Positions 1 to 64,000 of a DNA stretch of 64,000 nt are shown one piece after another; positions within the stretch are counted from its first letter, which is position 1; every line of letters starts with the position of its first letter. Under the pieces are notes generated by a model that was not told the origin of the DNA, made no database searches, and saw only the letters and a program-made list of their open reading frames with translations. Position numbers and translations under genes: made by a program. This DNA is from Geodermatophilaceae bacterium NBWT11 (GTDB taxonomy: Bacteria; Actinomycetota; Actinomycetes; Mycobacteriales; Geodermatophilaceae), in NCBI GenBank assembly GCA_014218215.1, contig CP043652.1, positions 4,464,001 to 4,528,000 on the forward strand, written 5' to 3'.

Positions 1-21
1 GCTGTCGTCCACGACCGGGCA

Positions 22-50
22 CACCGCGGTCGCCGTCGGCGACCGCGGTG
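22..50 (-). terminator. Hairpin terminator after the MFS exporter
   Basis: Perfect 13-bp inverted repeat (22-34 with 38-50) and a 3-base loop, 17 bases beyond the stop codon of the minus-strand MFS gene. There is no strong U tract, as is usual in high-GC actinobacteria. It may also serve a plus-strand gene ending left of the window. Confidence 0.55.
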
Positions 51-67
51 CGAGGTCCACGGTGGGC

Positions 68-1546
68 TCAGCCCTGGAGGGCGACCGGCTCGGCGGCCGG
101 CACGTCCCGTGCAGGGTGCTTGATCGAGGGCAGCGCCAGCGCAGCCACGATGGCCAGGGCGGCCACCCCGGCACACACCCAGAACCCGGTCGTGAACACC
201 TGGTCGCCGGGCAGACCCTGCGCAGTGGTGGACGAGGCGAGGATCCCGGCGATCGCCGCGGTGCCCAGGCTCCCGCCGATCGTGCGCGAGATGGTGTTGA
301 CGCCGGTGGCCTCGCCCGTCTGCGCGGCGGGCACGCTGGCGATCAGCGCAGTCGCCATGCCGGCGAACGCCAGTCCGATGCCGGCTCCGACCAGGGCCCC
401 GGATGCGATCACCTGCCAGACCTCGGCGTGGGAGACCGCCGGCAGCACGAACCCTGCAGTGACGAACGTGGCGCCCAGGGTGATAGGGAGCTTGGGCCCG
501 AAACGGCGGTCCAGGAGTCCGGACAGCGGCCCGAAGACGATCATCATGCCCACGGTGGGCAGCAGGAAGAGCCCGGCCGCGGAGGCGGACTCACCGAATC
601 CGTAGCCGGTGGCCTCGGGCAGCTGGAGCAGCGTCGGCACCATCAGGAACGTGCCGAACATGGCGAAGCCCAGGATCAGGGCCACCATGTCGGCTGCCCA
701 CACGCCGCGGATCCGCATCAGCTTCAGGTCGATCAGCGGCTCAGCCGACCGGCTCTCCACCCGGAGGAACGCAACGGCGGCCACGACGCCCAGGACGAGC
801 AGCCCGATGGTCTTGCCGTCGCTCCAGCCCCACTCCTGCCCCTTGCTCACCGCAAGCAGGATCGACACCAGCGCGACCGCCAGGATGCCGGCGCCCAGGA
901 AGTCCAACCGACCGGGCGTCCGGACCGGGGACTCCTTCATGCCGAAGACCGCACCGAGCAGCGCGACGACCACGAGCACCAGGGGCAGCCAGAACAGCCA
1001 GTGCCAGGACAGGTGCTCGACGATCGGGCCCGCTCCTACGATCCCGACGCCGGCGCCCACGCCGAAGATCGCGGAGAGGAGCCCGACGACGACGCTGACC
1101 CGCTCACGGGGCAATTCGTCGCGGACGATGGCGATCGACAGCGGGAGGATCGCACCGCCGGCGCCCTGGATCACCCGGGCGATGATCAGGACGGTGAGGT
1201 TCGGTGCCAAGGCAGCGAGCAGCGTGCCGCCGGCCAGCAGCGAGAGCACCCCGATGAGGACCTTCCGCTTGCCGGCGATGTCACCGAGCCGGCTCAGCAC
1301 CGGGGTCAGCACCGAGGCGGCGAGCAGGTAGGCCGTGACCACCCAGCTGACGTCGCTGGTGGACGCGTCGAGCTCGCGAGCCAGCGTCGACAGCGCGGGG
1401 GCCACCAGAGACTGCAGGACGGCGAACGCAAGCCCGCCGAGGGACAGGTAGAGGACGATGAGCCCACCGGAGGACGAGCGCGCCTCATCGGGGGCGGAGG
1501 TCGTGTCCCGGCTCTCGCCGGGGGTCGTGACCGTGCTGTGGGACAT
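68..1546 (-). CDS. MFS drug exporter, DHA2 (EmrB/QacA) type
   Basis: A 492-residue polytopic membrane protein, probably a proton-driven exporter of small hydrophobic compounds. Hydrophobic segments run from about residue 30 to residue 475, enough for the 14-helix DHA2 topology. The cytoplasmic loop motif LSRLGDIAGKRKVL after helix 2 is the MFS motif A, and QGAGGAILPLSIAIVRDELP follows in the next helices as in EmrB-like carriers. The length is normal for the family. The start at 1546 faces a TetR gene with a 107-bp divergent region that holds a large inverted repeat, so repression by that TetR is likely. The substrate cannot be read from sequence. Confidence 0.9.
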   Translation of the reverse strand: MSHSTVTTPGESRDTTSAPDEARSSSGGLIVLYLSLGGLAFAVLQSLVAPALSTLARELDASTSDVSWVVTAYLLAASVLTPVLSRLGDIAGKRKVLIGVLSLLAGGTLLAALAPNLTVLIIARVIQGAGGAILPLSIAIVRDELPRERVSVVVGLLSAIFGVGAGVGIVGAGPIVEHLSWHWLFWLPLVLVVVALLGAVFGMKESPVRTPGRLDFLGAGILAVALVSILLAVSKGQEWGWSDGKTIGLLVLGVVAAVAFLRVESRSAEPLIDLKLMRIRGVWAADMVALILGFAMFGTFLMVPTLLQLPEATGYGFGESASAAGLFLLPTVGMMIVFGPLSGLLDRRFGPKLPITLGATFVTAGFVLPAVSHAEVWQVIASGALVGAGIGLAFAGMATALIASVPAAQTGEATGVNTISRTIGGSLGTAAIAGILASSTTAQGLPGDQVFTTGFWVCAGVAALAIVAALALPSIKHPARDVPAAEPVALQG

Positions 1547-1560
1547 GGACCCTCGTTAAA

Positions 1561-1622
1561 GTAAACAGACGTTGACTTGGCCTAGTATGAGCCCGTCGGT
1601 GCACAAGTCAACGATCGTTTAC
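1561..1622. promoter_or_regulatory. Divergent operator and promoter between MFS and TetR
   Basis: Two 19-bp half elements face each other: 1561-1579 and the reverse complement of 1604-1622, agreeing at 17 of 19 positions (GTAAAC, three variable bases, CGTTGACTTG). On the minus strand TTGACT (1605-1610) and ATACTA (1583-1588) are 16 bp apart and make a good promoter for the MFS gene, so the repeats would cover its -35 element. It is inferred to be the binding site of the adjacent TetR. Confidence 0.65.
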
Positions 1623-1653
1623 GTCACACTCGAGGTCGGACAGGAGCAGGACG

Positions 1654-2271
1654 ATGACCGCACCAGAGACGACCGGGGGGTCGGACCCGGCCACCGCCCG
1701 CCGCCGGGATGCCGCGGGCACCCGGCGTCTGCTCCTCGACGTTGCTCGGCGTCGTTTCGCGACGAACGGCTACACCGCCACCACCGTCCGGGACGTCACC
1801 GACGAGGCGGGCGTGAACGTCGCGCTGGTGAGCCGTTACTTCACCTCCAAGGAGGGGCTCTTCGAGGCCTGCCTGACCAGCACCGTCGCCGAGTTCGGCC
1901 CTCAGGCGAGCGACGCCGGTGCCGCTGACGAGGACCTCGCCGGGGTCCTCGCCGCCCAGCTGGCCGGCCCCGGGGGCCAGGAGCAGTCCTACAAGTTGCT
2001 GCTGTTGCTCCGGACGTCGGGGGACGAGCGGGCCGAGCAGATCCGCCTCGACATCCTCGACAGGTTCACCGATGCTCTGGCGGCAGCCGCGGGACACGAC
2101 CCGGGCGACCTCCGGCCGGACACCCGGCTGCGCGCCGAGATGCTGCTGTGCACCCTCCTCGGGGTGGCCCTGTTGCGCGCCACGACCACCTTGGCACCCC
2201 TCGCCGGCGCCGGCGAGGCCGCGTTGCGGGACCCCCTCGACGACGTCGTTCGAGCCCTGCTGCGGACCTGA
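1654..2271 (+). CDS. TetR-family regulator of the divergent MFS exporter
   Basis: A 205-residue TetR protein. The N-terminal helix-turn-helix spans about residues 15-65, with the typical ending NVALVSRYFTSKEGLFEAC. The C-terminal ligand domain is variable. The ATG at 1654 has an AGGAGCAGGA ribosome site just upstream. It is divergent from the DHA2 exporter with an inverted repeat between them, the classical arrangement of an exporter repressor responding to the exported compound. It ends 6 bp before the convergent LuxR gene; a 16-bp palindrome (2267-2282) spans both stop codons. Confidence 0.88.
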   Translation: MTAPETTGGSDPATARRRDAAGTRRLLLDVARRRFATNGYTATTVRDVTDEAGVNVALVSRYFTSKEGLFEACLTSTVAEFGPQASDAGAADEDLAGVLAAQLAGPGGQEQSYKLLLLLRTSGDERAEQIRLDILDRFTDALAAAAGHDPGDLRPDTRLRAEMLLCTLLGVALLRATTTLAPLAGAGEAALRDPLDDVVRALLRT

Positions 2272-2277
2272 TCCGGA

Positions 2278-2655
2278 TCAGGGCAGGGCGTTCGCTTCGC
2301 GCGCCAACTGCACGGCCGATCCGCGTGAGGACGCCCCCAGCTTGACCATGGCGCTGGACAGGTAGCTCTTCACCGTCGCGGGGCCGATGCCCAGCCGGTG
2401 CGCGATGGCCTTGTTGGGTTCGCCGACCGCCACGCCGGCGAGGACGTCGACCTCCCGGGCCGTCAACGGCGCCGCCGGGGTCTGGCCGACCCTGTCGTCG
2501 AGCATCAGAGGCCGGGTCGCCTCCAGCAGGGCTCCGGCGAGTCGCGCGAGGTCGTCGTACACCTCGTCGGCCTCGGGACCGGAGCGGGCCGCACGCAGGA
2601 CGGCGAAGGTCCGGCGGACCTCCTCCAGCCGTGCCGGCGCAAGAGCCGCTCTCAC
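2278..2655 (-). CDS. Single-domain LuxR-type HTH regulator (second of a pair)
   Basis: A 125-residue protein whose C-terminal half (about residues 60-125) is a GerE/LuxR helix-turn-helix: PLTAREVDVLAGVAVGEPNK, then AIAHRLGIGPATVKSYLSSA. The N-terminal half is a short helical segment with no receiver or ATPase domain. The frame stays open far upstream, but the GTG at 2655 overlaps the stop of the preceding LuxR gene by four bases (GTGA), which decides the start. Translation is therefore likely coupled to its partner. The signal it responds to is unknown. Confidence 0.75.
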   Translation of the reverse strand: MRAALAPARLEEVRRTFAVLRAARSGPEADEVYDDLARLAGALLEATRPLMLDDRVGQTPAAPLTAREVDVLAGVAVGEPNKAIAHRLGIGPATVKSYLSSAMVKLGASSRGSAVQLAREANALP

Positions 2656-3050
2656 ACCACCAGCCCAGCACTGCGGGCGGCATTCACCACGGCCTGACGG
2701 GTGTGCACCCCGAAGGCGCGCATGGCCACACGCAACTGGCCCTTCACCGCGTCCACGGTGATGCCGAGCTCTCCGGCGATCTCGGCGTTCGTCGAACCGG
2801 CCGACACCCCCGCGACCACGGTTCGCGCCCGCGGGCTCAGCTCCACGACCGCGGGACCGTCGCCGGCCTCGTGGAACCTCCGTCGGCACCGGGTGAGCTC
2901 GGACCGCAGCACCGGGTCCAGGATCCGGCCCAGGACCTCGTCGAGCTCTTCGAAGAGCCGCGCCAGGTCATCGGCGGGCCCACCAGCGGGGGTCTCGGCG
3001 AGGCGACTGTCCATCGGCACGGCATCTCCTTCGATCGTGACGCCCCTCAC
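2652..3050 (-). CDS. Single-domain LuxR-type HTH regulator (first of a pair)
   Basis: A 132-residue protein. Residues 1-65 form a charged helical region (LARLFEELDEVLGRILDPVL) and residues 66-132 a LuxR/GerE HTH (ELSPRARTVVAGVSAGSTNA, then EIAGELGITVDAVKGQLRVA). Domain plan and size match the downstream gene with which it overlaps by 4 bp, so the two look like an old tandem duplication that could heterodimerise. An internal ATG 36 bp downstream (MDSRL) is an alternative start. No sensor kinase is nearby. Confidence 0.75.
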   Translation of the reverse strand: MRGVTIEGDAVPMDSRLAETPAGGPADDLARLFEELDEVLGRILDPVLRSELTRCRRRFHEAGDGPAVVELSPRARTVVAGVSAGSTNAEIAGELGITVDAVKGQLRVAMRAFGVHTRQAVVNAARSAGLVV

Positions 3051-3096
3051 GATACGAGTTCACTGACACTGCGTCAACGAGTGGACGCCGTGTCGG

Positions 3097-3723
3097 TCAG
3101 CCGGTCTCGCGTGGCTCGGAGAGACCGTGCTGCCACGACCGGACGAGTTCGTCCAACACGGCGGACCGCGGCAACGGCCAGCGGCCCCCGAGCCAGAGCA
3201 GTCCGACGTCCGCCAGACCCAGGACCAGCACCTCCAGACGCATCCGCACGACCGCTCGCCGGTCGGGTGGCCACCGGTCCAAGAAGTGCGGTGCGGCCTG
3301 GGCGCAACGGTCCAGCACACCGGTGGCCGACAGCCGGGCGAGCGCCGCGTCGAGCACCGCCGCCTCTCGGGCCACCTCGAGGACCGCGCGGTGCCGCTCG
3401 AAGTACCCCAGTGCACCGTCCAGCCACGAACGCAGTGCATGCACATCGGCGGGGTCCAGTGCCTCCAAGAGCGCGTAGACGCGCAGCGACTCGGGGTCCA
3501 GCACGTCCGCGCAGTAGTCCGAGACCACCTCGGCCTTGCTCGTGAAGTGGAAGTAGAAGGTGGCCCGGCTGCTGCCGGCCGCGGCGGCGATCTCGTCCAC
3601 CGTCGCAGCGGCGAACCCCCGGTCCAGGAACACCTCCATGGCGGATGCGCGGAGCAGCTCCCGGGTGGCCGCCTTCTGGCGGTCGCGCAACGAACCGGAC
3701 GAGGGGGGATCGGCAGCCGTCAT
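3097..3723 (-). CDS. TetR-family regulator next to the esterase/BVMO operon
   Basis: A 208-residue TetR protein with the HTH at residues 15-65, ending in AAGSSRATFYFHFTSKAEVV, followed by an all-helical ligand domain. It starts at 3723 and is divergent from the esterase-BVMO pair starting at 3836. The 112-bp gap shows no clear palindrome, so control of that operon is inferred from position only. It is probably a separate unit from the LuxR pair downstream. Confidence 0.88.
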   Translation of the reverse strand: MTAADPPSSGSLRDRQKAATRELLRASAMEVFLDRGFAAATVDEIAAAAGSSRATFYFHFTSKAEVVSDYCADVLDPESLRVYALLEALDPADVHALRSWLDGALGYFERHRAVLEVAREAAVLDAALARLSATGVLDRCAQAAPHFLDRWPPDRRAVVRMRLEVLVLGLADVGLLWLGGRWPLPRSAVLDELVRSWQHGLSEPRETG

Positions 3724-3835
3724 GGGCGCAGGTTACGAGTTCCCGGTGTCCCGCGGTGTCGGCACTTCTGGCGGTACCGGGGCGGCGTCCCGGCTGCCTC
3801 ACTGTGGAGACCGATACCCGTTGGAGGAGCCGACC

Positions 3836-4798
3836 GTGCCGCTGGACGACCCGACCACTGCCCTGCTGGCGCAGTTGGCCCAGCTGGGGGCTCCGCCCCT
3901 GGCCAGCCAGACACCCGAACAGATGCGGGCTGCAGCCCAGGGCGCTGGCCTCTCCCCCACCGCCCCGCCGATGCACCGGGTGCACGACCTGCAGGTGCCG
4001 ACGGACGACGGTGCGACCGTCCCGGTTCGGCTGCTGGTCCCCGTCGAGCACCCCGACGGACTGCTCGTCTACCTGCACGGTGGCGGCTGGGTCTTCGGCG
4101 GCATCGAGGGGTTCGAGCAGGTCGGCCGAGAGCTCGCCGCCCGGACCGGTCTCGCAGTGGCCGTCGTGGCGTACCGGCTCGCGCCGGAGTTCCCGCACCC
4201 GACCCCCCTGGCCGATGCCTGGTCGGCCGTCTCCTGGCTCTCCGAGCAGGCAGCGGGCCTGCTGGGGGTCGACGGCCCCCTGGTCGTGGCTGGAGATTCG
4301 GCCGGCGCCACCCTGGCCACGGTGGTCGCCCGTCGAGCCGCAGCCACCGACGGTCCCAGGATCGCCGCCCAGGTGCTGGTCTACCCCGCGGTGGACCACG
4401 CGATGGACACCAACAGCTATCTCGACCCGCAGAACCAGCTCCTGGTCGACGCCGCGGCCATGGCCGTGCTCTGGGACCACTACGTGCCCGACCACGTCGA
4501 GCGCAGTCACCCCGATGTCTCGCCGCTGCGTGCGGACGACCTGGGCGGGCTGCCGCCCACCATCCTGGCCACCGCCGAGTTCGACGTCCTGCGCGATGAG
4601 GGCGAGGCCTACGCCGACCGACTGGCCGAGGCAGGTGTCACCGTCCTCCGTCGCCGCTTCGAGGGCCAGATGCACGGCTTCTTCACCCTGGTGGACCTCC
4701 TACCGGCCAGCCCACAGGCCCTGGACTGGATCGCCACCGGCCTGCGCGACCTGCTCGACCTCCCACCCGTCGCACCGATCGGAGACCCCCGTGACTGA
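3836..4798 (+). CDS. Alpha/beta hydrolase, HSL-type esterase
   Basis: A 320-residue cytoplasmic esterase of the hormone-sensitive-lipase group. The oxyanion motif HGGGW is at residues 81-85 and the nucleophile elbow GDSAG at 153-157 (Ser155). The acid (TAEFDVLRDEGEAYADRL) and base (MHGF) follow near the C-terminus. The GTG at 3836 is chosen because GGAGGAG lies 6 bp upstream; longer frames have no such site. The stop overlaps the BVMO start by 8 bp. Such esterases often hydrolyse the ester or lactone made by a partner BVMO, which is the likely role here. Confidence 0.88.
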   Translation: MPLDDPTTALLAQLAQLGAPPLASQTPEQMRAAAQGAGLSPTAPPMHRVHDLQVPTDDGATVPVRLLVPVEHPDGLLVYLHGGGWVFGGIEGFEQVGRELAARTGLAVAVVAYRLAPEFPHPTPLADAWSAVSWLSEQAAGLLGVDGPLVVAGDSAGATLATVVARRAAATDGPRIAAQVLVYPAVDHAMDTNSYLDPQNQLLVDAAAMAVLWDHYVPDHVERSHPDVSPLRADDLGGLPPTILATAEFDVLRDEGEAYADRLAEAGVTVLRRRFEGQMHGFFTLVDLLPASPQALDWIATGLRDLLDLPPVAPIGDPRD

Positions 4799-6425
4799 GA
4801 CCCCCACCCCTGACGTCGACGCGGTCGTCGTCGGAGCCGGCTTCGCCGGGCTCTACCAGCTGCACCTGCTCCGTCAGCAGGGGTTCACCACCCGCGTGTT
4901 CGAGACCGGCGCCGGCGTGGGCGGCACCTGGTACTGGAACCGCTACCCCGGCGCCCGCTGCGACGTCGAGAGCATCTACTACTCCTACTCCTTCTCCCCG
5001 GAGTTGGACCAGGAGTGGACCTGGAGCGAGCGGTACGCCGCACAACCGGAGATCCTCCGCTACCTGCAGCACGTCGCCGAGCGCTTCGACCTGGAGAAGG
5101 ACATCACGTTCTCCACCCGGGTCACCGCGGCCGTCTGGGACGACGCCGCCCGCTTCTGGCAGGTGACCACCGACGGCGGAGAGACCGTCACCGCTCGCTT
5201 CGTGGTCATGGCCAGCGGCGTGCTGTCCAAGGCCAAGGCGCCCGAGGTGCCCGGGCTGGACTCCTTCTCCGGTCGGGTCCTGCACACCAGCGCCTGGCCG
5301 CACGAGGGGGTGGACCTCTCCGGGTTGCGGGTCGCGGTGATCGGGACGGGCTCCTCGGGCATCCAGGCGATCCCGCGGATTGCGGAGGAGGCCGGCAGCC
5401 TGACCGTCTTCCAGCGCACCCCGAGCTACGCCATGCCCGCCTGGAACCGTCCGATGGAGCCCGACGAGGTCGCCCAGATCAAGTCCGGCCTCGTCGAGCA
5501 GCGGGCGGCCCAGCGCTACACCGTCGCCGGGATGATCAACACCTCGCCGGAGCACGCGGCGCTCGACCTCGACCCGGAAGAGGTGGAGGCCACCTTCCAG
5601 CGGGCCTGGGACGCCGGCGGGCTGGGCTCGATGCTCTCCACCTTCACCGACGTGGCCGTGAACCCGGCTGCCAACGAGCTGGTCTCGGACTTCGTGCGCC
5701 GCAAGATCGCCGAGATCGTCGACGACCCGGAGACGGCTGAGGCCCTCACGCCCCGGGCACACGGACTGGGCACCAAGCGCCCGTGCCTGGACACCGGCTT
5801 CTACGCCGCGTTCAACCGTCCTAACGTCGACCTGGTCGATCTGGCCCGGCACCCGCTGGAGAGCATCACCCCGGCCGGCATCCGCACCGCTGACGGCGAA
5901 CGCGAGTTCGACGTCATCGTGTTGGCGACCGGGTTCGACGCGGTGACCGGCTCCCTGCTGGCCGTGGACTTCCAGGGCCGGGACGGGCTGCGTCTGTCGG
6001 AGGCCTGGTCCGAGGCGCCGTACAGCCTACTGGGGCTCGCGGTAGCCGGCTTCCCCAACCTGTTCACGATCACCGGCCCGCTGAGCCCGGGGATCTTGAC
6101 CAACATCGTGACGACGATCGAGCACGACGTGGAGTGGGTGACCGAGACCATGCTACACCTCCGCGAGCACGGCATCGAGACGATCGAGGCCACCGAGCAG
6201 GCGCAGCGGGAGTGGGCCGAGCACGTCACGATGCTCAGCGGATACACCCTCTACCCGACGGCCAACTCCTGGTACCTCGGTGCCAACGTGCCGGGCAAGC
6301 CCCGGGTCTTCCTGGCCTACGTGGCAGGCCTGGCGTCCTACCGTCGGCACGTCGAGGAGGTCGTGGCCGACGGGTACCGCGGCTTCACCCTGGGCGAGCG
6401 GGCTCTGTCCTCCGCCACCGCCTGA
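4791..6425 (+). CDS. Baeyer-Villiger monooxygenase (class B flavoprotein)
   Basis: A 544-residue FAD/NADPH monooxygenase that inserts oxygen next to a ketone to give an ester or lactone. Visible motifs are the FAD Rossmann GAGFAG (residues 15-20), the GGTWYWNRYPGARCD stretch, the BVMO fingerprint FSGRVLHTSAWP (159-170), and the NADPH Rossmann GTGSSG (185-190). The length is typical. The GTG at 4791 follows a GGAG site and overlaps the esterase stop, so the two are co-translated. A strong hairpin follows the stop. A second BVMO-esterase pair lies at 33.9-36.6 kb. The ketone substrate is unknown. Confidence 0.93.
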   Translation: MTETPTPDVDAVVVGAGFAGLYQLHLLRQQGFTTRVFETGAGVGGTWYWNRYPGARCDVESIYYSYSFSPELDQEWTWSERYAAQPEILRYLQHVAERFDLEKDITFSTRVTAAVWDDAARFWQVTTDGGETVTARFVVMASGVLSKAKAPEVPGLDSFSGRVLHTSAWPHEGVDLSGLRVAVIGTGSSGIQAIPRIAEEAGSLTVFQRTPSYAMPAWNRPMEPDEVAQIKSGLVEQRAAQRYTVAGMINTSPEHAALDLDPEEVEATFQRAWDAGGLGSMLSTFTDVAVNPAANELVSDFVRRKIAEIVDDPETAEALTPRAHGLGTKRPCLDTGFYAAFNRPNVDLVDLARHPLESITPAGIRTADGEREFDVIVLATGFDAVTGSLLAVDFQGRDGLRLSEAWSEAPYSLLGLAVAGFPNLFTITGPLSPGILTNIVTTIEHDVEWVTETMLHLREHGIETIEATEQAQREWAEHVTMLSGYTLYPTANSWYLGANVPGKPRVFLAYVAGLASYRRHVEEVVADGYRGFTLGERALSSATA

Positions 6426-6428
6426 TCC

Positions 6429-6466
6429 GGTCACCCCCCCGTCCCCCAGAGGGCCGGGGGGTGACC
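6429..6466 (+). terminator. Terminator of the esterase/BVMO operon
   Basis: Perfect 11-bp stem (GGTCACCCCCC at 6429-6439 with its complement at 6456-6466) three bases after the BVMO stop, followed by a short T-rich stretch at 6469-6475. Confidence 0.75.
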
Positions 6467-6509
6467 CATGTTATTTCCCGGATGGTCAAAACCCTTGGAC
6501 ACTGAGAGG

Positions 6510-7070
6510 GTGCCCCTCTCCCCCGGCCACGTCCTGGACCGAGCCACCGTGATCGACACCGCCGCCGCCCTCATCGCCCGACACGGTCTCGACCAGACGA
6601 CCCTGACATCGATAGCAGACGCGAGCGGGGTCTCGACAGCGGCCGTCCAGCGCTGCTTCGGGAGCAAGCAGGGCCTGTACGCAGCGGCCATCGCGGCCTG
6701 CCGGGCCGCTGCCGACGACGTCCACCTCGCGGCCATGCGACACCCGGCCGGTCAGACCCGGGACGTCGAGGCACTGGCCTCGATCCTGGACTTCGCCGCC
6801 TCGCACCCGGGGTCGGCCGCACTGATGCTCACCTCGGCCAGCGCGCTGGCCACGGGCGAGCGACCGCCGGTCCGCGGGACGGAGCGGGCCCTGTTGCAGA
6901 CCTTCGGCATCGACGTGGAGTCCCCGGACCCCGAGCGGCTGACCCGGGTGGTGGCGGCCCTGACCTCGCTGAGCGTGCTCGTGCTGGTCACCCCCCACCT
7001 CGAAGTCGGCACTCCGTGGCGCGAGCTCATCCTGGCCACCTGCACGGACTGCCTGGGCCATCGCAGCTGA
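6510..7070 (+). CDS. TetR-family regulator upstream of the MMPL exporter
   Basis: A 186-residue TetR protein with the HTH around residues 10-55 (SIADASGVSTAAVQRCFGSK, followed by QGLY). An in-frame ATG at 6468 touches the terminator hairpin of the preceding operon, so the GTG at 6510 is preferred, although its ribosome site is weak and translation may be leaderless. The MMPL gene follows on the same strand after 177 bp, so it may be the target, but no operator was recognised. Confidence 0.82.
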   Translation: MPLSPGHVLDRATVIDTAAALIARHGLDQTTLTSIADASGVSTAAVQRCFGSKQGLYAAAIAACRAAADDVHLAAMRHPAGQTRDVEALASILDFAASHPGSAALMLTSASALATGERPPVRGTERALLQTFGIDVESPDPERLTRVVAALTSLSVLVLVTPHLEVGTPWRELILATCTDCLGHRS

Positions 7071-7247
7071 CCCGCACAGCGGCACCGGCCGACCACCGCG
7101 CCCCGTGACGCAGATCAACCTGGTCAGGGAGTCTGTTTTTCCCCAACGGGGATAATCTGTCTCCGGGTTCGACCGAACCCCCGCGCCAGCCCGACGACGA
7201 CGTCCACGGCCGGATGTGCACCGCTCTCAGGTGGAGGCCTGATCTTC

Positions 7248-9494
7248 ATGGCACGTCTGTTGTACCGACTCGGCGCCGGCGCCCACCGTCGCCGGCGCCT
7301 CGTCCTCGCGCTCTGGCTGGTCGTCCTGGCCCTCGGGGGCATCGGCGCCGTGACGCTGTCCGGACCCACGTCGGACACGTTCACGATCTCCGGCCAGGAG
7401 TCCAGCGACGCCCTCGCGGTGATCGAGCGCGACTTCGGCAGCGCGGCCGGCTCGGGCGCCAGCGCCCAGGTCGTCGTCCAGGCACCCGACGGGCAGACGC
7501 TGACCACCGGCGAGAACGCCGCCACCGTCACCACCCTCGTGGACTCCCTCGGCGGACTCACCGGTGTCACCTCGGCGACGAACCCCCTGGATGCGGCGAA
7601 CCCGACGGTGAACGCCGACCAGACCACCGGGTACAGCACCGTCACCTACTCCACCGCCCCGGAGGACGTCACGCCGGAGCAGAAGGACCAGCTGCTCGAC
7701 GCGGTGGACACCGCCCGGGACGCCGGGCTGACCGTGGAGATCGACGGCACGGCGTACAGCGCCGAGCCCCACACCCCCATCGGCGAGGTCGTCGGGGTCG
7801 TCCTGGCCCTGGTCGTGCTCACCTTCACGTTCGGGTCCCTGCTCGTCGCCGGGATGAACCTGGTGACCGCGCTCGTCGGGGTCGGCGTCGGCGTCGTGGG
7901 CATCACGATCGCCAGCGGCTTCACCGACCTGAGCTCCACCACTTCGGTGCTGGCGATCATGCTCGGCCTGGCCGTCGGCATCGACTACGCCCTGTTCATC
8001 ATCACCAGGTTCCGCCAGGAGCTCCGGCGCACAGGTGACGTGGCGACCTCCGTGGCGACCGCGGTGGGCACGGCCGGCTCGGCCGTCGTCGTCGCCGGAC
8101 TCACCGTCGTCATCGCCCTGGCCGGGCTGTCGGTCGTGGGCATCTCGTTCCTCACCGAGATGGGCCTGGGTGCCGCGTTCACCATCGTGGTCGCCGTGCT
8201 CGTCTCGCTCACCCTGGTGCCGGCCGTCCTCGGGTTCCTCGGCCGACGCGCACTGCCGGTCAAGGAGCGGGCGGCCTTCGACCACGCCGACAGCGGATCC
8301 CTCACCGGGACACCGACCGAGACCGACCCCATCGACACCTCCGCGGCAACGTCGACCGGACGGCTCGACCGGTGGGTCCACACCACCACCCGGCATCGCG
8401 TGCCGACGCTGGTCGTGGGAGTCGCGGCCCTCGGCGTGCTGGCCATCCCCGCGTTGTCCATGCAGACCACGCTCGTGGTCAGCCCCGAGGACGGCACCAC
8501 CCAGGCAGCCGCGCAGGACCTGCTCGCCGACGGGTTCGGCCCGGGCTTCAACGGCCCGTTGACCGTCCTGTTTACCGGTGCCGACGCGGCGGCCGCGCTG
8601 ACGGAGATCAGCCCGGCGGTCACCGCCCTGGACGACGTCGTCACCGTCACGGCGCCGGTCCCCGATGCCACCGGTGACGCAGCCCTGATGACGATCATCC
8701 CGGCGTCCGGACCCACGAGTGAGGCCACGGAGCAGCTGGTCGGCGATGTCCGGGCGCTGTTCGACAGCTCCACCAGCGGCGTGGAGACCTACGTGACCGG
8801 CACGACCGCGGTCAGCGTGGACGTGTCGGCCGGGTTGGACGACGCGTTGCCGGTCTACCTGGCTCTCGTGGTCGGCCTCGCCTTCGTGTTGCTGGTGCTG
8901 GTCTTCCGGTCGCTGCTCGTGCCGCTCGTGGGCGTGCTGGGCTTCCTGCTGACCGTCATCGCCGCCCTGGGTGCGACCGTGGCCGTCTTCCAGTGGGGTT
9001 GGCTGGCTGGCCTCATCGGGTTGTCGACGACCGGACCGATCGTGGCCATCGCCCCGATCCTGATGATCGGCATCCTGTTCGGCCTGGCCATGGACTACCA
9101 GGTCTTCCTGGTGTCCCGGATGCACGAGGCGCACGGGAGGGGTTCATCGGCCCTGGAGGCGGTGCACCTGGGCTTCAAGGGCGCGGCGAGCGTCGTCGTC
9201 GCGGCCGCCGCCATCATGTTCGCCGTGTTCGCCGGCTTCATCCCCGGTGGTGAGGCGGTCATCAAGTCCATCGGCTTCGCCCTCGCCATCGGTGTCCTCA
9301 TCGACGCCTTCGTCGTCCGGCTGGTCCTCGTGCCCGCCGCGCTGGCGCTGCTGGGAGAGCGCGCCTGGTGGCTCCCCCGCTGGCTGCAGTGGCTGCCGCA
9401 CCTCGACGTCGAGGGCACGTCGGTGGCCGACACCCCGGCAGCCGCGTCCGACGACCACGACGCCGAGCACCCGGCGGTCCCGGCCGGCGTCTGA
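7248..9494 (+). CDS. MMPL/RND-superfamily exporter
   Basis: A 748-residue membrane protein with the MmpL plan: one N-terminal helix (about 19-40), an extracytoplasmic domain, helices 2-6 (about 180-340), a second extracytoplasmic loop, and helices 8-12 (about 545-705). The motif GLAVGIDYALFIITRFRQEL and its counterpart GLAMDYQVFLVSRMHEAH are the conserved helix-4 and helix-10 proton-relay regions. Members export lipids or hydrophobic compounds using the proton gradient. The ATG at 7248 has GGTGGAGG about 10 bp upstream. TetR genes lie on both sides and an 18-bp hairpin follows. Confidence 0.92.
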   Translation: MARLLYRLGAGAHRRRRLVLALWLVVLALGGIGAVTLSGPTSDTFTISGQESSDALAVIERDFGSAAGSGASAQVVVQAPDGQTLTTGENAATVTTLVDSLGGLTGVTSATNPLDAANPTVNADQTTGYSTVTYSTAPEDVTPEQKDQLLDAVDTARDAGLTVEIDGTAYSAEPHTPIGEVVGVVLALVVLTFTFGSLLVAGMNLVTALVGVGVGVVGITIASGFTDLSSTTSVLAIMLGLAVGIDYALFIITRFRQELRRTGDVATSVATAVGTAGSAVVVAGLTVVIALAGLSVVGISFLTEMGLGAAFTIVVAVLVSLTLVPAVLGFLGRRALPVKERAAFDHADSGSLTGTPTETDPIDTSAATSTGRLDRWVHTTTRHRVPTLVVGVAALGVLAIPALSMQTTLVVSPEDGTTQAAAQDLLADGFGPGFNGPLTVLFTGADAAAALTEISPAVTALDDVVTVTAPVPDATGDAALMTIIPASGPTSEATEQLVGDVRALFDSSTSGVETYVTGTTAVSVDVSAGLDDALPVYLALVVGLAFVLLVLVFRSLLVPLVGVLGFLLTVIAALGATVAVFQWGWLAGLIGLSTTGPIVAIAPILMIGILFGLAMDYQVFLVSRMHEAHGRGSSALEAVHLGFKGAASVVVAAAAIMFAVFAGFIPGGEAVIKSIGFALAIGVLIDAFVVRLVLVPAALALLGERAWWLPRWLQWLPHLDVEGTSVADTPAAASDDHDAEHPAVPAGV

Positions 9495-9502
9495 CGCGCA
9501 GG

Positions 9503-9544
9503 CACGAGGACGGCCCCGGGCACCGGCCCGGGGCCGTCCTCGTG
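9503..9544. terminator. Bidirectional terminator
   Basis: A perfect 18-bp stem (9503-9520 with 9527-9544) and a CACCGG loop lie between the convergent MMPL and TetR genes and can serve both strands. Confidence 0.85.
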
Positions 9545-9548
9545 TCGG

Positions 9549-10247
9549 TCAGGCGTTGTCGTCGCCGACGACCGGGACCACCGCGTCCAGCTGCTGGGCC
9601 AGGCCGGCGATGCACACGTCCACCTCGAAGCCCCACTGCCCCGGGTCGATGCCCGGCTCGTCGATCGCAGCCAGCCGGCGGAGCGCCGGGAAGTCGTCGG
9701 CCGCCTGCCGCAGCACCGCGACCTGGGCCCGGCTCGCGGACACCCCCGGGTCCCGCGAACCGGTCCCGGTCGCCTCCCGGAGAGCGTCCCTCCCCGATGC
9801 GGTGGCCTGGGAGGAGATCGACCGGAGGCACCGGGCGACGGTCCGCACCGGGAAGCCGCTGTCCAGGAGCACCTGGATGAGGTCGTCCACCGGGCGCAGC
9901 GTGGCACCCAGCGACGCATGCTGGAGGTGGAAGTGCGGCGCCAACGGACCCATCTGCAGCACGGCAGCACGCACACCGTCCGCGTAGACCCGGACGGCCT
10001 CCTGCCAGGTGCCGGCGCGGGCGACGTCCAACCGGGCCATCACCTCCGCGAAGACGTCGGCGGCGACCAGCTCCAGCAGCCCGTCGCGGTCGCTGACGTG
10101 GTAGTTCAGGGTCTTGCGGTCCACGCCGAGGGCGTCGGCGACCACCTGCATGGTGAGTGTCTCGGCCGGGATGGCGCGTGCTGCCGCGACGATGCGAGCC
10201 CGGTCGACGAGCGGTGGTCGACCGCGTCGGCGGGGTTCGTCGGTCAC
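9549..10247 (-). CDS. TetR-family regulator, last gene of the SGNH-FUSC operon
   Basis: A 232-residue TetR protein beginning with a basic arm (RRRGRPPLVDRARIV) and an HTH ending in LGVDRKTLNYHVSDRDGLLE. This HTH wording is shared with the two TetR proteins of the glycoside region (15.5 and 20.4 kb), so the three are likely paralogs. The GTG start overlaps the FUSC stop by four bases, so it is probably translated from the same message and may autoregulate the operon. Confidence 0.87.
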   Translation of the reverse strand: MTDEPRRRGRPPLVDRARIVAAARAIPAETLTMQVVADALGVDRKTLNYHVSDRDGLLELVAADVFAEVMARLDVARAGTWQEAVRVYADGVRAAVLQMGPLAPHFHLQHASLGATLRPVDDLIQVLLDSGFPVRTVARCLRSISSQATASGRDALREATGTGSRDPGVSASRAQVAVLRQAADDFPALRRLAAIDEPGIDPGQWGFEVDVCIAGLAQQLDAVVPVVGDDNA

Positions 10248-12109
10248 GCCGCACCCCCCGGTCGGTCCAGCGCGGCCCGGCGGGCGGCGACCTGCTCGGC
10301 GAGGACGGTGAGCACGCCGGGACCGGCCCCGGTGGGCGACGGGGAGACTTCGGGCTCGTGGTCGACCGGCCCGCCGTGTCCCAGCGCAGCCAGGGCACCG
10401 TCGACATCCCGCCGGTCCACCACCCGGCCGGCCACGCCGACCCGGCCCAGCAGGGTCAGAGCCGTGAGGTCGCGCAGTCCCGCGCCGAGTGCGTCCAGCT
10501 CAGCGGCCTGAGCGTCCGTGAGGTCGTCGTCGTCGGGGACCAGTTGCCGGCGGGTGAGCACGGCGGTGCGCTGCACCTCGAGCCCTCGCTCCCGGTCCGA
10601 GGAATTGCCCTCCACCGACGTGCTGAGCACCGCGGCCGTTGCGGCCACGGCGTCGCTCACCCGCTCGGACAGCGGTCGACCCCGGACACCGGGGATCACG
10701 GCGAAGCCCAGGACGACCCCGATGAGCACGGCGATCAGGGAGAGGACGACGTACTCGACCAACGTGGCTGCGGGATCGAGGTCACGCAGAGACGAGTTCA
10801 GCCCGACGCTCATGCACAGCAGACCGGCGTAGCCGATGACCGGGCGGGCGGTGAGGTACCAGAGGGCGACGACCAACGAGACCAGCGCCACCGGGAGGAG
10901 GACGCCCTCGGGGACCAGGAAGACGATGCCCACGGCCAGGACCACACCGACGACGAGTCCGGTGATCCGGGGACGGGCCTTGGCCAGCGTCGCCGTCCAG
11001 CTCGTCTGCAGGATGCCGAAGGTGGTCAGCAACAGCGTCGGCACGAGGGGGTCGCCAGCATCCAGTCGGGTGGACAGCAGGAGCGCGAGCAGCACGCCCA
11101 CGGCCGTCCGGGCGGCGTGCCGCAGCTGGATCGACCGGAAGCCCACGCCGGCGCCGAGCGCGATCTGGGCGCGTGCGCCGCGGGTGACCTCGTCGGAGAG
11201 CTCGACGCGCGTGTCGTCCCGGCCGCGCGTCGCCGCCTCGGCGGTGTCCAACGCAGCCCTGCACTCCTCCACCAACCGGGACAACGCCTGGGGCAGTGCG
11301 TACTCGTCGGACGATGAGGCGGAGGGCACGTCGGCGCCCCCTGTCGCGGGCTCCTTGGCCCGGACGGCCTCGGACAGGCGGCCCACCCGCTCGGTCAGGT
11401 CGGTGCCGGCCCGGTCGAACGCCGCACGTCCGGCGGCCGGGACGGTGCCTGCCAGAGCGTCCAGTGACCGTCGGGCGAGCCGGTAGCGGACCGCTCCCCC
11501 GAGCACGTCCATGGTCCAGCGACGCGGGTCGGCCAACCAGCTGTCCAAGGCTGCGGTGACATCGGGCTCGGAGTCGTCCAGCACGGCGGCAACCGCCGTC
11601 CGGGTGGCCTTGCCCGGATCGCCGATCCCCATGAGGAGCCGCAGCACGACGGCGACGACCAGGCCGGCGAGGGCGCCGATCACCAGCTGCGTCAGGGTCA
11701 CGGCTCCGGTCAGCGGGATGCTGTAGGCCATCAGAGGCAGCATCCCGACACCCAGACCCGCCGTCCGGAAGCGCGGTCCCCGCAGCGGCAGCAACGCCGC
11801 CACGACGACCAGCACGACGATGACGGCGATGGCGGCCGGTCGGGAGACCTCGGCCAGCGCGCGGGGAGCGACGGCGGCCACCACGAGCAGCGGGGCGAAG
11901 AGCGCCATGCTGCGCAGGTCGGACCACAGCGGACCCGTCGCGCAGATCAACAGCCCGAACAGGGCGACGAAGGCACCGATGAGAGCGGCCGGCCCCGCCC
12001 CGGTCAGCGTGCCCAGCACCATGGCCGGGGCCAGAGCCATGATCAGCAGCACCAGCAGCTGGGGGCTCCCCTTCGGCGCGGCGCCGGTCGTCTGGACGGG
12101 CGTGGTCAC
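10244..12109 (-). CDS. FUSC-family inner-membrane transporter
   Basis: A 621-residue protein with two blocks of about six hydrophobic helices (residues 15-165 and 340-485), each followed by a long hydrophilic helical segment. This is the plan of the FUSC/aromatic-acid-exporter (AaeB, YccS) superfamily. Such proteins export aromatic acids or related toxic small molecules. The GTG at 12109 has a GGGGAGA site 5 bp upstream. It sits between an SGNH hydrolase (60 bp upstream) and a TetR (4-bp overlap), suggesting an inducible export or detoxification operon. Confidence 0.82.
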   Translation of the reverse strand: MTTPVQTTGAAPKGSPQLLVLLIMALAPAMVLGTLTGAGPAALIGAFVALFGLLICATGPLWSDLRSMALFAPLLVVAAVAPRALAEVSRPAAIAVIVVLVVVAALLPLRGPRFRTAGLGVGMLPLMAYSIPLTGAVTLTQLVIGALAGLVVAVVLRLLMGIGDPGKATRTAVAAVLDDSEPDVTAALDSWLADPRRWTMDVLGGAVRYRLARRSLDALAGTVPAAGRAAFDRAGTDLTERVGRLSEAVRAKEPATGGADVPSASSSDEYALPQALSRLVEECRAALDTAEAATRGRDDTRVELSDEVTRGARAQIALGAGVGFRSIQLRHAARTAVGVLLALLLSTRLDAGDPLVPTLLLTTFGILQTSWTATLAKARPRITGLVVGVVLAVGIVFLVPEGVLLPVALVSLVVALWYLTARPVIGYAGLLCMSVGLNSSLRDLDPAATLVEYVVLSLIAVLIGVVLGFAVIPGVRGRPLSERVSDAVAATAAVLSTSVEGNSSDRERGLEVQRTAVLTRRQLVPDDDDLTDAQAAELDALGAGLRDLTALTLLGRVGVAGRVVDRRDVDGALAALGHGGPVDHEPEVSPSPTGAGPGVLTVLAEQVAARRAALDRPGGAA

Positions 12110-12169
12110 GACGTCTCCCCCTGTGCGATCACGTGGACATGGTGGACCAGACGGCGGACTGCCGTCGGC

Positions 12170-12826
12170 TCAGCCGGTGAATCGGGCGAGCTCGGGCCGG
12201 AGGACCTCGACCCAGGCGGCGTAGCCGGCGCCGTTGAGGTGGATGCGGTCGGCGGACAGGTCCTGCCGGAGATCCCCGGCGTCGTCCACGAGCGCGTGGG
12301 TCAGGTCGAGGAACGTCACGTGGGTCGTCTCCTCGGCCAGGGCGCGGTAGGCGCGGTTGAGCACCCCGATGTCGGCCCGGTACCGGTGGGTGCGCGGCAT
12401 GACGCTCTGCAGCACGACCGGCGTCCCCGGCGCACGGTCCTCGATCGCCGCCAGGAGCGCACGGACGTTGGCGACGATGTCCTGCAGTGCGACGCCGATG
12501 GTCAGGTCGTTGGTCCCGATCAGCAGAAACACGGCCACCGGATCGTGCACCGCCGTGTCCACCCGGGCGAGCAGGTCGGCGGAGGTGTCACCGCTGATCC
12601 CCCGGTTCAGCACCGGGCGCCCCGCGAACCACTCCTCCCAGACCCCGAGCTGGGTGATGCTGTCGCCGAGCATGACGACGTGACCGGCGGGTGTGGGCAG
12701 CTGCGCGAACTGCGAGGCGCGCATTGCCTTCGACGGGCCCACCAAGCGCTCGGTCAGCGCTCGCGCGATCGGGGTCACGGCCCTGCGGATGCGTCCGGGG
12801 CGGAAGCCCGGGGTCTGGTCGGGCAC
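12170..12826 (-). CDS. SGNH/GDSL-type esterase
   Basis: A 218-residue SGNH hydrolase. Block I is VVMLGDSIT (nucleophile Ser near residue 54), block II has the Gly in RGISGDTSADLL, block III is LLIGTNDLT, and block V is DRIHLNGAGY, with the catalytic Asp and His. No signal peptide is evident, so it is probably cytoplasmic. It resembles acetylesterase or lysophospholipase-type members. It is the first gene of the SGNH-FUSC-TetR unit and may deacylate a compound linked to the exporter's substrate. Confidence 0.85.
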   Translation of the reverse strand: MPDQTPGFRPGRIRRAVTPIARALTERLVGPSKAMRASQFAQLPTPAGHVVMLGDSITQLGVWEEWFAGRPVLNRGISGDTSADLLARVDTAVHDPVAVFLLIGTNDLTIGVALQDIVANVRALLAAIEDRAPGTPVVLQSVMPRTHRYRADIGVLNRAYRALAEETTHVTFLDLTHALVDDAGDLRQDLSADRIHLNGAGYAAWVEVLRPELARFTG

Positions 12827-12865
12827 GGGGAGGTCCTCCTGGTCGGTGGGTGGGCGAGATGCTGT

Positions 12866-12904
12866 TGAGCCGGCCGGGGTGCACGGAACACCCCGGCCGG
12901 CTCA
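12866..12904 (-). terminator. Terminator after the GH3 gene
   Basis: A perfect 16-bp stem (12866-12881 with 12889-12904) and a 7-base loop, located 37 bp beyond the GH3 stop and before the SGNH gene. It separates the glycosidase from the SGNH-FUSC operon. Confidence 0.8.
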
Positions 12905-12940
12905 CCCCGTGAGGATGGACGGGCCTCCGCGCCGGGGCGG

Positions 12941-15352
12941 TCAGCGCGTCGCGGTCACCTCGACCCCGGAGAAGAAGCTCCGCTCGCTCGAGCGGAGCTC
13001 GGTGCGCTCGCCGGTCACGGCGAACGAGCCGGTCAGCGGGAGGTCCTCCGAGGACGTCCCGACGAACACCTCGGTACGACCGGGGTCGACCGAGAAGCCG
13101 CCCTGGGCGTTGGTGTGGCCGAGCTGACTGGCCGCGAGCGAGAAGACCACCCGTCGACTCTCACCGGGCTGCAGCTCGACCCGGGAGAACCCGGCCAGCG
13201 TCTGGGCGGCGCGGGTCACGCCACTCGTCCGGATGCCCAGGTAGAGCTGCACGACCTCGGCACCGGACCGCGCACCCGTGTTGGTCACGGTGGCGGCGAC
13301 CGTCGTCCCGCCCGTGGTGTCGATCGACTCCGCACCGATCTCGAGGTCGGTGAGGTCGAAGGTCGTGTAGCTCAGCCCGTGGCCGAAGGGGTACAGCGGG
13401 GTGGCCGGGCCGTCGATGTAGTGCTGACCGAACGGCGTGTGGCTGCGGTACCCGCTCGCGCTGCGCTGGTGGTGGAAGACGGGCAGCTGCCCCTGGTGCC
13501 GGGGCAGCGTGAAGGGCAGCTTCCCGCCGGGGTTGAGCTCGCCGACCAGGACCCGACTCATCGCCACCAGCCCGCCGACCCCGTTGTAGGAGGCCGACAC
13601 GATCGCCCGGGCGTCGAGCAGGGCCGGGGGCAGCACGTAGGGGCGCCCCTGCACGAGCACCACGACCGTGGGCTTCCCCAGCGCGGTGACGGCGTCGACC
13701 AGCCGCCGCTGCACCTCGGGCAGCTCGATGCTCAGCGAGTCGCTCGCCTCGCCCTCGGTGCGGTCACCGACGAACCAGGCACTGGCACCACCCACGGCCA
13801 GGACGACCACGTCGGCCGCGCGGGCCGCGGACACCGCCCGCTCGAATGCCTCCTCGCCGAGGTCGGCCACGATGCCGGTCCCCGCCTCGGCGACCACGGT
13901 GAGGCCGCGGTCGCCGAGCTCCTCGGCCAGTCCGCGGACGCCGTAGTGGTCCCGGACCCACTCCTCCTGGGTCAGCGGCTTGGCGGTCGAGGTGTCGGCC
14001 GTCGGGAGGTAGTCCTCCATGCCGACCATGTTGTTGAAGCCGCCCTGGGCCATGAACAGGCCCACAGACCGGGCTGCCGGGAACGAGTAGGCGCCGTACT
14101 GCAGCGCGGCGGCGTCGGCGTGCGGGCCCACGACGGCCACGGAACCCGCGTCGGGGCCCAGCGGGAGGAGGCCGTCGTTCTTCAGCAGGGTGACCGAGCG
14201 GTCGGCCATCTCCTGCGCCAGCTCGCGCCCCTCGGCAGCGACGGCAGCGAGGTCGATGGACTCCTGCGCGTAGGGCTGCTCGAAGAGGCCGAGCTCGAAC
14301 TTCGCGGTGAGCAGCCGCAGGACCGAGGGGTCCAGCAGGTCCTCGGCGATCCGGCCGGCGTGCACCTCGGCCGCGAGCGTCGACCCGTAGGACCACGGGG
14401 AGGGCAGCTCGAGGTCCAGGCCGGCTTCGAGACCGAGCCGGGCGGCCTCGGCGGCATCGACCGCGGCCAGCGCCCGGTCCACGACGTGCTGGAAGGAGAT
14501 GTAGTCCGAGGAGACGTATCCCTGGAACTCGAGGGTGGTGCGGAGGAGATCGGTCAGCAGCTCGCGGGAGATGGCGGCCGGCACGCCGTCGACCTCGGAG
14601 TAGGTGTTCATGACCGAGCGCAGACCGCCCAGCTGGATGGCCGCCTCGAAGGGCAGCGCGAAGACGTCGCGGATGCGCCGGGAGCCCGCCTCGACGTTGG
14701 CCGAGTTGAGACCTCCCTCGGAGGCGCCGTAGCCCAGGAAGTGCTTGCCGGTGGCCACCACGCCGTCGGACAGACCGGCGCCCTGCAGGCCGGTCACGTA
14801 CGCGGTGCCGAAGGCCGCGACGAGGTAGGGGTCCTCGCCGTAGGTCTCGTGCACCCGGCCCCAGCGAGGCTCCAGCGAGACGTCGAAGACCGGCCCGAGT
14901 GCCTGGCTCATCCCCAGCCGGCGCATCTGCTGCCGGACCACGTCGCCCATCTGCTGGCTCAGCTCGGGGCTCCACGTGGCCGCGACCCCCGACTGGGTCG
15001 GGAAGACGACGTGCCCGGGTGCCTGCAGGCCGGCGATGGCCTCGTTGTGGAAGACCGCCGGCACGCCGAGCCGGGTGTTCTCGACCAGGTGGCGCTGGAT
15101 CAGGTTGATCTCGTCGGCGATGCGCTGCGGCGTCGTCCCACCGGTCGACGTCAGCGGGGCCACCTGGCCGATGCCGTGACCCAGCACCTGCTCGACGGTG
15201 TCGGCGCGGAGGCCGTCAGGGCCGAGCACGGACGGCGGCATGATGCAGGTCAACTGCTGCGCCTTCTCCTCGACGGTCATCTCCTCGAGCAGCGCCTGGG
15301 CGCGCTCGTGCGCGGACAGCGAGGCGTCTCGGAAGCGGGTCAGGTCGGACAT
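12941..15352 (-). CDS. GH3 beta-glucosidase/beta-xylosidase with FnIII-like tail
   Basis: An 803-residue glycoside hydrolase family 3 enzyme. The N-terminal barrel holds GKHFLGYGASEGG and the nucleophile in VSSDYISF (Asp283). The middle alpha/beta sandwich runs to about residue 660, followed by a fibronectin-III-like domain ending near FVGTSSEDLPLTG. No signal peptide is visible, so it acts inside the cell on imported glycosides. The ATG at 15352 follows GAAGGAGT, although the frame remains open well upstream. Its promoter region (15382-15427) carries the TTTCC...GGAAA operator shared with the transport genes. Sugar specificity (glucose, xylose or other) is not certain. Confidence 0.92.
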   Translation of the reverse strand: MSDLTRFRDASLSAHERAQALLEEMTVEEKAQQLTCIMPPSVLGPDGLRADTVEQVLGHGIGQVAPLTSTGGTTPQRIADEINLIQRHLVENTRLGVPAVFHNEAIAGLQAPGHVVFPTQSGVAATWSPELSQQMGDVVRQQMRRLGMSQALGPVFDVSLEPRWGRVHETYGEDPYLVAAFGTAYVTGLQGAGLSDGVVATGKHFLGYGASEGGLNSANVEAGSRRIRDVFALPFEAAIQLGGLRSVMNTYSEVDGVPAAISRELLTDLLRTTLEFQGYVSSDYISFQHVVDRALAAVDAAEAARLGLEAGLDLELPSPWSYGSTLAAEVHAGRIAEDLLDPSVLRLLTAKFELGLFEQPYAQESIDLAAVAAEGRELAQEMADRSVTLLKNDGLLPLGPDAGSVAVVGPHADAAALQYGAYSFPAARSVGLFMAQGGFNNMVGMEDYLPTADTSTAKPLTQEEWVRDHYGVRGLAEELGDRGLTVVAEAGTGIVADLGEEAFERAVSAARAADVVVLAVGGASAWFVGDRTEGEASDSLSIELPEVQRRLVDAVTALGKPTVVVLVQGRPYVLPPALLDARAIVSASYNGVGGLVAMSRVLVGELNPGGKLPFTLPRHQGQLPVFHHQRSASGYRSHTPFGQHYIDGPATPLYPFGHGLSYTTFDLTDLEIGAESIDTTGGTTVAATVTNTGARSGAEVVQLYLGIRTSGVTRAAQTLAGFSRVELQPGESRRVVFSLAASQLGHTNAQGGFSVDPGRTEVFVGTSSEDLPLTGSFAVTGERTELRSSERSFFSGVEVTATR

Positions 15353-15381
15353 TCGGGACTCCTTCGTCGCGGCGGGCTCAA

Positions 15382-15427
15382 TTTCCCCCGTGCGTGGAAA
15401 AGTACGGCCCGTGCCAGGATCGTGCAA
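15382..15427 (-). promoter_or_regulatory. GH3 promoter with TTTCC/GGAAA operator
   Basis: Reading the minus strand, TTGCAC (15422-15427), a 17-bp spacer and TACTTT (15399-15404) form a promoter for the GH3 gene. A symmetrical element TTTCC...GGAAA (15382-15400) overlaps the -10. Its core resembles the operator at 16364-16384 in front of the first MFS carrier, with which it shares an ACGC centre. Confidence 0.65.
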
Positions 15428-15547
15428 GGTCCTGCACCCGCGGGTCGCCGTCCCACCGAACGCCCGACACCCGCCGCCTACGATGCTCGGGGCGTCGGCA
15501 GCTGTCCGACCGCGGTGCCCAGGACCGCATGATCGAGACGAGGTCCG

Positions 15548-16246
15548 GTGGCTGCTCAGCACGGGGAAGGCACCCCGCGGACCGCGGGTGACGGCACCCC
15601 CCGTCGAGGCCGTGGTCGCCCCCCGCGGGTGTCCCGCGCCTCGATCATCGAAGCCGCCCGCGGCGTACCGGCCGAGGACCTGTCGGTCCAGGCGGTCGCC
15701 ACCCGGCTGGGCGTGGACCGGTCCACCATCACCTACCACTTCGCCGACCGGGACGAGCTCTTCGCGACGCTCGCCTCCGTCGTCCTGGGCTCCGAGCTCG
15801 CCGCCCTGACCCCGCCGACGAGCGACCGGTGGCAGGACTGGGTGGCGAGCTACGCCACCGGCGTCTACGACGCCCTGGTCCGGCACTCGGCCGTCGCCGT
15901 CTACGTGCGCATGCCCCTGGGCATCGACGCCGCGTCGCTGACCCCGGTGGAGAGCCTGGTGCAGAAGCTGGCCGCGGCCGGGTTCCCCGACGAGACCATC
16001 GGGCACGCGGTGGCGTACATCAGCGAGGTCGTGCACGCCGTCGCCCAGAACCAGGTCCTGGTCGCCCGCGGGCGGCACCCGCAGGAGGCAGAGCTCACCC
16101 GGTACCTCGACGGCCAGGGCGAGGACGTCGCCCCCGGCCTGCGCCGACTGGCCCGAGGCGACCTCCTGGGTCGCCCGGACCACGTGGACTTCGCCATCCG
16201 CGCCCTCGTGGCCGGCCTGGAAGCGCAGCTCTCACACCGGTCCTGA
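15548..16246 (+). CDS. TetR-family regulator of glycoside module 1
   Basis: A 232-residue TetR protein with a basic N-terminal arm (RGRGRPPRVSRASIIEAARG) and an HTH ending LGVDRSTITYHFADRDELFA. It is divergent from the GH3 gene and precedes the first sugar-type MFS carrier. Both neighbouring promoters carry a long TTTCC...GGAAA operator, so it is the best candidate regulator for them. The GTG at 15548 is assumed; the ribosome site is weak. It is paralogous to the regulator at 20428 and similar to that at 10247. Confidence 0.85.
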   Translation: MAAQHGEGTPRTAGDGTPRRGRGRPPRVSRASIIEAARGVPAEDLSVQAVATRLGVDRSTITYHFADRDELFATLASVVLGSELAALTPPTSDRWQDWVASYATGVYDALVRHSAVAVYVRMPLGIDAASLTPVESLVQKLAAAGFPDETIGHAVAYISEVVHAVAQNQVLVARGRHPQEAELTRYLDGQGEDVAPGLRRLARGDLLGRPDHVDFAIRALVAGLEAQLSHRS

Positions 16247-16336
16247 CGCCCGTCGGGGACGACGACGGCAGCGAGCAGGCGCGGTCGGGGAGTGGCCGTC
16301 GCACGGGCGGACCGGACGAGTCTCCCGGCGTGCCCC

Positions 16337-16384
16337 TTGCTGTCCAGGTGAGACATCCCCTACTTTCCCCACACGCGTGGGAAA
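16337..16384 (+). promoter_or_regulatory. Promoter and operator of MFS carrier 1
   Basis: TTGCTG (16337-16342), an 18-bp spacer and TACTTT (16361-16366) form a promoter. An imperfect palindrome of TTTCCCC and GGGAAAA arms around ACACGCGT (16364-16384) begins inside the -10, so a bound repressor would block RNA polymerase. Confidence 0.7.
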
Positions 16385-16465
16385 AGAGTGGAGCAGGCCG
16401 TCCAGGCCCGGACTCCCGGTCCTCCCCCGCCCCTCAGAGCCCTCGGACACCGGAGTTCACCCCTG

Positions 16466-17755
16466 ATGGACGTCACCGCCCCCACTACAGCCCTCGCCCC
16501 GCCGCCCCCCGCCCGGACGCCGCGCGGGTACGTGCCCACGTTCGCGCTGTCGGGTTTCGGCATCTACGTCGCCGTCCTGGCACCGCTGTACGGCGGCCTG
16601 TCGGTCAAGGTCCAGGACCTGGTCGGCCTCGACCAGGCCCCCCAGCTGCTGGGCCTGCTCACCGGGTCCGGAGCGCTGTTCTCCCTGGTCGTCCAGCCAC
16701 TGGCCGGCCGGCTCTCGGACCGGTCGATGTCCCGGTTCGGCATCCGCCGACCGTTCATCCTGGGCGGCGTCCTGGGCATGGTGCTGTCGCTGGTCGTCTG
16801 CGGCCTGGCACCCAACTTCCCCCTGCTGCTGGTCGCCTGGTGCGCCGGGCAGCTGTTCATCAACCTCGCGCTGGCCGCCCAGCACGCCACGCTGGCCGAC
16901 CAGGTGCCCGAGGAGAAGCGGGGCGGGGTCTCCGGCATCGTCGGCGCCGCCACGCCGGCAGCGATCCTGGGCGGGTCGCTGTTCCTGGCCATCGCGCCCA
17001 ACGACTTCCTCCGGTTCGCCCTCCCGGCACTGTTCGCCCTCGTCGTCACGATCATGTTCGTCCTCGTGCTCAAGGACCCGGTCCGCAAAGAGCGACCGAC
17101 CACGACCCTGGGCCTGCGCACGCTGCTCACCTCGTTCGTCTTCAGCCCGAAGAAGAACCCCGACTTCGCCTGGGCCTGGCTCAGCAAGCTGCTGATCCTG
17201 CTCGGGTACGGCAGCGTCGCCACCTACCTGACCCTCTTCCTCGGATCCAGCTACGGGATGACCACCGACGAACAGCTGAGCTTCAACGCCAAGGCCCAGA
17301 TCTTCGGGGTGGGGACGCTGATCGTCTTCAGCCTCGCCGGCGGGTTCATCTCCGACCGCGTCGGTCGACGCCGGCCGTTCGTGGTGGCGTCCGGGCTGGC
17401 CATCGCCGTGGGTGTGGTCCTGGTGGGCATCTCCCCGGTGTTCGGTCAGAGCGGAGGCCTGACGATGATCATCGTGGCCCAGGTCGTGATGGGCATGGGT
17501 GCCGGCACGTTCTTCGCCGTGGACCAGGCGCTGTGCATCTCCCTGCTGCCCGACCCGGAGGAGATGGCGAAGGACCTGGGCATCCTGAACCTCGCCCAGG
17601 TGCTGGCCAGCGCGGTCTCTCCCGTGCTCGCCGGGCTGGTCTTCATCCCGCTGGGCGGCCTGCTCTTCGGCGCCGGCTACGTCACCTGGTTCATGGTCGC
17701 TGCGGGCATCGCGGTCCTCGGCTCCGCGGCGGTCCTGAAGGTCAATGCCCGCTGA
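16466..17755 (+). CDS. MFS carrier 1, GPH/sucrose-type glycoside transporter
   Basis: A 429-residue, 12-helix MFS protein. The loop after helix 2 reads LSDRSMSRFGIRRPFILGG, close to the RFGRRRPFI signature of sucrose/glycoside-pentoside-hexuronide symporters rather than drug exporters. The frame is open from 16388, but that start lies at the operator, so ATG 16466 with CGGAG upstream is preferred. It is paralogous to the carrier at 21286 (near-identical motifs NDFLRFALPALFALV/NDFLRFVLPAAFGLL and FFAVDQALCISLLP). It probably imports glycosides for the neighbouring GH3 and GH2 enzymes. Confidence 0.87.
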   Translation: MDVTAPTTALAPPPPARTPRGYVPTFALSGFGIYVAVLAPLYGGLSVKVQDLVGLDQAPQLLGLLTGSGALFSLVVQPLAGRLSDRSMSRFGIRRPFILGGVLGMVLSLVVCGLAPNFPLLLVAWCAGQLFINLALAAQHATLADQVPEEKRGGVSGIVGAATPAAILGGSLFLAIAPNDFLRFALPALFALVVTIMFVLVLKDPVRKERPTTTLGLRTLLTSFVFSPKKNPDFAWAWLSKLLILLGYGSVATYLTLFLGSSYGMTTDEQLSFNAKAQIFGVGTLIVFSLAGGFISDRVGRRRPFVVASGLAIAVGVVLVGISPVFGQSGGLTMIIVAQVVMGMGAGTFFAVDQALCISLLPDPEEMAKDLGILNLAQVLASAVSPVLAGLVFIPLGGLLFGAGYVTWFMVAAGIAVLGSAAVLKVNAR

Positions 17756-17779
17756 CCCCTGCCGGGCCGGCTCCGAGAG

Positions 17780-17821
17780 TTGACGGCGCCCGGACTCGGA
17801 CATAGTTTCCCGGTCGGGAAA
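17780..17821 (+). promoter_or_regulatory. GH2 promoter with TTTCCC operator
   Basis: TTGACG (17780-17785) is followed after 17 bp by TAGTTT (17803-17808), which overlaps the 16-bp palindrome TTTCCCGGTCGGGAAA (17806-17821). The GH2 start lies 54 bp further on. Confidence 0.75.
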
Positions 17822-17875
17822 GAGACCGCGGCGCACCTGCGTCCGTGACCGGCGACGCAGCAGGAGGGGACGACG

Positions 17876-20344
17876 GTGCTCCGAACGTCTTTCGATCGTG
17901 ACTGGTACGTGGCGAGCGAGGGGGGCCAGCGAGCTGGTCGCGTGGGCCCGCTGACCCTGCCGCACGACGCGATGCTCACCGAGGAGCGGGACCCCGAGAC
18001 CAGTAACGGCGGCAACACGGGCTTCTACCCGGGAGGCGTCTACCGCTACTCCAAGACGTTCCACGCCCCCGCCGACTGGGCCCACATGAGCGTGGTGCTC
18101 GAGTTCGAGGGGGTGTACCAGAACTCGCAGGTGTTCCTGAACGGTGTCCGGGTCGGAGGACGCCCGTCGGGCTACGCCCTCTTCCACGTCCCGCTGGACG
18201 AGCACCTGCGGCTCGGGGAGGACAACACCGTCGAGGTCCTCGCCGACAACAGCTCCGAGCCCAACAGCCGCTGGTACACCGGCAGCGGCATCTACCGGCC
18301 GGTCCACCTGTTGGTCTCCGAGCAGGTGCACATCACCCCGACCGGTCTCCGGCTCTCGACCGTCGACCTGACGGGCACGACCGCCGTGGTCGCCGTCGTC
18401 ACGACCGTCGTGAACCAGGGCGCGGACGTGGCGGCGGTGACCGTCTCGGCGCAGCTGGCCCGGCCCGACGGGGCGGTGCTCGCACCGGAGACCAGCGACG
18501 TCGTCGTCCCCCCGGGCGAGGAGCGCGTTGTTCGGCAGCAGGTGGTCGTCGGCGACGCGGACCTGTGGTCACCGACCACCCCCCAGCTGCACACCGCGAC
18601 CGTGACGATCCTGGACGGACCCGAGGTGCAGGACGTCGCCAGCGACGAGTTCGGCATCCGCACCGTCACCGCCGACGCCCGGCACGGTCTGCGGATCAAC
18701 GGGGTACCGGTCAAGCTCCGCGGGTCGGCGGTGCACCACGACGCGGGTGTCATCGGGGCCCACACCCTGGACGCCGCCGAGGACCGTCGCATCCGGCTGA
18801 TGAAGGAAGCCGGCTACAACGCGGTGCGCAGCGCACACAACCCGGCTTCGCGGGCACTGCTGCGGGCCTGCGACCGGCACGGCTTCCTGGTCATGGACGA
18901 GCTCACCGACGCCTGGTTCCGACCGAAGGTGACGCACGACTACAGCGAGCTCTTCGTGCAGTGGTGGCAGCGCGACCTCGAGGCCCTCGTCGCCAACGCG
19001 CACAACCACCCGTCCGTGATCATGTACTCCATCGGCAACGAGATCGCCGAGACCTCGACCCGACTGGGCATCGACACCAACCGCATGCTGGCGCGGGCGA
19101 CCCGCGAGCTAGACCCCACCCGCTTGGTCACCAACGGCATCAACGGCTTCCTCAACCTGATCGCGCCGCAGGACGACGAGAAGGTCGCGGCCAAGACCGC
19201 CGCGGCCAAGAACAGCGACGAGAACCCCAACCGCAACCTCATCCGCGTGCTCAACCTGCTGCTGGGCGTGCTGGACGCGATGCTCGACCGGATCGTCCGA
19301 CTGCCCGCCGTCGACCGGCGCACCCGGGATACCTTCTCCGACCTGGACGTGGCCGGCTACAACTACATGGTCGGGCGTTACGAGCTCGACGGGCGACTGC
19401 ACCCCCACCGGGTGATCGTGGGGAGCGAGACCCGGGCCGCCCTGACCGCGGACGTCTGGCCCGAGGTCGAGTTCCGTCCCCACGTGATCGGTGACTTCAG
19501 CTGGACCGGCTGGGACTACATCGGCGAGGCCGGTCTTGCCGCCAAGGTCTACGGGACGAAGAAGCGGCAGATCTACTACCCCTACCCGGCTTTGCTGGCC
19601 GGCGAGCCGGTCATCGACATCACCGGCTTCCGGCAGACCCAGGCCTACCTCAACGAGATCGCCTGGCACCTCTCGTCGGGACCGCACATCGCGGTGGAGC
19701 CGGTCACCCGGTCCGGCGAGGTCAGCGTGAAGAAGGGCTGGCGCGCCACGGACTCGGTGGCCAGCTGGAGCTGGGCCGGCTGCGAGGGCCAGGACGCCGT
19801 GGTCGAGGTCTACACCGATGCGCCGAAGGTCGAGCTCTTCCTGAACGGCACCTCCGTCGGACAGGCCGACGGTGGGCGGGACGGGACCCACCTGACCCGC
19901 TTTCGGCTCCCCTACCAGCCCGGGGAGCTGCTGGCCGTCGCCAGCACGAAGGCGGGCGCCGAGGTCGGACGCCGGGTGCTGCGGACCGCGGGCGACGAGC
20001 TGGTGCTCACCGCCGTCCCGGAGACCACCTCACTGCGGGCGGATGGCGCGGATCTGGTCTACCTCCCCGTGCTGCTGACCGACGCCGCCGGGGAGCTGAA
20101 GCCCGGGGCCGACCGCAGCGTGACGGTCACCGTCGAGGGTCCGGCCACCCTGCTGGGCCTCGGGAGCGGCGAACCGATCACCGAGGAGGGGTTCGCCTCC
20201 GACACCCACCGGACCTACTTCGGGAGGGCACTGGCCGTCCTGCGCTCGACGCACGAGAGCGGTGAGGTCGCGGTGACGGTGTCCGCTCCCGGGTGCGCAC
20301 CGGTGATGGTGCACCTCGACGCCGTGGCTGCACCCGGAGCCTGA
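17876..20344 (+). CDS. GH2 family glycoside hydrolase (beta-galactosidase/glucuronidase type)
   Basis: An 822-residue cytoplasmic GH2 enzyme. It has a sugar-binding jelly-roll (about 1-165, RDPETSNGGNTGFYPGGVYR), an immunoglobulin-like domain (165-265), and a TIM barrel starting at LRGSAVHHDAG. The acid/base Glu389 is in YSIGNEIAE and the nucleophile Glu518 in VGSETRAA; C-terminal Ig-like domains follow. The GTG at 17876 has AGGAGGGG 6 bp upstream. The gene has its own promoter with a TTTCCC operator. Which glycoside it cleaves cannot be told from sequence; beta-galactosidase, glucuronidase or other GH2 activities are possible. Confidence 0.92.
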   Translation: MLRTSFDRDWYVASEGGQRAGRVGPLTLPHDAMLTEERDPETSNGGNTGFYPGGVYRYSKTFHAPADWAHMSVVLEFEGVYQNSQVFLNGVRVGGRPSGYALFHVPLDEHLRLGEDNTVEVLADNSSEPNSRWYTGSGIYRPVHLLVSEQVHITPTGLRLSTVDLTGTTAVVAVVTTVVNQGADVAAVTVSAQLARPDGAVLAPETSDVVVPPGEERVVRQQVVVGDADLWSPTTPQLHTATVTILDGPEVQDVASDEFGIRTVTADARHGLRINGVPVKLRGSAVHHDAGVIGAHTLDAAEDRRIRLMKEAGYNAVRSAHNPASRALLRACDRHGFLVMDELTDAWFRPKVTHDYSELFVQWWQRDLEALVANAHNHPSVIMYSIGNEIAETSTRLGIDTNRMLARATRELDPTRLVTNGINGFLNLIAPQDDEKVAAKTAAAKNSDENPNRNLIRVLNLLLGVLDAMLDRIVRLPAVDRRTRDTFSDLDVAGYNYMVGRYELDGRLHPHRVIVGSETRAALTADVWPEVEFRPHVIGDFSWTGWDYIGEAGLAAKVYGTKKRQIYYPYPALLAGEPVIDITGFRQTQAYLNEIAWHLSSGPHIAVEPVTRSGEVSVKKGWRATDSVASWSWAGCEGQDAVVEVYTDAPKVELFLNGTSVGQADGGRDGTHLTRFRLPYQPGELLAVASTKAGAEVGRRVLRTAGDELVLTAVPETTSLRADGADLVYLPVLLTDAAGELKPGADRSVTVTVEGPATLLGLGSGEPITEEGFASDTHRTYFGRALAVLRSTHESGEVAVTVSAPGCAPVMVHLDAVAAPGA

Positions 20345-20355
20345 GGCGGGCCGGG

Positions 20356-20385
20356 GCATGGCTTTCCCGCCGGGGAAAGCTATGC
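20356..20385. promoter_or_regulatory. 30-bp palindromic operator before TetR 2
   Basis: The core TTTCCCGCCGGGGAAA (20363-20378) lies in a longer palindrome 20356-20385 whose 13-bp arms differ at one position. It sits 43 bp before the TetR start, consistent with autoregulation. No clear -35 element is visible. Confidence 0.65.
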
Positions 20386-20427
20386 TCCGGCTGCCGGAGA
20401 GCCCGACACAGCAGCTGGGAGCCGCAC

Positions 20428-21135
20428 GTGACGACCGACCAGGGAACCGCGTCGAGCAGCAAGGGGCGACGTCGCGGCGGGCCGCTGCGCATCGACCGGA
20501 TCAAGATCGTAGAAGCCGCCCGCCGGCTGGACCCACAGGTCATGACGATGCAGGCGGTCGCCGACGAGCTCGGGGTGGACCGCAAGGCGCTGAACTACCA
20601 CGTCACCGACCGGGAGGGTCTCCTCCGCCTCGTCGCCGCCGACGTCTTCGAGTCCGGCTTCTCGGCCCTCTTCACATCAGCGCTGGCCCGCGCCGACCAG
20701 CGGATCCCCGAGGCCTGGCAGTCCGGTCTGCACGCCTGGGCGGTGGCCGTGCGGGACAGCATGGTCTCCACCGGCGTGCTGGCCGCCTACTACGAGATCG
20801 ACGGCACCACCCTCGCCGTCTTCGAGCCCGTGGAGATGGTCCTGCAGCGGATGCTCGACGCCGGCTTCGACCTCACGACTGCTGGGCGGGGTCTCATCAC
20901 CATCACCCGGACGGCCATGGGACTGGGCCGCGATGCCGTGCTCGCACAGCAGTCCGGCGAGCACCCGCAGTTCCGAGAGGTCAGCCGGGTGCTCTCCCGC
21001 GCGACCGGTGACGACGAGTACCCGGCGCTGCGGGGCATGGCAGCCGCCGGACTGAACTCCCCTGCCGACGCGACAGCACAGTTCGACTTCGAGGTCGGCC
21101 TGGTGCTCGACGCACTTGGTCGCCTGGCGCCCTAG
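20428..21135 (+). CDS. TetR-family regulator of glycoside module 2
   Basis: A 235-residue TetR protein with arm GRRRGGPLRIDRIKIVEAAR and an HTH ending LGVDRKALNYHVTDREGLLR. The GTG at 20428 follows a GGGA site; longer frames run back through the operator into the GH2 gene and are rejected. Sixteen-bp TTTCCC palindromes lie in front of this gene, of the preceding GH2 and of the following MFS, so it probably represses all three. Its closest relatives in the window are the TetR at 15548 and the one at 10247. Confidence 0.87.
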   Translation: MTTDQGTASSSKGRRRGGPLRIDRIKIVEAARRLDPQVMTMQAVADELGVDRKALNYHVTDREGLLRLVAADVFESGFSALFTSALARADQRIPEAWQSGLHAWAVAVRDSMVSTGVLAAYYEIDGTTLAVFEPVEMVLQRMLDAGFDLTTAGRGLITITRTAMGLGRDAVLAQQSGEHPQFREVSRVLSRATGDDEYPALRGMAAAGLNSPADATAQFDFEVGLVLDALGRLAP

Positions 21136-21165
21136 CGCACTCGAGGATCGCCGCCGCCGCGGTCC

Positions 21166-21227
21166 TTGACGCAGGTCACACCCCGCTCTATCTTTCCCGC
21201 ACGGGAAACACTTTCCCCTGCGGGAAA
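21166..21227 (+). promoter_or_regulatory. Promoter with two TTTCCC operators before MFS carrier 2
   Basis: TTGACG (21166-21171), a 17-bp spacer and TATCTT (21189-21194) make a strong promoter. Two palindromes follow, TTTCCCGCACGGGAAA (21193-21208) and TTTCCCCTGCGGGAAA (21212-21227). The first overlaps the -10 and the second covers the expected transcription start. Their 19-bp repeat distance suggests two dimers side by side. Confidence 0.8.
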
Positions 21228-21285
21228 CGAGCTGAGGCTCGCCGCACCCCAGGCCGGAGCGCCTGTCGGACAGAGGAGTCCAGGG

Positions 21286-22596
21286 ATGTCGGAGCACACC
21301 AGTGCGGGGACGACGGCCACAGCCGAGGACCCATCGCCCGAGACCATCGCGCCGCGGTCCCCCAAGGGCTACGTGCCCACAGCAGCGCTGGCGGGTTTCG
21401 GCCTCTACACCGCCCTGCTGACGCCGATCTTCGGCGGTCTCTCGGTCAAGATCCAGGACATGGTCGGGCTCGCCGACGCCCCGGCCCTGCTGGGGATCGT
21501 CACCGGCGCGGGTGCGGTCGTGTCCTCGGTGGTGCAGCCGATCGCCGGACGGCTGTCCGACCGGTCGACATCGCGGTTCGGCATGCGCCGACCGTTCATC
21601 CTCTTCGGGGCCATCGGGGTCTTCTTCGCCCTCATCGGGGTCGCTCTGGCGTCGAACTTCGTCACGCTGCTCCTGGCCTGGTGCCTGACCCAGGCTGCGG
21701 CGAACTTCGCCCTGGCCGCCAACCACACGACCCTGGCCGATCAGGTGCCCGAGGCACGCCGAGGAGGCGTCAGCGGGATCATCGGGGCGACGACTCCGGC
21801 CGCCATCCTCGGCGGCGCGCTGGTGCTCGCCGTGGCACCCAACGACTTCCTCCGGTTCGTGCTCCCGGCCGCCTTCGGTCTCCTCACGTCGATCATCTTC
21901 GTCATCGTCCTGAAGGACCGGGTCAGGACCGAGCCGCCGACCACCCCCCTCGGGATCAAGCAGATCTTCGGTTCGTTCCTCTTCGACCCGCGCAAGGCCC
22001 CCGACTTCGGCTGGGCCTGGCTCAGCAAGGCGCTCATCCTGCTCGGCTACGGAGGTGTCTCCACCTACCTGACGCTGTTCCTCGGCTCCTCCTTCGGCAT
22101 GGACACCGACGAGCAGCTGCAGTTCAACGCCATCGCGCAGGTCGTCGGCATCGCGACCCTCGTCGTCTTCAGCGTCGTCGGGGGCTACCTCTCGGACAAG
22201 CTCGGTCGCCGCAAGCCCTTCGTCCTGGCCTCCGGGCTCGTCATCGCCGCCGGCGTGCTCCTGTCTGCTGCTTCCCCTTCCTTCGGCGGGGGCGGGCTGG
22301 CCGTGCTACTGGTCGCGCAGGCGGTCATCGGCGCCGGCGCCGGGACGTTCTTCGCGGTGGACCAGGCGCTCTGCATCTCGTTGCTGCCCAATCCCGAGGA
22401 GATGGGCAAGGACCTGGGCATCCTCAACCTGGCCGGCACGATCCCGGGTTCCATCGCCCCCCTGCTCGCCGGGGTGCTGTTCATCCCGCTGGGCAACGCG
22501 CTCTTCGGCGGGGGTTACACCCTCTGGTTCAGCATCGCCGCAGCCATCGCCGTGATCGGCTCCCTGCTGGTGCTCAAGATCAAGGCTGGTCGCTGA
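21286..22596 (+). CDS. MFS carrier 2, GPH/sucrose-type glycoside transporter
   Basis: A 436-residue, 12-helix MFS protein paralogous to the carrier at 16466. The loop motif LSDRSTSRFGMRRPFILFG, the central loop FLFDPRKAPDFGWAWLSKAL and the late motif FFAVDQALCISLLPNPEEMG are nearly shared. ATG 21286 is chosen for the AGAGGAG site 7 bp upstream. It heads a run MFS-GH3-esterase whose last two genes overlap, so glycosides imported here are probably cleaved by the GH3 enzyme directly downstream. Confidence 0.88.
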   Translation: MSEHTSAGTTATAEDPSPETIAPRSPKGYVPTAALAGFGLYTALLTPIFGGLSVKIQDMVGLADAPALLGIVTGAGAVVSSVVQPIAGRLSDRSTSRFGMRRPFILFGAIGVFFALIGVALASNFVTLLLAWCLTQAAANFALAANHTTLADQVPEARRGGVSGIIGATTPAAILGGALVLAVAPNDFLRFVLPAAFGLLTSIIFVIVLKDRVRTEPPTTPLGIKQIFGSFLFDPRKAPDFGWAWLSKALILLGYGGVSTYLTLFLGSSFGMDTDEQLQFNAIAQVVGIATLVVFSVVGGYLSDKLGRRKPFVLASGLVIAAGVLLSAASPSFGGGGLAVLLVAQAVIGAGAGTFFAVDQALCISLLPNPEEMGKDLGILNLAGTIPGSIAPLLAGVLFIPLGNALFGGGYTLWFSIAAAIAVIGSLLVLKIKAGR

Positions 22597-22646
22597 CCGG
22601 CCCGCCGGTCACCAGTCCACGACGTACGACGACGAAGGGCCCACCC

Positions 22647-24674
22647 ATGAGCGCAGCGACCACCCGCTTCCCGTACCAGGACCCGCAGCTGACCACGGAC
22701 CAGCGGGTCGAGGACCTGCTGGCACGCATGTCCGTGGCGGACAAGTGCGCGCTGATGTTCCACCCGATCCTCCCCTTCGGTGACTTCGACGCCCCGGGCA
22801 TCTTCGGCCTGCCCTCGGGACGGGTGCTCATCGACCGGGGGATCACCCACTTCAACCTGCTGCAGGCCCCGTCTGCCCGAGAGATCGCCCAGTGGACGAA
22901 CGCCGTCCAGGAGGAGGTCCGGCGCACCCCGCTGCAGATCCCGGTGACGTTCTCGACCGACCCTCGGCACGCCTTCAGCGACAACCCCGCCACCTCCCTG
23001 CTCGCCGGCCCGTTCTCCCAGTGGCCCGAGATGCTCGGGTTCGGCGCGCTGGACGACCCGGAGCTCGTCGAGCGGTTCGCCGACACCGTTCGCCGCGAGT
23101 ACCTCGCCGTCGGGATCCGGACCGCCCTCCACCCGCAGGTCGACATCGCCACCGAGCCCCGCTGGTCACGCGCCAGCACGACCTTCGGATCGAGCGCCGA
23201 CGTCGTCGGCCGACTGGGTGCGGCCTACGTGCGCGGACTCCAGGGCGCCGAGGTCGGCGCGGCGTCCGTCTCGGGCATGGCCAAGCACTTCCCCGGTGGT
23301 GGGCCCCAGAAGGACGGCGAGGACCCGCACTTCTCCTACGGCCGGGAGCAGGTCTACCCCGGCGGCAACTTCGACTACCACCTCGAGCCGTTCCGCAAGC
23401 TGATCGCCGCCGGCGTCTCGCAGATGATGCCGTACTACGGCATGCCGGTCGGCACGGAGTTCGAAGAGGTCGGGTTCAACTTCAACAAGGTCGTGCTCAC
23501 CGACATCCTGCGGGACCAGCTGGGCTTCCAGGGGATCATCTGCACCGACTGGGGCATCGTCTCGCGCCAGTTCTGGGGGGTCGAGGACCTCACCGAGGAC
23601 GAGCGGATGGTCAAGTCCATCGACGCCGGGGTCGACCAGTTCGGCGGGGAGACCGAACCCGCCCGCCTCGAGCGCCTCGTGCAGGACGGGCATGTGACCG
23701 AGGCGCGGCTGGACCAGTCCGTACGGCGGCTCCTGCGGGAGAAGTTCCGGCTCGGGCTCTTCGACGACCCGTTCGTGGACGTCGAGGCCGCCGCGACGAT
23801 CGTCGGATCGCCCGAGGCGCGACGCCAGGGTGTCGAGACCCAGGCGCACGCCCAGACGCTGCTCACGAACCACGACGGAGCGGCCCGCCTGCCGCTGGCG
23901 CCGAACACCCGGGTCTACGCAGAGGGCATCGACGCCGTGGTGCTGCGGCGCTGGGCGACGGTCGTCGCCACGCCCGAGGAGGCCGACGTCGCGGTCCTGC
24001 GGACGGTCGCGCCGTGGGAGAACCGTGGCAAGCCCGGCGAGCTGGAGAACTTCTTCCACGCCGGCTCGCTGGACTTCCACCCTGGAGAGCTCGCGCACAT
24101 CCGCGAGATCGCAGCGGTGGTGCCCACCGTCGTCGACGTGTACCTCGACCGGCCGGCGATCGTCGCGCCGTTCGTCGACGACGTCGCCACGCTGATCGTG
24201 AACTTCGGTTCGCACGACGAGGCCTTCGTGCGGGTCCTGTTCGGTGAGCTCGAGCCCCGGGGGCGGCTCCCCTTCGAGCTGCCCTCCTCGATGGCTGCCG
24301 TCGAGGCCGGTCACTCCGACGTCCCCGACGACACCCAGGACCCGACGTTCGCCGTCGGCTCCGGCCTGCGGTACGTCGACTGGGCCCCTGCCACGCCGCC
24401 GCACCGCGACCCCGCTGCTGCCGAGCAGGCCTCCACCACCCGGTGGGACCTGGACCGCTCCCCCGTCGGCGACGTGCTCGCCGATCCCGAGAGCCACGAG
24501 GTCATCGCCCGCCACATCCCCGAACTGGTGAGCAACCCGATGGTCTCCATGGCCCACTCCTTGTCGGTCAACGCCCTGCTGGGCATGGCCGCCGCCTCGG
24601 TCGACGAGGCCGTCCTGGCCGATTTGCGCCGCGACCTCTCTGCTCTCCCCCCTGTCGATCGGAGCACCTCGTGA
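22647..24674 (+). CDS. GH3 beta-glucosidase-type hydrolase
   Basis: A 675-residue family 3 glycoside hydrolase. Barrel motifs include HPQVDIATEPRWSRASTTFG, MAKHFPGGGPQKDGEDPH and the nucleophile in ICTDWGIVS (Asp301). The C-terminal domain is shorter than in the GH3 at 12941 and has no FnIII tail, and sequence similarity between the two is low. ATG 22647 follows GAAGGG. No signal peptide, so intracellular. It is the second gene of the module-2 operon; the stop overlaps the esterase start by four bases. Confidence 0.88.
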   Translation: MSAATTRFPYQDPQLTTDQRVEDLLARMSVADKCALMFHPILPFGDFDAPGIFGLPSGRVLIDRGITHFNLLQAPSAREIAQWTNAVQEEVRRTPLQIPVTFSTDPRHAFSDNPATSLLAGPFSQWPEMLGFGALDDPELVERFADTVRREYLAVGIRTALHPQVDIATEPRWSRASTTFGSSADVVGRLGAAYVRGLQGAEVGAASVSGMAKHFPGGGPQKDGEDPHFSYGREQVYPGGNFDYHLEPFRKLIAAGVSQMMPYYGMPVGTEFEEVGFNFNKVVLTDILRDQLGFQGIICTDWGIVSRQFWGVEDLTEDERMVKSIDAGVDQFGGETEPARLERLVQDGHVTEARLDQSVRRLLREKFRLGLFDDPFVDVEAAATIVGSPEARRQGVETQAHAQTLLTNHDGAARLPLAPNTRVYAEGIDAVVLRRWATVVATPEEADVAVLRTVAPWENRGKPGELENFFHAGSLDFHPGELAHIREIAAVVPTVVDVYLDRPAIVAPFVDDVATLIVNFGSHDEAFVRVLFGELEPRGRLPFELPSSMAAVEAGHSDVPDDTQDPTFAVGSGLRYVDWAPATPPHRDPAAAEQASTTRWDLDRSPVGDVLADPESHEVIARHIPELVSNPMVSMAHSLSVNALLGMAAASVDEAVLADLRRDLSALPPVDRSTS

Positions 24675-25513
24675 GTGGACACACCGGACCTGACGTCGTG
24701 GTCGTCGATGACGGGGTCGTCGCCGGACGGGGCGGGGAGATCCCCGTCCGGGACTACCGCCCGGCGTCACCGGCCGCCCGCACCGCCCTGCTGTGGGTGC
24801 ACGGCGGAGGGTTCACCAGCGGAGGTCTGGACCAGCAGGAGTCCGACGCGCCGGCCCGCTTCCTCGCCGCTGCCGGCACCCCGGTGCGCACCGTGGACTA
24901 CCGGCTGGCCCCGCGGGCGCTGCCCTGGCGGGACCCCGACCTCACCCCGCACCCCGGCCGCTACCCCGCCGGCCTGGACGACGTCGTCGACGTGGCCAGG
25001 GCACTGATCGAGGCCAGTGGTGGTCCCATCGCGATCGGCGGCGGGAGCGCCGGCGCCAACCTCGCCGCCGCCACCGTCCTGCGGCTCCGGGACGAGGGTC
25101 TGCCCCTCCCCCGCTCCGCGGTCCTCGCGTACGGCACCTTCCACGCGGTCCTCCCCGAGGACGAGCAGGTCGAGTCCGAGCTCAGCGGCATCCTCGCCAA
25201 GTGGGCCTTCAACCCGACGATGACCCGGCGGATGAACCTCAACTACGTCGGCGAACCGGGCGCGCTCGCACCCGGCTACCCGTTCCCCGGCGGGGCCGAC
25301 CTCCGCGACTTCCCACCCACCCTCCTCGTCGACGCCCGCAACGACCGGCTGCGGAAGTCGGGCCACACCTTCGCGGCCGAGCTCCGGGCAGCAGGCTCAG
25401 AGGTGCGGGAGACGGTGGTCGAGGCGCAGCACGGGTTCCTGAACAAGCCGCGCAAGCCCGCCTTCGCCACCGGCATGCGGGACATCGCGGCCTGGCTGAC
25501 CGCGCACGACTGA
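24671..25513 (+). CDS. Alpha/beta hydrolase, HSL-type, coupled to GH3
   Basis: A 280-residue HSL-type hydrolase. The oxyanion motif is HGGGFTSGG (about residues 42-50); the nucleophile elbow is IGGGSAGAN, so the usual GDSAG Asp is Gly. The acid lies in DARNDRLRKSG and the base in QHGFLN. The GTG at 24671 overlaps the GH3 stop (GTGA) with GGAG 6 bp upstream. Co-translation with a glycosidase suggests it removes acyl groups from glycosides or acts on the released aglycone; either role is inferred. Confidence 0.85.
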   Translation: MSGHTGPDVVVVDDGVVAGRGGEIPVRDYRPASPAARTALLWVHGGGFTSGGLDQQESDAPARFLAAAGTPVRTVDYRLAPRALPWRDPDLTPHPGRYPAGLDDVVDVARALIEASGGPIAIGGGSAGANLAAATVLRLRDEGLPLPRSAVLAYGTFHAVLPEDEQVESELSGILAKWAFNPTMTRRMNLNYVGEPGALAPGYPFPGGADLRDFPPTLLVDARNDRLRKSGHTFAAELRAAGSEVRETVVEAQHGFLNKPRKPAFATGMRDIAAWLTAHD

Positions 25514-25568
25514 TCGAGCACGGGCGACCGGTCCGGGCGGAACGACCCGTCTGGCACGATCGCTGCTG

Positions 25569-26186
25569 ATGAGCGTCGGGGAGGGTCGGTCGTCCATCCG
25601 CGACCAGCAGCGCCTGTTCACCAGGTCCCGTCTGCTGGAGTCCGGGGCTGCGGTGTTCAGCGACGTCGGCTATGCCAGCGCGACCGTGGATGACATCGCT
25701 GCCCGGGCCGGTGCAGGCCGGGCGACCTTCTACCTCCACTTCTCCGGCAAGAAGGACCTCCTCGAGGTGCTGTACCTCGGCCTGGGACCCGAGGTCGAGG
25801 CGTTCTACGGCGACCTGGACGCAACGCTCGAGTCGGGTTCCCGAGCGGAGATGCACGCCTGGGTGACCCGCGCCGTGCGGTGGACCCTCGAGCACAAGGC
25901 GGTCATCTCGGCCGCCACCGTCGCCCAGGTGGTCGAGGGCGAGTTGCTGCAGCACCCCCTCAGCCCGGTCGTGCAGGACATGCCCCTGCTGCGGGAACGC
26001 TGGCCGACAGGTGATCAGGACGGCCTGGCGCTGCGCATCTCCCTGCTGATGGTGAACCTGCGGGGCGCGCTGGTCCTCCTGTCCCGGGAGTGGGAAGAGG
26101 ACCCGACCCACCTGGTCGACGTGCTCACCGACGTGTGGCTCGTGGCCCTGACCCCGCCCACGGCAGACGAGCGCCCGACCGCCTGA
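25569..26186 (+). CDS. TetR-family regulator facing the acyl-CoA operon
   Basis: A 205-residue TetR protein with HTH residues 20-65 ending AGAGRATFYLHFSGKKDLLE. The C-terminal domain shares its general pattern with the TetR at 3097. It starts 55 bp after the esterase and ends 5 bp before the convergent DUF35 gene. It could control either the glycoside module or the acyl-CoA operon; no operator was recognised to decide. Confidence 0.87.
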   Translation: MSVGEGRSSIRDQQRLFTRSRLLESGAAVFSDVGYASATVDDIAARAGAGRATFYLHFSGKKDLLEVLYLGLGPEVEAFYGDLDATLESGSRAEMHAWVTRAVRWTLEHKAVISAATVAQVVEGELLQHPLSPVVQDMPLLRERWPTGDQDGLALRISLLMVNLRGALVLLSREWEEDPTHLVDVLTDVWLVALTPPTADERPTA

Positions 26187-26191
26187 CCCCC

Positions 26192-26620
26192 TCAGGTCGC
26201 AGGCTGTCTGCTCGGCCGGTACTTGAGCAGGGTGACGTCGGCACCGGGGACGTCGACGAACACCGGATCCAGCGACATCCCGATGTGCAGGTCGGTGCCC
26301 TCGACGTCCACCAGCTCGGTGGTCAGCCGGGGTCCCTCCGCCAGCTCGACGATGGCCAGGTGCTGTGGCGACCGGCCGGCCCAGGGCGGCGCGGTGGCCC
26401 GGGTGGCCACGGTAAAGCTGTAGAGGTGGCCGGCGCCGCTGATCTCCCGCCACTCCAGGTCGTCGGCCAGGGTGCCCGGAGCCAGGAGCCGCGGGTAGAA
26501 CACCCACTGCCCGGAGGACGGCGAGTACTGGATGCGGACCCGGTGCTCGCGGAGCGCGGCCCAGTAGGGCGCACTCACCGGGGTGGGCACCGGGACCGGC
26601 AGTCCGTCGACGTACCTCAT
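26192..26620 (-). CDS. DUF35 OB-fold acyl-CoA-associated protein lacking zinc cysteines
   Basis: A 142-residue DUF35 protein: an N-terminal rubredoxin-like segment (about 18-55) and an OB fold (LEWREISGAGHLYSFTVATR onwards). Such proteins pair with Ltp/thiolase-type enzymes, for example in steroid side-chain aldolases. The four zinc cysteines expected here are absent: IQYSPSSGQWVFYPRLLAPG carries Ser, Ala and other residues at those places. The ATG shares one base with the stop of the thiolase-like gene (TGATG), the usual genetic pairing. It is the last gene of a seven-reading-frame operon. Confidence 0.85.
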   Translation of the reverse strand: MRYVDGLPVPVPTPVSAPYWAALREHRVRIQYSPSSGQWVFYPRLLAPGTLADDLEWREISGAGHLYSFTVATRATAPPWAGRSPQHLAIVELAEGPRLTTELVDVEGTDLHIGMSLDPVFVDVPGADVTLLKYRPSRQPAT

Positions 26621-27821
26621 CAGGCCCCCCTCAGGACGAGCCCGACCTGCTCGCTCATGATCCCGCCGTTGCCACTGACGAAGGCCACGTCGGCCCCGGC
26701 CACCTGCGCGGCACCGGCACGACCGGAGACCTGGCGGACGCCGTCGCACACGTGGTGCATCCCGCCGGCGATGCCGGCCTGGCCGTACCCCAGCTGACCC
26801 CCGGCGGTGTTGAGCGGGAAGTCTCCTGCGTACGTGAGGTCGTGGTCGCGGACGAAGGCCGCACCGGACCCCCGGGGGCAGAAGCCGGCGTCCTCGAGGC
26901 TCATGAGGACCGTGATCGTGTAGCAGTCGTAGATCGAGGCGACGTCGACGTCGCCGCGGGTGACACCGGCCATGGCGAACGCCCGTGCTGCTGCGTGCTC
27001 CAACGGGCTGGTCAGGAGGTCCCGGGCGTACGTCGGCGTCTTGTGCGCCACACGCTCGCCGAACCCGGCGACGACGACCGGCCGGTGCGCGGCCCGGCGG
27101 ACGACGTCCCTCCCCGCCACCACGACCGCAGCTCCCCCCTCGCAGGGCATCACGATCTCCAGGAGGTGGATGGGGTCGGCGATCATCGGGCTGTCCAGCA
27201 CGTCCTGCGTGGTGATCGGCTTGCCGTGGAACACCGCTCCGGGGGTGGCGCAGGCGTTGGTGCGCTGGTCGGCCGAGATCTTCGCCAGGGCTGCGGCGTC
27301 CCAGCCGTGTTCGTGGGCGTACCGACGGGCGATCTGCGCGTAGGGCGCGTTCTGACCCAGGTTGCCGTAGGGGATGTCGAACTCGGCCTGGGGGAGCCGT
27401 AGCGGCCACTGGAGGCACCCAACCACGGTTCCGAGCTCGTCTCGAAGTGCGGCGACTGCGGTCGCCGCAACCCACCTGGTGCCACCGCCAGGACGACGTC
27501 GCAGATGCCCAGCTCCACGGCTGCGGCCGCTCGCCACACCATTCCGGCGGCGGTGGCCCCGCCCAGGTCGACCGACTCCCCCAGGCTCACCTCCATACCG
27601 AGGTACTCGGCCAGGGTCGAGGGACCGAAGTAGGCCGTCTCGGCCAGCTGGCCCATGACCAGGCCGTCGACCCGGTCGGCCTCGATGCCTGCGTCGGCCA
27701 GGGCCAGCCGGGCCAGGTCGGCCCACTCCTCGAGGGAGAACGCCCCGGGTCCCTCGATCCTGCGGCGCGCCGGCAGCTCCACCATCCCGACGATCGCGGC
27801 CTCACCTCGCAGCCCGGTCAT
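26620..27821 (-). pseudogene. Thiolase-like (Ltp/SCP2-type) gene with a frameshift
   Basis: A thiolase-fold lipid-transfer-type enzyme of about 400 residues, split between two frames. The first part (27821 to about 27395) reads MTGLRGEAAIVGMVELPARR to ASSGRYGSP. The second continues in another frame as QAEFDIPYGNLGQNAPYAQI through IYDCYTITVLMSLEDAGFC and NTAGGQLGYGQAGIAGG to the stop. The junction is a run of five G (five C on the coding strand) at 27390-27394; one more base restores a continuous, family-like sequence. It is either a recent inactivating mutation or a sequencing error. Related Ltp proteins with DUF35 partners act as thiolases or retro-aldolases on CoA esters. Confidence 0.82.
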
Positions 27822-27844
27822 CTCCGTCCCCCCACGAGCACGTC

Positions 27845-28960
27845 CTAGAACCGGGTGATGACGCCGCGCAGGTTGCGCCCGGCGAGGAGGTCGTCGTAGC
27901 CGACGTTGACGTCGTCCAGGCTGTACCGGTTGGTGATCAGCTCGTCCAGCTTGAGCTGCCCCTCGCGGTACAGGTCCATCAACCGAGGCAGGTCGCTGAG
28001 GTAGTTGCAGGCACCGAACATGGAGCCCCGGATCTGCTTGCCGTAGCCCAGCAGGATGTTGCCGCTCGTCTTGACCTGGTCGTCCTTCATCGCGCCGACC
28101 GCGGTCACCGTGATGACCCCGCCCTTGCCGACGATGCTGATGGCCTGGCTGGTCGCCTCCTCGGTGTTCACCCCCACCGTGATGATGGAGTGGTCGGCGA
28201 GCCGACCCCAGGTCACCTGGCGGACGAAGTCGAAGGCCTCGTCGTGCGTGGCGAAGGTGTGGGTCGCCCCGAACTCCATCGCCCGCTCGCGCTTCATCTC
28301 CACCGGGTCCACGACGACGACCCTGGACGCCCCCGACATCGCGGCCCCCTGGACGGCGTTGACCCCGATCCCACCGCAGCCGTAGACCACGACGACGTCG
28401 CCGGACCGCACGCCGGCCACGTTGACGGCGCTGCCCCATCCGGTCGGTACGCCGCACCCCAGGATCGCGCCGAGCTCGAAGGAGATGTCGTCGGGCAGCG
28501 GGACGCAGGAGTTCTCGGAGATGACCAGTCGCTCCGAGAAGGTGCCGGTGGCGCAGAACCCACCGAGGTCCTGGTCGCCGGAGTGGAACCGGTAGGTCTC
28601 GTCCAGCATCATCCCGGTCCCGGCGTGCAGTCCCTTGTCGCAGAGGTACTGGCGGCCCGTCGAGCAGTAGCGGCAGGTGCCGCACACCGGGATGTAGGCC
28701 ACGACGACCCGGTCGCCCACCCGGGTGCGGGTGACCTTGCTGCCGACCTTCTCGACCACGCCGGCCCCTTCGTGCCCCCCCACGATGGGCAGTCGCACGG
28801 TGGAGTCACCGGTACGGATGTGGTCGTCGGAGTGGCACATCCCGGCGGCCTCGATGCGCACCAGGACCTCGAAGTCCTTCGGGTCGTCCAGCACCAGGTC
28901 GACGATCTCCCAGGGCTTCCCGCTCTCCCACATGACGGCTGCTCGGGTGTGGTTGCGCAT
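27845..28960 (-). CDS. NDMA-dependent-type zinc alcohol dehydrogenase
   Basis: A 371-residue class III-like medium-chain dehydrogenase. The catalytic zinc site includes GMCHSDDH and GGHEGAGVVE; the structural zinc lobe is CGTCRYCSTGRQYLC; the cofactor Rossmann is VVYGCGGIGVNAVQGA. The long insertion GTGMMLDETYRFHSGDQDLG and the N-terminus MRNHTRAAVMWESGKPWEI are typical of the actinobacterial mycofactocin/NDMA-dependent alcohol dehydrogenases, which keep NAD(H) bound. It probably oxidises an alcohol to the aldehyde that the operon's aldehyde dehydrogenase uses. No mycofactocin genes are in this window. Confidence 0.9.
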   Translation of the reverse strand: MRNHTRAAVMWESGKPWEIVDLVLDDPKDFEVLVRIEAAGMCHSDDHIRTGDSTVRLPIVGGHEGAGVVEKVGSKVTRTRVGDRVVVAYIPVCGTCRYCSTGRQYLCDKGLHAGTGMMLDETYRFHSGDQDLGGFCATGTFSERLVISENSCVPLPDDISFELGAILGCGVPTGWGSAVNVAGVRSGDVVVVYGCGGIGVNAVQGAAMSGASRVVVVDPVEMKRERAMEFGATHTFATHDEAFDFVRQVTWGRLADHSIITVGVNTEEATSQAISIVGKGGVITVTAVGAMKDDQVKTSGNILLGYGKQIRGSMFGACNYLSDLPRLMDLYREGQLKLDELITNRYSLDDVNVGYDDLLAGRNLRGVITRF

Positions 28961-28991
28961 GGTCTGTCTCCTGTGTCCGGGTGGATGGGGG

Positions 28992-31262
28992 TCAGCGGTA
29001 GGCGGCGATGTCGAACCAGAACGGTGCCGAGCTCGCGAGGACGGTGCCGTCTGCGCGCAGCTGCTCGATCTCCTCGGGGGCGAGCCCGGTCTCCCGCAGC
29101 ACGACCTCGGTGTGCTCGCCGAGTCCGCAGAACGTGAGCTCGTGGTCGCGCTCGGTCCGGCTGAAGCGGGCCCGCTTCCCGGGCAGGACGAAGCGCTTGC
29201 CGTCGCTGCGGACGACGGACTCGAGGTGGGCCGAGGCCAGGAGGGCGGGGTCGTTCGCGAGGTCCGCCGACGTCCGGGCGCGGACGCCGTGCCCGCCGGC
29301 GCCGTGCAGCGCGCGGACGACCGCGTCGCAGGACAGCGCGGAGACCGCCGCGGCGACCTCGCCGGCCAGCGCCTCCGCCGGCAGGCCCGGGTCGGTCAGC
29401 AGGCCGGCACGAACCAGGACGGCGGCGTCGGCCGCGTGGACGCGGACCCAGCCGTCGGACGCCGCGTAGAACCGGGAGAGCGGGTCGGGGCCGGGGTGGT
29501 CCCGACCGCCGCGCGGCACCGGGCCGCGCCCCTCGTAGGCCACCAGCTCGCCACAGAGCATGTAGGCCGAGACCGCAGCCAGCGAGGTCGACACCTGCTG
29601 GCCGATCCCGGACGTGGCGCGAGCCAGGAGCGCCGCGCACACCGCGAGCGTCGTGGCGACACCGGCCGACAGGTCGTTCGCCGCCACGGTGTGGAAGACC
29701 GGTTCGGCCGCTCCGCCCTGCAGGCTCATCATCCCCGACATCGCCTGCAGGACCGGGTCGAAGCCCGGGTTGCCACCGATGGGACCGACGGTGCCGAACC
29801 CGGTGATGGAGGCCGAGATGACCGCCGGGTTGCGCAGTTCGAGCGAGGCGTGGTCGATGCCCAGCTTCTCGCGCACCCCGGGGCGGAAGTTGTCCAGCAC
29901 CACGTCGGCGTGCTCGACCATCCGCAGGAGAGTCTCCCTGCCCGCATCGCTGCGCAGGTCGATCGCGATGGCCCGGTGGCCGCGGTTGTAGAGCGCGCCC
30001 ATCGGGCGGAACGGGTCACCGTCGAGCGGCTCGACCTTGATCACGTCCGCGCCGAGATCGGCCAGCAGGCTGCCGGCGAACGGACCGGCCACGACCGTGC
30101 CCAGGTCGAGGACCCGGACCCCGGCGAGGGGGCCGGAGCCGGTCACCGGGGCCACGGCCGCGCCGGTCGCCTCGTCCGCGGCCGCGACCTCCCGGCCGGG
30201 TCCGTGCCAGCCGTCGAAGGAGGGGGCCAGCTCGCGTGCGACCGGTGCCGGCGGCAGGCTGCGGGAGAAGGTCACCGGGACCCCGGGCATCGTCGCCGGC
30301 CCGACCTCCGGGTCGGTGACCTCGACGTGTTGCCCGATGGCCACCATCTGCGGGTGCTGGAGCCAGTCCTCCACCTCGCCCACCGGCCCGCAGGGCACGC
30401 CGGCAGCGGTGAGCGCCCCGAGCCAGTGCTCCCGGGACCCGGTGCGGAAGGCAGCCGCGATCCGCGCCCGCACCCAGTGCTGGTTGTCGGGGTGGAAGAA
30501 CCGGGAGCCGTCACCGGCGATGCGCGGGTCGTCCATGACCTCCGGGATGCCCAGCACGGCGAAGGCCGCCCGTTGGAACTTCGGGGACAGCGCGGCCAGG
30601 AACGTCCAGTGCCCGTCGGAGCACAGGTACGGCGCGTAGTTCGGCGTCGGACCGTGCGGACCCACGGCGGTGTTCGAGGCCGGCGCGGCGGGGTCCAGCA
30701 GCAACGTCGTCGTGGCGGCCGCCAGGGCACCGTGCCGGGCGTCGACCAGCACGTGCTGACCGAGACCGGACCTGTCCCGCTCGACCAGGGCGGCCGCTGC
30801 TGCCGTGGCCGCCCAGATGCCCTGCATGTAGCTGGCGAAGGGGACCACGACGTCCACCGGGGCACCCGAGTGGGAGGACTGACGGCCGGCCACGCCCATC
30901 TCGGCGAGCAGCATGGCCTCATAGGCCCGGGGTCCAGCCGTCACCGAGGCCAGCACGGGGGGCATCTCCAGGTGGACGAGGCGGGGCCCGCAGGAGCCCG
31001 GGTCCACGAGTTCGCCGGTCTCCTCCGCCGTGGTCACGAGCACGTCGCATCCCGCGAGCGCAGCGGTGAACGCCCTCTGGCTGGGGGGGACGACCCGCTT
31101 GTTGCGGTCCCACATGACCTCACCCGGGGCGAGGAGCTCGGGCTCCGCCCACCGGACCACCTCGGCACCGAGGTCCCCGAGGAGCATGGTGGCCGTCATC
31201 CCGGCGACCGTCGTGGTGGCGTCCAGGACCCGGACCCCGGCCAGGGGCGCCGCCGCGTTCAC
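28992..31262 (-). CDS. Fused double CaiB/BaiF family III CoA-transferase
   Basis: A 756-residue protein made of two CaiB/BaiF-type domains. Domain 1 (about 5-370) starts PLAGVRVLDATTTVAGMTAT; domain 2 (about 385-740) starts PLAGVRVLDLGTVVAGPFAG and holds GNPGFDPVLQAMSGMMSLQG, where FD supplies the expected catalytic Asp. In domain 1 the matching stretch reads VPFASYMQGIWAATAAA without that Asp, so only domain 2 looks active. Such enzymes move CoA between carboxylic acids. The GTG at 31262 overlaps the upstream stop (GTGA). Confidence 0.87.
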   Translation of the reverse strand: MNAAAPLAGVRVLDATTTVAGMTATMLLGDLGAEVVRWAEPELLAPGEVMWDRNKRVVPPSQRAFTAALAGCDVLVTTAEETGELVDPGSCGPRLVHLEMPPVLASVTAGPRAYEAMLLAEMGVAGRQSSHSGAPVDVVVPFASYMQGIWAATAAAAALVERDRSGLGQHVLVDARHGALAAATTTLLLDPAAPASNTAVGPHGPTPNYAPYLCSDGHWTFLAALSPKFQRAAFAVLGIPEVMDDPRIAGDGSRFFHPDNQHWVRARIAAAFRTGSREHWLGALTAAGVPCGPVGEVEDWLQHPQMVAIGQHVEVTDPEVGPATMPGVPVTFSRSLPPAPVARELAPSFDGWHGPGREVAAADEATGAAVAPVTGSGPLAGVRVLDLGTVVAGPFAGSLLADLGADVIKVEPLDGDPFRPMGALYNRGHRAIAIDLRSDAGRETLLRMVEHADVVLDNFRPGVREKLGIDHASLELRNPAVISASITGFGTVGPIGGNPGFDPVLQAMSGMMSLQGGAAEPVFHTVAANDLSAGVATTLAVCAALLARATSGIGQQVSTSLAAVSAYMLCGELVAYEGRGPVPRGGRDHPGPDPLSRFYAASDGWVRVHAADAAVLVRAGLLTDPGLPAEALAGEVAAAVSALSCDAVVRALHGAGGHGVRARTSADLANDPALLASAHLESVVRSDGKRFVLPGKRARFSRTERDHELTFCGLGEHTEVVLRETGLAPEEIEQLRADGTVLASSAPFWFDIAAYR

Positions 31263-31783
31263 CGGCCCGCCAGCTCGGCGAGCAGGTCGTCGCGGGTGGG
31301 GACGCCTTCGGCGTCGTAGGTGGTGGGCTGCGCGCTGTTCATCCACACGACCTCGCGACCGATCTGGTCGGCGGTGAACTCGAGCACGATGACCAAGGGG
31401 GTGACGGCGACCGTGGCGGTCGGACCGGCACGGCCGGTCACCGCGTGCATCCGGCCGTCGCCCATCAGCACATCGCCCTCGAGGACCAGGTGGTCCCAGT
31501 CGACCCAGGACATCGCGCCGGCGGCGGTGGAGGACTGCATGATGCCGAGGAACCTCTCCCGGTCCAGGGTCATGGGCGGAGAGCCCACCACGGTGCTGGC
31601 GAGCTCGAACCCGGGCGCCGTGCCTGCCTCGATCAGACCGAGGTCGCCGACCAGCTCACCGACCAGGCGTTCGCGCAGCAAGCGCCACCGGGAGAGCCGT
31701 TCGGTGTCGGTGTCCCGGGCGATCCGCTGGTCGAGTGCCGCCAGGCACCCCAGGGCCGTGGGCGAGGGCGTCTCGTTCGTCAT
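31259..31783 (-). CDS. Probable NTF2/SnoaL-like protein
   Basis: A 174-residue soluble protein of uncertain function. The pattern (RWRLLRERLVGELVGDLGLI, a GSPPMTLDRERFLGIMQSS segment, then a GAMSWVDWDHLVLEGDVLMG strand pair) suggests an NTF2-like cone fold as in SnoaL-type isomerases or hydratases. Both ends overlap neighbours by 4 bp (ATGA with aldehyde dehydrogenase, GTGA with the CoA-transferase), so it belongs to the pathway. No catalytic residues could be assigned. Confidence 0.6.
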   Translation of the reverse strand: MTNETPSPTALGCLAALDQRIARDTDTERLSRWRLLRERLVGELVGDLGLIEAGTAPGFELASTVVGSPPMTLDRERFLGIMQSSTAAGAMSWVDWDHLVLEGDVLMGDGRMHAVTGRAGPTATVAVTPLVIVLEFTADQIGREVVWMNSAQPTTYDAEGVPTRDDLLAELAGR

Positions 31784-33288
31784 CGGGCTGCCTCCGTGTC
31801 GGTGTGGGTGTCGCTGTTCACGTCGATGTCGGTGCCGAACGACGGGGGGACCCCGATCGCCTTGACCTCGGTGTAGGAGGCGAATGCCTCGGTGCCCATC
31901 TCCCGGCCGATGCCGCTGGACTTGAAGCCACCGAAGGGCGCGGAGAGCCCGGCGGAGGCCCCGTTGATGCTCATCCCACCGGTCCGGACACCGCGGGCGA
32001 CCCGCATCGCCCGGTCCAGGTCGGCGGTCATCACGGCACCGCTCAACCCGTAGACGGAGTCGTTGGCCAACCGGACCGCCTCGCTCTCGTCACGGAAGGG
32101 GGTGACCGTGAGGACGGGGCCGAAGACCTCTTCCTGGGCCACCCGCGACGCGTTGTCCACCCCGGCCAGCAGGGTCGGCTCGACCCAGGCACCGACCTCG
32201 AACCCCGCAGGGATCCCGCCACCGCGGACGAGCCTGGCGCCTTCGCGCTGACCGATCGCGAGGTAGTCCAGGACGCGGTCGCGTTGGCGCACGGAGACGA
32301 CGGGACCCATCTCCGTGGCCGGGTCCCGGGGGTCGCCGAGCACGACCGCGTCCATCAAGGCCACCAGCCGCTCGACGACGTCGTCGTACACCTCGTCCTG
32401 CACCAGGAACCGGGTCTTGTTGCTGCAGACCTGGCCGGTGTTCAGCAGGGAGCCCATGCGGGCGCCAGCCACGGCGGCGTCGAGATCGGCGTCGGCGAAG
32501 ACGATGGCGGCCGACTTGCCGCCCAGCTCCAACGTGACCCGCCGGAGGTCGTTGCCGCACAGGCTCGCGATCCGTCGTCCGGCGGCGGTGGACCCGGTGA
32601 AGGCCACCTTGTCGACCGAGGGGTGCGAGACCAGGTACTCGCTCACGTCGCGGTCGGCGGGGACGACGTTCACGACCCCCGGCGGCACCCCGACCTCCTC
32701 GAGCATCTCGGCGAAGAGCATCGCGTCGAGCGCGGTCTCGGGGGCCGGCTTGAGCACCACGGTGCAGCCGCTGATGAGCGCCGGAGGGATCTTGAACATC
32801 GCACTGGCCTGCGGTGAGTTCCACGGGATCACCGCGGCGACGACCCCCACCGGCTCCTTCACGACGAGCCCCGTCCCCGTCGCCGTCCGCCGGACCTCCT
32901 CGAAGGCGAACTCGCGGGACAGCTCCAGGTAGGCCTCGATCTGCATGACCGGCGTGCCGGCCTGCATCCACCGCGAGACGCTGATCGGACACCCCATCTC
33001 GTCGGTGATGAGGGAGGCGAACTCCTCGGCCCGGCGCCGGTAGCCGTCGGCGATCCGGCGCAGGACCTCGCGCCGGTCCTCCACCGGTGCGGTGGCCCAC
33101 CCGGAGTCGAACGCCCGGCGGGCGGCGGCGACGGCTCGGTCCACGTCACCGGTCGATGCAGCCGGCACGCTGCCGATCACCTGGCCCGTCGCCGGGTTGA
33201 CGACGTCGATGGTCCGGTCGGAGTCCGGCGCCACCCACTCACCGCCGATGAAGAGCCTGTCGTAGGTCGCTGTCGTGGCTACGGGCAT
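31780..33288 (-). CDS. Aldehyde dehydrogenase (NAD(P)-dependent)
   Basis: A 502-residue ALDH-superfamily enzyme oxidising an aldehyde to the acid. PWNSPQASAMFKIPPALISG, the nucleotide-binding VAFTGSTAAGRRI, the general base Glu in LELGGKSA and the nucleophile Cys288 in NTGQVCSNK are all present. The length is standard. ATG 33288 follows a GAGAGGA site. It is the first gene of the minus-strand operon and may feed its acid to the CoA-transferase two genes downstream. Confidence 0.93.
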   Translation of the reverse strand: MPVATTATYDRLFIGGEWVAPDSDRTIDVVNPATGQVIGSVPAASTGDVDRAVAAARRAFDSGWATAPVEDRREVLRRIADGYRRRAEEFASLITDEMGCPISVSRWMQAGTPVMQIEAYLELSREFAFEEVRRTATGTGLVVKEPVGVVAAVIPWNSPQASAMFKIPPALISGCTVVLKPAPETALDAMLFAEMLEEVGVPPGVVNVVPADRDVSEYLVSHPSVDKVAFTGSTAAGRRIASLCGNDLRRVTLELGGKSAAIVFADADLDAAVAGARMGSLLNTGQVCSNKTRFLVQDEVYDDVVERLVALMDAVVLGDPRDPATEMGPVVSVRQRDRVLDYLAIGQREGARLVRGGGIPAGFEVGAWVEPTLLAGVDNASRVAQEEVFGPVLTVTPFRDESEAVRLANDSVYGLSGAVMTADLDRAMRVARGVRTGGMSINGASAGLSAPFGGFKSSGIGREMGTEAFASYTEVKAIGVPPSFGTDIDVNSDTHTDTEAAR

Positions 33289-33502
33289 GACGTCCTCTCA
33301 CCTGCGTCAGGAAGACCTGTGCGCGGTCGGTCGATCAGGGTGCCGAGGTGGTGCCGGTCGACGCCTGAGCAGCGCGACAACGCCAACGACGGGTGACGGG
33401 TTCGTGCGTGGCGAAGATCACCGACGGCTGTAGGCTGACACACTGTCTAGTCAATCGTCAATGCGTCAGCGGGACTCGATCCGCGCACCGGGAGGCACCA
33501 CC
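33289..33502. promoter_or_regulatory. Divergent promoter region of ALDH operon and Ohr
   Basis: On the minus strand, TTGACT followed about 16 bp later by TACAGC (roughly 33434-33461) could drive the aldehyde dehydrogenase operon. A second TTGACG overlaps it. No operator with clear symmetry was found. Confidence 0.4.
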
Positions 33503-33925
33503 ATGGCCGTCATCTACACCGCTCTCGCCACCACGACCGGAGACGGCCGCAAGGGCCACACCCGGTCCTCGGACGGCTTCCTGGATCACCAGCTGGCGAT
33601 CCCGGCAGAGATGGGCGGACCGGGTGGCGCCACCAACCCGGAGCAGCTGTTCGCCGCCGGCTACTCGGCCTGCTTCCTGTCCGCGGTGAAGATGGTCGCC
33701 CGTCAGCAGGACGCCACGATCTCCGATGCCAGCGTCACCGCCGAGGTCGGAGTGGACACGAACGGCAAGGGTGGGTTCGACCTCGTCGTCGCCCTGCACG
33801 TCGAGCTCGGCGGCCTCGACCAGTCCGCGGCCGACGCGATCGTCGAGGCCGCCCACCAGGTCTGCCCCTACTCCAACGCCACCCGCGGCAACGTGCCGGT
33901 CACCCTGACGACCACCGTGGCCTGA
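33503..33925 (+). CDS. Ohr-type organic hydroperoxide reductase (OsmC family)
   Basis: A 140-residue OsmC/Ohr protein that reduces organic peroxides with a reactive cysteine pair. The first Cys is in AAGYSACFLSAVKMV and the second in HQVCPYSNATRGN, exactly as in Ohr. ATG 33503 has GGAGG 7 bp upstream. It is a single gene between two minus-strand operons. Protection against peroxides produced by the surrounding oxygenases is plausible but inferred. Confidence 0.92.
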   Translation: MAVIYTALATTTGDGRKGHTRSSDGFLDHQLAIPAEMGGPGGATNPEQLFAAGYSACFLSAVKMVARQQDATISDASVTAEVGVDTNGKGGFDLVVALHVELGGLDQSAADAIVEAAHQVCPYSNATRGNVPVTLTTTVA

Positions 33926-33945
33926 CCGCCCTCGGCCGGCCCGGG

Positions 33946-34926
33946 TCACCCCTCGCACAGCCTGCTCAGCGCGGCGAGCACGTTCCGGTCGTGGGCGGTG
34001 CTGACCCGGGCCGTGGGCACCATGGTGAACCCGTGGTAGCAGCCGGGGTACACGTGCAGCTCGGTCGGGACGCCCGCACGGATCAGCCGCCGGGCGAACT
34101 CGACGTCCTCCTCGAGGAACAGGTCCAGCGCCCCCACGGCCAGGAACGTAGGCGGGAGGCCGGTGACGTCGGGAGCCCTGGCAGCCGCTGCGTAGGGCGA
34201 GGTGTCGGGGCCACCGGGCGGGCGCCCGAGGAGGGCGGCCCACCCGAACCGGTTGTCCCGGGCGGTCCAGACGAACTCGCCCGCGTGGGCGGGCGGCTCG
34301 ATCGACGACGCCGTGCGGTCGTCCAGCATGGGGTAGACCAGGAGCTGGAGGGCGAGGGGGATCTCGCCGCGGTCACGGGCCAGCACGGCCACCGCGGCCG
34401 CCACCCCGCCACCGGCACTCGCACCCCCGACGGCCAGCCGGGCCGGGTGCACCCCGAGCTGCTCGGCGTGCCCCGCCAGCCAGGCCAGCGCGGCGTAGCC
34501 GTCCATCACCGGCCCGGGTGCGACGGTCTCGGGGGCCAGTCGGTAGTCGACCGAGACCACGACCGCTCCGGTCTCGGCGGCCAACCGGGAGCACATGAGG
34601 TCGTCGTCGGCGGCGGTGCCCATCACGAACCCACCGCCGTGGAACCACACCAGACCGGCGGTGGGCGTGGCCGACGTGCCCGTCCGGTAGAGCCGCACCG
34701 GGACGTCGGGCCCGCCGTCGACCCCCCTCACCCGTTCCTCCGTGCGGAGCACCGCCGGGAACAGCTCCCGGGGGTCGGGCCTGCCCGCTTGCAGGGCAGC
34801 CATGCCCCGGCGGACCGCCGGCAGGCTCTCGGCGGTCAGGTCGAACGGCGGGAACGAGTCCAGCGGATCCGCGATCTCGGGGTCGACGAGGTGGCGAGTG
34901 CCGGTGCGGCGGGGAGCGGGGTCCAT
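33946..34926 (-). CDS. Alpha/beta hydrolase, HSL-type esterase, BVMO partner
   Basis: A 326-residue HSL-type esterase: oxyanion motif WFHGGGFVMG, nucleophile elbow GGASAGGG (Ser in place of the usual GDSAG context), acid in GALDLFLEEDVEF and base in CYHGF. The start at 34926 is chosen because the upstream frame runs through the BVMO gene. It lies 28 bp after the BVMO on the same strand and is probably co-transcribed, echoing the esterase/BVMO pair at 3.8-6.4 kb although gene order is reversed. Confidence 0.87.
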   Translation of the reverse strand: MDPAPRRTGTRHLVDPEIADPLDSFPPFDLTAESLPAVRRGMAALQAGRPDPRELFPAVLRTEERVRGVDGGPDVPVRLYRTGTSATPTAGLVWFHGGGFVMGTAADDDLMCSRLAAETGAVVVSVDYRLAPETVAPGPVMDGYAALAWLAGHAEQLGVHPARLAVGGASAGGGVAAAVAVLARDRGEIPLALQLLVYPMLDDRTASSIEPPAHAGEFVWTARDNRFGWAALLGRPPGGPDTSPYAAAARAPDVTGLPPTFLAVGALDLFLEEDVEFARRLIRAGVPTELHVYPGCYHGFTMVPTARVSTAHDRNVLAALSRLCEG

Positions 34927-34954
34927 GGGTGCCTCCAGGGTCAGGTAGGGAGCG

Positions 34955-36625
34955 TCAGACGACCGCCGGCACTGGGACCGGCGGCGCGACGGGGACGACG
35001 GATCCGTCGGCCCGCTGCAGCACGAAGCCCGGGTAGCCGGCCGCGGCCACCTGGTCGCAGGTGGCCCGGTACCGGCCCATGCCACCCACGTAGGGCATGA
35101 AGACCCGGGGCTTGCCGGGCACGTTCGCGCCCAGGTACCACGAGGCCGCCTTGCGGAACAGCGTGGTCGCGGCGAGCTCCCCCACGTGCTCGACCCAGGC
35201 GTCCTGCTCGCTCGCCTGCGCCTCGATCGAGACCACGCCGGAGGCCCGCGTGTACCGGACGAGCTCGGTGACCCAGTCGACGTGCTGCTCGATGGACACG
35301 ACCATGTTGACCAGGACCGAGGGGCTCCCCGGACCGGTGAGCATGAACAGGTTGGGGAACCCCGCGGTCGCGACGCCCAGGTAGGTGCGCGGTCCTGCAG
35401 CCCATTCATCCCGGAGCGAGCGCCCTGCCCGGCCCCGGACGGAGATCGCGTTCAGCGGCCCGGTCATCGCGTCGTACCCGGTGGCGAAGACGATGTCGTC
35501 GACCTCGTGCTCGACACCGCCGACGAGCAGCCCCGTCCCGGTGACCGCCTCGATCGGGGTGTCCCGGACGCTGACCAGGCTCACACCCGGCCGGTTGTAG
35601 GTCGTGAAGTAGTCGGTGTCCAGGCAGATCCGCTTGGCCCCGATCGGGTGCGTGCGCGGCGTCAGGAGCTCGGCCGTCGCCGGGTCCGTCACCATCTCGT
35701 GGATCCTGTCCCGGACGAAGCCGGCCGGGACCTCGTTGGCCCGCTCGTCCCGGGCGGTGTCGGTGAAGGTGGCCAGGAACGCCGCGCCGCCGTCCTCCCA
35801 CCGGCGGGCGAGCTCGGCCGTCTGCTCGCTGGGGGTGAAGTCCGTGGTGGATCCGACGGGTGGCCGGAGGCGGGTCCCCGAGGGCGCCACGGCGTTGTCG
35901 GCGCGCAGCCTGCGGTAGGAGGCCTTGGTGTCGGCCACCTCCTCCGGTCCCAGTGGCCGGTTGCGGGCGGGGAGCGACCAGCTGGGGGTCCGCTGGAAGA
36001 CCGTCAGGTGCTCGGCCTGCCCGGCGAGCTGCGGGATGACCTGGATCCCGGAGGACCCGGTGCCCACCACGGCCACCCGCCGTCCGGTGAAGTCCACCCC
36101 CTCGTGCGGCCACCGGCCGGTGTGCAGGACCCGCCCGGTGAACTCGTCCAGGCCCGGGATGTCGGGGATCATGGAGGCGGACAGGCACCCGACCGCGGTG
36201 ACGAGGTAGGTCGCCGTGTACTCGCGACCGTCGTCGGTGGCGACGGTCCACCGGTGGGTCGCCTCGACGAAGGTGGCGGACTCGACGACGGTGCCGAACG
36301 CGATGTCCCGGCGGAGGTCGAACCGGGTCGCCACGTGCTCGGCGTAGGCCAGCAGCTCCGGCTGGGCCGGGTAGAGCTCGGTCCACTCCCACTCCTGTTC
36401 GAGCTGCTCGTCGAAGGAGTAGGAGTAGGACATCGACTCGACGTCGCAGCGGGCTCCCGGGTAGCGGTTCCAGTACCAGGTGCCGCCGACCCCCGTCCCG
36501 CGCTCGACCACCTGCACCTCGAGGCCCAGGTCGTCGCGCAGCCGGTGCAGGGCGTACATGCCGGCGAACCCGGCCCCGATGACGATCGCATCCAGGTCGG
36601 TGCGGCCGGCGGTCGAGCTGGTCAT
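34955..36625 (-). CDS. Baeyer-Villiger monooxygenase 2
   Basis: A 556-residue class B flavoprotein. GAGFAG (residues 17-22) binds FAD, GGTWYWNRYPGARCD follows, the BVMO fingerprint reads FTGRVLHTGRWP, and GTGSSG is the NADPH motif. It is clearly homologous along its length to the BVMO at 4791 but diverged, so it is an older duplication or separate acquisition. ATG 36625 has a GAGGAGC site; the frame is open further upstream. It would turn a ketone into an ester or lactone for the adjacent esterase. Confidence 0.93.
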   Translation of the reverse strand: MTSSTAGRTDLDAIVIGAGFAGMYALHRLRDDLGLEVQVVERGTGVGGTWYWNRYPGARCDVESMSYSYSFDEQLEQEWEWTELYPAQPELLAYAEHVATRFDLRRDIAFGTVVESATFVEATHRWTVATDDGREYTATYLVTAVGCLSASMIPDIPGLDEFTGRVLHTGRWPHEGVDFTGRRVAVVGTGSSGIQVIPQLAGQAEHLTVFQRTPSWSLPARNRPLGPEEVADTKASYRRLRADNAVAPSGTRLRPPVGSTTDFTPSEQTAELARRWEDGGAAFLATFTDTARDERANEVPAGFVRDRIHEMVTDPATAELLTPRTHPIGAKRICLDTDYFTTYNRPGVSLVSVRDTPIEAVTGTGLLVGGVEHEVDDIVFATGYDAMTGPLNAISVRGRAGRSLRDEWAAGPRTYLGVATAGFPNLFMLTGPGSPSVLVNMVVSIEQHVDWVTELVRYTRASGVVSIEAQASEQDAWVEHVGELAATTLFRKAASWYLGANVPGKPRVFMPYVGGMGRYRATCDQVAAAGYPGFVLQRADGSVVPVAPPVPVPAVV

Positions 36626-36728
36626 GTCGGGCTCCTCGAGTGCGTGGTGGGTCCCCCCGACGGTGCCCCCGTGCGTGATCGCCGTCACCGGTCAGGTGGC
36701 GCGACCTGTGCGCCACCTGGCTCGCCGG

Positions 36729-37808
36729 TCAGCCCACCCGGTGCGAGGCCAGCAACCGGTGCAGGCTGAGGGTGAGCAGCAACCGGGCCCGGCCGAACGG
36801 CTCCGTGCAGCCGAAGCCCAGTGCGCGCTCGGCCCGCCGCACCCGGTGGGCGACCGAGTTGTGGTGCACGTGCAGGTCGCGGGCGGCCTGGCGGAGTGAG
36901 TCCGTCGAGGCCACCGCGAGCAGGGTGCGCAGCATCTCCGGGCCGCACTCCTCGACGAGGTGCTCCAGGCAGCGGACGTCGGGGATCTGCGCGATCCGCT
37001 CGGGGGAGAGCTGCTCGGCCAGGACGGCGTAGGGACCCAGCCGGTCGCCCTCCACCACCACGGACGAGGCGATCGAGGGCGGATGCACCGACTGGGTGCT
37101 CGGCAGCGCGAAGCGCAGTGCAGCCCGTGCCTGCCGCCAGGCCGCGGGCAGACCGGCGGGGGCGACTGCTGGACCCGTCCCGCAGGCGACGCCGACGGGC
37201 ACCGGCCGGCCGACCCAGTCCACCACCCCGCGGGCGAGCACCAGGTGCGCCCCGTCGTCCGTCGGTCGGTGCACGCAGGACCCCGCCGACCGGGCCCGGC
37301 CCAGGAACTCCTCGACCGCCGCCACCGGTCCGCGCACCGCTGCCACGGTCATCGGTGCCGTCCCGCCGAACCCCAGCCGGCGCAGGACCGCGGTCCGTTC
37401 CTCCAGCGGGACACCCGGGTCGACGGCGGCGCCCGGGTCGACGACGGTTCCGCCCACCGGACGGCAGCACCGGACGGCGATGCCCAACCGGCGCAGCAGC
37501 ACGTCCGCGGCGTCCGGACCGGTGCCACCGTCGGCTCCTGCACCGGGCCACCACACCGGCACGGGATCGCCCGGGGCCAGCCACACCTCGATCCCGTCGG
37601 CCAGGCACCGCACCCGGCGGTCCAGCGGCGCCGCGATGCCCGGTGGGGCGGCCACCTCCGTGCCGTCGCCGAGGACGGCGCCCACCCGGCACCCGGACCG
37701 CGCTGCCACCAGGGTGAGGACGGCACCCAGGTCCAGCCCCCGCTCGAGGGCATCGTCCAGCTGGTCCAGCACAGCCGCGAGCCCCGGCCGGTCGTCGGCA
37801 GCCGTCAC
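36729..37808 (-). CDS. PucR/CdaR-type transcriptional regulator
   Basis: A 359-residue regulator with the C-terminal PucR HTH near residues 295-355 (LRTLLAVASTDSLRQAARDL, then HVHHNSVAHRVRRAERALG), a GGDEF-like middle region and a variable N-terminal sensor. GTG 37808 has GGAGGAG 6 bp upstream. Members of the family activate catabolic genes in response to a pathway compound. It sits between the BVMO-esterase pair and the SDR-P450 genes, so it may control this locus. Confidence 0.85.
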   Translation of the reverse strand: MTAADDRPGLAAVLDQLDDALERGLDLGAVLTLVAARSGCRVGAVLGDGTEVAAPPGIAAPLDRRVRCLADGIEVWLAPGDPVPVWWPGAGADGGTGPDAADVLLRRLGIAVRCCRPVGGTVVDPGAAVDPGVPLEERTAVLRRLGFGGTAPMTVAAVRGPVAAVEEFLGRARSAGSCVHRPTDDGAHLVLARGVVDWVGRPVPVGVACGTGPAVAPAGLPAAWRQARAALRFALPSTQSVHPPSIASSVVVEGDRLGPYAVLAEQLSPERIAQIPDVRCLEHLVEECGPEMLRTLLAVASTDSLRQAARDLHVHHNSVAHRVRRAERALGFGCTEPFGRARLLLTLSLHRLLASHRVG

Positions 37809-37872
37809 GGTGGGCTCCTCCGTCCCGGATGGTCGGGGTCAGTCGGTCAGGACCAGCTCGAGCAGGCCGGGC

Positions 37873-38664
37873 TCAGTCGAGCTGGCCGGCCACCGACCGG
37901 GCAGCCCAGTACCCACCGTCGACCTGCAGGTCGATGCCGTTGACGTAGGAGGCCGCGTCGCTGCCCAGGAACAGGATCGGCCCCACCTGCTCGGCCGGGG
38001 TCGAGCGACGACCGATGGGATGGGTGACCGCGTCGATCATCTCGGCCGGGAAGGTCGCGGCGATGGCGTCGAGCATCGGGGTCTGCACCGCGCCGGGGCT
38101 GACCGCGTTGATCCGGATCCCCCGGCCGATCAGGACAGCCGACTGCTGCATGGTCCAGACGTCGAGCGCCTCCTTGCCGAAGGAGTAGCTGTGCCCAGCC
38201 TGCTCCTGGTGCTCCCAGTACCACTCGACACCCGCGTCGAAGGTCGGCAGACCGACGAACTCGGTGAGCAGCGCCCGCTTCTGCCGCCAGCCGAAACCAC
38301 CGTCGGAGGACACGTTGACGATCGCGCTGCCCTCGGTCATCAGCGGGACGAGGCTCTCGGTAAACAGCCGGGTGCCCAGAAAGTTGATCTTGAGCAGCTC
38401 GACCGGGTCGATCAGCGGGGTGGCCCCGGCGCAGTTGAACAGGGCGTCGACGGGTCCGCCGATGGCGTCGGCGGCCGCGGTGATGGACGCCGGGTCGGCC
38501 AAGTCCACGACCGTGAAGGACGCCAGCCCGTCGGCCGACCCCTGCAGCGCGGCGCCGTGCACCTGTGCACCCGCCTCGCTCAGGGCCCCGGCGACCGCCG
38601 CGCCGATGCCCGAGGAGCTGCCCGTCACGACGACGCGCTTGCCCCGGTAGTCCGTGTGCTCCAT
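37873..38664 (-). CDS. Short-chain dehydrogenase/reductase
   Basis: A 263-residue classical SDR. The cofactor motif is TGSSSGIG (residues 14-21), NCAGA follows, and the active site has VSSDG with YSFGK (Tyr-x-x-x-Lys). The region between them contains an insertion (RALLTEFVGLPTFDAGVEWY) like that of hydroxysteroid or 3-alpha-hydroxysteroid dehydrogenase-type SDRs. It lies 46 bp downstream of the P450 and probably oxidises the hydroxyl the P450 introduces. Confidence 0.9.
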   Translation of the reverse strand: MEHTDYRGKRVVVTGSSSGIGAAVAGALSEAGAQVHGAALQGSADGLASFTVVDLADPASITAAADAIGGPVDALFNCAGATPLIDPVELLKINFLGTRLFTESLVPLMTEGSAIVNVSSDGGFGWRQKRALLTEFVGLPTFDAGVEWYWEHQEQAGHSYSFGKEALDVWTMQQSAVLIGRGIRINAVSPGAVQTPMLDAIAATFPAEMIDAVTHPIGRRSTPAEQVGPILFLGSDAASYVNGIDLQVDGGYWAARSVAGQLD

Positions 38665-38710
38665 GGTGCTGGTCCTCTTCCGTCGGTGGGTTCAGGTCGG
38701 TTCGGGCGGG

Positions 38711-39964
38711 TCAGGTGGCGGTGCCGGTCACCACGACCGGGAGGTGGCTGAAGCCCCACTGGAAGCTGGAGGGCTTGCGGACGGCGGCGTCGACGTCGAC
38801 GTCGACCTCGTAGTCGGTCACCCGGGTGAGGAACTCCTCGAGCAGGATGCGCTCCTCGAGGCGGGCGACGTGGATGCCGACGCAGAAGTGCTGGCCGCGG
38901 CCGAAGGCCAACGTCCGCGGGATGCTCCGGTTCCAGACGAAGTCGTCGGGCCGGTCGAACTCGCGCGGGTCGCGGTTGGCGGACTGGGTCAGGTAGACCA
39001 CCCGCTGACCCGGCCGCACCACCTGGCCGGCGACCGTCGTCTCCACCCGGGCGGTGCGGCCGAACCACTGGGCCGGGCCGCAGTAGCGGTTCATCTCCTC
39101 CGCGGCCGCCGCGCAGTTGCCGGCCAGGTCCGAGCGGACCTCGGCGAGCTGGTCGGGGTGCCGGGCGAGCTCCAGGAGACCGTGCCCGACGACCTTGGGC
39201 AACGTCTCGCTGCCGCCCACCAGCACGCAGGTGAGCTGGACGGCGATCTCGAGGTCGGTCAGCTCGCGGCCGTCGATCCGGAACTCGAGCATCCCGTCGA
39301 CGAGTGGCCAGCTGCCGTCGGCACCCTCGGCACGCCGCTCGGTGACCCGTTCCTGGAGGAACCCGACCATCTTCCCCTGCAGCTCCGGCACGTCCACGAA
39401 GCCCTGCCCGTCCGCGCTGGTGGCGGTGACCCCGTTGATCGTGTCCAGCACCTCGCCGGCCCTTTCCAGCGGGATGTGGAACAGGTGGCAGATGGTCGAC
39501 ACCGCGGTGATGCCGCCGAACTCGTGCACCAGGTCGAACCGTCCGCGGGGCACCAGCTCGTCCAGCCGGGAGCGGACCATCCCCCTGATGAACGGCTCGA
39601 GCTTGCGCACCGAACCCGGGCGCAGCTGCTTGCCGTGCGCCTGGCGCACCAGCTCGTAGACCGGCGCCCCGAACCGCAGGTGCGAGGGCAGGAAGGGCGA
39701 GGTCGCCTCGTCCGCCGTGGGCCCGTCGTTGTGCCGCAGCAGGTCGGCCCGGTTGAACACGCTGCCCTCGTTGGTCACGAAGGTGTTGTCGGTCTGGTCC
39801 AGGAAGTCCCAGGCGTCCTGGAACCGGGAGAGGAAGAAGGTGTCGTAGGCCTCGACGTAGTACACCGGGTGGTGCTCGCGCAGCACCTCGTAGAACGGCA
39901 TCGGGTCCCGCATGACCTCCGGGGAGAACGGGTCGTACACGAACTCGTCGACGGTGACGCTCAC
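38711..39964 (-). CDS. Cytochrome P450
   Basis: A 417-residue soluble bacterial P450. The heme-ligand loop is FGRGQHFCVG (Cys361), the ExxR pair is in EEMNRYCGP, and the I-helix reads LVGGSETLPK instead of AGxxT. GTG 39964 overlaps the stop of the small CxC protein upstream by four bases. The ferredoxin (41296) and ferredoxin reductase (42485) that such class I P450s need are in the divergent operon. The substrate is unknown. Confidence 0.94.
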   Translation of the reverse strand: MSVTVDEFVYDPFSPEVMRDPMPFYEVLREHHPVYYVEAYDTFFLSRFQDAWDFLDQTDNTFVTNEGSVFNRADLLRHNDGPTADEATSPFLPSHLRFGAPVYELVRQAHGKQLRPGSVRKLEPFIRGMVRSRLDELVPRGRFDLVHEFGGITAVSTICHLFHIPLERAGEVLDTINGVTATSADGQGFVDVPELQGKMVGFLQERVTERRAEGADGSWPLVDGMLEFRIDGRELTDLEIAVQLTCVLVGGSETLPKVVGHGLLELARHPDQLAEVRSDLAGNCAAAAEEMNRYCGPAQWFGRTARVETTVAGQVVRPGQRVVYLTQSANRDPREFDRPDDFVWNRSIPRTLAFGRGQHFCVGIHVARLEERILLEEFLTRVTDYEVDVDVDAAVRKPSSFQWGFSHLPVVVTGTAT

Positions 39965-40185
39965 GGTCGCTGCTCCTGGGGGGTGCGGGCCGGCGGGCCG
40001 GCGGGGGTGGGTGGGGCTGCCGCGCGCGCCGGGAGGCGGTAGGCGAGGGCGAGGACGTCGTCGTCGGTGTAGGTGCCGGACAGCCGGGGGTGGCGCTGGT
40101 CCAGGTGCCGGTTGGCCGCGACCACGAGCTCGGCTTCGTCTGCGCCGACCAGCTCCTGCCCGCAGGGGCAGCGGAGGCCGATCAC
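39961..40185 (-). CDS. Small CxC protein upstream of the P450
   Basis: A predicted 74-residue protein, VIGLRCPCGQELVGADEAEL and onwards, with one CxC pair and a downstream HLDQRH, resembling small DUF1059-type metal-binding proteins. It overlaps the P450 start by 4 bp. No ATG fits; GTG 40185 is proposed. An 11-codon reading frame starting at 40218 with a good GAGGAG site ends in a TGA that overlaps this GTG, so translational coupling could supply initiation. Longer starts up to 40476 are possible but the composition there looks non-coding. Confidence 0.5.
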   Translation of the reverse strand: MIGLRCPCGQELVGADEAELVVAANRHLDQRHPRLSGTYTDDDVLALAYRLPARAAAPPTPAGPPARTPQEQRP

Positions 40186-40474
40186 GACGGGTCCGGGCGG
40201 AGCGGGGGCGGTGGCATCGGCTCTCCTCGGGGCGGCGACCGCGTGGTCGTGGCCCGGGCGGGTGGGGGTGCGTACCGGGACACCTTGTGACCGGTGCCAC
40301 GTCCCGGTCCAACAACCACGACCATCGCCGATGGCTATCGAGGACGCCGAGCCATAACCGCCCGGAATGCGACCGGGTATTGGCCCGGGCTGTGGCCCCG
40401 ACCACAGACTCGGGATCGCCGCCGGCAATGAGGCCGCGGCCCCGGCCCTCCGGGAACCCGTGGACGGGGAACGC
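40186..40474. promoter_or_regulatory. Divergent intergenic region of the P450 locus
   Basis: About 290 bp separate the CxC-P450 genes from the aldolase operon. It is slightly less GC-rich around 40290-40350 and must hold the promoters for both directions. No -35/-10 pair stood out and there is no perfect palindrome. It also contains the 11-codon frame at 40218-40183 described with the CxC gene. Confidence 0.45.
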
Positions 40475-41299
40475 ATGAACGTGATCCAGGCAGCGATGGC
40501 CGAGGGCCGACCGACCTACGGACTGTGGGGCGCCGGACCCTCGTCCGCCTCCGCCGAGGCACTCGGGCGGGGCGGCCTGGACTGGGTGCTGCTGGACATG
40601 CAGCACGGTGCGACGTCGGCCGGGGACCTGCTGCCGCTCATCCAGGCCGTGGAGCTCGGCGGCAGCAGCGTGGTGGTGCGGGTGACCGAGAACGACCCCG
40701 GGCTGATCATGCGCGCCCTCGACCTGGGTGCGATCGGCGTGGTGGTGCCCATGGTGTCCACCCCCGAGCAGGCCCGTGCGGCCGCGGAGGCGACCCGGTA
40801 CCCGCCGCACGGCACCCGCTCGTTCGGCCCGGTGCGCCGCTATTACGAGGCGGTGTCGGGTCAGGCGCCGCCCACCTGCCTGGTGATGATCGAGACCGCC
40901 GAGGCGCTGGACGCGGTGGACGCCATCGCCGCCACCCCCGGTGTGGACGGCCTGTTCGTCGGCCCGGTCGACCTGGGTCTGGCGCTGGGCAGGGGGCTGG
41001 CCGCCTCGGCGCGCGGGGACGCCGTCGACGCAGAGATCGACCTGGTGGTCGCCGCCGCGCAGCGGCACGGGCTGATCGCCGGTGTGGCCGGCCTGGGGCC
41101 CGACCACGCCGAGTCGCTGCTGGCCCGGGGTGCCCGCCTGGTCACCGTCGGCAGCGACGTCGGCTACGTGGTCGCAGGCCTCGCTCGGGATGCCCGCCGC
41201 ACGGCCGACTGGACCACCCGCTTCGCCCGGCCCCCGGGCGACCACGACTCCGCAGCCACCCCGGCTGCGGCACCGACCGACGGAGGCGATGCGCGATGA
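40475..41299 (+). CDS. HpcH/HpaI-family aldolase
   Basis: A 274-residue class II pyruvate-type aldolase. Motifs are WVLLDMQHG, VRVTEND, VVPMVSTPEQARAAAEATRY, MIETAEALD (metal-binding Glu) and VDGLFVGPVDLG. Relatives cleave 4-hydroxy-2-oxo acids to pyruvate and an aldehyde. ATG 40475 with GGGGA upstream is chosen. It is the first gene of a six-gene plus-strand operon and overlaps the ferredoxin by 4 bp. A second, different member is at 61487. Confidence 0.88.
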   Translation: MNVIQAAMAEGRPTYGLWGAGPSSASAEALGRGGLDWVLLDMQHGATSAGDLLPLIQAVELGGSSVVVRVTENDPGLIMRALDLGAIGVVVPMVSTPEQARAAAEATRYPPHGTRSFGPVRRYYEAVSGQAPPTCLVMIETAEALDAVDAIAATPGVDGLFVGPVDLGLALGRGLAASARGDAVDAEIDLVVAAAQRHGLIAGVAGLGPDHAESLLARGARLVTVGSDVGYVVAGLARDARRTADWTTRFARPPGDHDSAATPAAAPTDGGDAR

Positions 41300-41487
41300 A
41301 GGTGACAGTCGACTGGGACCTGTGCGACGGCAACGGAGTGTGCGCCGTCGAGGCGCCCGAGCACTTCGAGATGACCGACGACGACGAGCTCCTGGTGCTC
41401 AAGGACGACGTGTCCGACGGCGAGCGGGCCGAGGTCTCCTCCGCCGTCCGGGTGTGCCCCAAGCGGGCCCTGGCCCTCCACGACTGA
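41296..41487 (+). CDS. 3Fe-4S ferredoxin for the P450
   Basis: A 63-residue ferredoxin, MKVTVDWDLCDGNGVCAVEA and onwards, with Cys10, Cys16 and a final CPKRAL. The position of the second cysteine of a 4Fe-4S motif is Gly, as in [3Fe-4S] ferredoxins that reduce actinobacterial P450s. Start ATGA overlaps the aldolase stop. It sits in the same locus as the P450 at 38711 and the reductase at 42485, and so is its probable electron donor. Confidence 0.9.
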   Translation: MKVTVDWDLCDGNGVCAVEAPEHFEMTDDDELLVLKDDVSDGERAEVSSAVRVCPKRALALHD

Positions 41488-41507
41488 CCGGACCGAGGAG
41501 ACCCCCG

Positions 41508-42488
41508 ATGAACACCGTCGACACCGTCCGCGGCCCCGTGCCGATCGCCGACCTCGGCCGCACCCTGGTGCACGAGCACCTGATCTCGATCTCGGCCGAG
41601 TTCGCCCGGGACTACCCCGAGCTGGCCTGGTCCGGGCAGCGGCAGGAGCGGGTGGACAGCGTCACCGCCGCGCTGCAGGCCCTCCGGGACCGCGGCGTCA
41701 CCACCATCCTGGACTGCACCGCGTTCTTCCACGGCCGGGACATGGACTTCGTCCGGGAGGTGAACGACCGGGTCGACATGAACATCGTGGTGTCCACCGG
41801 CATCTACACCTTCGACTTCCTGCCCTACCACCTCTCCCACCGGGCACCGGGCCCGGTGGCCGACGACGTGCTCACCCAGATGTTCCTGCGCGACATCACG
41901 GTGGGGATCGGTGACTCCGGGGTGAAGGCGCAGTCCATCAAGGTCGCCACCGACACCGCGGGGATCACCCCGAACAACGAGCGCATCCTGCGGGCGGCGG
42001 GCTACGCCTCGGCGCAGACCGGCGCCCCGATCACCGCGCACACCCACCCGGCCGACGCCAACGGCGGCCGGATCCTGGAGATCTTCGCCGAGGAGGGAGC
42101 CGCCACGGCCACCGTGGTCGTGGCGCACTCCGGGGACTCCACCGATCTGGACTATCTCCGGGGCATCGCCGCCTCCGGTGCGGTCATCGGCCACGACCGG
42201 TTCGGGCTCTACCAGCCCGGGACGGCGACCCTGGAGGAGCGGGTGTCGATGATCGCGACCCTGTGCCAGGAGGGGTACGCCGACCGGATCGCGCTGTCCC
42301 ACGACACGGTGCTGTACTCCGACTGGGGTCCTCCCGGCCGGGCCCAGCAGTTCTTCCCGACCTGGGTCCCCACCCACATCCCCGACGTCGTCCTGCCCGC
42401 GCTGAGCGCCGCCGGGGTCAGCGACGCCGACATCGACACCATGCTGGTCACCACCCCGGCGTCGCTGTTCAGCAGGTTGTCGGCGTGA
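41508..42488 (+). CDS. Phosphotriesterase-like (PTE family) metal hydrolase/lactonase
   Basis: A 326-residue amidohydrolase-superfamily protein. Metal ligands are visible as VHEHL (HxH), a candidate bridging lysine around KAQSIK, ITAHTHP, VVAHSGD and a final Asp in LSHDT. PTE-like enzymes in catabolic loci are often lactonases. ATG 41508 follows GAGGAG. Given the BVMOs and P450 nearby, opening of a lactone intermediate is an attractive role, but it is inference. Confidence 0.88.
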   Translation: MNTVDTVRGPVPIADLGRTLVHEHLISISAEFARDYPELAWSGQRQERVDSVTAALQALRDRGVTTILDCTAFFHGRDMDFVREVNDRVDMNIVVSTGIYTFDFLPYHLSHRAPGPVADDVLTQMFLRDITVGIGDSGVKAQSIKVATDTAGITPNNERILRAAGYASAQTGAPITAHTHPADANGGRILEIFAEEGAATATVVVAHSGDSTDLDYLRGIAASGAVIGHDRFGLYQPGTATLEERVSMIATLCQEGYADRIALSHDTVLYSDWGPPGRAQQFFPTWVPTHIPDVVLPALSAAGVSDADIDTMLVTTPASLFSRLSA

Positions 42489-43738
42489 GCCCCCCGGTGG
42501 GTCCGATCGCCGTCGTGGGGGCCTCGCTGGCCGGCCTCACCGCCGTGCAGACCCTGGTCGAGTCGCCGGCGGTCACCTCGGTGACCGTCATCGGGGCCGA
42601 GGCGCAGCTCCCCTACGACCGCCCGCCGCTGTCCAAGGAGGTGCTGCGCGGGGTCTGGGACCCGGAGCGGGTGGCACTGGAGACCGTCGAGGACCCCCGG
42701 GTCCGCTGGACCGTGGGCGTGAGCGCGACCGGACTGGCGACCGGTGACCCCGGTGGGCCCCGGGTGACCTGCTCCGACGGGTCCACCCAGGCCTTCCCGG
42801 GCGGGGTGGTCATCGCCACCGGCGCCGCCCCCCGCACGCTCGCCGGCGCGGATCTCCCCGGGGTGCACGTGCTGCGGTCCCTGGACGACGCCCTCGCCCT
42901 CCGCGCCGACCTGGACGAGACCCCGGCGCACGTGGTCGTCGTCGGCGGTGGGTTCATCGGCGCCGAGGTGGCCGCGGCCTGCGTCGAACGCGGGCTGCAG
43001 GTGACCGTGCTGGAGGTGCAGGACGCCCCGTTCGAGCGGGTGCTCGGCGCTGAGGTGGGAGAGGCGGTCATGCACGAGCACCGCACCCGCGGGGTCCGGG
43101 TCCGCACCGGTACGGCGGTGGCCGGGCTGCACGGCACGGGCCGGGTGGAGTCGGTGGAGCTCGCCGACGGCACGAGCGTGCCCGCCGACCTGGTCGTCCT
43201 GGGCCTCGGCGTCGTCCCGAACACCGGGTGGCTGGCCGGCAGCGGGCTGGCGGTGGACAACGGCGTCGAGTGCGACGCGAGCCTGCTGGCTGCGCCGGGC
43301 ATCGTCGCCGCCGGTGACGTGGCCCGGTGGCCGAACCACCGGTTCGGGGAGTTCCGCCGGGTCGAGCACTGGGACAACGCGATCAGGCAGGGCCGGCACG
43401 CAGCCCTGCGGCTGCTGGCCGAGCACGGGTACGGCGAGGTCACCGACTTCAGCACCGTGCCCTGGGTGTGGTCGGACCAGTACCAGCACAAGTTGCAGGT
43501 CGTGGGCTCCACCGTGGACTTCGACGAGGTGGTCGTCGCGCACGGCTCGACCCAGGCGCAGAAGTTCCTCGCTCTGTACCGCCGCGGCGACCACCTGGTC
43601 GCCGCTGTCGGGTTCAACCAGGCCAAGCTCGTCTCCCGCTACCGCCGGCTGCTGGCCCGCCCGGTCGGCTGGGACGACGCCCTGGCCCAGCTCGACATCC
43701 CCTCCACACCCCCGACCGCTGCCTCGGCCGCGGTCTGA
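42485..43738 (+). CDS. FAD-dependent ferredoxin reductase
   Basis: A 417-residue flavoprotein of the putidaredoxin/rubredoxin reductase type. FAD motif VVGASLAGLTA, DRPPLSKE, NADH motif VVGGGFIGAEVA and the second FAD motif AAGDVARWPN appear in order. The GTG overlaps the PTE-like stop by 4 bp. It transfers electrons from NAD(P)H to the ferredoxin at 41296, completing the P450 chain. Annotation as part of that chain rests on proximity and family. Confidence 0.92.
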   Translation: MSPPVGPIAVVGASLAGLTAVQTLVESPAVTSVTVIGAEAQLPYDRPPLSKEVLRGVWDPERVALETVEDPRVRWTVGVSATGLATGDPGGPRVTCSDGSTQAFPGGVVIATGAAPRTLAGADLPGVHVLRSLDDALALRADLDETPAHVVVVGGGFIGAEVAAACVERGLQVTVLEVQDAPFERVLGAEVGEAVMHEHRTRGVRVRTGTAVAGLHGTGRVESVELADGTSVPADLVVLGLGVVPNTGWLAGSGLAVDNGVECDASLLAAPGIVAAGDVARWPNHRFGEFRRVEHWDNAIRQGRHAALRLLAEHGYGEVTDFSTVPWVWSDQYQHKLQVVGSTVDFDEVVVAHGSTQAQKFLALYRRGDHLVAAVGFNQAKLVSRYRRLLARPVGWDDALAQLDIPSTPPTAASAAV

Positions 43739-43755
43739 CCCGACGGAGACCAGAC

Positions 43756-44730
43756 ATGTGGGCGCAGATGCTCAGCGGACCGTTCGCCTTCGACCAGGCC
43801 GAGGTCCCCGCTCCCCAGGCCGGCTCACTGACCGCCGGCCAGGTCCTCCTCGCCACCCGCGCAGGGGCGATCTGCGGGAGCGACCTCCCCAACTTCCGCG
43901 GCGCCCCCTTCCCCATGGGGGACGCCGACGACGGGGTGTGGGCGACCCGCACCCCGGGCTTCCCGCTGCACGAGATCGTCGGTGAGGTGCTGGCCAGCGA
44001 GCACCCCGAGCACGCCGTCGGTGACCTGGTCGTCGGCTGGGCCTCGGCCTTCAACGGCATCGCCGAGCTGGTGGTGAGCGACGGCGCCGGGTTGGCCCGC
44101 TACGACCGGGCCCTGCCCCCCTCGACCGCCGTCATGCTGCAGCCGTTGGCCTGCGTGCTGTACGCGGTGGAGCAGATGGGCGACGTGCGGGGGAAGACGG
44201 CCGCGGTCATCGGGCAGGGGCCGATCGGGCTGCTGTTCAGCCACGTGCTGAAGTCCCGCGGGGCGGCACACGTCATCGGGGTCGACCGGATCGACCGCAC
44301 GGACGCAGGGTCGCTGTTCGGCGTCGACGAGGTCGTGCCGGCCGCGGCCGAGCGCTGGGCGGCCTCGCTGCCCGACATCGGCGGCCCGGACCTGGTCGTG
44401 GAGGCGGTGGGCCACCAGGTGTCGACCATGAAGGCGAGTCTGCAGGCGGTGGCCTTCGGCGGCGAGGTGTTCTACTTCGGCATCCCCGACGACTGGGTGT
44501 ACCCCTTCGACATCATGACCTTCCTCCGGAAGAACCTCACCCTGCGCTCCGGGGTGACCCTGGAGCGGCGCCGGGTCCTTGAGGACGCCAACACCCACCT
44601 GGCCGCCCACCCCGACCTGCGGGACGGCTACGTCAGCCACGTGTTCCCGGTGACCGACGTGGAGAAGGCGTTCACCGCCGCCGTCCGGCCGGCGGTCGGG
44701 CAGTTCAAGATCGCCATCGACATGGCATGA
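43756..44730 (+). CDS. MDR-superfamily alcohol dehydrogenase without structural zinc lobe
   Basis: A 324-residue medium-chain dehydrogenase. The catalytic zinc ligands are plausible in AICGSDLPNFRG and PLHEIVGEVL; the Rossmann motif is AVIGQGPIGLLFSHVLKSRG. The four-cysteine structural zinc loop is absent, shortening the protein. ATG 43756; the stop overlaps the next start (ATGA). It probably oxidises a secondary alcohol intermediate of the pathway. Confidence 0.85.
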   Translation: MWAQMLSGPFAFDQAEVPAPQAGSLTAGQVLLATRAGAICGSDLPNFRGAPFPMGDADDGVWATRTPGFPLHEIVGEVLASEHPEHAVGDLVVGWASAFNGIAELVVSDGAGLARYDRALPPSTAVMLQPLACVLYAVEQMGDVRGKTAAVIGQGPIGLLFSHVLKSRGAAHVIGVDRIDRTDAGSLFGVDEVVPAAAERWAASLPDIGGPDLVVEAVGHQVSTMKASLQAVAFGGEVFYFGIPDDWVYPFDIMTFLRKNLTLRSGVTLERRRVLEDANTHLAAHPDLRDGYVSHVFPVTDVEKAFTAAVRPAVGQFKIAIDMA

Positions 44731-47618
44731 CCGAGCTCCTCCCCCGCGCCGGGGCAGCGGCCCCGACCCCGTCCCCGTCCCCGGCGGAGCTGGCCGCCCG
44801 GCTGGCTGCCGCCGGTGTCGCCGACGTGCTGGTCGACACCGCCTCCCGTGCCGCGTTCTCCAGCGACGCCTCGCTCTACCGGGTGGTGCCGCAGGCCGTC
44901 GTCCGGCCCCGGCACGAGGACGACGTCGCCGCGACGCTGCAGGTGTGCCGCGAGCTCGGGGTGCCGGTCACCGCCCGCGGGGCGGGGACCTCGGTGGCCG
45001 GCAACGCGGTGGGCCCGGGCGTGGTGCTCGACCTCGCCCGGCACCTGCACCGTGTGCTGGACGTCGACCCCGCCGCCCGGACCGCCCGCGTGCAGGCCGG
45101 CACGGTGCACGCCAGGCTGCAGGCCGCCGCGCGGCCGTACGGGCTGCGGTTCGGTCCGGACCCCTCCACGCACACCCGCTGCACCATCGGCGGGATGATC
45201 GGCAACAACGCCTGCGGGTCACGGACCCTGGGCTACGGCCGGACCTCGGACAACACCGCCGGCGTCCGGGCACTGACCGCCGACGGGTCGTGGCTGACCA
45301 CCGGCCGGGACGGTCGCGGCCGACCGACCGTCGAGGGTCCCGCCGTCCTGCTGGACGGGTTGCACGGGGTGATCGGCAGCAGCCTGGCCGTGGCGCGCAC
45401 CGAGCTGGGCACCTTCGGCCGGCAGGTCTCCGGGTACGCCGCGCACTCCCTCCTGCCGGAGAACGGCTTCGACGTCACCGGCCTGCTGGTCGGCAGCGAG
45501 GGCACCCTGGCCGTGGTCACCGAGGCCACCGTGGACCTGGTCGTGGACCCGGCCCACCGGCTGCTGGTGGTCCTGGGCTACCCCGACTTCGGGGCCGCCG
45601 GGGACGCCGTCCCCGCCCTGCTGACCCACTCCCCCACCGCCTGCGAGGGCATCGACTCCCGCATCGTGGCCGTCGTCCGCGGGCGGCGCGGACCGCAGGC
45701 CGTGCCCGATCTCCCCGGAGGTGCGGCCTGGTTGTTCGTGGAGATCGCCGACGAGGACCTGGGCGCCGCCCGCGCACGGGCCACCGCGATGCTGGCCGAT
45801 GCCGGTGCGGTGGACAGCACCGTGGTCGAGGACGTCGCCCGGGCCGCGCAGCTGTGGCGGATCCGAGAGGACGGCGCCGGGCTGGCCGGTCGGGCCCCGT
45901 CCGGTCTGCCGGCGCACGCCGGGTGGGAGGACGCCGCCGTCCCGCCGGCCCGGATCGGGGACTACCTGCGGGCCTTCGACGGGCTGGTCGCCGAGCACGG
46001 CCTGACCTCGATGCCCTACGGGCACCTGGGCGACGGCTGCGTGCACGTGCGGCTGGACTTCCCGCTGGGGGCCGCCGACGGACCAGCCCGCTTCCGGTCC
46101 TTCCTCACCGACGCCGCCGACCTGGTCGTCGGCTTCGGCGGGTCGTTGTCCGGTGAGCACGGCGACGGCCGGGCCCGCAGCGAGCTGCTGCCCCGGATGT
46201 ACTCACCGGCCGTCCTGGGCCTCTTCCGGTCGATCAAGGGCACCTTCGACCCGGCCGGGTTGCTCAACCCGGGGGTGTTGGTCGACCCCGACCCGGTGGA
46301 CGTGGGGATCCGGGTCTCCGCGGCCCGCCCGGTGCGGGCACCGCTGGCGCTGGCCTACCACTCCGACGGCGGCGACTTCGGCCAGGCGGTGCACCGCTGC
46401 ACCGGCGTCGGCAAGTGCCGGGCCGACACCACCGCCACCGGTGGGGTCATGTGCCCCTCCTACCTGGCGACCAAGGAGGAGAAGGACTCCACCCGCGGCC
46501 GGGCGCGGGTGCTGCAGGAGATGATCGACGGCGACCTGGTCGACGGGTGGCGCTCCCCTGCGGTGCACGAGGCCCTGGACCTGTGCCTGTCCTGCAAGGG
46601 CTGCGCCTCGGACTGCCCCACCGGTGTGGACATGGCCGCCTACAAGGCCGAGGTGCTGCACCAGTCCTACCGCCGTCGGCTCCGCCCCCGGTCGCACTAC
46701 TCCCTCGGCTGGTTGCCGCGTTGGTCGCGGTTGGCCTCCCGGATGCCGCGGCTGGCCAATCGGGTGATCGGGCTGCCCGGTCTGCGGCAGGTGGCGCTCT
46801 TCGTCGCCGGGGTGGATGCCCGGCGTTCCATCCCCTCCTTCGCACCGGAGACCTTCCGGCGCTGGTTCGACCGCACCGCCGCCGACCGGCCGGCCGTCGG
46901 CACGCCGGTCCTGCTGTTCGTGGACAGCTTCACCGACCACTTCTCCCCCGAGGTCGGCCGCGCCGCCGTCCAGGTGCTCACCGAGGCCGGGTACGCCCCC
47001 GAGCTGACCCCGGAGCCGACCTGCTGCGGGCTCACCTGGATCACCACCGGCCAGCTCGACGGCGCCCGTCGCATCCTGGGCCGCACGGTCGACGCCCTGG
47101 GCCCAGCCCTGGACCGCGGCCTGCCCGTGGTGGGCCTGGAGCCCTCCTGCACCGGCGTGCTGCGCAGCGACGTGGTGGAGATCCTGGACACCCCGGCGGC
47201 CCGTCGGGTCAGCGCGGCCACCGTCACCCTGGCCGAGCTGCTGACCCGCGACCCCGACTGGTCACCACCGTCGCTGGCCGGTGTCGAGGTGGTCGCCCAA
47301 CCGCACTGCCACCACCACGCCGTCATGGGCTGGGACGCCGACGCCCGACTGCTGGCCCGCACCGGTGCCACGGTGGAGCGGCTCGGCGGTTGCTGCGGGT
47401 TGGCCGGCAACTTCGGGGTCGAACGCGGGCATTACGAGGTCTCCGTCGCGGTGGCCGACCAGCAGCTGCGGCCGGCCCTGGACGCCGCCGGCCCGGGCGC
47501 CGTCCTGCTGGCCGACGGGTTCTCCTGCCGCACCCAGGCCGCCGACCTGTCGGCCACCACCGGGGTGCACCTGGCCCAGCTGCTGGCCGACGGCGCCCGC
47601 CGGACGGCCGCCACCTGA
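44727..47618 (+). CDS. FAD-linked oxidase fused to Fe-S and CCG domains (2-hydroxyacid dehydrogenase type)
   Basis: A 963-residue three-part enzyme. An FAD-binding PCMH domain (about 50-260, VTARGAGTSVAGNAVGPGVV) is followed by the FAD-oxidase C-terminal domain ending GSLSGEHGDGRARSELL. Next come two 4Fe-4S motifs (CTGVGKCRADTTATGGVMCP and CLSCKGCASDCPTG) and a GlpC-like cysteine-rich domain (EPTCCGLTW, GGCCGLAGNFG). This plan matches large D-lactate or D-2-hydroxyglutarate-type dehydrogenases that pass electrons to the respiratory chain. It is the last gene of the operon and is followed by a hairpin. Confidence 0.9.
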   Translation: MTELLPRAGAAAPTPSPSPAELAARLAAAGVADVLVDTASRAAFSSDASLYRVVPQAVVRPRHEDDVAATLQVCRELGVPVTARGAGTSVAGNAVGPGVVLDLARHLHRVLDVDPAARTARVQAGTVHARLQAAARPYGLRFGPDPSTHTRCTIGGMIGNNACGSRTLGYGRTSDNTAGVRALTADGSWLTTGRDGRGRPTVEGPAVLLDGLHGVIGSSLAVARTELGTFGRQVSGYAAHSLLPENGFDVTGLLVGSEGTLAVVTEATVDLVVDPAHRLLVVLGYPDFGAAGDAVPALLTHSPTACEGIDSRIVAVVRGRRGPQAVPDLPGGAAWLFVEIADEDLGAARARATAMLADAGAVDSTVVEDVARAAQLWRIREDGAGLAGRAPSGLPAHAGWEDAAVPPARIGDYLRAFDGLVAEHGLTSMPYGHLGDGCVHVRLDFPLGAADGPARFRSFLTDAADLVVGFGGSLSGEHGDGRARSELLPRMYSPAVLGLFRSIKGTFDPAGLLNPGVLVDPDPVDVGIRVSAARPVRAPLALAYHSDGGDFGQAVHRCTGVGKCRADTTATGGVMCPSYLATKEEKDSTRGRARVLQEMIDGDLVDGWRSPAVHEALDLCLSCKGCASDCPTGVDMAAYKAEVLHQSYRRRLRPRSHYSLGWLPRWSRLASRMPRLANRVIGLPGLRQVALFVAGVDARRSIPSFAPETFRRWFDRTAADRPAVGTPVLLFVDSFTDHFSPEVGRAAVQVLTEAGYAPELTPEPTCCGLTWITTGQLDGARRILGRTVDALGPALDRGLPVVGLEPSCTGVLRSDVVEILDTPAARRVSAATVTLAELLTRDPDWSPPSLAGVEVVAQPHCHHHAVMGWDADARLLARTGATVERLGGCCGLAGNFGVERGHYEVSVAVADQQLRPALDAAGPGAVLLADGFSCRTQAADLSATTGVHLAQLLADGARRTAAT

Positions 47619-47620
47619 CC

Positions 47621-47650
47621 GGCCCGCGCCCGGGTCACCGGGCGCGGGCC
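47621..47650. terminator. Bidirectional terminator
   Basis: A perfect 13-bp stem (47621-47633 with 47638-47650) and a GTCA loop, between the plus-strand operon and the LysR gene, whose stop codon lies inside it. Confidence 0.8.
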
Positions 47651-48528
47651 CACCGGGCGTGGGACGCCGTCAGCTCCTCCACCAGGTCGCGCACCTCGGG
47701 ACGGGACTCGTCGGCCAACCGCCACACCACGTGGTAGTCGGCCTGGCCGATCCCCCGCATGGGGACGCACCGCACGGCGGGGTGCGGGTGCGCGGCCAGC
47801 ACCGCGGGGGTGACCACGCAGACGCCCAGCCCCATCGCGATCCCGTGCAGCGTCTCGTCGATGGTGGTCACGTGCTCGACCCTGGCCGCAGCTTCGACCG
47901 GCACCGTCCGCAGCCCGGACAGCGAGCGCGCCTCCTGCGGCAGCACGAAGACCGTCTCGCCCGCCAGGTCGGCCGGGACCACCTCGTCCCGGCCGGCGAG
48001 CCGGTGGGTGGCGCCGACCCCGAGCACGACATCCTCGACCGCCAGCCGGTGGCTGCGGACCCCGGGCACCGGTTCGTCGTGCGGTGCCTCGACCAGCGCG
48101 ACGTCTGCCATCCCGCTCAGCACGCCGGCCGCCGCCTCGGTCCAGTCGGCCCGGCGCAGCCGCAACCGGAGGTCCGGATAGCGCCCGGACACCGCCGCCA
48201 CCGCGGGTGCCAGCACGTCGTTGGCGGGGCTCAGCCAGAACCCGATGGTCAGCTTCGCCGCGTCGCGACCGGCGTCCCGTACGGCGGCCGCCGCCTCACC
48301 GGCCAGCTCGACCAGCCGGCGCGCGTAGGGCACCAGCGCCTCCCCGGCCCGGGTCAGGGTCACCCCGGCGGGTCCGCGGTCGAACAGGGAGACACCGAAC
48401 AGCTTCTCGAGGCTGGCGATCTGCTTGCTGAGGGCCGGCTGGCTGATCGCCAGGGTGGCGGCCGCACGGGTGATGTGCAGCTGGTCGGCGACGGCCAGGA
48501 AGTAGGTCAGGTCGCGGGTGTGGACCAT
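47635..48528 (-). CDS. LysR-family regulator
   Basis: A 297-residue LysR protein: HTH at residues 1-60 (ISQPALSKQIASLEKLFGVS) followed by a periplasmic-binding-like effector domain. ATG 48528 is fixed by an excellent AGGAGGTGA site; the frame extends upstream without one. It converges on the aldolase/FAD dehydrogenase operon, so control of it is possible but not shown. Confidence 0.9.
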   Translation of the reverse strand: MVHTRDLTYFLAVADQLHITRAAATLAISQPALSKQIASLEKLFGVSLFDRGPAGVTLTRAGEALVPYARRLVELAGEAAAAVRDAGRDAAKLTIGFWLSPANDVLAPAVAAVSGRYPDLRLRLRRADWTEAAAGVLSGMADVALVEAPHDEPVPGVRSHRLAVEDVVLGVGATHRLAGRDEVVPADLAGETVFVLPQEARSLSGLRTVPVEAAARVEHVTTIDETLHGIAMGLGVCVVTPAVLAAHPHPAVRCVPMRGIGQADYHVVWRLADESRPEVRDLVEELTASHARWARAR

Positions 48529-48713
48529 GACGGTCACCTCCTGGTGTGCGGTCCGGAGACGGCAGTACCAGCCCAGCATCGCCCACGCGGCCGCCTCGCC
48601 GCCGAGCGGGCCGACAGCAGACCCGGTCGACCACGGGCAGGCGCGGACCTGGGCCGGTGGGCGGCCTCCCCACCGATCGGCCTCGCCCTGCATGCTTCGT
48701 CGTACGAGCCTGG

Positions 48714-49235
48714 TCACCTGCCCAGGTCGAGCACCTCGTGGTCCCGACCCAGCGAGGTCCGCCCGAGCACCCGCCATCCGGCCTCGGCGGCCCGCGTCTC
48801 CGGGTCGCCGACCGAGCGCGGGGCCGCCCCGGTCCCGGCCAGCACGACCACCGCCTCCTCCGTGGAGGCACCGGTCGGGCCTGACGCCTCCAGCACGTCG
48901 GCCCCGGCCTCGCAGGCCTCGGCGAGGAACGTCACCGGGAGGTCGCCGGCCTCGGTGGCGGGCACCGCCAGCGCGGTCGGCGGGGCCACCACCACGGTGT
49001 CGGGCAGCCGGCCGGTGTCCCGGCCCGCCCGGGCCAGCACCACGGAGCCCGGGCAGCTCAGTGCTACACGCCCGGCGACGGTCGAGGCCGGCAGGTCCAG
49101 CAACCCGGCGGCCACGAAGGCGAAGGCGCCCCCGTGCTCGACCAGATCCCGGTACAGGTCTTCGTCGGCCTGCAGGTCGTGGGCCAGCGGGTGCCCGGTG
49201 GTCAGCTCCCAGGCGGGAACTCCGCAGCGCAACAC
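48714..49235 (-). CDS. Hypothetical protein downstream of the alarmone synthetase
   Basis: A 173-residue protein not recognised with confidence. The first residues VLRCGVPAWELTTGHPLAHD and a later VTFLAEACEAGADVLEASGP look like a soluble alpha/beta protein. GTG 49235 is the first start after the alarmone synthetase stop 25 bp upstream, and the two probably form one transcript. There is no signal peptide or membrane helix. Confidence 0.55.
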   Translation of the reverse strand: MLRCGVPAWELTTGHPLAHDLQADEDLYRDLVEHGGAFAFVAAGLLDLPASTVAGRVALSCPGSVVLARAGRDTGRLPDTVVVAPPTALAVPATEAGDLPVTFLAEACEAGADVLEASGPTGASTEEAVVVLAGTGAAPRSVGDPETRAAEAGWRVLGRTSLGRDHEVLDLGR

Positions 49236-49260
49236 AGGACGGGCCGTCTGGCCCGATCGG

Positions 49261-49989
49261 TCAGGAGAGGTCGCGGACCTCGCGGTGCAGCCGCTGCATC
49301 GTGGAGTCCAGCCGGTCGGCGATGTGCGCGGCCTCGGTGAGCTCGGCGCGCAGCTGGGCCGGCACCGCCTCGTCGTACTTGTAGAAGATCTTGTGCTCGA
49401 GGCTGGCCCAGAAGTCCATCGCCACGGTGCGCAGCTGGACCTCGACACGGGCGGTGACGCTGCGGTCGGACATGTGCACCGGGGTGTCCACGATGAGGTG
49501 CAGGCTCTTGTAGCCGTTGGCCTTGGGCTCGGCGATGTAGTCCTTGGTGGCGACCAGCTCGACGTCGGGCTGGCGGGTGAGCATGTCGGCGACCAGGTAG
49601 ACGTCGGAGACGAAGCTGCAGACGATCCGGACGCCGGCGACGTCGTGGATGGCCGAACGCACCTGGTCGACGGTGAACAGCACGCCCTTGCGCTCCACCT
49701 TCGCGGCGAGGCTCTCGAAGCTCTTCAGCCGGGAGGTGACGTGCTCGATGGGGCTGTCCTCGCCCATCCGCAGCTCCTCGCGCAGGATGTTGACCTTGGT
49801 CAGCATCTCGTCCAGGCCGAACTTGTAGACCATCAGGAACCGCCGGACGTCGGTCCCCGGCCCGGCAAGGAACTCCGCAGCCGCAGCCAGGTCGGAGGAC
49901 GGCCGACCGTGGCGAATCACGTCGGCGCCTGGTGCGGTCACGTCGTCCACGTCCTCGACTCTATGAGGTCCGGTTGGCGTCACGACCAC
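49261..49989 (-). CDS. Small alarmone synthetase (RelA/SpoT domain)
   Basis: A 242-residue stand-alone RelA/SpoT nucleotidyltransferase that makes (p)ppGpp-type alarmones. Motifs are VAGVRIVCSFVSDVYLVADM, AEPKANGYKSLHLIV and ARVEVQLRTVAMDFWASLEH. There is no HD hydrolase or TGS domain, as in SAS proteins. The first GTG at 49989 is taken; nearby GTGs are alternatives. Its promoter would lie next to the mobile-element remnant, whose left edge is close. Confidence 0.9.
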   Translation of the reverse strand: MVVTPTGPHRVEDVDDVTAPGADVIRHGRPSSDLAAAAEFLAGPGTDVRRFLMVYKFGLDEMLTKVNILREELRMGEDSPIEHVTSRLKSFESLAAKVERKGVLFTVDQVRSAIHDVAGVRIVCSFVSDVYLVADMLTRQPDVELVATKDYIAEPKANGYKSLHLIVDTPVHMSDRSVTARVEVQLRTVAMDFWASLEHKIFYKYDEAVPAQLRAELTEAAHIADRLDSTMQRLHREVRDLS

Positions 49990-50418
49990 CCCAGGTTCCC
50001 GTAGTGGACTGCACGCTTCGCCCGCCAGACCCCTCGCTGAACTGACTCGATCGCACGCTCAGGCACGGTGGTCGCGGAAGGAGCGACCCCGCCAGCCCAG
50101 CTTGGCTCCGTCGATGGCCCCTGCAACGGAGGGCCCTGGAGCATCGGTGGCTGCACAGGATCGAAGAACCCGAGAGTCGTCGTGGAATGTGCCGAAGGTG
50201 GGCATGCCGGGAGTCCTTCGACCACGGCAGTGTCCGCCCCCCCTCCGTCACCGTCCTACGCACCTCGGGGTCCTCCCCGCGCCACCTCGGCGCCGACTCC
50301 GGTTCACCTCGACCTGGCACCACTCTCTGGCAGACGGATCACTTCACCCCACCAGCCGACACACCTCATGCACTCCGGGTGACATGCCTGCAGGAGGGGC
50401 GCCGCCTGTGCAGCTGTG
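49990..50418. other. Gene-free stretch at the left edge of the mobile remnant
   Basis: About 430 bp without a convincing gene. Composition is less GC-rich than the flanks. Several short frames exist on both strands but show no codon bias or recognisable motif. AGGAGGGG (about 50391-50398) lies some 20 bp before the relaxase ATG. Confidence 0.5.
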
Positions 50419-51273
50419 ATGACGGTGCACAAGCTCACGGCGGGGTCCGGGTACACCTACCTGACCCGCCAAGTGGCTGCTCACGACGCCACCGATCAGC
50501 CGGCCGGCGGCCTGGGCGCGTACTACAGCGAGAAGGGCGAAGCGCCGGGGCGCTGGATGGGCCGCGGCCTCGCCGGCAGATCGGACTTCCCAGTCGGCGA
50601 CACGGTGACCGAGGCGCACATGGTCGCGCTGTTCGGTCACGGCCGTCATCCGAACGCCGCTCAGATCGAGCAGACGGCTCGAGCCGATGGACGAGATGCA
50701 CAGGAGATCGACCGGGCGAGCCGTCTCGGCAGGCCCTTCGGTGTCTTCGAGGCGTCGAACGACTTCCGGCAGCGCTGTGCCGTCGAGTTCCGCGAGCTCA
50801 ACCAAGCGCTCGGTCTGCCTGCCGCCTCGCCGGTCTCAGACGACGAGCGCGCCCGGATCCACACCGAGGTGGCCGGGGCGATGTTCGAGGAGAGGTTCGG
50901 TCGCCCCGCCCTCGACGCCCGTGAGCTGTCCGGTCATCTGGCACGCATCTCTCGGCAGCCGACCACCGCCGTCGCCGGCTACGACCTCACCTTCAGCCCA
51001 GTCAAGAGCGTCTCGACGCTCTGGGCGATCGCACCGCGGGACGTCGCGGCTGTGATCGAGCGGGCGCACCAGGACGCCGTCGACACGGTGTACGGCGAGC
51101 CGTTCTCTAGCTCACCGGCTGGGTACATCCCCGTGGTCGGGATGGGGATGGTCAGCGCCTGCAACGCCTGTGCCGCTAACACCGCAGGATCGACCGCGGG
51201 CGGCCCAGCCGGTGGGTCGGCCGACCAGAACGAGAACCCGCTCGTCCCGGGGAACGCTCCGCCCCCGGTGTAG
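50419..51273 (+). pseudogene. Truncated MobF (TrwC-like) relaxase
   Basis: The start MTVHKLTAGSGYTYLTRQVA is typical of actinobacterial MobF conjugative relaxases, with a tyrosine pair near the N-terminus. The homologous part continues through YDLTFSPVKSVSTLWAIAPR and VIERAHQDAVD to about 51095. There it stops before the His-triad motif and helicase domain, and the reading frame continues into unrelated sequence to the stop at 51273. A full relaxase is over 1000 residues, so this is an inactive relic of a plasmid or integrative element. Confidence 0.8.
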
Positions 51274-51368
51274 AAGGTGCACAGGTAGACGGCGCCATCG
51301 GTGTGACCGCCCCAGACCGGGGACTCGAGCGGGGGCTGCACGGTCATCACCTGCGCGTAGCACTGGAG
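51111..51368 (-). pseudogene. Fragment of an exported actinobacterial protein often found in conjugative elements
   Basis: Minus-strand residues LQCYAQVMTVQPPLESPVWG, then GAVYLCTFYTGGG and PAVDPAVLAAQALQALTIPI follow the pattern of small secreted proteins common near conjugation genes in actinobacteria (QPP, GxVY, FW, DPxxLAxQA). It has no start of its own here and is cut at the relaxase junction. The assignment is from memory of the pattern and is tentative. Confidence 0.4.
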
Positions 51369-51609
51369 TCGCTGGACGACGCCCGCGCTTCTCAAGAGTA
51401 TCGAGAAGGAGGGCATCGCCGAGAAGGAGCTGGCTGTGCTCCTCAACAGCAAGCGCGTCATCCCCGTGACGCACGGGGTCACTTACGAACAGCTTCTCGA
51501 CGTCAGCCCGATGCTTGCGTCGCACGCCGGCCTCAGCACAAAGGAGTCCTCGCTAGACGATGTCGCCTCCAAGCTGGCTGCGGCTGCGGCAGCCCTTCCG
51601 GCCCCCTAG
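51361..51609 (+). pseudogene. C-terminal remnant of a TIR-domain protein
   Basis: A frame without a start codon encodes KEGIAEKELAVLLNSKRVIP, VTHGVTYEQLLDVSPMLASH and a short alanine-rich tail to the TAG at 51607. The pattern (IPVxHGVT, then SPxLA, then a short acidic helix) matches the second half of bacterial TIR domains. The N-terminal half with the catalytic Glu is missing. Such domains occur in anti-phage systems, so this may be the tail of a lost defence gene. Confidence 0.5.
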
Positions 51610-51757
51610 AGCTCGCCGCCCCGGCACTCATGGCCGGGCACCGCCCGCTGGTGTGGACAAGGCACAGCCAGGGCGGCTCCGCCGCCCCTGCCATCCGAGC
51701 AGGGCCGGAGGATCACATGGTCGTGCGGACCGGGTCGGCCAGCTTGTCGTCGGCGGG

Positions 51758-51988
51758 TCAGCGGAGCTGGGTCACCTCGCCCTTGCCGATGTACTCCCCG
51801 ACCGCGAGGCAGTCCTCGGGCCCGTGCTGCTCGACCCGGTCGCCGTCCCGATGCAGCGTCACCTGGTCGAAGGCGAACCGGGAGCTAAGCACCTCGCGCC
51901 CAGGATCGGCGGCCACAGCATCTACACGAAACGTAGAACTGTTAGCCAAGACCCGAGCTAGGTCATCCGCTTGAGACGTGCTGGTCAT
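51758..51988 (-). CDS. Small hypothetical protein in the mobile remnant
   Basis: A 76-residue frame from ATG 51988, MTSTSQADDLARVLANSSTF and onwards, ending GEYIGKGEVTQLR. It looks like a complete small soluble alpha/beta protein with ordinary composition, but no family was recognised and the ribosome site is weak. It lies between the TIR remnant and the tRNA-like end, so it is probably cargo of the same element. Confidence 0.45.
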   Translation of the reverse strand: MTSTSQADDLARVLANSSTFRVDAVAADPGREVLSSRFAFDQVTLHRDGDRVEQHGPEDCLAVGEYIGKGEVTQLR

Positions 51989-52191
51989 GGAGGTTCCGAG
52001 ACGAATCGAGTGGCAGCGGCGTCCGCGATGCAGCTCCTTGACCTCATCAAGACCCGTGATACTGATCTTGATACTGCACGTAGGGCCACTGGGCGCGTCA
52101 GACGGTCTGTCAATGCAGAAGGCCCGTGTGCTCGATGGCCCATACCCGCAGCTCAGAGCCCCGCAATGCATCTGGACGCACACCCCGCCTT

Positions 52192-52219
52192 GTGAGTTCA
52201 AGTCCCCCCTCGGACACCA
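52192..52219 (+). other. tRNA 3'-end remnant, possible attachment site
   Basis: The bases fit the 3' end of a tRNA in exact canonical spacing: five-base T-stem strand (52192-52196), seven-base loop TTCAAGT, five-base return strand, seven-base acceptor strand CTCGGAC (52209-52215), discriminator A and CCA (52217-52219). Two of five T-stem pairs are mismatched and no 5' half precedes it. Integrases of actinobacterial elements use tRNA 3' ends, so this is likely one att end. A terminator-like hairpin follows. Confidence 0.5.
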
Positions 52220-52222
52220 CAG

Positions 52223-52259
52223 ACACCCCGTGTTCCCGCAGGTCAGGGACGCGGGGTGT
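52223..52259 (+). terminator. Hairpin after the tRNA-like end
   Basis: ACACCCCG (52223-52230) pairs with CGGGGTGT (52252-52259), and TCCC with GGGA inside. The position immediately after the CCA end is that of a tRNA terminator. Confidence 0.5.
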
Positions 52260-52329
52260 TGCTGTTCCGGGATGTGCATCGGCCCGGTGACCCCGCGCGG
52301 GAGGGCTGGCCGGCTGGTTCACTCCGCCC

Positions 52330-52491
52330 ATGGCCGACACCCTGCCCGGACCACTGGACCCCACCGAACCGGTCCCCGACGACCCCGGTGAGCTCATGCC
52401 CGACGCCCCGGAGCCGTTGCCCCCGGCGCCGGTGGAGCCCACCCCGGACGACCCGGGCGGCGACCCGGGTGGCGTGCCCGAGCCCGCCTGA
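52330..52491 (+). CDS. Small acidic proline-rich protein
   Basis: A 53-residue frame beginning MADTLPGPLDPTEPVPDDPG and ending GVPEPA, almost entirely Pro, Asp, Glu and Gly. It is a complete frame with an ATG start and codon use like nearby genes. No function is known; it would be disordered. The ribosome site is not obvious. It may be a short conserved actinobacterial peptide or a chance frame. Confidence 0.4.
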   Translation: MADTLPGPLDPTEPVPDDPGELMPDAPEPLPPAPVEPTPDDPGGDPGGVPEPA

Positions 52492-52545
52492 CCGAAGGCG
52501 GCCGCGGAGCCGGGGACGACCTCGCGGCCAGGCCCGTCGGACCCG

Positions 52546-53121
52546 GTGCGGCAGAGTGCGCCCGTGCTCACCGACTGGCTGCTCGACCACCCGTGGGCCA
52601 GCCCGACCGTCCTGGCCGCACTCGTCGCCCTCGGACCACTGGTGGGGTCGTGGTCGGCCGGTCGACGCCGGCTCACCGCCTGGCTGGCCGGCGCAGCCCT
52701 GCTGCCGGTGGCCCTGCTGACCCTGCTGCCCGTGGACTCGGGGACCGGGCTGGTGCAGTGCACCGTGCAGTGGGCGCTGCCCACCCTGGGCCGGGTCGAG
52801 CTGCTGGCGAACCTGCTCCTCTTCGTGCCCCCGGCACTCCTGGCGACCGTCGCGACCCGCCGTCCGATCGTGGTGCTGGTGGGCGGGAGCCTGCTGTCGG
52901 CGGTCGTCGAGGCGTCCCAGGCCCTGGTGGTCGACATCGGCCGGGCCTGCGACACGACCGACTGGCTGTGCAACACCCTGGGCGTGGGCCTCGGTGTGGC
53001 GCTGGGGATCGCGGCCCTGGCGCTGCACCGACGAGGCCGGCCCGCACCGCCCGAGCGTCGGCGGCTCAGCCCAGCGGCCCCCGCAGCGCCGCCGGCGCCG
53101 GGCCGTACACCCGCGCCTTGA
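52546..53121 (+). CDS. VanZ-like membrane protein
   Basis: A 191-residue protein with four hydrophobic helices (about 18-36, 44-62, 83-100, 108-126 and onward) and the VanZ signature RVELLANLLLFVPPALL plus EASQALVVDIGRACDTTDWLCN. VanZ-type proteins are small membrane proteins of uncertain function, some giving glycopeptide tolerance. Start GTG 52546; GTG 52564 is an alternative. The last 25 or so residues are Pro/Ala/Arg-rich and overlap an antisense remnant, so the natural stop may have been lost. Confidence 0.8.
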   Translation: MRQSAPVLTDWLLDHPWASPTVLAALVALGPLVGSWSAGRRRLTAWLAGAALLPVALLTLLPVDSGTGLVQCTVQWALPTLGRVELLANLLLFVPPALLATVATRRPIVVLVGGSLLSAVVEASQALVVDIGRACDTTDWLCNTLGVGLGVALGIAALALHRRGRPAPPERRRLSPAAPAAPPAPGRTPAP

Positions 53122-53236
53122 TGGCGCCCAGGGTGGGGCCGGCCTTCCCGGTCAGAGCCGCGGCCAGCTCCACCGCGGTGCCCCGGACGGCGATGTCGGC
53201 CTCGGGGAGGCACCAGGACCCGCGGTCGGCCCGCAT
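53066..53236 (-). pseudogene. Enoyl-CoA hydratase remnant
   Basis: A 56-residue minus-strand frame joins MRADRGSWCLPEADI, as found in the middle of crotonase-fold enzymes, to VELAAALTGKAGPTLGAIKA near the C-terminal end, with the stretch between them missing. A stop sits a few codons upstream. It looks like an internally deleted relic of an enoyl-CoA hydratase/isomerase gene, overlapping the 3' end of the VanZ frame by 56 bp. Confidence 0.5.
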
Positions 53237-53318
53237 GACCCGGGGCGGTCAGTGGAGCACCGGGCAGGATGGCCGGGTGCCGGGGCACCGAGGCCCCGGC
53301 CCGGGGAGAGGCGGCACC

Positions 53319-54971
53319 GTGGGCGCAGGAGCCAGGCTGGGTGGACTGCTGGTGGACGCGGCGCTGGGGCTGCCGCTGCGGGCCCGGCGGTACACCGTCG
53401 ACCGCGATGTCGCCGTCCCCATGCCGGACGGGGTGACGCTGTTCGGGGACCACTACCGCCCCGACGTCGAGGACCCCCTCCCGGTGGTGCTGATCCGGCT
53501 CCCCTACGGCCGGTCCGGGGTGTTCGCGCACGCGTTCGCGGCGCCGTACGCCCGGCGCGGCTTCCAGGTGTTCGTGCAGTCCACCCGCGGCACCTACGGC
53601 TCCGGCGGGCAGTTCCGGCCGTTCACCACCGAGCACGAGGACGGGCTGGCCACGCTGGCCTGGGTCCGCGAGCAGCCCTGGTGCGACGGCCGGGTCGCCA
53701 TGACCGGGGGCAGCTACTTCGGGCACACCCAGTGGGCGGTCGCGCCCTACGCCGACCCGCCGCTGGTGGCCGTCAGCCCGCACATCACCGCCGCCCGCAT
53801 CACCAGCGCCTTCTACGACGGCGGCGCCCCGGGCGCGGAGAACGCGCTGCGCTGGTCGGTGCAGATCGGCGCCCAGGAGGCCGGCGGCCTGCCGCTGCCC
53901 ACCCCGTGGGGCCGGGCGAGGGTCACCCGGGCGCTGCGCAGCCAGCCCCTGCAGGCCGCGGACACGACGGCCGGGGGCGCCCCGGTCCCGTTCTGGCGTG
54001 ACTTCACCGGGCACGCCGAGCCCGGCGACGGGTTCTGGGCGAGCGCCGACCACCAGGAGGCCGACCTCGCCGCGTTCCCCCCGGCGAACATGGTGACGGG
54101 CTGGTGGGACCTCTTCGTCGCCGAGCAGCTGCGCGACGTCGTCCGACTGCAGGCCGCCGGCGTCCCCGTCCGGCTCACCGTGGGCCCGTGGATCCACGGC
54201 GAGCCCGGCGAGCTGCGGGAGATCGTGCGCACCGACGTCCGCTGGCTCAACCACCACCTGCGCGGTGGCCGGGCGCCGCGGAGCGCCGCCGTCCGGCTGT
54301 ACCTGCAGCAGGCCGGCACCTGGCTGGAGTCGCCGTCCTGGCCGCCCCCGGGGGTGCACACCGAGCACCACCACCTGGGTGCCGACGGCAGCCTGGGTGC
54401 GTCACCCACCGGGACGTCGAGCACGGTCGTCTTCGACCCGGCCGACCCCACCCCGAGCGTGGGCGGGCCGCTGCTGCAGGGCCCGGGCAAGCAGGCCGAC
54501 CAGGCCACCGTCGAGGCCCGGGACGACGTGCTGGTCTTCACCGGCCCCGAGCTGCCCGCCGACCTCGACGTGGTCGGGCCCGTGCGGGCCCGGGTGCACC
54601 TGCGACCGGAGCTGGAGCACGCCGACCTCGTCGTCCGGCTCTGCGACGTCGACCCGGCCGGGGTGTCCCGCAACGTCGTGGACGGCATCCGGCGGCTCGA
54701 CCCGCGCACCGTGCCCGCCGAGGACGTCACCGTCGGCCAGGACGGCGTGCTCAGCGTGGACCTCGAGCTGTTCCCCACCGCCTACCGGTTCCGCCGCGGC
54801 CACCGACTGCGCGTGCAGGTGGCCGGCGGGGCGTTCCCCCGGTTCGCCCGCAACAGCGGCACCGGGGAGCCCTTCGCCGTCACGACCGGGGGTCGGACCT
54901 CCCGGGTCGAGGTGCTGCACGACGCCGGGCACCCCTCGCGCCTGGAACTGCCCGTGCTGCCCGCCCGCTGA
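53319..54971 (+). CDS. CocE/NonD-type S15 hydrolase
   Basis: A 550-residue alpha/beta hydrolase of the X-Pro dipeptidyl-peptidase/CocE family. The nucleophile is in MTGGSYFGHTQW, the acid in GWWDLFVAEQ and the base in VGPWIHGEPG; a C-terminal jelly-roll follows (about 330-545). No signal peptide. GTG 53319 has GGAGAGG 8 bp upstream. Substrates may be esters or acylated amines rather than peptides. The 3' end overlaps the convergent metallo-hydrolase gene by 92 bp. Confidence 0.9.
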   Translation: MGAGARLGGLLVDAALGLPLRARRYTVDRDVAVPMPDGVTLFGDHYRPDVEDPLPVVLIRLPYGRSGVFAHAFAAPYARRGFQVFVQSTRGTYGSGGQFRPFTTEHEDGLATLAWVREQPWCDGRVAMTGGSYFGHTQWAVAPYADPPLVAVSPHITAARITSAFYDGGAPGAENALRWSVQIGAQEAGGLPLPTPWGRARVTRALRSQPLQAADTTAGGAPVPFWRDFTGHAEPGDGFWASADHQEADLAAFPPANMVTGWWDLFVAEQLRDVVRLQAAGVPVRLTVGPWIHGEPGELREIVRTDVRWLNHHLRGGRAPRSAAVRLYLQQAGTWLESPSWPPPGVHTEHHHLGADGSLGASPTGTSSTVVFDPADPTPSVGGPLLQGPGKQADQATVEARDDVLVFTGPELPADLDVVGPVRARVHLRPELEHADLVVRLCDVDPAGVSRNVVDGIRRLDPRTVPAEDVTVGQDGVLSVDLELFPTAYRFRRGHRLRVQVAGGAFPRFARNSGTGEPFAVTTGGRTSRVEVLHDAGHPSRLELPVLPAR

Positions 54972-56127
54972 GGGAGGCGCGGGGCGGCGCGGGCCGGTCG
55001 TCGGCCGAGCCGACGTCGGTCCACCAGTCCCGCACCTCGGGCGGGTCGAGCACGTCGACCCGCTCCCCGGGGCGGGGGACGGCGACCCGCGTCCCGGTGC
55101 GGGCCGCCTCGGTCAGCAGGCGCCGCACCGGCTCGGCCCAGGGGTGGAAGGCCAGGTTGAACGTGGCCCAGTGCACCGGGACCAGCACGCCGCCGCCCAG
55201 GTCGCCGTGTGCGCGCACCGCCTCCTCGGGGTCCATGTGCACCTCGCGCCACGCCGGGTCGTAGGCCCCGATCGGCAGCAGGGTCAGGTCGAAGGGCCCC
55301 AGCCGGGCGCCGATGCCGGCGAAGGCCGGGGTGTAGCCGGTGTCCCCGCCGAAGAAGACCCGGTGCCGGGGGCCGTGCACCGCCCAGGAGCACCACAGGG
55401 TGTCGTCGCGGCCGAACCAGCGGCCGGAGAAGTGCCGGGCCTCGGTGCAGGTCAGGGTGAGCCCGGCGACCACCACCGACTGGTCCCAGTCCAGCTCGAC
55501 CACCCGGTCGGCGGGCACGCCCCAGGCGCGCAGGTGCTGGCCGATGCCCAGCGGGACGACGAAGGGCGCCCGGGTCCGGTGCAGCAGCTCCTGCACGGTG
55601 GGCAGGTCGAGGTGGTCGTAGTGGTCGTGGGAGACCAGCACCGCGTCCACCTCGGGCAGGTCGTCGATCGGCCCGGGCGGGGCGTGCAGCCGACGCGGTC
55701 CGAACAGCGGGGACGGCGAGACCCGGTCGCCCCACACGGGGTCGACCAGCACCCGCCGACCGTCCACCTCCAGCAGCACCGTCGAGTGGCCCAGCCAGGT
55801 GGCGGCCAGCTCGGCGGCCTCGCCGGGGACCTCCGGGCGCACGAGTGGGACGGCCCCGACCGGGCGGCCGCGGTCACGCTCGCGGTGGGTCTGCCGGAGC
55901 AGTCCGCTCCGGGCGCTCACGGCCGGGATGACCGGGCCCGGCAGGCGGTTGCGGAAGGTGCCGTCGGCGAACTGGGGCGAGCCGGTCACCTCGGGCAGCG
56001 GGCCACGGCGGCTGGCGCCGATGGCGGCGGGCAGCCCCCAGGTGGCGCGGACCACCAGGCCGACGGGGACCCCGACGGCTGCTGCCGCGGCGGCTCGGCG
56101 GATGAGGCGGGCGGGGCGGGACGTCAC
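54880..56127 (-). CDS. Metallo-beta-lactamase-fold hydrolase (NAPE-PLD/UlaG-like)
   Basis: A 415-residue MBL protein with the zinc motif VSHDHYDHLD, then CTEARHFSGRWFGRDD and FFGGDTGYTP, and a final His in VHWATFNLAFHPW. These mark the NAPE-hydrolysing phospholipase D-like branch. The N-terminus has a hydrophobic Ala/Val-rich segment (residues 10-30), possibly a membrane anchor. The last 45 residues are Pro/Arg-rich and lie over the convergent S15 gene, so an ancestral stop may have been lost. Confidence 0.88.
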   Translation of the reverse strand: MTSRPARLIRRAAAAAAVGVPVGLVVRATWGLPAAIGASRRGPLPEVTGSPQFADGTFRNRLPGPVIPAVSARSGLLRQTHRERDRGRPVGAVPLVRPEVPGEAAELAATWLGHSTVLLEVDGRRVLVDPVWGDRVSPSPLFGPRRLHAPPGPIDDLPEVDAVLVSHDHYDHLDLPTVQELLHRTRAPFVVPLGIGQHLRAWGVPADRVVELDWDQSVVVAGLTLTCTEARHFSGRWFGRDDTLWCSWAVHGPRHRVFFGGDTGYTPAFAGIGARLGPFDLTLLPIGAYDPAWREVHMDPEEAVRAHGDLGGGVLVPVHWATFNLAFHPWAEPVRRLLTEAARTGTRVAVPRPGERVDVLDPPEVRDWWTDVGSADDRPAPPRASLSGRAARAVPGARGARRRAAPRPGRSDPRS

Positions 56128-56145
56128 CCCTCCAGCATCCCAACA

Positions 56146-56745
56146 TCAGCGGGCTGGTGCGTCCAGGGCGTGCAACGCCTGGTCGAGCGCGGCCTCCAGC
56201 GGCCACGGGTCGTGCAGCGGCTGGCTGAGCACCAGGCCGCCCTGGATGGCCGACAGCACGGAGGCGGCGATCCGCCGGGGGTCGGCATCGCCCGGGACCG
56301 CGCCGGCGTCCTGCATCCGCCGCACCCCGGCGACCAACAGGTCGGCCCAGGCGGTGAACGCCCCGGCCACGAACACCGCCAGCTCCGGGTCGCGGGCGGC
56401 GGCCTCGGTGGCCAACGAGCCGATCGGGCAGGCCCAGCGCCCCTGCCCGATGTAGTAGTCGACCAGCGCCAGCCGCCAGGACTCCCAGGACTCCCGGGTG
56501 GACAGGTCGTGCACGTGCGGCTCCTGGGCGGCCAGCAGCTCGGCACCCTCCCACTCGGCCACTGCGCGCACCAGCTCGGACTTCCCACCGGGGAAGTAGT
56601 GGAACAGCTGGGACTTGCTGGTCAGCGTGGCCGCCCGGACGTCGTCCAGGCTGGTGCCGCCGATGCCCGCGGCCAGGATCTGCCGCCCGGTCTCCTCGAC
56701 GATGCGCTGGCGGGTGCGCCGTCCGCGCTCGGTCAACTCCGCCAC
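56146..56745 (-). CDS. TetR-family regulator of the SDR/AKR pair
   Basis: A 199-residue TetR protein with HTH ending VRAATLTSKSQLFHYFPGGK and a TetR_C_6-like ligand domain. It is divergent from the SDR gene; two palindromes built on TGGAC/GTCCA lie between the starts, fitting an autorepressor that also silences SDR and aldo/keto reductase. Confidence 0.9.
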   Translation of the reverse strand: MAELTERGRRTRQRIVEETGRQILAAGIGGTSLDDVRAATLTSKSQLFHYFPGGKSELVRAVAEWEGAELLAAQEPHVHDLSTRESWESWRLALVDYYIGQGRWACPIGSLATEAAARDPELAVFVAGAFTAWADLLVAGVRRMQDAGAVPGDADPRRIAASVLSAIQGGLVLSQPLHDPWPLEAALDQALHALDAPAR

Positions 56746-56765
56746 GCCCCGAGACTACCGCTCAC

Positions 56766-56811
56766 TGGACCGATCGGTCCAGCTGCTGCTACAACTGGAC
56801 CATGCAGTCCA
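56766..56811. promoter_or_regulatory. Twin palindromic operators of the TetR/SDR pair
   Basis: TGGACCGATCGGTCCA (56766-56781) is a perfect 16-bp palindrome. A second site with TGGAC and GTCCA arms (56796-56811) is centred 30 bp further and covers the SDR start codon at 56802. Confidence 0.78.
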
Positions 56812-57599
56812 ACGAGCAGGTCCTGTCCACCCTCCCCCGCGACGACCGGCTGGCCGGCCGCACCGCCTGGGTCACCGGCTCCACCAGCGGCATCGGCGAG
56901 GCGGTCGCCCACGTGCTGGCCGCCTCCGGCGCGACCGTGCTCGTCAGTGGTCGCGACCGGTCCCGCGCCGACGCCGTCACCGCCGCGATCACCGCCGCCG
57001 GCGGCACCGCGCACACCCTGGTTGCCGACCTCTCTGCGGCCCCGGACGAGCTCCGGGCCACCGCCGCCCGGGCCGTCGAGCTGGCCGGCGGCCGGCTCGA
57101 CGTGCTGGTCAACAACGCCGGCGTCTACCCCGTGTCGGCCACCGAGGGCCTCGCCGACGAGGACCTCGAGGCGATGCTCGCGGTCAACGTCCGTGCCCCG
57201 CACGTGCTGGTCGGTGCGCTGGTGCCGGCGATGGCCGAGCGGGGGGACGGCGTCGTGGTCGACATCGGCTCGTGGATGGCCCGGGTGGGCAGCCCGTTCG
57301 GCGCGATGTACACCGCCACCAAGGCGGCGCTGGAGCAGCTGACCCGTTCCTGGGCCGCCGAGTACGGACCCCGCGGCGTGCGGGTCAACACCGTCGCCCC
57401 CGGGGTGACCGCGACCCCAGGCAACGCCGCGGCCACCGCCGTCCTGGAGCAGATGACCGCCGCCACGGTCGCCGGTCGGCCGGTCCGCCCGGTCGACGTC
57501 GCGTTCGCCGTCCGCTGGCTGTGCACCGAGGAGGCCGCTTTCGTGCACGGCACGACCGTCGACGTCGACGGCGGCATCTCCGCTGCCCGGGTGGGCTGA
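56802..57599 (+). CDS. Short-chain dehydrogenase/reductase (TetR-controlled)
   Basis: A 265-residue classical SDR: TGSTSGIGEAVA cofactor site, VNNAGVYPVS, active-site Ser in IGSWM and YTATK (Tyr-x-x-x-Lys), GTTVDVDGGIS at the end. ATG 56802 lies inside an operator, so repression would also block translation initiation directly. Three bases separate its stop from the aldo/keto reductase, and the two are one operon. Confidence 0.92.
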   Translation: MQSNEQVLSTLPRDDRLAGRTAWVTGSTSGIGEAVAHVLAASGATVLVSGRDRSRADAVTAAITAAGGTAHTLVADLSAAPDELRATAARAVELAGGRLDVLVNNAGVYPVSATEGLADEDLEAMLAVNVRAPHVLVGALVPAMAERGDGVVVDIGSWMARVGSPFGAMYTATKAALEQLTRSWAAEYGPRGVRVNTVAPGVTATPGNAAATAVLEQMTAATVAGRPVRPVDVAFAVRWLCTEEAAFVHGTTVDVDGGISAARVG

Positions 57600-57602
57600 C
57601 CG

Positions 57603-58625
57603 GTGGCACTGCGCACGTTGGGCCGCTCCGGGCTGCTGGTCAGCCCGTTCACCCTCGGCGCCATGACGATGGGCAACGACGCCTGGGGCTCGGACGAGAC
57701 CGCCTCCGGTGCGGTCCTGGACGCCTACCTCGCGGCAGGCGGGAACGCCGTCGACACCGCCGACGTCTACTCCGGGGGCCGCAGCGAGGAGATCGTCGGC
57801 CGGCTGATCGCCGCCCGCGGGGTGCGCGACCGGGTCGTGCTGGCCACCAAGTACGGCTTCAACGCCGGCGGCGGGCCGCTCACCGGCGGCGCCGGGCGGA
57901 AGAACGCCGTCCGGGCGCTGGAGGGGTCATTGCGCCGGCTGGGCACCGAGTCGGTCGACCTGTACTGGCTGCACGTCTGGGACGACGTCACCCCCGCCGA
58001 GGAGGTGCTGACGACGATGACCGACCTCGTGCGGGCCGGGAAGGTGGCGCACTGGGGGCTCTCCGACGTCCCGGCGTGGTTCGCCACCCAGGTGGCCACC
58101 CTCGCCGCCGCCCACGGCGTGCCCGGGCCGGTCGCGCTGCAGCTGGAGTACTCGCTGGTGGCCCGGTCGATCGAGACCGAGCACGTGCGGGCGGCCCGCG
58201 AGCTCGGGATGGGCGTCGTGCCGTGGAGCCCGTTGGCCGGCGGGTTCCTGTCGGGCAAGTACTCCTCCGGGACCGGCGGACGGCTGTCCGGGCCCAACCC
58301 GTTCGGCAGCAGCAAGGACACCGCGGCCAACCGGGCCGTCGTCGAGGTGGTCCGGGAGGTCGCCGCCGAGCTGGAGCGCACCCCCGCGCAGGTGTCCCTG
58401 GCCTGGGTGCTCGGCCGCCCCGGGGTGGACTCCGTCCTGGTCGGCGCCCGCACCCCGGAGCAGGTGGCGGCCAACCTGGTCGCCGCCGACGTCGAGCTGC
58501 CCCCCGCCGTCCGCACCCGGCTCGACGAGGTGAGCGCCCCCGACCTGGGCCCCGCCGGGCTGTTCGACCCGGCGATGATGGCCGCGGTGATCACCGGGGG
58601 CACGCCCTACCGGCGGCTGCGCTGA
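57603..58625 (+). CDS. Aldo/keto reductase
   Basis: A 340-residue NADPH-dependent (beta/alpha)8 barrel reductase of the YajO/perakine-reductase-like branch. The catalytic tetrad is visible: Asp and Tyr in DTADVYSGGRSEE, Lys in LATKYGF and His in WLHVWD. The cofactor region VPWSPLAGGFLSGKY follows. GTG start after the SDR stop. It probably detoxifies or interconverts carbonyl compounds together with the SDR. Confidence 0.92.
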   Translation: MALRTLGRSGLLVSPFTLGAMTMGNDAWGSDETASGAVLDAYLAAGGNAVDTADVYSGGRSEEIVGRLIAARGVRDRVVLATKYGFNAGGGPLTGGAGRKNAVRALEGSLRRLGTESVDLYWLHVWDDVTPAEEVLTTMTDLVRAGKVAHWGLSDVPAWFATQVATLAAAHGVPGPVALQLEYSLVARSIETEHVRAARELGMGVVPWSPLAGGFLSGKYSSGTGGRLSGPNPFGSSKDTAANRAVVEVVREVAAELERTPAQVSLAWVLGRPGVDSVLVGARTPEQVAANLVAADVELPPAVRTRLDEVSAPDLGPAGLFDPAMMAAVITGGTPYRRLR

Positions 58626-58626
58626 C

Positions 58627-59094
58627 TCAGCCGGGTCGACCGCCCGGGCTGCCCGGCGTCGGCCGACACACCAGCACCGGGCAGGGCGCCGAGTGCTGCA
58701 CCCGGGAGGCCGTCGTCCCCAGCAGGATCGTGGCGGTCAGCCCGCGGCTGCCCGAGGCCAGCGAGATCAGCCCGGCGCCGGTGTCGACGGCGGCCCGGAT
58801 GATCTCCGAGGCCGGGGAGCCGCTGCGCACCTGGGTGTGGATGGTCGGGCCCCAGCCGTCGAAGACCGCGGCGACGTGCGCGACGGCAGCAGCGGCGTCG
58901 TCCTGGAAGCTGAAGTCGGTGGGCTCGGTGTTGCGCCGCTCGGTGAGCTCGTTGGCGAAGGGCACCGCGGCGTAGGGGCTGACCACGGCCACCACGGTGA
59001 CGTGGGTGATCTCCCGGGAGTCGGCGATCCACTGGAACTGCCGGGCCGCGGCGAGGGAGGCCTGCGAGCCGTCGGTGGCGACGATGACGTGCAC
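58627..59094 (-). CDS. Universal stress protein (UspA family)
   Basis: A 155-residue single Usp domain, MHVIVATDGSQASLAAARQF and onwards, with the ATP-binding-type GSRGLTATILLGTTASRV, then PCPVLVCRP. The gene is 2 bp downstream of the amino-acid permease, so co-expressed; Usp proteins often accompany APC permeases and modulate them. Confidence 0.9.
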   Translation of the reverse strand: MHVIVATDGSQASLAAARQFQWIADSREITHVTVVAVVSPYAAVPFANELTERRNTEPTDFSFQDDAAAAVAHVAAVFDGWGPTIHTQVRSGSPASEIIRAAVDTGAGLISLASGSRGLTATILLGTTASRVQHSAPCPVLVCRPTPGSPGGRPG

Positions 59095-59096
59095 GG

Positions 59097-60509
59097 TCAG
59101 TGCTCCTTCGTGGTGGCCGGGGTGGTGCCGGTGCGCTTCTTGTTCGCGTACTGCGCCAGGAACAGCACCACGCCCAGCGCCAGCAGCCCGGCCACCCAGA
59201 GCAGCGCACCCGGGTCGTCGTAGAGCGTGTAGACGAGCACGACCAGGTTGCCGAGGATCCCGAACACCAGCAGCGGGGTGTTGGCCCGGTAGGTGTCGGC
59301 GGTCTCGTCGCTGCCGCGCAGCTTCAGGCAGGCGACGATCACCAGGGCGTAGATGAAGAGCAGGAAGACCACGGTGATGGTGGCCAGCCGGTCGACCACG
59401 TCGAGGTCGGAACCGCTGAGCTGGATCAGCGCGCCGATCACCAGCAGCGCGCCGACGACGGCGGCACCGAACAGCAGCGCCACGTAGGGGCTGCGGCGGG
59501 TGGGGTGCACCTTCTCGAACACCGCCGGGACGACGTCCTCGCGGGCCATCCCGTAGAGGATCCGGGACTGGGCGACCACGGTGACCAGCGTGGTGTTGCT
59601 GATCGCGACCATGGCGATGAGCCCGAAGACCACGAGCATCACGCCCACCGGGATCGGCAGGAGGTCCTCGCGCACGACCTCCAGCAGGGTGTTGCCCGAC
59701 AGCACGTCGATCGGCACCGCCAGCGCAGCGGCGATCGACACCAGCACGTAGACGACGCCGGCGGTCATCATGCCGCCGATGAGCGCCCGCGGGAACGCCC
59801 GCGAGGGGTCGATGGTCTCCTCGGCGACGTTAGCCGCGTTCTCGAACCCGGTCATCGCGAAGAAGGCCAGCGAGACCCCGGCGACCACCGCGACGGCCTT
59901 GCTGCCCTCCCCGCTGAACTGCAGCAGCACCGAGGGGTCCGAGACGCCCTGGAACAGCGCGATCACCCCGATGACCACGATGATCAGCAGCCCGCTGAGC
60001 TCGATGAACGTCATCACCACGTTGGCCACGACCGACTCGGTGATGCCGATCAGGTTGACCACCGTGATGACGGCGACGAAGGCCAACGCGATGAGCAGCG
60101 CGGGGACCACGGCGTCCTCGCTCATCCCGATCACCCCGGCGAAGTACCGGACGAAGCCCGAGGCCAACGAGCCGACCGCGGCCATGTTCGCCGAGAGCAT
60201 GCAGATGGTGATGAAGAAGGTGAGGACCGGTTTGCCGAACGCCTTGTTGACGTAGAGGGAGGCCCCGGCGGCCTGCGGGTACTTGGTGACGAGCTCGGCG
60301 TAGGCCAGCCCGGTCACGGTGGCGACGGTGACCCCGGCCAGGAAGGCCATCCAGAACGCCCCGCCGACGGCCGCGGCGACCAGGCCGATCAGCACGTAGA
60401 TGCCGGAGCCGAGGACGTCGCCCACCACGTAGAAGTACAGCTGCTTGGCGGTGATCGAGCGCTTGAGCTCGCTGCGGCCCGCGCTCTGCGCGACGTCCGG
60501 TGTGGTCAT
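59097..60509 (-). CDS. APC-family amino-acid permease
   Basis: A 470-residue, 12-helix permease of the amino acid-polyamine-organocation superfamily. Helix 1 begins VVGDVLGSGIYVLIGLVAAAVGGAF, with the unwound GSGIYV substrate site, and FFAMTGFENAANVAEETIDP is the helix 6 to 7 region typical of APC. It likely imports an amino acid or amine by ion coupling. It is transcribed with the universal stress protein. Confidence 0.9.
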   Translation of the reverse strand: MTTPDVAQSAGRSELKRSITAKQLYFYVVGDVLGSGIYVLIGLVAAAVGGAFWMAFLAGVTVATVTGLAYAELVTKYPQAAGASLYVNKAFGKPVLTFFITICMLSANMAAVGSLASGFVRYFAGVIGMSEDAVVPALLIALAFVAVITVVNLIGITESVVANVVMTFIELSGLLIIVVIGVIALFQGVSDPSVLLQFSGEGSKAVAVVAGVSLAFFAMTGFENAANVAEETIDPSRAFPRALIGGMMTAGVVYVLVSIAAALAVPIDVLSGNTLLEVVREDLLPIPVGVMLVVFGLIAMVAISNTTLVTVVAQSRILYGMAREDVVPAVFEKVHPTRRSPYVALLFGAAVVGALLVIGALIQLSGSDLDVVDRLATITVVFLLFIYALVIVACLKLRGSDETADTYRANTPLLVFGILGNLVVLVYTLYDDPGALLWVAGLLALGVVLFLAQYANKKRTGTTPATTKEH

Positions 60510-60572
60510 GCGAGGACGTTAGGGCTGCCCAGGTACCTCACAGGTGACGGTCAGGTCACGATCCGACACCGC

Positions 60573-61460
60573 TCAGGACCGGGCGAGCCCTTGGCGGAGC
60601 TCGGCCAGCGCACGGTCCAGCCCCACCCGCGGCGCCCAGCCCCACCGGCGCGCCCGGTCGGTCACCAGCTGCCCGGTCCACACCGGCTCGTCGGTCCACT
60701 CGGGGGTGATGCCGACGGCCTCGCCCACCGCACCCAGGTAGTCCCCCCAGGTGGCCGGTTCGCCCGCGACCAGCACCGGGGTGGTGCCGCCGGGGACCGG
60801 GCCCTGCTCGGGGTCGTCGGAGGCGGCGACGGCGCCGACGGCGAGGTCGGCGAGCATCGCGGCGAGGTCCTCGACGTGCACCCAGGACCAGCTCTTCGCC
60901 GGGTTCACGCTGCGGTCGCCGTCGACGAAGGCCTGCGGGCGCAGCGTGTTCCACACCGACGTCCCGGCGGCCCCGGCGATCGCCGGCGGGCGCACCAGCA
61001 CGGTGGTCAGCCCACCCACCTCGGCCAGTGCGACGTCGGCGGCGTTCTTGGTGTCCGGGTAGTCGCCGCTGCCCTCGGGCAGCAGGGCGGCGTCCTCGGC
61101 GAGGTCGCCCAGCCCGGCCGAACGGTCGTAGACCCCGGCGGTCGAGACGTGCACCAGCCGCTCGACGCCGGCGTCGCGGGCCGCGCGGGCGAGGCGCGCA
61201 GTGCCCTCGACGCCGACCCGGTGCTGCTCGTCGCGGTCCGAGCCCATCGGGTGCACGGTCGTGACCACGGCGTCGGCACCGCCGAGCGCGTCGGCGGCGT
61301 CGCCCACGTGCTCGGTGACGCCGTCGAGCACCGGGGCGGTGCCGGGTCGGCGGACGACGGCCCGCACCTGCGCGGACCGCTCGGCCAGCGCCCGGCAGAC
61401 GGCGGCACCGACGAGTCCGTTGGCACCGGTGACCACGACGACGGGAGAGGAGACGCTCAT
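60573..61460 (-). CDS. NAD-dependent epimerase/dehydratase family protein
   Basis: A 295-residue extended SDR. The cofactor motif VTGANGLVGAAVCRAL is at the start, VSTAGVYD and the segment with YPDTKNAADVA (Tyr-x-x-x-Lys) follow. ATG 61460 is used; the frame is open upstream over the aldolase. Substrate is unknown. Confidence 0.88.
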   Translation of the reverse strand: MSVSSPVVVVTGANGLVGAAVCRALAERSAQVRAVVRRPGTAPVLDGVTEHVGDAADALGGADAVVTTVHPMGSDRDEQHRVGVEGTARLARAARDAGVERLVHVSTAGVYDRSAGLGDLAEDAALLPEGSGDYPDTKNAADVALAEVGGLTTVLVRPPAIAGAAGTSVWNTLRPQAFVDGDRSVNPAKSWSWVHVEDLAAMLADLAVGAVAASDDPEQGPVPGGTTPVLVAGEPATWGDYLGAVGEAVGITPEWTDEPVWTGQLVTDRARRWGWAPRVGLDRALAELRQGLARS

Positions 61461-61486
61461 GCCCCCACCCTGCGCCGCCCCGGCCC

Positions 61487-62203
61487 TCAGCGCAGCGCGG
61501 CCCCGGCGCCGGCGGCGGTGATCCACAGGTCGGTGGCGACGGCCAGGCAGTCCACCCCACGCTCGGCGAACCGGGCCGCGGTCGCCGGGTCTCCCCCGTA
61601 GGCGCCCACCGGCACCCCGGCCGCCCGGCCGGCGGCCAGCACCCGGTCCAGCGCGGAGTCCGCCGACCGGTCGTCGAGCAGGCCGTCGACGGTGGTGCCC
61701 AGCGAGAGCGACAAGTCGTTGGGTCCGATGAACAGCAGTCCGACACCAGGGACGGCGGCGATGTCCTCGACGCACGCCAGGGCGGCGGCGGACTCGATCA
61801 TCACCGCGCACAGCGGGTCCGTCGCCCGGGCGGGCTCGCCCCAGGTCGGCGCCAGCGGCCCGGCACTGCGTCGTCCCCGGGGCGGGTACGAGGCGGCCTC
61901 GACGGCGGCCCGGGCCTCCTCCGCCGAGTCCACCTGCGGGACGACGACGGCGGCCGCCCCGGCGTCCAACGCCAGCCCGATGCCGGTGAACTCCGACGAC
62001 GGCACCCGGACGACGAGGGCTGCGGGCACGCCGTGCCAGCCGCGGGCCACCTCGAGCAGCTCGGTGCGGCCGTACACGCCGTGCTGCATGTCCAGGGCCA
62101 CCCAGTCGAAGCCGGCCAGGCCGAGCCGACGTGCCGTCCCGGGGCCGGCGTCGGAGCACCAGACACCGCGGCTGTGCGGACCGAACCCCTGGCTGCTCGT
62201 CAT
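61487..62203 (-). CDS. HpcH/HpaI-family aldolase 2
   Basis: A 238-residue class II aldolase related to but clearly different from the one at 40475. Motifs are FDWVALDMQHG, VVVPQVDSAEEARAAVEAAS, IESAAALACVED and LLFIGPNDLSLSLG. It is 26 bp upstream of the epimerase gene on the same strand, probably one transcript. Confidence 0.88.
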   Translation of the reverse strand: MTSSQGFGPHSRGVWCSDAGPGTARRLGLAGFDWVALDMQHGVYGRTELLEVARGWHGVPAALVVRVPSSEFTGIGLALDAGAAAVVVPQVDSAEEARAAVEAASYPPRGRRSAGPLAPTWGEPARATDPLCAVMIESAAALACVEDIAAVPGVGLLFIGPNDLSLSLGTTVDGLLDDRSADSALDRVLAAGRAAGVPVGAYGGDPATAARFAERGVDCLAVATDLWITAAGAGAALR

Positions 62204-62247
62204 CCCGGCACGCTAGCGTCCCGGCACGTCGACCGAGGAGACAGACC

Positions 62248-62943
62248 ATGGCCCGGACTCCCCCGCCGCAGGTGACGCTGGCCGAGGTGCGCGCCGAGCT
62301 GGCTGCCCTCGAGGACCCGCGGATGCGCGCGGTCAACGCCCGGCACGGGGACGACCACGGCGTCAACCTCACCGGGCTGCGCGGGCTGGCGAAGCGGCTG
62401 AAGACCCAGCAGCCGCTGGCCCTCGAGCTGTGGGCCACCGGGGACGCCGACGAACGGCTGCTGGCGGTGCTGGTCTGCCGGCCGCGGGACTTCTCGCTCG
62501 ACGAGCTGGACACGATGCTGCGCGAGGCCCGCCTGCCCAAGGTGCACGGCTGGCTCGTCGACCACGTCGTGGAGAAGAGCCCGCACGTCGAGGAGCTGCG
62601 CGGGCGCTGGCTGGCCGACGCCGACCCGGTGGTCGAGAGCGCCGGCTGGGCGCTGACCACCGACCGGGTCGCGAAGGCCCCCGACGGACTGGACCTGCCC
62701 GGCCTGCTCGACGAGATCGAGGCCCGGATGGCCGCGGCCCCCGACCGGCTGCAGTGGGCGATGAACCACTGCCTCGCCCAGATCGGCATCGAGCACCCCG
62801 CGCACCGGGAGCGGGCCGTCGCGATCGGCGAGCGGCTGCAGGTGCTCGCGGGCTACCCGACCCCCAAGGGCTGCACGTCGCCGTTCGCCCCGCTGTGGAT
62901 CGCCGAGATGGTCCGCCGGCAGGAGCTCACCCCGGCGCGGTGA
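62248..62943 (+). CDS. DNA alkylation repair protein (AlkD-like HEAT fold)
   Basis: A 231-residue all-helical protein with the AlkD-like pattern (GLAKRLKTQQPLALELWATG, GWLVDHVVEKSPHVEELRGR, WAMNHCLAQIGIEHPAHRER). AlkD proteins remove alkylated bases from DNA; a few relatives lack activity. ATG 62248 has GAGGAG 7 bp upstream. It overlaps the convergent LysR by 17 bp. Confidence 0.82.
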   Translation: MARTPPPQVTLAEVRAELAALEDPRMRAVNARHGDDHGVNLTGLRGLAKRLKTQQPLALELWATGDADERLLAVLVCRPRDFSLDELDTMLREARLPKVHGWLVDHVVEKSPHVEELRGRWLADADPVVESAGWALTTDRVAKAPDGLDLPGLLDEIEARMAAAPDRLQWAMNHCLAQIGIEHPAHRERAVAIGERLQVLAGYPTPKGCTSPFAPLWIAEMVRRQELTPAR

Positions 62944-63844
62944 CCTGCCGGGCCGCCCGGAGGACCAGGTCCCGCAGCCAGCTGTGCTCGGGGTCGCGGG
63001 CGTACACCGGGTGCCAGTAGGCCGCTTCCACCAGGTGGCCCAGGTCGACCGGGGCGGGCAGCACCCGCAGCGCGCTGGTGGTCGGCAGCAGCCCGAGCAA
63101 CCGGCGCTGGAGCACCGCGATGCGGGGCGACCGGGCGACCAGGCCCGGGACGGTCAGGAAGGCCTCGGTCACGACCTGCACGTGCGGGTCGATGCCCTGC
63201 ATGCGCAGGATCCGGGTGGCCGGGGTCGAGGCGGTCTGCCCGCTGTAGACCGTCACCCAGGGCAGCTCGCGCAGCTGGTCGACGGTGACCGCCTCCCCGA
63301 CCTCGGGGTTGTCGGCGTCGGCGATGAGCACCCAGTCGTCGGTGAACAGGTCCATCGCCGGCAGGTCGTCGAGGAATCCGCGGGGCAGCAGCAGCAGGTC
63401 CGCAGCCAGCAGCGCCTGGTCGGCCCGGGCCACGATGTCCGGGCTGTGCGGCACGAACTTCAACCGCGCCCCCGGGGCCTCCTGACCCAGCAGCTCGGTG
63501 AGCGCGCTGCCCAGCACGGCCACGCAGTAGTCCGACAGCAGCAGGGTGAACTCCCGGGTGGAGCTGGCCGGGTCGAAGGCCGGTTGGGCGGTGAAGACCC
63601 GGTGCACCGACTGCAGCGCCAGCCGGGACTGCGACTGCAGCTGCTCGGCCAACGGGGTGAGCCGGTTCTCGTTGCCCACCCGCACCAGCAGGTCGTCCCC
63701 GAAGTGCCGACGCAGCCGGGCCAGCGCCGCCGACAGCGCGGGTTGGCTCAACCCGACCTGCTGCGCGGCCCGGGTGACGCTGCGCTGGTGCAGCAGGGCG
63801 TCGAGGGAGACCAGCAGGTTCAGGTCGAGGTTGGCCACGTTCAC
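62927..63844 (-). CDS. LysR-family regulator, nod-box type
   Basis: A 305-residue LysR protein, MNVANLDLNLLVSLDALLHQ, with HTH QVGLSQPALSAALARLRRHF and an effector domain. The start and HTH wording resemble NodD/LinR-type regulators of aromatic catabolism. It is divergent from the gene beginning at 63967, its likely target. Confidence 0.9.
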   Translation of the reverse strand: MNVANLDLNLLVSLDALLHQRSVTRAAQQVGLSQPALSAALARLRRHFGDDLLVRVGNENRLTPLAEQLQSQSRLALQSVHRVFTAQPAFDPASSTREFTLLLSDYCVAVLGSALTELLGQEAPGARLKFVPHSPDIVARADQALLAADLLLLPRGFLDDLPAMDLFTDDWVLIADADNPEVGEAVTVDQLRELPWVTVYSGQTASTPATRILRMQGIDPHVQVVTEAFLTVPGLVARSPRIAVLQRRLLGLLPTTSALRVLPAPVDLGHLVEAAYWHPVYARDPEHSWLRDLVLRAARQVTAPG

Positions 63845-63966
63845 GGCGGCAGGCTAGCCCGCCAGGTCATCAGCCGGGTCGATCCGGGCCATCAGTGATG
63901 GCGACTTCCCTGATGGTGGTGCGTGCCACATCCTCGTCCCCGTCACCGTCGACAGGAAGGCCCGCC

Positions 63967-64000
63967 GTGCCCAGCCCGAACCACGCCCACCTGGACCCGC
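63967..64000 (+). CDS. Start of a gene running off the right edge
   Basis: GTG 63967 follows AGGAAGG by about 8 bp and opens VPSPNHAHLDP, cut by the window end. It is divergent from the LysR gene at a distance of 122 bp, so a LysR-controlled catabolic gene is expected. Nothing more can be said. Confidence 0.5.
   Translation, partial: MPSPNHAHLDP

What the first reader, a model, noticed from the sequence alone, without database searches (positions are those of the whole stretch)
15382..21227. One TTTCCC...GGGAAA operator family placed at or beside the -10 of the glycoside-module promoters
Six sites with the same arms lie at 15382-15401, 16364-16384, 17806-17821, 20363-20378, 21193-21208 and 21212-21227. 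Four promoters (GH3, MFS1, GH2, MFS2) have good -35/-10 pairs whose -10 runs straight into the TTTCC arm. The first two sites are longer with an ACGC core, the last four are 16-bp palindromes. This points to two related TetR regulators with distinct but overlapping specificity, forming a local regulon.
Basis: partly seen in the sequence, partly recalled or inferred. Interest (0 to 1): 0.75.

Follow-up and report, generated by a model that had tools for sequence, protein, structure and literature searches.

The report
TetR operators controlling glycoside-use genes
Six near-identical palindromes in a soil-type actinobacterium are very probably the DNA switches of two related TetR-type repressors that control sugar-conjugate uptake and breakdown genes, and relatives suggest that one amino acid in the repressor goes with one base pair in the switch.

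Summary
In detail: six sites as stated; the 16-bp form occurs nowhere else in the 4.59 Mb genome. Four promoters run into the operator in one register, though their hexamers match only 6-9 of 12 consensus bases.

A site at 2 or fewer mismatches lies upstream of 39 of 72 non-redundant TetR homologues, against 18 of 1425 control stretches. Where the TetR gene lies downstream of GH3b, the site lies upstream of GH3b (3 of 4; 0 of 24 GH3b loci without that TetR). Sites beside TetR1 (Ser where TetR has Pro39) carry CACG halves; those at GH2, TetR2 (Lys) and MFS2 do not. Homologues show the same pattern: Lys 36 C:G, 0 A:T; non-Lys 0 C:G, 8 A:T, but the motif was framed on the same sites and only about 3 contrasts are independent. 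A similar promoter-operator precedes an SDR and acyl-CoA-ligase gene pair just outside the window.

Binding, inducer and substrate are inferred. New member of a known kind.

The parts
15382..15401 (-). Long-type operator of GH3a (divergent GH3a/TetR1 gap); minus strand TTTTCCACG-CA-CGGGGGAAA
15399..15427 (-). GH3a promoter-like TTGCAC-17-TACTTT; last TTT of the -10 enters the operator
16364..16384 (+). Long-type operator of MFS1; minus strand TTTTCCCACG-CG-TGTGGGGAAAG (register chosen by eye)
16337..16366 (+). MFS1 promoter-like TTGCTG-18-TACTTT
17806..17821 (+). 16-bp operator of GH2
17780..17808 (+). GH2 promoter-like TTGACG-17-TAGTTT
20363..20378 (+). 16-bp operator 49 bp before TetR2 (probable autoregulation); no TTG-type -35 with a -10 entering the site
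21193..21208 (+). 16-bp operator of MFS2, first of a tandem pair (start-to-start 19 bp)
21212..21227 (+). 16-bp operator of MFS2, second of the tandem pair
21166..21194 (+). MFS2 promoter TTGACG-17-TATCTT
12941..15352 (-). GH3a, glycoside hydrolase family 3
15548..16246 (+). TetR1 (TetR_N + TetR_C_1), helix 3 VDRSTITYH (Ser at the TetR Pro39 position)
16466..17755 (+). MFS1 transporter
17876..20344 (+). GH2 (with DUF4982 and C5 domain), beta-galactosidase-like
   Evidence: below the NCBIfam cut-offs
20428..21135 (+). TetR2 (TetR_C_1), helix 3 VDRKALNYH (Lys at the TetR Pro39 position)
21286..22596 (+). MFS2 transporter
22647..24674 (+). GH3b, glycoside hydrolase family 3
24701..25513 (+). alpha/beta hydrolase (Abhydrolase_3), possibly in one operon with MFS2 and GH3b
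9549..10247 (-). TetR3, third paralogue (TetR_C_1), Lys at the 39 position
7138..7154 (+). Weaker related palindrome TTTCCCCAACGGGGATA overlapping a -10-like GATAAT before MMPL; possible TetR3 operator

Best explanation
The six palindromes are operators of two paralogous TetR-family repressors (TetR_C_1 type) that control a local glycoside-use regulon. A TetR2 dimer most likely binds the 16-bp TTTCCCN4GGGAAA sites (consensus in homologues TTTCCCG-NN-CGGGAAA) at GH2, TetR2 itself and MFS2-GH3b (tandem pair). A TetR1 dimer most likely binds the longer sites with a CACG half at GH3a/TetR1 and MFS1, and probably one before an SDR and acyl-CoA-ligase gene pair just outside the window. At four window promoters and the outside one the operator starts within or directly after the -10-like element, so a bound dimer would block RNA polymerase until an inducer, probably the imported glycoside or its aglycone, releases it. 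The two specificities differ at the base pair beside the inner CG, which goes with the residue at the position of TetR Pro39 (Lys with C:G, Ser/Thr/Ala with A:T). Shown: sites, positions, uniqueness, co-occurrence with TetR genes, residue-base association. Inferred: binding, repression, inducer, substrate and the split of sites between the two proteins.
For: Genome-wide uniqueness and clustering. Shared promoter register. Sites upstream of 39 of 72 non-redundant homologues against 18 of 1425 control stretches of the same loci and 16 of 1440 shuffles. Pseudarthrobacter polychromogenes has the closest TetR2 (56%) with a tandem pair 20 bp apart and GH2, MFS, Abhydrolase_3, GH3b and GH3a genes beside it. 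The site follows the TetR gene: GH3b loci with TetR downstream 3 of 4 with a site at one mismatch or less upstream of GH3b, GH3b loci without TetR in the stretch held 0 of 24. Residue 39 against base: Lys 36 C:G and 0 A:T of 64 rows, non-Lys 8 A:T and 0 C:G of 11 rows; the residue changes 5 times on the tree, at least 4 forced. Lys aligns with the Pro of TetR chains that I recall as Pro39. TetR carrying V36F/E37A/P39K is reported to recognise tetO-4C5G, and TetR P39K not to recognise tetO.
Against: No binding or expression data. 33 of 72 homologues have no site at 2 mismatches or fewer in the 260 bp upstream; some have variant arms, four have GH3b upstream, others remain unexplained (for example L127, L023, L043, L104, L105, L110). 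The half-site motif was framed after looking at the same sites, so its Fisher value is descriptive; of the 8 A:T calls L079's is not its best site (one search gives T at both places) and L020's is weak; L083's mixed call is not its best site either (one search gives A:T); TetR3 (Lys) gave a poor T:A call. About 3 independent contrasts, sign test p 0.25. TetR1's sites are mixed: one half of 15382 and one of the outside site carry C. The promoter pattern alone is weak evidence genome-wide: 6 places at up to one mismatch against 4 for the reversed control. Pfam finds nothing in the closest TetR2 relative at E 0.001. Loose TTTCCN{4,10}GGAAA sites occur in 139 of 146 relatives.
Confidence: 0.82

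Rival explanations
1. One of the two TetR proteins (or a heterodimer) binds all six sites; the long and short forms are just variants, and the other TetR has a different target.
For: All six share TTTCC/GGAAA outer arms; 15382 and the outside site each carry one half of the C type; Lys-type homologues use spacers of 3, 4 and 5.
Against: The two long sites flank TetR1 and contain CACG halves that occur in none of the four short sites; this matches the residue 39 pattern in homologues.
Confidence: 0.25
2. The sites belong to a regulator other than these TetR proteins (for example a LacI-type sugar regulator).
For: Sugar-use operons are often LacI-controlled (general knowledge); binding is untested.
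Against: The site goes with the TetR gene and not with the GH3b gene (3 of 4 against 0 of 24), and its sequence goes with a TetR residue.
Confidence: 0.05
3. The palindromes act as RNA hairpins or attenuators rather than as protein sites.
For: They lie in 5' regions and five of the six have fully paired TTTCCC/GGGAAA arms.
Against: At four promoters they start in the -10-like element, so part of the arm would lie before the transcription start; base identity, not only pairing, is kept in homologues.
Confidence: 0.02

Closest known systems
TetR-tetO (tetracycline repressor)
   Same: TetR1-3 hit Pfam TetR_C_1 and TetR2 aligns with TetR chains of the PDB (best E 3.1e-4) through the HTH; palindromic operator. 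Engineered TetR with V36F/E37A/P39K recognises tetO-4C5G (passage in PMC6515661), and TetR P39K does not recognise tetO (passages in PMC6570905): Lys at the same aligned position.
   Different: Far below the NCBIfam TetR cut-off (29-44 bits against 265); operator of even length with other bases; neighbours are glycoside hydrolases and MFS genes of sugar-transporter kind.
EdcR estrogen-dependent TetR-family repressor of Caenibius tardaugens
   Same: Promoters of one catabolic cluster share a palindrome overlapping the -10, in weaker form also at the regulator's own promoter (passages of PMC8700777).
   Different: C-terminal domain is TetR_C_11 there; operator TnnCnnTACnAnTnGTAnnGnnA; steroid, not glycoside genes.
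Pseudarthrobacter polychromogenes TetR2-GH2-MFS-GH3 locus (L021)
   Same: Starred sister of TetR2; tandem 16-bp sites; GH3a 81% (285 aa, cut by the locus end), GH3b 80%, MFS 67%, GH2 66% identical.
   Different: One divergent promoter region with one tandem pair; only one TetR of this family seen in the 16.7 kb held; resolvase-like and transposase-like genes next to it.

Membership tests
TetR family, TetR_C_1 type | N-terminal TetR HTH (Pfam TetR_N), TetR1 | tested here: met
   27.7 bits against cut-off 24
TetR family, TetR_C_1 type | N-terminal TetR HTH (Pfam TetR_N), TetR2 and TetR3 | tested here: inconclusive
   TetR2 19.6 bits, below cut-off 24 (E 7.6e-4); TetR3 no match at E 0.001; both align through the HTH with TetR1 and TetR2 with TetR of the PDB
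TetR family, TetR_C_1 type | TetR_C_1 ligand/dimer domain | tested here: met
   26.0, 23.5 and 26.2 bits against cut-off 21
TetR family, TetR_C_1 type | Palindromic operator at own or neighbouring promoter | tested here: met
   sequence only:
TetR family, TetR_C_1 type | DNA binding released by a ligand | not testable with these tools
   needs gel shift and inducer screen
Tetracycline repressor (NCBIfam NF010319 equivalog) | Score above the curated cut-off of 265 bits | tested here: not met
   44.3, 29.2 and 35.5 bits
Operator group as defined here | TTTCCC/GGGAAA-like site upstream of the TetR gene | tested here: met
   window TetR1 and TetR2 yes, TetR3 no; 39 of 72 homologues; 3 of 4 with the site upstream of GH3b instead

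The most novel reading that the evidence does not exclude
Two neighbouring paralogous repressors have split one ancestral operator by a change at the residue equivalent to TetR Pro39, Lys going with C:G and Ser/Thr/Ala with A:T beside the inner CG, a switch that has happened several times in actinobacteria and resembles the engineered P39K change towards tetO-4C5G; in this genome the split couples deglycosylation and uptake (TetR2) to aglycone breakdown (TetR1).
Probability: 0.4. Interest if true: 0.6.

Novelty: new member of a known kind. Interest (0 to 1): 0.46.

Why it matters
It gives a TetR subfamily in actinobacteria a predicted operator and a testable residue-to-base rule with natural replicates, and it names a compact two-repressor regulon for uptake and breakdown of an unknown glycoside. 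If the rule holds, it also offers small, mutually distinct repressor/operator pairs that could be tried as expression tools.

Tried and rejected
Other regulators or RNA hairpins: see rivals. A GH3a-SGNH-FUSC-TetR3 operon under the 15382 operator: considered, but a strong inverted repeat lies between GH3a and SGNH (read), so not claimed. AbpBs, the GH2 arabinopyranosidase of Blastococcus saxobsidens (passages of PMC9728169): a lead for the GH2; length (801 aa) and the ends given by its primers differ from the window's GH2 (822 aa), not claimed.

Literature. Substrate or cluster: searches (18 of 18 listed; 20 of 55 listed; 7 of 7; 20 of 119; 1 of 1); in the listings I saw no paper on this cluster. 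Operator or covariation: searches (none found; 18 of 18 listed; none found; 12 of 1,375 listed); in the listings I saw no paper with this operator. One search (13 of 13 listed) led to the P39K papers. Passages were read in PMC6515661, PMC11686294 (reference list only), PMC6570905, PMC9728169 and PMC8700777; the rest were listings. The library holds open-licence papers only, so absence in print is not shown.

Methods. The palindrome scan ('pal' column) mostly picked G+C-rich repeats and was not used. One search failed to find the helix in 5 of 19 homologues; one search replaced it. The 85% redundancy filter is a crude end-anchored comparison. Some controls may hold true sites of neighbours. The tree kept the helix columns; operator labels were typed by hand (independent pairs 2 of 2) and called by script (mean 2.9 of 3). 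Loose sites in 146 relatives were too common outside the genus to be informative; the 8 other same-genus genomes have 1-3 each.
Full report
Observation. The six sites were read in the sequence and listed by script. In 64 kb at 72.6% G+C, TTTCCN6GGAAA gives 4 matches against 0.00 in shuffles. In the whole genome (one contig, 4,594,226 bases) it gives the same 4. TTTCCN{4,14}GGAAA gives 7 places, 6 here and one at G000:C1:2695342 with different inner bases. With up to two mismatches TTTCCCN4GGGAAA finds no one-mismatch site and 12 two-mismatch places, among them 7138 before MMPL. The looser TTTCCN{4,10}GGAAA is found in 139 of 146 relatives, 1-3 times in the 8 other same-genus genomes and up to 118 times in distant ones, so the loose form alone says little.

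Promoters. At GH3a (minus strand), MFS1, GH2 and MFS2 a TTG element lies 17-18 bp upstream of a TA-N3-T element whose end is the start of the operator. Consensus matches are 6, 6, 8 and 9 of 12; the scanner accepts only MFS2. The shape, chosen after seeing the four, occurs 5 times in the window on both strands, 4 of them at the operators. The TetR2 site has no such promoter.

Regulators. TetR1 (15548), TetR2 (20428) and TetR3 (9549-10247, minus) are TetR_C_1 proteins and are the three matches in this genome at E 1e-15 with TetR2 as query. Matches at that level occur in 5 of 146 relatives searched, own genome included, and in none of the 8 other same-genus genomes, one of which is only 73% complete. 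The module is therefore sparse and may be horizontally spread; the Pseudarthrobacter copy lies beside resolvase-like and transposase-like genes (named by eye).

Comparative test 1, site beside regulator. A scan of named genomes with the TetR alignment gave 80 loci (best 80 of 154 confirmed). Loci were chosen by protein only. In the 260 bp upstream, 39 of 72 have a site at 2 mismatches or fewer (spacer 3-5), against 18 of 1425 control stretches from the same loci and 16 of 1440 shuffles; 33 of 72 have none. Pairs of sites 17-21 bp apart (each at up to 3 mismatches) recur in L017, L021, L033, L044, L047, L050, L055, L080 and L097 and in L154, as at MFS2. Homologues of the window's GH3a/b, GH2 or MFS lie near the TetR gene in L016, L017, L021, L029, L031, L047, L050, L054, L064, L079 (weak) and L091; MMPL lies beside it in the Nakamurella locus L018/L063.

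Comparative test 2, the site goes with the regulator. One clade of nine rows, joined with TetR1 on a starred branch, showed no site upstream of its TetR genes. In four of its genomes the TetR gene lies downstream of a GH3b orthologue, which led me to look upstream of GH3b. A site was there in 3 of 4: GTTCCCTGGCGGGAAA (L126), TTTCCCACACGGGAAA (L128) and TTTCCGGGCGGGAAA (L129); in L128 and L129 it follows TTGACC-18-(C/G)ATTAT; L127 has none. GH3b orthologues at E 1e-150 were found in 26 of 394 genomes, own included, 28 loci besides our own. In the 24 of these without a TetR homologue in the stretch held (1.5 kb each side) no site at one mismatch or fewer was found, and 2 have a two-mismatch match. 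Fisher p 0.0012, not corrected for kinship. The other five rows of the clade (L104, L105, L110, L111, L117) have neither a site nor a GH3b match at that level.

Comparative test 3, residue and base. Reading the half-site as TTCqCG, the base q was called by a script that did not use the protein, but the motif was framed after looking at these sites. Among 64 Lys rows 36 gave C:G and none A:T; 10 gave no call and 18 other letters, including a poor T:A call for TetR3. Among 11 Ser/Thr/Ala rows 8 gave A:T, none C:G, one a mixed call (L083) and 2 no call (L116 and TetR1). Fisher 5.6e-9. L079's A:T call is not its best site: one search gives T at both places upstream, still not C:G; L083 gives A:T. 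On the tree the residue changes 5 times, at least 4 forced; independent pairs agree in a mean of 2.9 of 3, too few for significance. L029 and L081 have ATTCACG halves where their Lys neighbours have GTTCCCG: q and one outer base differ. The residue aligns with the Pro of TetR that I recall as Pro39. Engineered TetR with V36F, E37A and P39K recognises tetO-4C5G (passage of PMC6515661); P39K alone loses tetO (passages of PMC6570905).

In the window, the short sites have C at q in all eight halves. The long sites beside TetR1 have A in three of four halves by my reading (the register of 16364 was chosen by eye), C in one half of 15382. So the split is supported, not proved.

Outside the window. 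A long-type site, minus strand TTTCTCACG-TA-CGGGGAAAA, lies at G000:C1:4463495-4463514 with TTGCCG-17-TAATTT running into it, 70-89 bp before an SDR gene; an acyl-CoA-ligase gene follows about 150 bp after that. With two mismatches or fewer the long pattern has three places in the genome: 15382, this one and 1265179. The promoter pattern with spacer 17 has 6 places at up to one mismatch, 3 with operators (GH2, GH3a, SDR), against 4 for the reversed control, so it is the combination that counts. In the window are also an FMO-like gene, two Abhydrolase_3 genes, a thiolase-like gene, an alcohol dehydrogenase and a CoA-transferase gene. A pathway for sugar removal and aglycone breakdown, such as for a terpenoid or steroid glycoside, would fit; this is inference only.

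Verdict. Very probably a local two-repressor regulon of the TetR kind, with a candidate natural recognition rule. It is a new member of a known kind; the rule is the part worth testing. On checking, I lowered the main confidence from 0.83 to 0.82, the novel case from 0.45 to 0.4 and interest from 0.47 to 0.46, because the reversed control and the post-hoc framing had been left out.

Noticed in passing
G000:C1:4463495-4463514 (L123:8495-8514), 0.5 kb before the window: Long-type operator with TTGCCG-17-TAATTT promoter before an SDR gene and an acyl-CoA-ligase gene; probable further TetR1 target.
   Followed up: yes
window 7138-7154 and 9549-10247: Related weaker palindrome overlapping a GATAAT element before an MMPL gene, with a third TetR paralogue convergent with it; Nakamurella (L018/L063) has a TetR of this family divergent from MMPL with a site between.
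   Followed up: partly
L021:8763-10498: Resolvase-like and transposase-like genes beside the Pseudarthrobacter TetR2/GH locus, a hint of mobility; the open GH2 frame there is shorter than the window's (719 against 822 aa).
   Followed up: no
L019, L051, L060, L062, L066, L072, L076, L089, L090, L093, L112-L115, L119, L120: A subclade with helix 3 SRK(A/S)LHYY has its own 17-bp variant, roughly TTTNCCGNNNGGNGAAA, mostly near the projected start of the TetR gene.
   Followed up: partly
window 12867-12903: Inverted repeat GAGCCGGCCGGGGTG...CACCCCGGCCGGCTC between GH3a and the GDSL gene, without a T run; possible terminator.
   Followed up: no
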